Shown here piece after piece: positions 1 through 17,534 of a stretch of DNA of 17,534 nucleotides. How positions within the stretch are numbered: position 1 is the first letter of the stretch; every line of letters begins with the position of its first letter. The DNA is taken from positions 1 through 17,534 of the forward strand of contig JAFLDQ010000064.1 of assembly GCA_017302355.1 (NCBI GenBank), in the 5' to 3' direction. The translations under genes were made by a program, and so were the position numbers. Under the pieces are notes generated by a model, which was given only the letters and a program-made list of their open reading frames with translations, did not search any database and was not told where the DNA came from. Source of the stretch: Dechloromonas sp. GTDB taxonomy: Bacteria > Pseudomonadota > Gammaproteobacteria > Burkholderiales > Rhodocyclaceae.

Positions 1-130
1 GCCGATGCAGCACGCCTGAACCGGTCGATTCGTCAGCACTGGCGGGTCGAAAACAGCTTGCACTGGTGCATGGATGTCATCTTTGGCGACGACCAGATGC
101 GCGCCCGAACCCAGCACGCCGCCCACAGCC
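1..130 (+). pseudogene. ISAs1-family transposase, C-terminal fragment (truncated at both ends)
   Basis: Frame 1 is open from the window edge and reads RSIRQHWRVENSLHW followed by DVIFGDDQMRAR and HAAH. This is the typical C-terminal stretch of ISAs1/H-repeat transposases (HW.xENxLHWxxDVxFxxD), which forms part of the DDE catalytic core. After HAAH the expected family continuation is lost and the DNA instead matches a Mu-like protease in another frame. The IS is therefore broken here by a deletion or a later insertion. The 5' part lies outside the window. The family assignment rests on motif recall only. The breakpoint is approximate, about 123-135. Confidence 0.6.
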
Positions 131-131
131 A

Positions 132-593
132 GCGCCGGCCGCTGGCTGGTTCAAGCGGATGGTTTGGCGGGAAGGGGCCGGTTTGTTCGCGGTCGACGTG
201 CGATGGACGGACAAGGCCAAGGCAATGATTGCCGACGGGGAATATCGGTATATCTCGCCCGTCTTCCCCTATGACGCCACAACCGGAGAAGTGCAGAAAA
301 TCATAGGCTTGGGTTTGACCAACAACCCGGCGTTGCCGGGCTTGGCCAATTTGGCGGCCTTGTCGGTTCAACGTGCCGGCCGCGCCCATCTAAGAGAGTC
401 AGACCGGGGTATCGAGGCGTTCAATCGTGCATTCGGGCAGTTCGGGAGCTTCCACCCGGATACCCCCGCTGAAACCATTGCATCCCTGAGCGTCCGGAAT
501 GCCAAGCCGCGCTTTCCGGTGGAGCTTGAACAATCCGACCCCAGAGGAGCCGAGGCATTACGCAGACTGGCGCCGGATGCCTGGGAGGATTGA
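132..593 (+). pseudogene. Mu-like prophage protease (gpI family) fragment, 5'-truncated
   Basis: Frame 3 reads PAAGWFKRM, VRWTDKAKAMIADGEYRYISPVF, then GEVQKIIGLGLTNNPAL and NLAALS. These are hallmarks of the Mu gpI protease/scaffold family, which processes the phage prohead (W..A.A.GEYRY.SPVF and GLTNNPAL). The N-terminal ~90 residues with part of the catalytic region are missing, because the ISAs1 fragment occupies that place. After about position 375 the protein stops looking like gpI, although the frame stays open to the TGA at 591-593. The tail from ~380 may be unrelated DNA read through in frame. No other Mu genes follow. The reading frame formally opens at an ATG at 66 inside the IS fragment, which is unlikely to be a native start. 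Confidence 0.65.
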
Positions 594-1071
594 GCGCCCG
601 GTGCACCTTATTTCGTTCGAGGGATAAAGCCGCGCCGCCAGACGCATGCCATAACGGCGCAACGGCTTCCCGCCCCATGGCAGCACGAACCACCGCCCGG
701 TTTCCTCCCCGGCGCGGTGGCTCTTGTCTTTCCTCCCGGTGCTATCGTAAGGGGAGATCGGTTTGTCTATGATGGCTATGGTTAGGTTTTGAACATGGCC
801 GGCAAGGCGGAAGACGCTGACCCGCTGGACTTTGCGCGGGCTGCCTTGGAAGCCGCGTTACGCTACCCGGTAACCTTGCCGGATGCCGGCCCGAGTTAAC
901 GACGCGAGGGCAGGCACCCGGAAAGATTTGCGCGATATTTGGCACAGAAACCGGCGCCCGGTTGTTTCAGACCAACCCGCGAATGTTTCAAACGTTTCTT
1001 GCGAATGTTTCAAACGTTTCGCTACCCATCAACAGCCCGTGGCGCCGCTAACCTCACTCATCCGGATACAC
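594..1071. other. gene-poor stretch between prophage remnant and dif-like site
   Basis: No recognisable protein. The only short ORF with a plausible start is 795-899 (+, 34 codons, beginning MAGKAEDADPLDFARAALEA), with no identified family. A 20-bp direct repeat lies at 979-998 and 1001-1020. The rest shows no structure I can support. Confidence 0.5.
979..1020. repeat. two tandem copies of a 20-bp repeat
   Basis: GCGAATGTTTCAAACGTTTC occurs at 979-998 and again, identical, at 1001-1020, separated by TT. Each copy contains two GTTTC words, and a further GTTTC lies at 964-968. The 22-bp centre-to-centre distance equals about two helical turns, which would suit a protein-binding site. It sits 51 bp from the dif-like site at 1072. 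Function is unknown. Confidence 0.7.
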
Positions 1072-1099
1072 AGTTTACATAATGCAAATTATGTGCAGT
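1072..1099 (-). other. dif/XerCD-type recombination site (attachment site 1)
   Basis: Read on the minus strand there are three parts: XerC-type arm ACTGCACATAA (1099-1089), a 6-bp centre TTTGCA, and XerD-type arm TTATGTAAACT (1082-1072). From memory, the E. coli dif arms are GGTGCGCATAA and TTATGTTAAAT with a 6-bp centre, so the architecture and most conserved bases match. An 18-bp core, 1083-1100, recurs at 3408-3425 with one mismatch. The pair brackets a filamentous-phage-like element. The XerC arm also supplies the stop codon of the repressor gene. Confidence 0.65.
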
Positions 1100-1463
1100 T
1101 CCGCCGCCACCTAAAGCCGCCACCATGCAGCCCGGCTACGCTCCCACAGGTAGCGGAAAGAATCAACGCCAGCGTGCACAGGATGGTGACTGCGTTGGAG
1201 TGTGCACGCGAAGTGAAAGACCGCCAGAATCCCCGCCGTTTCTCGTTTTTCTCGTGTTGCTCGGCCAGATCGGCCACAACCTGCGCCGGGTCCAGTTCCA
1301 GCGTGATCGCGATGCGGAACGCCACGTCGAGCGGTATTGCGCGAACTCCTTTTCGTATGGCTGGAATTGACTGGCGGTCCAGTTCTAGGCGCTTGGCTAA
1401 TTCGTAGTCGCTCGTGATGTTTAGTCGCTCTTTTGTGGCGTCAAGGTACTCGTTCGGCGTCAT
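1089..1463 (-). CDS. phage-type HTH repressor with C-terminal membrane segment
   Basis: 124 aa. Residues ~18-65 form an HTH of the kind found in repressors of integrated filamentous phages: SDYELAKRLELDRQSIPAIRKG, then DVAFRIAITLELDPAQVVADL. An acidic/basic linker (EQHEKNEKRRGFW) follows, then a hydrophobic stretch (~residues 91-110, AVTILCTLALILSATCG) and a short basic tail. A membrane-like C-terminus is common in this group. It is transcribed away from the gV-like gene and probably represses the promoter between them through the palindromic sites at 1478-1568. Its TAA stop is formed by the attachment site (TTA at 1089-1091), so the true C-terminus depends on the integration state. The ATG at 1463 follows GGAGC on the minus strand. 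Confidence 0.75.
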   Translation of the reverse strand: MTPNEYLDATKERLNITSDYELAKRLELDRQSIPAIRKGVRAIPLDVAFRIAITLELDPAQVVADLAEQHEKNEKRRGFWRSFTSRAHSNAVTILCTLALILSATCGSVAGLHGGGFRWRRNCT

Positions 1464-1477
1464 TTTCGGGCTCCTTT

Positions 1478-1568
1478 GTTGCGAATTGCGGGTTCAGCGT
1501 AGTCGCAAATTTGCTGCTTGACAATGTCGCGCATTTGCGACGTAATTCGGGCGTCGCGATTTTGCGAC
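1478..1568. promoter_or_regulatory. operator array and divergent promoter region of the phage element
   Basis: Four related 16-bp sites lie between repressor and gV-like gene. GTCGCGCATTTGCGAC (1526-1541) and GTCGCGATTTTGCGAC (1553-1568) have perfect GTCGC/GCGAC half-sites. GTCGCAAATTTGCTGC (1502-1517) and GTTGCGAATTGCGGGT (1478-1493) are weaker versions. Starts are spaced 24, 24 and 27 bp. A consensus -35 TTGACA lies at 1518-1523. A weak -10 (CGTAAT or GTAATT, 17-18 bp away) lies at about 1541-1547. The strongest operator therefore sits exactly between -35 and -10, as expected for repressor occlusion of the rightward promoter. Confidence 0.6.
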
Positions 1569-1598
1569 TACCTGTACCTGTCACTTAAGAGGCCCATC

Positions 1599-1910
1599 AT
1601 GAACGCACCTGCCCAAGTCGCATCCCTGGACACTTCCGCCAAGCTCGCCGCGAATCAAACCTTCATCCGTGGTCGCATTCTCGAAGTCAAGCGCACCGAG
1701 AACGCCGTCTACTCCGCCGTCACCCTGCCTGCTCCGGACTCCTACAGCAAGCCGCAGATCGTTGAAGTGCGTTCCGCGCGCCTGCTCGGCAAGCCGAACG
1801 AGGACATTTCGATTCGCTGCTCGATCAACGGTTACCGTCGTTCCTACAAGGATTCGCACGGTGAAACGCAGTACGCCACGAATATGTTTCTCGTTTCCGT
1901 CGAGGACTGA
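1599..1910 (+). CDS. filamentous-phage single-stranded DNA-binding protein (gV-like)
   Basis: 103 aa. The start at 1599 is preceded by AAGAGG (1587-1592); an upstream in-frame start at 1518 overlaps the promoter and is rejected. Following a ~25-residue N-terminal lead, FIRGRILEVKRT, YSAVTLPAPDSYSKPQIVEVRS and ARLLGKPNEDISIRCSINGY give the beta-rich pattern and size of inovirus gV-type helix-destabilising proteins. These coat the phage ssDNA before extrusion and act as translational repressors. The family call is by recall of related Xanthomonas/Ralstonia/Burkholderia phage proteins, so moderate certainty. It is the first rightward gene after the operator region, as gV often is in these phages. 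Confidence 0.6.
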   Translation: MNAPAQVASLDTSAKLAANQTFIRGRILEVKRTENAVYSAVTLPAPDSYSKPQIVEVRSARLLGKPNEDISIRCSINGYRRSYKDSHGETQYATNMFLVSVED

Positions 1911-1913
1911 GCC

Positions 1914-2378
1914 ATGCAACTCGCGATTCCTGTTGCAAGTCGTGAATGGGTGCGTTGGCAACGCACCTTGATTCAGTCGCGATTCCTGCGTGAACAGATG
2001 CCGTTGCAATCCGATCAAGCCAAGACCGATGCAGCAATGCCTGCGCCGTCAGTACCGGCTAGCGTGTCGCCGACATCGACGCCGACGTATACCTACTATG
2101 TGGGCAACTCGTTCAACATGTTGGCTATTGCCAGTGGAAGCTCGGCGCTACAGGCGTGTCAAAACGCGGCGGCGGCTTGCGCGAATACGTCGGAGGTTTG
2201 GTGTGTGGTTGCCACGGTGGCGGGGTTATCGTTGATCGTGCCGGAACCTGTAACGGTCGCGCTCTCTATCCTGATGCCGATAGATTGGGCGGCTCAGGTG
2301 GCACTGGTGGGCGCGGTCCATGTCAGCGTGTACGTGTGGATGATGTTCAAACAGGCTTTCGAGGTCGCTACTAAATGA
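1914..2378 (+). CDS. hydrophobic protein of the phage element, unknown function
   Basis: 154 aa, not recognised. The start at 1914 lies 3 nt after the gV-like stop. The N-terminal ~50 residues are polar (RTLIQSRFLREQMPLQSDQAK). A Pro/Ser/Thr-rich linker (PAPSVPASVSPTSTPTYTYY) follows, then a hydrophobic half with four Cys (CQNAAAAC, VWC and neighbours). Two probable membrane segments follow: VVATVAGLSLIVPEPVTVAL and AAQVALVGAVHVSVYVWMM. There is no N-terminal signal peptide. From its place after gV and before a tiny membrane ORF it may be a virion or assembly protein. ATGA overlap with the next ORF supports its being translated. Confidence 0.55.
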   Translation: MQLAIPVASREWVRWQRTLIQSRFLREQMPLQSDQAKTDAAMPAPSVPASVSPTSTPTYTYYVGNSFNMLAIASGSSALQACQNAAAACANTSEVWCVVATVAGLSLIVPEPVTVALSILMPIDWAAQVALVGAVHVSVYVWMMFKQAFEVATK

Positions 2379-2446
2379 GCGAGACGATTTTTCCGGTTGT
2401 GATCGTGCTTTCCCTGCTGATGGGCTTTATGGCGGCGGGGCAGTAG
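2375..2446 (+). CDS. 23-aa single-pass membrane peptide (candidate minor coat protein)
   Basis: The start overlaps the preceding stop as ATGA (2375-2378). The peptide MSETIFPVVIVLSLLMGFMAAGQ is one hydrophobic helix with short polar ends. Filamentous phages encode similarly tiny membrane proteins (pVII/pIX, ~32-33 aa) beside gV/gVIII. This one is even shorter and could be a truncated version or another small phage membrane protein. Support comes from the overlap, position and hydrophobicity, not from sequence similarity. Confidence 0.45.
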   Translation: MSETIFPVVIVLSLLMGFMAAGQ

Positions 2447-2474
2447 CGGTTTTTCGGGTTTCGGGGCAGATTTC

Positions 2475-2660
2475 CGCCGTCGGTTACCTTTGGTCGCTGT
2501 CGGTTTCGGTTTTCAAATGAGAATTCGTCGCCCTTGCTAATTCGGAATTTTTCTTTTTCTTTTTGCCGCCGTCGGCAAATGAGAATTCATCGCCCTTGCT
2601 AATTTGAAAATTTGTGTTTTCCGCGTTTTTTGCTCGGGTAGCGCCGTCGGTCGCCGTCGG
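2475..2660. repeat. dispersed CGCCGTCGG motifs and a 29-bp direct repeat
   Basis: CGCCGTCGG is present at 2475-2483, 2567-2575, 2642-2650 and 2652-2660, and then once in each of the ten 21-bp units further right. In addition a 29-bp block starting CAAATGAGAATTC and ending CCCTTGCTAATT is repeated at 2514-2542 and 2576-2604 with one mismatch (G/A). The stretch is unlike coding DNA (T-runs, low GC between motifs). It may be iteron-like or an expanded intergenic region. Confidence 0.65.
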
Positions 2661-2725
2661 GTTTTTTCGGCTTTTGATGGTTTTTCTGGCATTTTGGTGT
2701 TTTGAGGCCGGATTGAGGGTTTAGC

Positions 2726-2935
2726 AGGCCCTCATTCGCCGTCGGCAGGCCCTCATTCGCCGTCGGCAGGCCCTCACCCGCCGTCGGCAGGCCCTCATTC
2801 GCCGTCGGTAGGCCCTCATTCGCCGTCGGCAGGCCCTCACCCGCCGTCGGCAGGCCCTCATTCGCCGTCGGCAGGCCCTCACCCGCCGTCGGCAGGCCCT
2901 CACCCGCCGTCGGCAGGCCCTCACCCGCCGTCGGC
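2726..2935. repeat. ten tandem 21-bp repeats
   Basis: Unit AGGCCCTCAYYCGCCGTCGGC (21 bp; YY is TT or CC) repeats ten times without gaps. The variable dinucleotide reads TT,TT,CC,TT,TT,CC,TT,CC,CC,CC. It always changes as a coupled pair, suggesting two unit types shuffled by unequal exchange. Unit 4 has one additional C-to-T change. Because 21 is a multiple of 3 and no unit frame contains a stop, all six frames stay open. The minus strand would encode a heptapeptide LPTA[NG]EG, in an ORF running 3147-2599. That ORF begins within the hairpin region and has no clear ribosome site, so I do not call it a gene. Each unit contains the near-palindrome GCCG-T-CGGC. Confidence 0.9.
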
Positions 2936-3007
2936 AAATCAACCCGTTTTTGATGGCTTTCCATCCGTTCAGTATGGGCGGAAAACCGCGAGAGCGGCCG
3001 GCTTGAG

Positions 3008-3304
3008 CTACATCGGGCGCCGTTTGCCCGATGTAGTGATTTAGCCGGGCGGTGCGCTTTAGCGCACCGATTTTCCTGATGTTCGTGGCATGTAGCGGTG
3101 GCCCGAAGGGCCAGAAAATCGGCCGTCCCGATTTTCAGCGATGCCACGCGGTCGGTGTTTCAGCGCTTGGCGTTTTTGACTTTTCGGCCAGCGCTGCGCG
3201 TGCTCGAATGTTTGCCCGTAGGGCAAATCCCCGCAGGGGACAAGCGGAGCGGCTCGTAGAGCCCGGAGCGCAGCACAGAGCCGCGTAGCGCGCAGCGCTG
3301 GCCG
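3008..3304. other. hairpin cluster, candidate phage replication origin/packaging region
   Basis: Perfect stems are visible one after another. CTACATCGGGC pairs with its complement (3008-3018/3026-3036, 11 bp). GGTGCGC-TTTA-GCGCACC spans 3051-3068. CCGATTTTC (3067-3075) pairs with GAAAATCGG (3114-3122), enclosing TGGCCC-GAA-GGGCCA (3099-3113). GTGGCAT (3085-3091) can pair with ATGCCAC (3141-3147). CGGCCAGCGCTGCGCG (3185-3200) pairs perfectly with 3289-3304, enclosing TTTGCCC-GTA-GGGCAAA (3211-3227), TCCCC-GCA-GGGGA (3228-3240) and GGCTC-GTA-GAGCC (3251-3263). Filamentous phage origins and packaging signals consist of such adjoining hairpins. The origin role is inferred from this and from the position at the end of the element. 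Confidence 0.5.
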
Positions 3305-3341
3305 GGTTTTGACTTTATGCCTTTTGTTTCAGGATGTGAAA

Positions 3342-3365
3342 AAAGCCGTCATTTTCGACGGCTTT
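3342..3365. terminator. bidirectional intrinsic terminator
   Basis: AAAGCCGTC-ATTTTC-GACGGCTTT is a 9-bp perfect stem with a 6-nt loop. On the minus strand the stem is followed by TTTTTTCACA, a strong intrinsic terminator. It could stop transcripts running out of the mltG-ankyrin operon across the dif-like site. On the plus strand TTTGATATTTTG follows, so it could also end rightward phage transcription. Confidence 0.7.
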
Positions 3366-3396
3366 GATATTTTGTTTCGCATTGCGCAACTTATAT

Positions 3397-3424
3397 GCTT
3401 ACGTAATTGCAAATTATGCGCAGT
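3397..3424 (-). other. dif/XerCD-type recombination site (attachment site 2)
   Basis: On the minus strand the XerC-type arm ACTGCGCATAA (3424-3414) matches eight of nine bases of the E. coli core TGCGCATAA plus flank. The centre TTTGCA (3413-3408) is identical to site 1. The XerD arm side reads ATTACGTAAGC, which aligns best with TTATGTAAACT if the centre is taken as 7 bp. So this site has the better XerC arm and site 1 the better XerD arm. That is what one expects when an element's own site has recombined with a chromosomal dif; the native dif would combine 3424-3408 with 1082-1072. Confidence 0.6.
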
Positions 3425-3467
3425 TATGTAGATCCGCAGTGGGGCTGGCACCCCCCACCAAAGGCGG

Positions 3468-4127
3468 CTAACGTATCTCGATCGTGACGGACTTGCCTGA
3501 TTTTCCGCCGGCGCGACGCAGCAGATCGCCAATGTCGGTATTCTGAGCCTTGAGCGCGACATCGAACGCCGTCTCGCCACCATCGAGTTTTGCGTTCGGA
3601 TCAGCGCGATTGGCGAGCAGCAGTTTGACGATTTCGATGTGGCCGCCCTTGGCGGCGACCATCAGCGCCGTGGTGCCGTTCTCCGTCGCGGCATTGACGT
3701 CCGCACCCGCCTTCAACAGAAGCCGGGCAATGTCGGCGTGGCCGTTGAATGCCGCATAGATCAGCGGCGTCCAGCCGCTCATGTTCACTTCGGCGCCGTT
3801 GGCGACCAGCAGCTCCGCCGCCTTCAGGTGTCCACGGAATGCTGCAAGGCGCAAGGCGGTGTCACCTACGGCATTACGCTCGTTGACCTTGGCCCGTTGC
3901 TTGATGAGGTATTCGACAAGTTCGGTGTGCCCGTCCCGTGCTGCCAGCATCAGCAAGGTATTGCCCTCCTTGTCCGTCGTGTCGACAGACGCGCCACGCT
4001 GAACCAGTTTCGCGATGTCCTTGGTGTCTCCCAGTCTTGCGGCACTGATCAGGTCATCGTACGTGGCGGCCAAGGCTCCGAGGGGCAATGCGGAGGCAAC
4101 AAGGATGGCGAAAGTGGTCTTTTTCAT
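3468..4127 (-). CDS. secreted ankyrin-repeat protein
   Basis: 219 aa. A signal peptide (MKKTTFAILVASALPLGALA, cleavage likely after ALA) is followed by about six ankyrin repeats from residue ~22 to ~205. Motifs such as GNTLLMLAARDGHTELVEYL, GDTALRLAAFRGHLKAAELL, WTPLIYAAFNGHADIARLLL and GTTALMVAAKGGHIEIVKLL recur at ~33-residue intervals. The repeat around residue 105 is short (VNMSGWTPL lacks the usual loop residues). Ankyrin repeats bind proteins; the partner in the periplasm is unknown. The start overlaps the tatD stop as ATGA, so it is the last gene of the mltG-tmk-holB-pilZ-tatD operon. The operon ends 44 bp from the dif-like site. Confidence 0.9.
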   Translation of the reverse strand: MKKTTFAILVASALPLGALAATYDDLISAARLGDTKDIAKLVQRGASVDTTDKEGNTLLMLAARDGHTELVEYLIKQRAKVNERNAVGDTALRLAAFRGHLKAAELLVANGAEVNMSGWTPLIYAAFNGHADIARLLLKAGADVNAATENGTTALMVAAKGGHIEIVKLLLANRADPNAKLDGGETAFDVALKAQNTDIGDLLRRAGGKSGKSVTIEIR

Positions 4128-4906
4128 GGTCGTATGGGCCGCAGGGCGTGTTTGAAGAGATTGAAAAAATTGGCGGTTGTGGCCTCGCCGATCTGTTCGA
4201 GAGACAGGGAGCGCAAGCGCGCAACCTCCTCGGCGACGTGCCGCACATAAGCTGGTTCATTGGGCTTGCCGCGATGAGGTGCCGGTGCAAGGTACGGCGA
4301 GTCGGTTTCGAGCAGGATCCGGTCGAGCGGCGTCTTCTGGGCCACTTCCTTGATTGCAAGGGCATTCTTGAAGGTGACGACGCCGGAGAACGAGATGTGG
4401 AAGCCGAGATCGAGTGCGCGGCGGGCGACTCCCCAGGCCTCGGTGAAGCAGTGCATCACACCGCCGACCCTGTGGGCGCCCTCCTCCTCGAGTATCCTCA
4501 AGGTGTCATCGGCCGCGTCGCGCATGTGCACGACCAGCGGCTTGCCCGCGCCGATTGCCGCGCGGATGTGGCGGCGGAAGCGGTCGCGCTGCCATTTCGG
4601 GCGGTCCTTCTGCCAGTGGTAGTCGAGACCGGTCTCTCCCACGGCGATCACTTTCGGATGCCCGGCGAGTTCCGCGAGTATCTGTTCGCCCGGTTCTTCG
4701 ACATCGGCATATTCGGGATGAACGCCAACGGTGGCGTAGAGGTTGGGATGGGCTTCAGCCAGCGCCAGAACACCGGGGAAGTCCTCCAGATTGACCCCGA
4801 TACATACCGCCCAGCCGACGCCATTCTCGTTCATGCGCCCGAGAATCTCTGGAAGGCGCCGCGAGAGATCGGGAAAGTCGAGATGGCAATGGGAGTCGAC
4901 CAGCAT
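4124..4906 (-). CDS. tatD: TatD-family metal-dependent hydrolase/DNase
   Basis: 260 aa, full length for the family. The N-terminal metal motif DSHCHLDF (residues 4-11), then GVHPEYA, GETGLDYH, PLVVHMRDA, MHCFTE and LETDSPYLAP cover the amidohydrolase-fold ligands (His, Glu, His, His, Asp). TatD proteins are cytoplasmic magnesium-dependent 3'-5' exonucleases, or related hydrolases acting on DNA; this subgroup (YcfH-like) sits beside holB/pilZ in many proteobacteria. ATG at 4906, 8 nt after the pilZ stop. Which TatD paralogue it corresponds to (YcfH, TatD or YjjV) is judged from context. Confidence 0.92.
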   Translation of the reverse strand: MLVDSHCHLDFPDLSRRLPEILGRMNENGVGWAVCIGVNLEDFPGVLALAEAHPNLYATVGVHPEYADVEEPGEQILAELAGHPKVIAVGETGLDYHWQKDRPKWQRDRFRRHIRAAIGAGKPLVVHMRDAADDTLRILEEEGAHRVGGVMHCFTEAWGVARRALDLGFHISFSGVVTFKNALAIKEVAQKTPLDRILLETDSPYLAPAPHRGKPNEPAYVRHVAEEVARLRSLSLEQIGEATTANFFNLFKHALRPIRP

Positions 4907-4914
4907 CCTCTGGA

Positions 4915-5280
4915 TCAGAGGGTGTGGGTCGGACGCGTGGACTGCATGACGCCCCCCAGCAGGCCTTCGATCTTGCGCCGTGCCTCCTGGCCGCTTTCGT
5001 CGTTGTTGAAATGAACGCCGATCCCCTGGGCGCGACCATTCTGCGCGCCGGCCGGGGTAATCCAGACCACGGTGCCGGCAATCGGCAACTTGGCGGGATC
5101 ATCCATCAGCGACAGCAGCATGAACACTTCGTCGCCGATGTTGTAATTCCGCGTGGTGGGAATGAATATGCCCCCATTACGCAAGTGCAGCATGAACGCC
5201 GCGTAGAGCGCGGACTTTGAACTGATGTTGAGCGAAAGGACGCTCGGGCGCTGGGCGGGGGCCGGTTTGGGGTCAGCCAT
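4915..5280 (-). CDS. pilZ: PilZ-domain protein, type IV pilus assembly
   Basis: 121 aa, single PilZ domain. LSLNISSKSALYAAFMLHLRNGGIFIPTTRNYNIGDEVFMLLSL, then PIAGTVVWITPAG and GIGVHF (written here in pieces of the domain) match the canonical PilZ of type IV pilus biogenesis. That group lacks the RxxxR and D/NxSxxG residues needed for c-di-GMP binding; indeed no RxxxR is seen before the domain. Such proteins act with PilB and FimX-type partners at the inner face of the pilus machine. Gaps of 8 nt to both holB and tatD place it in the operon. The conserved holB-pilZ-tatD order supports the name. Confidence 0.88.
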   Translation of the reverse strand: MADPKPAPAQRPSVLSLNISSKSALYAAFMLHLRNGGIFIPTTRNYNIGDEVFMLLSLMDDPAKLPIAGTVVWITPAGAQNGRAQGIGVHFNNDESGQEARRKIEGLLGGVMQSTRPTHTL

Positions 5281-5288
5281 TGTCGTGT

Positions 5289-6308
5289 CTATTGTCTGAG
5301 CAGACTTCGGTAGTCCATGAACAATCCCTCCAGAAACAGGCGGGCGTTGAGGGGTTGCTCGGCTTCGCGGCGACGCTTCAGGAGCACCCGGTAGGCGCGC
5401 ACGAGGCGCGCGGGGGGAATCATATCAGCCAGCCCAGAGATTGTGGCCTGTTGGACGAGAAAATATCGGACCGGCAACCCATTGCTGGCCAGCGTGAGAT
5501 CGACCAGCCATTTCTGCATGGCCTCGACTACCGACTTCAAGGCGAGCTTTCCCCTGCTTTCCCTGACGATCTTCTCCAGATCGGCGGCCAGACCGGTCGG
5601 GTCAAGTTCGCCCTTCGCCGCAAGGCGCCGCGTCAGCACGTCCAGCCAACCCCCTTCGTCCGCAGCCGCCAGTTCGCGGGCCAGACCTGGCGAGCCGCCG
5701 GCCAGGGCGAGCCAGCGGGCGGGTTGCCTGATCCCGTCCGCAGCAAGCGCCGCTTCGGCCGCAGCGGTCGACGGAACAGCAACGGGAACCACCTGGCAGC
5801 GACTGCGGATGGTTGGCAGCAAGCGCAACGGCTCGCTTGAAACCATTAAAAACAATGTACCTGGAGCAGGTTCCTCAAGTGACTTGAGAAGTGCGTTGGC
5901 GGTGTTGTGGTTCATCGCGTCGGCGGGATTGACGACAATGATCTTGACGCCCGCACGATGCGTCCCGACGTTGAAGAAGCTGTCGAGGGCGCGGACCTGA
6001 TCAATGGTGATCTGCTGACTGGCTTTCTTTCTGCCCTCGTCCGCCTCCCCTTCTTCGACCATCGCCTGCGGCTGGAGGAGCCGGAAATCCGGGTGGTTGT
6101 CGTGCTCGAACCAGTTGCAGGCGAGGCACTCGTCACAGAAGTGTCCGCAGTCCAGTGGTTGTTCGCAGAGCAGGCTTTTCGCGAATGCCTGCGCCAGGGC
6201 AAATTTCCCCAGCCCGCGCTGCCCGACGAGCAACAAGGCGTGCGGCAACCTTCCGCGTTGCGACTGGAGGCTGGCCCAGGTTCCAGGATGGATAGAAATA
6301 ACGTTCAT
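5289..6308 (-). CDS. holB: DNA polymerase III subunit delta-prime
   Basis: 339 aa. AAA+ clamp-loader subunit that helps load the beta clamp at primer ends. A P-loop-like GQRGLGK lies at residues 29-35. The zinc-module cysteines are C48, C54, C58, C61 and C64. NHPDFRLLQP, ALLKSLEEPAPGTLF and the SRC motif (169-171) are further delta-prime signatures. The C-terminal third is the variable collar domain. It ends 2 nt before tmk in the transcript order (tmk upstream), giving the usual tmk-holB pair. Nothing is missing. Confidence 0.95.
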   Translation of the reverse strand: MNVISIHPGTWASLQSQRGRLPHALLLVGQRGLGKFALAQAFAKSLLCEQPLDCGHFCDECLACNWFEHDNHPDFRLLQPQAMVEEGEADEGRKKASQQITIDQVRALDSFFNVGTHRAGVKIIVVNPADAMNHNTANALLKSLEEPAPGTLFLMVSSEPLRLLPTIRSRCQVVPVAVPSTAAAEAALAADGIRQPARWLALAGGSPGLARELAAADEGGWLDVLTRRLAAKGELDPTGLAADLEKIVRESRGKLALKSVVEAMQKWLVDLTLASNGLPVRYFLVQQATISGLADMIPPARLVRAYRVLLKRRREAEQPLNARLFLEGLFMDYRSLLRQ

Positions 6309-6310
6309 AA

Positions 6311-6919
6311 TTATACAGTTGAGATAAGTTCCTCAAGTGATTTGCGAATTTGCTCAAGGCTGCCCTGGGCGTCAATCACATGGATTCGTGCAGGGGACGA
6401 GTGCCAGCGCTCAAGGTAAGCCTGGCGCACCCGTTCATGGAAATCGGCGCGTTCCTGCTCGAAACGGTCAAGGATACGGCTGGCCAGGGCGATGCGCTCA
6501 CGCGCGACGTCCAGCGGGAGATCGAACAACAGGGTCAGATCGGGCTGCAGTTGGCCATGAACCCATTGCTCGAGTTGCTGCAACTTGTGTCGTTCGAGAC
6601 CCCGCCCTCCTCCCTGGTAGGCATACGTCGCGTCGCTGAAACGGTCGCAGATCACCCAGTCGCCAAGGGCAAGCGCCGGCTCAATCAACCTGGCGAGGTG
6701 CTCCCGTCGTGCGGCGAACATCAGCAGCGTTTCGGTTTCGAGGTGCATCGGCGTGTGCAGCAGCAATTCCCGGAGCTTTTCGCCCAAGTCCGTGCCACCC
6801 GGTTCGCGGGTGACATGGACGGTCAGCCCGGTCTGCCGCAACCGCTCGGCCAGCCACTCGACATGGCTGCTCTTGCCGGCGCCGTCGATTCCCTCGAAGG
6901 TGATGAACTTCCCTCTCAC
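6311..6919 (-). CDS. tmk: thymidylate kinase
   Basis: 202 aa; phosphorylates dTMP to dTDP. P-loop GIDGAGKS at residues 10-17, substrate segment TREPGGT (37-43), and [15 protein letters not shown] (92-106) with the DR motif and the nucleotide-base-binding region. [11 protein letters not shown] and a LID-like [13 protein letters not shown] follow. I take the GTG at 6919 as start: it overlaps the mltG stop as GTGA and gives the expected N-terminus [10 protein letters not shown]. The next gene downstream is holB. Confidence 0.96.
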
Positions 6920-7911
6920 TTGCCGCCTCTCTGGTATTTGCTCACTGCCTTGTTATGTTCCTCGAGCGTTGTCGAAAACTGGCTGCTGCCATCGCCGCGG
7001 GCAACGAAATACAGTGCGTCGCTGTCCGCGGGGTGAAGGGCGGCCTGGATGGCCCCCGCACCGGGCATGGCAATCGGCGACGGCGGCAGCCCGCCACGGG
7101 TGTAGGTATTGTAGGGGGTGTCGGCCTGCAGGTCGCGTTTGCGCAGATTGCCGTCGAACTGGTCGCCCAGCCCATAGATTACCGTTGGATCGGTCTGCAG
7201 CAGCATGCCCTTGCGCAGGCGATTGACGAAGACCGCCGCCACCAGTGCGCGATCATCCACCCGACCCGTCTCCTTTTCGATGATCGACGCCATGATGAGA
7301 GCCTCATAGGGATTCCTGTAGGGCAGCCCCTGATCGCGCTCGTTCCAGGCGCCCTCAAGCTTCTTCCGCATCGCCCGGTGGGCGCGTGCGAATAGTTCGA
7401 GGTCGCTCGACTGTTTGTCGAAGAGATAGGTGTCGGGAAACAGCCAGCCGTCGATCCGGTCGCCTTCGATGCCCAGCCGAACGGCAATTTCGGCCTCCGT
7501 CAGGTCTCGCGTCTCATGCTTGAGATCCGGGTTCTGGCCCACACGGGCGCGCCACTGGGCGAACGTCCAGCCGTCGACGAGCGTCGACTCGCCCTGGGTC
7601 ATGTCGCCACGCGCGAGTTTGGCCAGCAGTTGTTCGGGAGTGACTCCCCGCCTCACCGCGTAGCTGCCTGCCTTGATGGAGGTGGCCACGCCGCGCCAGC
7701 GGGCCAGCAGCGTGAAGAGGTCGGGATGGATGTCGACTCCGGCTTCCCGCATCTGGCCCGTGGCGGAACGCAAACTGCTGCCGGAAGCTATCCGGAAATC
7801 CACACTTGGGTCCCGCAACTCGATCGGCGCATTGGCCCACCAGACGGCAGCCGCGACAAAAGCTGCGAGCGAGATGCTCAGGAACAGGAGGAACTTGAGG
7901 AGTGAACGCAC
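6916..7911 (-). CDS. mltG: endolytic murein transglycosylase MltG
   Basis: 331 aa. One N-terminal membrane anchor (about residues 4-25, [20 protein letters not shown]) is followed by a LysM-like region and the YceG/MltG catalytic domain. The catalytic Glu is E212 in ASIIEKETG. Conserved flanks [44 protein letters not shown] and [15 protein letters not shown] are all present. The enzyme cleaves nascent glycan strands at the inner membrane and so helps set chain length. GTG start at 7911; no good Shine-Dalgarno is seen. It is the first gene of the six-gene leftward operon and diverges from ygfZ across 91 bp. Confidence 0.95.
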
Positions 7912-7971
7912 GGGAACTCGCGGACTGCAACCGGGTCATGCCCGGGAGGACGAGCACAAACGAACGAGCGA

Positions 7972-7997
7972 TATAATAGCGCAAACCCCATCAGGAG
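7972..7997 (+). promoter_or_regulatory. ygfZ promoter -10 and ribosome-binding site
   Basis: A perfect TATAAT (7972-7977) lies in the 91-bp gap between divergent mltG and ygfZ. No good -35 is seen 16-18 bp upstream. AGGAG (7993-7997) sits 5 nt before the ATG at 8003 and fixes that start. Confidence 0.5.
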
Positions 7998-8002
7998 CTT
8001 CC

Positions 8003-9019
8003 ATGAACCCGAACTGGCGCATTTTCCTGGAATCCGCCGAGGCCGTCTTCGCCAGCGGATCCGACGAGATTCTCAACTTCGGCGATGCCGTCGGCGAACT
8101 GGAGGCAGGCCGCGATCAGACCATCCTGGCGCCGCTTACCCATCTTGGGCTGATCGCGGTTTCGGGCGATGATGCCAGGACATTCCTGCATAACCAGTTC
8201 ACCAGCGACATCAACCATCTGGGGGTCGATCAGGTGCAGCATTCCGCATGGTGCACGGCCAAGGGCCGCATGCAGGCCAGCTTTGTTGTCTGGCGCGAGA
8301 CGGGCGTCTTCCGGCTGATCGTGTCGGGTGACCTCGAAAGCGCTTCCCTGAAGTGTTTGCAGATGTTCGTCCTGCGCTCCCGGGTCAAGCTGCAAGCATT
8401 GAGCGAAAGCCGCCTGTTGCTCGGCCTGTCCGGTCAGCAGGCCGGTGAAGCGCTTGCCGATGCCGGCCTGCCCTGCCCGGCGGCGCCGATGACCGCGGCA
8501 CCCGGCGCCCAGGCCAGCGTGATCGGGCTGGAAGCCAACCGATACATCGTTGCCGTCGAGCAGCCGGCCGTGGCCGAATTGTGGAAAAAGCTCGCGCTCA
8601 AGGCACGGCCGGCCGGATTGCCCGTCTGGCGCTGGCTCGATGTGCGGGCCGGCTTCCCGCTGGTGACCGCCGCAACCAAGGAAGAGTTCGTCCCGCAGAT
8701 GGCCGATTTCGAAAAACTGGGGGGCGTCAGTTTCCACAAGGGCTGCTATCCGGGCCAGGAAATCGTCGCCCGCACCCAGTATCTCGGCAAGGTGAAGCGT
8801 CACCTCTACCGTGTCCGGAGCGATCAAGCCCTTGAGGCCGGCGCCGATCTCCATTCTCCGGACAATCCCGACCAAGCGTGCGGCAAGATCGTCAGCGGCG
8901 CTCCCTCGCCGGCCGGCGGCTACGAGGCGCTGGCCGTGGTGCAGTCAAATTTCGCCGGCAATCTGCATCTCGCATCGCGCGACGGCCCGAAAATCGAGGC
9001 GGTTGCGGTCAACCCCTGA
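8003..9019 (+). CDS. ygfZ: tRNA-modifying/Fe-S assembly folate-binding protein YgfZ
   Basis: 338 aa. The start at 8003 follows AGGAG; the in-frame extension back to 7673 runs antisense through mltG and is rejected. GCV-T-like folate-binding fold, with HNQFTSDI near residue 63 and RAGFP near 215. The diagnostic KGCYPGQE motif is at 246-253 with the functional Cys248. YgfZ acts with tetrahydrofolate in the maintenance of certain [4Fe-4S] enzymes, for example the tRNA methylthiotransferase MiaB. Followed after 12 nt by the NRDE gene, probably the same transcript. Confidence 0.95.
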   Translation: MNPNWRIFLESAEAVFASGSDEILNFGDAVGELEAGRDQTILAPLTHLGLIAVSGDDARTFLHNQFTSDINHLGVDQVQHSAWCTAKGRMQASFVVWRETGVFRLIVSGDLESASLKCLQMFVLRSRVKLQALSESRLLLGLSGQQAGEALADAGLPCPAAPMTAAPGAQASVIGLEANRYIVAVEQPAVAELWKKLALKARPAGLPVWRWLDVRAGFPLVTAATKEEFVPQMADFEKLGGVSFHKGCYPGQEIVARTQYLGKVKRHLYRVRSDQALEAGADLHSPDNPDQACGKIVSGAPSPAGGYEALAVVQSNFAGNLHLASRDGPKIEAVAVNP

Positions 9020-9750
9020 AATCAGGCAAAAATGTGCCTGATCGTCATCGGTTGGCGGGTTCATCCGGACTACCCGCTGGTCGTCGCCGCCAATCGTGAC
9101 GAATTTCATGCCCGCCCGACGGCCCGCGCCGGATTCTGGCCCGATGCGCCGGAGGTCATTGCCGGCCGCGACCTCGAGGCTGGCGGCACCTGGCTCGGCA
9201 TCACGCGCGACGGACGTTTCGCCGCGGTCACCAATGTTCGCGAAGCCGCTCCGGCAAAGGGTTTGCACTCGCGAGGCAGGTTGACTCAGGGGTTCCTCGC
9301 CGGCCGGCGAAGTGCGGCCGACTATGTTGGCGAAATCGACCGGGCCGGGTACGCAGGCTTCAATCTGCTGGTCAGCGATGATGAATCGCTGTGGTACTGC
9401 AGCAATCGCGGCGCGACACCGCTGGAACTGGCGCCCGGCGTCTATGGGCTCTCGAATCATCTGCTCGACAGTCCGTGGCCGAAGCTGCTGACCGCCCGCC
9501 AGGGGTTCACCAAGGCGCTGGCCAGCTTGCCGGACCCGGAACCGCTGTTCTCGATTCTGGCCGACGACGAAATCGTTCCCGACACCGAGTTGCCGGATAC
9601 GGGAATTCCGTTGGACTGGGAGCGGCTCCTGTCGGCGATCTTCGTGCGCTCCGAGCCCTATGGAACGCGTGCCTCGACGGTGGTGATGCTGGCCGTCGAT
9701 GGCGGGATCACCTTCGAGGAACGCAGCTTCGGACCCGATGGCCAACCGCT

Positions 9751-11148
<1,398 letters not shown>

Positions 11149-11151
11149 TGC

Positions 11152-12102
11152 TCACGTCCTCCCGCGCGGATCGAAGGCGAGTTCCTTCGCCAGGGTTTCA
11201 TAGAGCGCCCGCGCCCGTGGCGTGTCGGCCGGGGGCAGGACGACCTGAAGATCGAGGAGCAGGTCGCCCGGCGGCTCGCCGGGAATGCCCTTTCCCCGCA
11301 CGCGCAATTGCTTGCCGCTTTGCGCGCCCTCCGGGATGCGCACCTTCAACGATCCGCCGGGCAGATCGACCGCCACGACGGCGCCGAGCGCTGCTTCCCA
11401 GGGCGCCACCGGCAGGCTCAGATGCAGGTCGCGCCCCTCGGCGGAAAGGCGCGAATGCGGCCGGAAGTGCACTTCCAGCAGCAGATCGCCGGCCGGCGCG
11501 CCTCCCAGGCCAGGTGCACCCTGCCCGGCGAGACGGATGGTCTGGCCGGCCCGGACGCCACGCGGGATCTTGACATTGAGGGTACGCGTCCTGAGTTGCA
11601 CGTGTCCTTGGGCGTCGAGTTCCGGCGCGCGCAGGGTGATCTGACGCGTGGCCCCGGTGAAGGCATCCTCCAGATCGAGCAGCACCTTGGCATGATGGTC
11701 CTCGCCGCGCACACGAAAGTGCGTGTCGTGGCCGCCGGCACGAAAGCCCGCGCCACGCCCCACGCGGCCGAACAGTTCCGCGAAGAAATCGGAGAATTCC
11801 GCCGCTTCGTGCGGGGAGAAACCGCCCCCGGAAAACTCGAAGCCGGCATCCCAGTCCGGCGGCGGGCGGAAATCCTGGCCGGGGGTATAGCTAGCGCCCA
11901 GTTGCTCGTAGGCGGCGCGCTTCTCCGGGTCTGAAAGAACCGTATAGGCCTCGTTCACCTCCTTCATGCGCGCTTCCGCGTCCGGTTCCTTCGAGACATC
12001 CGGATGATACTTGCGCGCCAGCTTGCGGAACGCCTTCTTGATTTCCTCGGCCGTGGCGTCGCGAGCCACTCCCAGAGTCTGGTAATAGTCCTTGAATTGC
12101 AT
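11152..12102 (-). CDS. cbpA: curved-DNA-binding protein CbpA (DnaJ-like co-chaperone)
   Basis: 316 aa. J domain at residues 3-66 ([11 protein letters not shown] at 33-35), then a Gly/Phe-rich linker ([16 protein letters not shown]) and two C-terminal substrate-binding domains ([40 protein letters not shown]). It lacks the zinc-finger CxxCxGxG repeats of DnaJ, which distinguishes CbpA/DjlA-type proteins. It stimulates DnaK and in E. coli also binds curved DNA. The start is ATG at 12102 with AAGGGG upstream; the TTG at 12108 is less likely. First gene of the leftward operon cbpA-cbpM-orf40-tadA-ldt. Confidence 0.93.
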
Positions 12103-12108
12103 CAACAA

Positions 12109-12328
12109 ACCCCTTGTTCGGCAGGCCTTAAGCTATCAGAAATCGGCATGGCGCGCAGCGCTTTCAAGGCCTTGCAGTCTGCCAGGTCGATCTCCAATCA
12201 CGGGCAGCCGACGCCATTGCCGTCGCTGTCAACTGATTCTAGGGGAGGCGCCTACGAGTACTGCGCCTTTCAGGAACAGGTGCGGTGGTTCTGCAGACAC
12301 CTCGGACCGTAGTTACTCCACTCGATCA
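12109..12328. other. boundary stretch between core and conjugation remnant
   Basis: Apart from the cbpA upstream region, this DNA holds no gene I can support. Short frames run through it but match nothing. The left edge of the imported trb segment probably lies here or at about 12330; no direct repeat or tRNA target marking it was found. Confidence 0.4.
12139..12168 (-). promoter_or_regulatory. possible heat-shock-type (sigma-32-like) promoter for cbpA
   Basis: On the minus strand CTTGAAAG (12168-12161) is followed, after 15 nt from TTGAA, by GCCGATTT (12147-12140), which matches six of eight positions of the CCCCATTT -10. The predicted start would be ~30 nt upstream of the cbpA ATG. The spacer is one or two bases longer than typical. 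This is an eye-made match, so low certainty. Confidence 0.3.
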
Positions 12329-12460
12329 TCAACGGCTTCGAGGAGTCGTTGTTTCGTCTGAATCGGGTGTGGCAGTGCAGAAGCGCTTTACCGTCAGGTC
12401 ATTTCGTCGGTCGGAAGCAGCGGCACGAATAGCGGGGTAGGTAGGATTCAGGGTTGCCAT
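12329..12460 (-). CDS. 43-aa ORF, possibly the 5' remnant of a transfer-element gene
   Basis: ATG at 12460 follows a good GAGGTG (4 nt spacing). It encodes MATLNPTYPAIRAAASDRRN and ends 23 codons later with a Thr-rich tail, TGA at 12331-12329. The strong ribosome site and the ordered N-terminus followed by low-complexity residues suggest a gene truncated where the element meets the chromosome. Not recognised. Confidence 0.4.
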   Translation of the reverse strand: MATLNPTYPAIRAAASDRRNDLTVKRFCTATPDSDETTTPRSR

Positions 12461-12522
12461 GATTCACCTCTCTAACAGGTGGGTTGTGGAAGTGTCGGCC
12501 GGCCCCACGCCGGCCGGCGCGC

Positions 12523-12801
12523 TTATCGGCTGCCGGTGCCGTAGAAACCGGCGGCCTCGGCCAACGGCGTGCTTCTTGCGCCGCCGCTGCATCTGCTGGC
12601 ATTGCCGCTCACCTTGACCGCCGGCCTGGCGGCTTCGATAGCGGTCTGGGCAGGGCGACTCACGAAGGCGGCGACTTCCGCCTCGTGGCCGGCATCGGTC
12701 GATTGATCGCCGACTGGCTCAAACTCCACCGCATGCGCCTGGCGCTGCTCGGCAGCGGCAACGGCAACGTCCAGGCAGTCGAAAAATCCTCTCGGCGTCA
12801 T
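12523..12801 (-). CDS. 92-aa protein downstream of trbL with TrbL-tail-like motifs
   Basis: A perfect AGGAGGT (minus strand, 12814-12808) is placed 7 nt before the ATG at 12801; an ATG at 12807 is too close to it but would overlap the reconstructed trbL stop. The protein begins MTPRGFFDCLDVAVAAAEQR. Two motifs resemble the TrbL C-terminal region: EVAAFVSR (TrbL EVAAFAS, plus R once restored) and the last residues STPLAEAAGFYGTGS (TrbL STPLGQAAGFYSSGS, 11 of 15 identical). Function unknown. The similarity suggests a shared binding motif or origin by partial duplication. Confidence 0.6.
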   Translation of the reverse strand: MTPRGFFDCLDVAVAAAEQRQAHAVEFEPVGDQSTDAGHEAEVAAFVSRPAQTAIEAARPAVKVSGNASRCSGGARSTPLAEAAGFYGTGSR

Positions 12802-12822
12802 CGTCATACCTCCTTGTCGCGG

Positions 12823-13655
12823 TTGGGCGTGATGCTGGTTTTCTGCGTGGCGTTGCTCATGCTGGTCAATCGTATGCCCCCGCTTGTCGCCGGCATCATC
12901 ACCGGCTCGGGCATCGGTGGCGCTGGCGGCATTGGCAACTTCGGTGCAGGTGCCGCCATCGGTGCGGCTATGGGCGCGGCGAGTATGGCTGCCGGAGCTG
13001 CAAGCGTGGCTGGTGCGGCCGCGATGGGCGGTGCAGCCTCGGCCGCCGGCGGCATGTCGGCGATCAAGGCAGCGTTCGAGAAAGCTGGGTCTAGCGCCGG
13101 TGGCGAGTCGGGCGGAATGCCCATGCTTGGTGGTGGTGCTGGCGGTGATTCCGATGCTGGATCGTTCGCGCAGGCGGCGGGCGTTGGTGGCGGCGGTTCC
13201 AGTGCTGGAACAAGTACGCCACTCGGCCAAGCGGCCGGCTTCTACAGCTCGGGAAGCTCCAGCAGTTCGGGCAGCAGCGGCCAGAGCAAGGTGGCACAGC
13301 AGGCCGGCCCCGCCGGCAGCTCGGGCAGCGGTTCCAGCTCGAAGGCCAGCGAAAGCGGCGACGCTGGCGGCCAAACCGGCCAAGCCGGCCAGGGGGCGGG
13401 AAGTCTTCTCGCGGCGACGGCTGCGAACTTGGCGAAAGGCATTGGCGACGTTGCGAAGGCCAAGGCGGCCAGCATCCGCGACGCCGCTGCCGAACGCATT
13501 GCCAACACCACTGGCGGGAAGATCGCCGCCGCGATCCGGGCGAGCAGCCATGCAGACCAGGCGGCCGAGGATGTGCCCAGCTTCGGCGGCAACAGCCTGG
13601 CAGGGGCCGATTCGGCCGCTGCTGATCCTGATGATGAAGTCGCTGCGTTCGCCAG
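12823..13655 (+). pseudogene. trbL: 3' part of trbL, inverted relative to its 5' part
   Basis: The plus frame starting at 12823 reads LGVMLVFCVALLMLVN, PPLVAGIITGSGIGGAGGIG, then the Gly/Ala/Ser-rich tail (AGAAMGAAS-type repeats, QAAGFYSSGSSSSSG) ending DPDDEVAAFAS. This is the classical C-terminal half of P-type TrbL, in frame with itself but on the wrong strand. The 5' half lies on the minus strand at 14405-13656. In the current orientation this half has no obvious start or ribosome site; the plus frame is open further left to 12484 but only through antisense of the 92-aa gene. The segment is 833 bp long. Confidence 0.85.
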
Positions 13656-14405
13656 CTCTTCAAAGTTCAGGGTGCCGGTGTTCATCCTGGCATAGAAGCT
13701 GGAAAGCAGGTCGTTCCCGATGCCAACCAGGAGCACCATCGTCATGATCTGCACGGCCACGCCCAGCACGGTCTTGTAGTAGTTGATCGCCATGTCGGAT
13801 GTCCAACGCGAGCCGCCGAAGCCGAGAAAGAAGATGCCGGCGTACATCAGCAGCCAGCCCGACACGAGCAACAGCAACATGTTTATGGCGACGACAGCCA
13901 GCAGGATCAGGATGCCGAGGCTCAATGCCACACCGATGAAACTATCCACGGGCGACCAGATCGACGAGTTGCTGAATGCCTGCTTCAAGATCATGAAGCC
14001 AATATCCACGATGCCCGAGGGTGTCACCGATGCCACCCCGGACGCCTGCTCACCGATCCGGGCCAGTGACTGGATGATCGAGTTGGCGAAGGTCGGGCCA
14101 TAGCGCAACAGCCAAAGGAAGAAGCCGAAGAACAGGATGAACCTGATGAACTCGGCGAAGAACTCGCCAATGTCGGCCTTGCGCAGCGCCATGAAGCCGA
14201 AGGTGAAAACCAGCGAGATCGTGCCCAGCGTCCAGAACAGGAACATCGCGGCATTCATCACCACCGTCTGCCAGGACGTGGCCCGCGTGGCGAACTCCGT
14301 CACCACCTGGTCAAGCATCCCCTGGTTGGTGAGCTGGGCCGATGCGGCGGTGGAGTAGAACGCGATGGCGACGCCGATCAGCGCCGCCTTGGACAGTGCT
14401 TTCAT
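13242..14405 (-). pseudogene. trbL: 5' part of trbL fused to antisense sequence
   Basis: Residues 1-250 are normal TrbL, the polytopic inner-membrane component of the P-type conjugative type IV secretion channel (VirB6 equivalent). They comprise a signal-like start MKALSKAALIGVAIAFYSTA, about five membrane segments (e.g. FLFWTLGTISLVFTFGFMAL, LGILILLAVVAINMLLLLVS, AVQIMTMVLLVGIG) and FYARMNTGTLNFEE. At 13656|13655 the frame enters the inverted segment. It stays open for 137 further Ala/Pro/Leu-rich codons (ANAATSSSGSAAAE...) that are antisense to the real C-terminus, stopping at 13242. The start overlaps the trbK stop as ATGA. The product is 387 aa instead of ~533 and probably non-functional. 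Confidence 0.85.
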
Positions 14406-14680
14406 GGCTTCGCCTCCTTCTGGTCTTTCGGGTCGGCCAGTTCGAGCCAGTTCATGGGCTTCTCGGTCGGCGCGATGCCGCCGCTGGCCGGCGACCGGCG
14501 CGAGCACAGCCCGGCGAATTTTTCGCGCGTGGCCCTGTCCTCGATCTTCTTGATCGCCTCGATCTGGCAATTGGTGTCATTGACCTCGGGCATGGGTGGG
14601 ATGGCCGGCTTGTTGTCGCAACCAGCCACCACCACCACCACCACCACCACGAGGCCGGTAAGCAGCATCGTTTTCTTCAT
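14402..14680 (-). CDS. trbK: TrbK-family entry-exclusion lipoprotein
   Basis: 92 aa. Lipoprotein signal MKKTMLLTGLVVVVVVVVAG with lipobox VVAGC, then a ~70-residue periplasmic part containing CQIEAIKKIEDRATREKFAGLC with two Cys (as segments) and a C-terminus rich in Lys/Glu. Size, lipobox and location between trbJ and trbL match TrbK, which blocks redundant entry of related plasmids. The eight-valine stretch comes from a (CCA)8 run on the plus strand (14626-14650), whose length changes would stay in frame. 15 nt separate it from trbJ. Confidence 0.8.
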   Translation of the reverse strand: MKKTMLLTGLVVVVVVVVAGCDNKPAIPPMPEVNDTNCQIEAIKKIEDRATREKFAGLCSRRSPASGGIAPTEKPMNWLELADPKDQKEAKP

Positions 14681-14695
14681 GGTGCAGGGCCTCCG

Positions 14696-15481
14696 TCAGC
14701 GGGTCAGTTCGGGCCAGTTTCTCGGGTTGGCCGTGCGCTCGATCCTGGACTCCCCGGAAGTCGCGCCGGCGGCCTGCTGTTGCGCCTCAAGGTCGGCCTG
14801 CGCCTGCATCTTGGCCGTCGCGGCGTTCTGCTGCGCGATCAGGAGGCCACGGAGTTGCAGGAGCTGGTTTGCCTGGTTGGCGGCGAGCTGGTTGGCGAAG
14901 CCGATGGCTTGCATCTGGCCGGTCGCACCCTGTGCGGCGGACTGGAGCCGTTCGAGCTGGCGAGCGTCAGCGGTCAAGTTGCGCTGCTGTTGCTCAAGGC
15001 CCTTGAAAAGCGCGTCGTTCGCTTTCTTCTGGCTCTCGCTCGCCAGGCTGCGGTTTTGCTCCATCGCGGCGCGCTCTGCATCCGAGCACCCGGCCGCCGA
15101 GAAGCAAGGCGAACCACGGTAGTAGGCCACGTCCTGGAACTTGCCCAGGTACGCATCGACGCTGCCGAGCTGATTCCTGTAGTAGTTCAGTGTGTCGGTG
15201 GCGGCCATCAACCCGTTGATGGTGGACTGCGCCTGATCCCAGATGTAGGCCGCCGGGGCCATCGTGTTTTGCAGCATGTTCTCGTACTGCTGCAATTGGG
15301 TCTGGTACTGCTCGATCTGCTTGAGCGTCTGCGCCACCGACTCGATGGCCGTCATGACGTTCTGAATCAGGTTGCCGCCGTCGATGACGGGGATGCCGGC
15401 CTGCGCGGGCGTGATGATGATGCTGCCGGCCAGAGCGGCGGCGAGCGCGGTTTTAGCCGCTAAGAAACGGACGTGCTTCAT
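14696..15481 (-). CDS. trbJ: conjugal transfer protein TrbJ
   Basis: 261 aa. VirB5-like periplasmic pilus/mating-pair component. Signal peptide MKHVRFLAAKTALAAALAGS ending near TPAQA; then VIDGGNLIQNVMTAIESVAQ, a Gln-rich helical region (IEQYQTQLQQYENMLQN), CFSAAGCSDAE with two Cys, and a long Gln/Ala coiled coil (ANQLAANQANQLLQLRGLL). The ATG at 15481 follows GGAG with good spacing and gives the signal peptide; an upstream in-frame start at 15526 is not used. Intact. Confidence 0.9.
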   Translation of the reverse strand: MKHVRFLAAKTALAAALAGSIIITPAQAGIPVIDGGNLIQNVMTAIESVAQTLKQIEQYQTQLQQYENMLQNTMAPAAYIWDQAQSTINGLMAATDTLNYYRNQLGSVDAYLGKFQDVAYYRGSPCFSAAGCSDAERAAMEQNRSLASESQKKANDALFKGLEQQQRNLTADARQLERLQSAAQGATGQMQAIGFANQLAANQANQLLQLRGLLIAQQNAATAKMQAQADLEAQQQAAGATSGESRIERTANPRNWPELTR

Positions 15482-15651
15482 GGTCGCAATCTCCATTCGA
15501 TGAAAGAAAGGCAATGCCTTGACCAAGCTCGCGCTTGCTCACGGCAAGGTTTCATCGAAGAGCTTCGCCACTAGCTAATCGGTATCGCCCTTGGCACTGA
15601 GGCCCGGACTTCGGTGATTCTGTTCTTGGCCCTTACGGGGTGTCCCTGGCC
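15482..15651. promoter_or_regulatory. hairpin-rich leader upstream of trbJ
   Basis: Between the vapC stop and trbJ, TTCGATGAAA (15496-15505) and TTTCATCGAA (15550-15559) form a perfect 10-bp inverted repeat. It encloses AAGGCA-A-TGCCTT (15508-15520) and CAAGC-TCGC-GCTTG (15524-15537). The trbE end expected here in a complete cluster is missing. The structures may control trbJKL expression, but no clear promoter is seen. Confidence 0.4.
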
Positions 15652-16071
15652 CTATACGTCCTTCCAAGGGTTGATAACAGTCACACCGGCCGCTTCATAG
15701 GGCGATGTGTCGCGTGATGCCACGATGAAGCCCCGCGATGCTGCAACGGCCGCGATGTAGCCGTCTGGCGTCGGGAAGCCACGCCCGCCGTTCTTGGCCA
15801 TCACGGCTAGGTCGGCGTAGTGGCGCGCTGCATCCGTGTCGAACGGCAGCACCCGATCTTTGAACAGCTCCAGCAGTTCGTTCAGGGCGCGGTCGAGCAT
15901 GTTCTTGCGCTTGCCTGCCGGAAGCGCCCGGATGCCAAACAACGACTCGGCCAGCGTGACGCTCGACAGATACAAGGTTTCCGCCGCCTGGTCGTTCAGC
16001 CAGGCCCTCACGGCCGCGTCTGGCTCTGGCTTCATCGCCTCGGAAACGACGTTGGTATCCAGGACGATCAT
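15652..16071 (-). CDS. PIN-domain toxin (VapC/FitB family)
   Basis: 139 aa. PIN-domain ribonuclease with the acidic residues D5 (MIVLDTN), E42 (SVTLAESLFGIRAL), D80 (PFDTDAARHYADL) and D103 (TPDGYIAAVA). The pattern VVSEAMKPEPDAAVRAWL and LPAGKRK are typical of the FitB subgroup. It would cleave RNA when not bound by the antitoxin. The start immediately follows the antitoxin stop (TGAATG). Placed upstream of trbJ, where a transfer gene would be expected; it could stabilise the element. Confidence 0.92.
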   Translation of the reverse strand: MIVLDTNVVSEAMKPEPDAAVRAWLNDQAAETLYLSSVTLAESLFGIRALPAGKRKNMLDRALNELLELFKDRVLPFDTDAARHYADLAVMAKNGGRGFPTPDGYIAAVAASRGFIVASRDTSPYEAAGVTVINPWKDV

Positions 16072-16326
16072 TCAGTCGAAGCTCAACGGTTTGGCCGGTG
16101 TCTTGTCGCGCACGCTCTCGAAGACGGCGAAATCCTCATTGGTCAGCCCGATCTTGCGGCCGATGGCGGCTAAGGCTTCACCCACACGCACGCGCTTCTC
16201 CGGCTTGACCACGGCCGCCAGAATCTCGCGCACCTCCGCTTCCGTGCTGCGGCCATGTTGGGCCGCCCGCACGCGCAAAGCGCGATGCACGTCATCCGGC
16301 ACATTCCTTACAGTCAAGATTGCCAT
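16072..16326 (-). CDS. antitoxin (FitA-like, ribbon-helix-helix)
   Basis: 84 aa. MAILTVRNVPDDVHRALRVRAAQHGRSTEAEVREIL is the Arc/FitA-type ribbon-helix-helix N-terminus (given as the usual motif order: VRNVPDD, HRALRVRAAQHGRS, EAEVREIL). A C-terminal toxin-binding tail ends KTPAKPLSFD. Pairs with the adjoining PIN toxin and should autoregulate from the inverted repeat at 16345-16361. Confidence 0.9.
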   Translation of the reverse strand: MAILTVRNVPDDVHRALRVRAAQHGRSTEAEVREILAAVVKPEKRVRVGEALAAIGRKIGLTNEDFAVFESVRDKTPAKPLSFD

Positions 16327-16344
16327 GATTCAAAACCTATCATC

Positions 16345-16361
16345 TGCTGTCTATGACAGCA
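16345..16361. promoter_or_regulatory. toxin-antitoxin operator
   Basis: TGCTGTC-TAT-GACAGCA is a perfect 7-bp inverted repeat with a 3-nt centre, 18 bp upstream of the antitoxin start. It is a suitable binding site for the ribbon-helix-helix antitoxin; an AT-rich stretch next to it (AATTATCGATAAA) could hold the promoter. Confidence 0.6.
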
Positions 16362-16393
16362 ATTATCGATAAATGCAGTCACCAGCGCAAGCG

Positions 16394-16585
16394 TCAAGCT
16401 CCACGTCCCTTCCTGCCCTGGCGTCTCGCCCTCTTGGCTTCCATCTGCGCCCGTATCCGGGCCTCGCGTTGCTCCAGCTCGGACGGTTCCGACTTCTGGA
16501 CCCTGGCCGGCGTCGGGGCCGAGGTGGTCGGCACTTGCGCGGGCCGCTGGGCCTCGCCCTCGATGTGCAGGCCTACTTGACACAT
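16394..16585 (-). CDS. possible 63-aa ORF or gene 3' end, unknown
   Basis: MCQVGLHIEGEAQRPAQVPT opens the short frame, which ends in a charged helix (ELEQREARIRAQMEAKRARR) and a basic tail QGRKGRGA. The style is that of the C-terminus of a plasmid DNA-processing protein, but no family is recognised. The frame extends upstream to 16777 through an AT-richer region that looks non-coding. Low support. Confidence 0.3.
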   Translation of the reverse strand: MCQVGLHIEGEAQRPAQVPTTSAPTPARVQKSEPSELEQREARIRAQMEAKRARRQGRKGRGA

Positions 16586-16948
16586 CCTGCCCGCGTCACA
16601 GCCGCGTTTTCTGCGCGTATGCTGGTTGGAATCTGTCGCTATTCCGTCGCTATTTATCTGCGATTGCTCCGCAATCGCTGCACAATCGGCAGAATCGCGC
16701 GGTAATCGTGAAAAATCGCTGTGGAATCGCGATAAGAACGAACTTCCCAACCGATTTCCTAGCGCTTTCCACCGCACGCAAGCAAAGCTTGGCGCGGGCT
16801 ATCGCTGGCTCTGGATTGATTCGTCGTCATCGGCCACGATACGGCCGTGGTCACTACACCACGATAGGAGCGCCGGTTTGAAGAAACCCTCGTGTGGATC
16901 GATGACGGGCGGGAAAAACGCTGACTTGCTTCGCCCACAAACGCCTTA
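16586..16948. other. gene-free stretch with phased AATCG motifs
   Basis: AATCG occurs at 16673, 16684, 16693, 16704, 16714 and 16725 (steps 11, 9, 11, 10 and 11). It is preceded by TCGCTATT at 16636 and 16647 (11-bp step) and a perfect hairpin GCGATTGC-TCC-GCAATCGC (16660-16678, approximate ends). I see no credible gene from 16730 to 16948. Confidence 0.6.
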
Positions 16949-17341
16949 CTAACTCAGATCAACGAGCGGGACGAGGCCAAACTTGCCGGGCGCCAGGGCC
17001 GCGGAGCATCCGCTCCCGCCGTCGACCACTCGGATGTGGATCGCACCAGCACCAATAACGAGTACCTCGCGACTGCCATTGAATCGAATTTTCTCCCCGC
17101 GTGGCTCCCCGAATGCCATCAAACCCATTCCTGCCTGGCAGCTACACCCTGGCGAGCAAGCCAATGTGTATGTTGCCCACAAGAACACGTAGTCCTCGAA
17201 CCAGGTCCACTCGGCTGAGATTGCCTTCTTCACCCAGCCAGGAGCGGCACCTGCGGCGATAGGAAGGAACTGAACCGTAGCTGCAATTGCCAGCGCACAA
17301 AGCCGGCGTCCGGTCCAACCGTTCCGTTGAGATATCTGCAT
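16949..17341 (-). CDS. small secreted protein of unknown function
   Basis: 130 aa from the ATG at 17341, preceded by AGGGG; an earlier start at 17386 lacks one. Signal peptide: RNGWTGRRLCALAIAATVQF then LPIAAGAAPGW, cleavage likely after AGA. The mature part contains VKKAISAEWTWFEDYVFLWA, four Cys (LACSPGCSC and GSGC) and a beta-looking stretch EVLVIGAGAIHIRVVDGG. Not recognised. Its association with the transfer remnant is only positional. Confidence 0.6.
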   Translation of the reverse strand: MQISQRNGWTGRRLCALAIAATVQFLPIAAGAAPGWVKKAISAEWTWFEDYVFLWATYTLACSPGCSCQAGMGLMAFGEPRGEKIRFNGSREVLVIGAGAIHIRVVDGGSGCSAALAPGKFGLVPLVDLS

Positions 17342-17455
17342 ATGAACCCCTGGAGGACAAGCAACATAGAAATTTCGGCATGCCATATATGTAGAGTGTG
17401 GGTACCGGGAGCTAAAGTCAAATCTGGTGTATGGGATGCGTGTGGCATTGGTTGA

Positions 17456-17533
17456 TCAGGCGGCGAGCCATTGCTGTTCGGTTTCATTGGTGGGTATGGG
17501 AACGCCGTCGTTGAAGACAATTCCGGCGAGCAG
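17456..17533 (-). pseudogene. 3' end of an ORF entering from the right edge
   Basis: The minus strand is open from the window end and reads LLAGIVFNDGVPIPTNETEQ then QWLAA and TGA. Only 25 codons are visible. It may be the tail of a mobile-element protein, but the family cannot be named from this. The gap 17342-17455 holds nothing recognisable. Confidence 0.3.
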
Positions 17534-17534
17534 T

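Follow-up and report, generated by a model that had tools for sequence, protein, structure and literature searches.

The trbL gene that lies in the 17,534-nucleotide stretch of DNA analysed here (the window) raises the question of whether a gene that can be restored exactly by turning one internal segment around is governed by a reversible switch, or whether it was broken once and for all. An earlier note on this DNA had left both readings standing. DNA alignment to the intact relative L011 resolves the locus into three abutting pieces, 12440-12826 on the minus strand, 12824-13654 on the plus strand and 13652-16572 on the minus strand, and the same inversion borders are obtained against L001, L007, L013 and L010, the last piece being shorter in these four. 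In all of these alignments neighbouring pieces share 3 bp at each border (TGG, with CCA as its complement) and thus no base has been lost, which bears out the two central claims of the earlier note, namely that a flush inversion divides trbL and that the event neither gained nor lost a base. The possibility, also raised there, that the plus-strand half belongs to a separate second copy of trbL is not borne out, as in the relatives a single uninterrupted gene accounts for the two halves. The inversion, which is flush and inherited, is very probably real.

Judged from the three-piece alignment and the junction contexts, the inverted segment, which carries the C-terminal part of trbL with its sense on the plus strand, covers 12824-13654. 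By homology its borders fall at 12823/12824 and 13654/13655, giving 831 bp, or 825-831 bp when the 3-bp ambiguity (TGG at 12824-12826, CCA at 13652-13654) is taken into account. The borders proposed previously (12823-13655, 833 bp) preserve the reading frame, but each end lies one base too far out. Likewise, the codons that were re-joined on that basis do form an open frame, but they read TTG and AGC (Ser for Asn) where the relatives have CTG and AAC; the first junction is GAG CTG GGC in all 12 relatives compared, and the second, reached in nine of the 12, is GCC AAC in eight and GCT AAC in one. Codons 1-250 do lie on the minus strand (13656-14405), as had been proposed; they encode the TrbL/VirB6 domain (PF04610, E 3.7e-35) and match TIGR02783 TrbL_P with 210.8 bits. 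The C-terminal part (12823-13694, plus strand) matches positions 231-294 of the same profile with 16.8 bits, far under the cut-off of 128.85, yet it is clear by DNA alignment. According to the junction comparison, the last trbL codons were left on the minus strand (12804-12823), where the stop overlaps the next ATG as noted before, and the small ORF at that overlap (12523-12807, minus strand, 94 aa) is open in the window. This ORF has no family match in the profile scan; L079 and L080 encode a hypothetical protein in the corresponding position. Six of the seven relatives match the ORF along all of its 94 residues, and L012 gives no match.

Such flush borders would also fit a short piece that the assembler had inserted the wrong way round, and a mis-assembly had indeed been allowed for from the beginning. 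However, the fused ORF that the inversion makes (13242-14405, minus strand; 387 aa, consisting of TrbL residues 1-250 and an antisense tail) is identical to the protein P0001, recorded in 11 contigs of which the longest measures 2,940,286 bases, and P0002, from a twelfth contig of 20,310 bases, differs from it at residue 285. Although these 12 contigs may derive from a small number of samples, the recurrence of the fused ORF together with its one-residue variant makes a single mis-assembly unlikely, and an assembler would presumably have little cause to flip a segment that is not framed by long inverted repeats. We thus regard an artefact as distinctly improbable.

What could the cell still make of this gene? 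At most, it could produce a truncated TrbL of 250 residues followed by the antisense tail. This product would lack both the subsequent hydrophobic stretch (judged by eye) and the Gly/Ala/Ser-rich tail, on account of which the mating-channel subunit TrbL is most likely inactive. The same is suggested by the distantly related plasmid pKPC_UVA01, in which, according to PMC8923210, trbJ and trbL are required for transfer and trbK, an exclusion gene, is dispensable; by this analogy, too, a TrbL cut after residue 250 would most likely not function. Neither trbL half contains a stop codon, and dN/dS between the window and seven relatives amounts to 0.10-0.22 for the N piece and 0.23-0.42 for the C piece, compared with 0.05-0.28 and 0.17-0.53, respectively, for pairs of relatives, a set that includes L020 with its early stop and a C piece of 65 codons only. 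Open halves with such values imply that the break is recent relative to the divergence from the relatives. Some other trbL copies (L020 from 5001, P0003 and P0079) look broken as well, by an early stop or an apparent frameshift and not by inversion. P0003 had been considered as a second inverted protein and was dropped because its sequence crosses the junction in the normal way, with what looks like a frameshift beyond it.

The broken gene sits in a degraded element of the IncP-island type. The stretch from 12440 onwards is related to IncP-type mobilizable elements. Encoded for the most part on the minus strand, it comprises the traI 3' end, a VapBC-type pair, trbJ, trbK, trbL, the small ORF and the start of a toxin gene. 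As in IncP islands, trbJ, trbK and trbL follow one another in order, with trbL broken; both trbJ (14696-15490, minus strand; NF010452, 415.1 bits, cut-off 286) and trbK, which encodes the entry exclusion lipoprotein (14402-14680, minus strand; TIGR04359, 79.1 bits, cut-off 23), are open. The MobP relaxase gene traI, which in such islands is accompanied by traJ and traK, is represented by its 3' end only (16386-16573, minus strand), as seen in alignments to L079 and L080, where the counterpart is annotated as traI and TrbI, respectively; the remainder of traI and traJ is absent here, and none of the 30 window ORFs scanned matches traJ or traK. An oriT-like stretch (16570-16785, plus strand) with a nic-like CATCCTGCC at 16583 is fused to this remnant, the two overlapping by 3-4 bases at 16570-16573. 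Positions 16570-16592 match the interval that separates traJ from traK in L079 and L080, and the entire 16570-16785 matches L014 and L078 at 88-89%; the position of oriT between traJ and traK and the nic motif we take to be those of RP4. At the opposite end, homology to the relatives reaches its left limit with the 5' end of the toxin gene associated with PtaRNA1 (12440-12462, minus strand, by alignment), breaking off after ~7 codons, and the PtaRNA1 antisense RNA lies at 12454-12524 on the plus strand (Rfam RF01811, 88 bits, gathering score 47). The PIN-domain (VapC-like) toxin (15652-16071, minus strand; PF01850) and the FitA-like antitoxin (16072-16326, minus strand; PF22513) form a toxin-antitoxin pair shared with L011 and L012; the PIN toxin is absent from the other five of the seven relatives, and vapB shows zero amino-acid changes against the two relatives having it. 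No integrase domain was found in the 30 ORFs, and neither an attachment site nor a tRNA gene in the window, which may not span the whole element.

From its sequence, the host chromosome looks Azonexus/Dechloromonas-like: relatives of HolB at ~80% identity come from Azonexus and Dechloromonas (closest relative 98%), and 3478 to ~10,700 is collinear with two relatives at 78%, after which DnaJ-type genes follow. Elsewhere in the window there is a tandem array at 2724-2936 (21-bp unit, ~10 copies) inside an ORF (2599-3147, minus strand) encoding LPTAGEG/LPTANEG repeats. Phage-like pieces occupy 66-1910, comprising a fragment of a Mu-like head maturation protease (66-593), a phage-type regulator (1089-1463) and a single-strand DNA binding protein (1518-1910), and the ORF at 16949-17386 (145 aa) has no Pfam, NCBIfam or PHROGs match.

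Could the segment nevertheless turn back and forth, such that reversible site-specific inversion, as in an intragenic inverton, would switch trbL and hence DNA transfer on and off? Intragenic inversions are reportedly the subject of a paper by Chanin et al., which is listed in a table and among the references of PMC11868660. The present inversion resembles invertons and intragenic inversions in that it lies inside a reading frame and splits it; furthermore, it is flush and in frame, both halves are open and conserved, and the low dN/dS of an otherwise uneroded trbL would also suit its use in the other orientation. Unlike in invertons, however, no inverted repeats frame the segment beyond the 3-bp TGG/CCA match, and random pairs match by at least 3 bp with a probability of 0.062 (200,000 draws in L011, with segments of 700-780 bp that are slightly shorter than the real one). 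The longest word common to the 40-bp surroundings of both borders in L011 has a length of 5, and no long inverted pair lies at the borders among the 25 listed of 112 pairs, in keeping with the earlier statement that the ends carry no long inverted repeats. The nearby invertase that was to be looked for did not emerge either, since Pfam scans of 30 selected window ORFs (main chromosomal genes included; 81 ORFs were called mechanically) returned no recombinase domain. Only one orientation has been seen: among 301 proteins compared, the window's trbL allele occurs in its inverted form only, the inverted junction being confined to P0001 and P0002. The nearest proteins whose junction is normal deviate from it at three or more of the first 250 residues, the closest being P0004 with 247 residues shared. 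Finally, most of the relaxase gene is gone, and the decayed state of the element, with its traI-oriT fusion and cut toxin gene, favours a one-time illegitimate event. Of the two readings left standing at the outset, it is therefore the one-off event that gains; a reversible switch is not supported, and we consider it very unlikely. It should be added that in Salmonella, according to PMC3411829, spontaneous inversions were verified only with longer junction matches (deduced cut-off at least 12 bp) among candidates preselected for long microhomology, so that no support for a 3-bp route comes from that study.

A check of related genomes for the same breakpoints, as had been advised, covered 110 loci. 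The N piece is matched in 101 of them and the C piece also in 68, with the un-inverted arrangement in 68 out of 68 and the downstream flank un-inverted in 32 out of 32, though these counts are not independent because several of the loci represent the same place or come from sister strains. The 19-base inverted junction word occurs in none of the 110 loci and the 17-base intact word in 26. At the level of the family, matches at E 1e-3 were obtained for 93 of 395 genomes, in many cases through short weak stretches only; for 18 genomes the listed matches include the segment as well as the N part, and the inverted arrangement is found in none of these. In the nearest genus, a single genome out of 76 gives matches at E 1e-10, all of them outside the segment. 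None of 399 genomes of the order contains the 19-base inverted junction in exact form, a result of little weight given that most of them are probably without the element. Among matching plasmid records, none covers at least 80% of the right (0 of 213) or the left (0 of 141) inverted junction. IMG/VR contains no stretch with the 24-base inverted junction, and of 53 stretches there that fitted a pattern for TrbL relatives none was confirmed; phage records gave no match. The 120 proteins listed out of 664 do not include the plus-strand ORF, nor do the 120 listed out of 2868 hits include the window's trbL allele in intact form, and no account of an invertible trbL affecting conjugation was found in an open-licence library of papers.

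It might also be envisaged that the inversion represents a selected, perhaps even reversible off-state in which the channel subunit TrbL is disabled, trbJ-trbK are kept and the captured island guards its host against IncP-like plasmids, which we deem highly improbable. Selected inactivation as such, with trbJ-trbK kept for exclusion of IncP-like plasmids and the channel subunit TrbL broken, would agree with trbK and trbJ being open at dN/dS values of 0.16-0.39 and 0.06-0.22, respectively, against seven relatives, and with the division of labour in pKPC_UVA01, but recent decay alone can give low dN/dS and the pKPC_UVA01 genes are merely distant relatives, making this reading extremely unlikely.

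We therefore return to the one-time event and hold it highly likely that trbL, located in a decayed IncP-island-type island of an Azonexus/Dechloromonas-like chromosome, became a pseudogene through one illegitimate inversion of 831 bp, for which the 3-bp inverted microhomology would at most have been of help; the inverted allele would afterwards have been inherited, and trbJ and trbK are still open. The loss of TrbL function, the illegitimate route and the lack of flipping back are what we infer. Elements with trbJ, trbK and trbL and without the other channel genes have their precedents in GIsul2 and the IncP island of Burkholderia glumae, as reviewed in PMC5704250. Compared by these descriptions, the element shares with both the trbJ-trbK-trbL group and with the IncP island the traces of traI and oriT; it differs from them in being without most of traI and traJ and in having trbL inverted. 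Small mobilizable plasmids (p3-T1 of Acidovorax sp. T1 and CP014066.2 of Achromobacter) carry traK, traJ, traI, trbJ, trbK, trbL and a ptaRNA1-family toxin. The gene order is shared with the window, at ~89% identity over 44% of the 5435-base query, but these plasmids have traI, traJ, trbL and the toxin gene annotated in full, whereas the window holds a remnant.

Taken together, the inversion is ordinary decay of a mobile island and not a demonstrated switch, and it illustrates cleanly how flush inversion can cost such a decaying island one of its transfer genes. Were it true that the segment flips, it would amount to an unusual control of conjugation, for which the present findings offer no support. 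The locus thus calls for caution: an inversion that can be restored exactly is not necessarily a switch.
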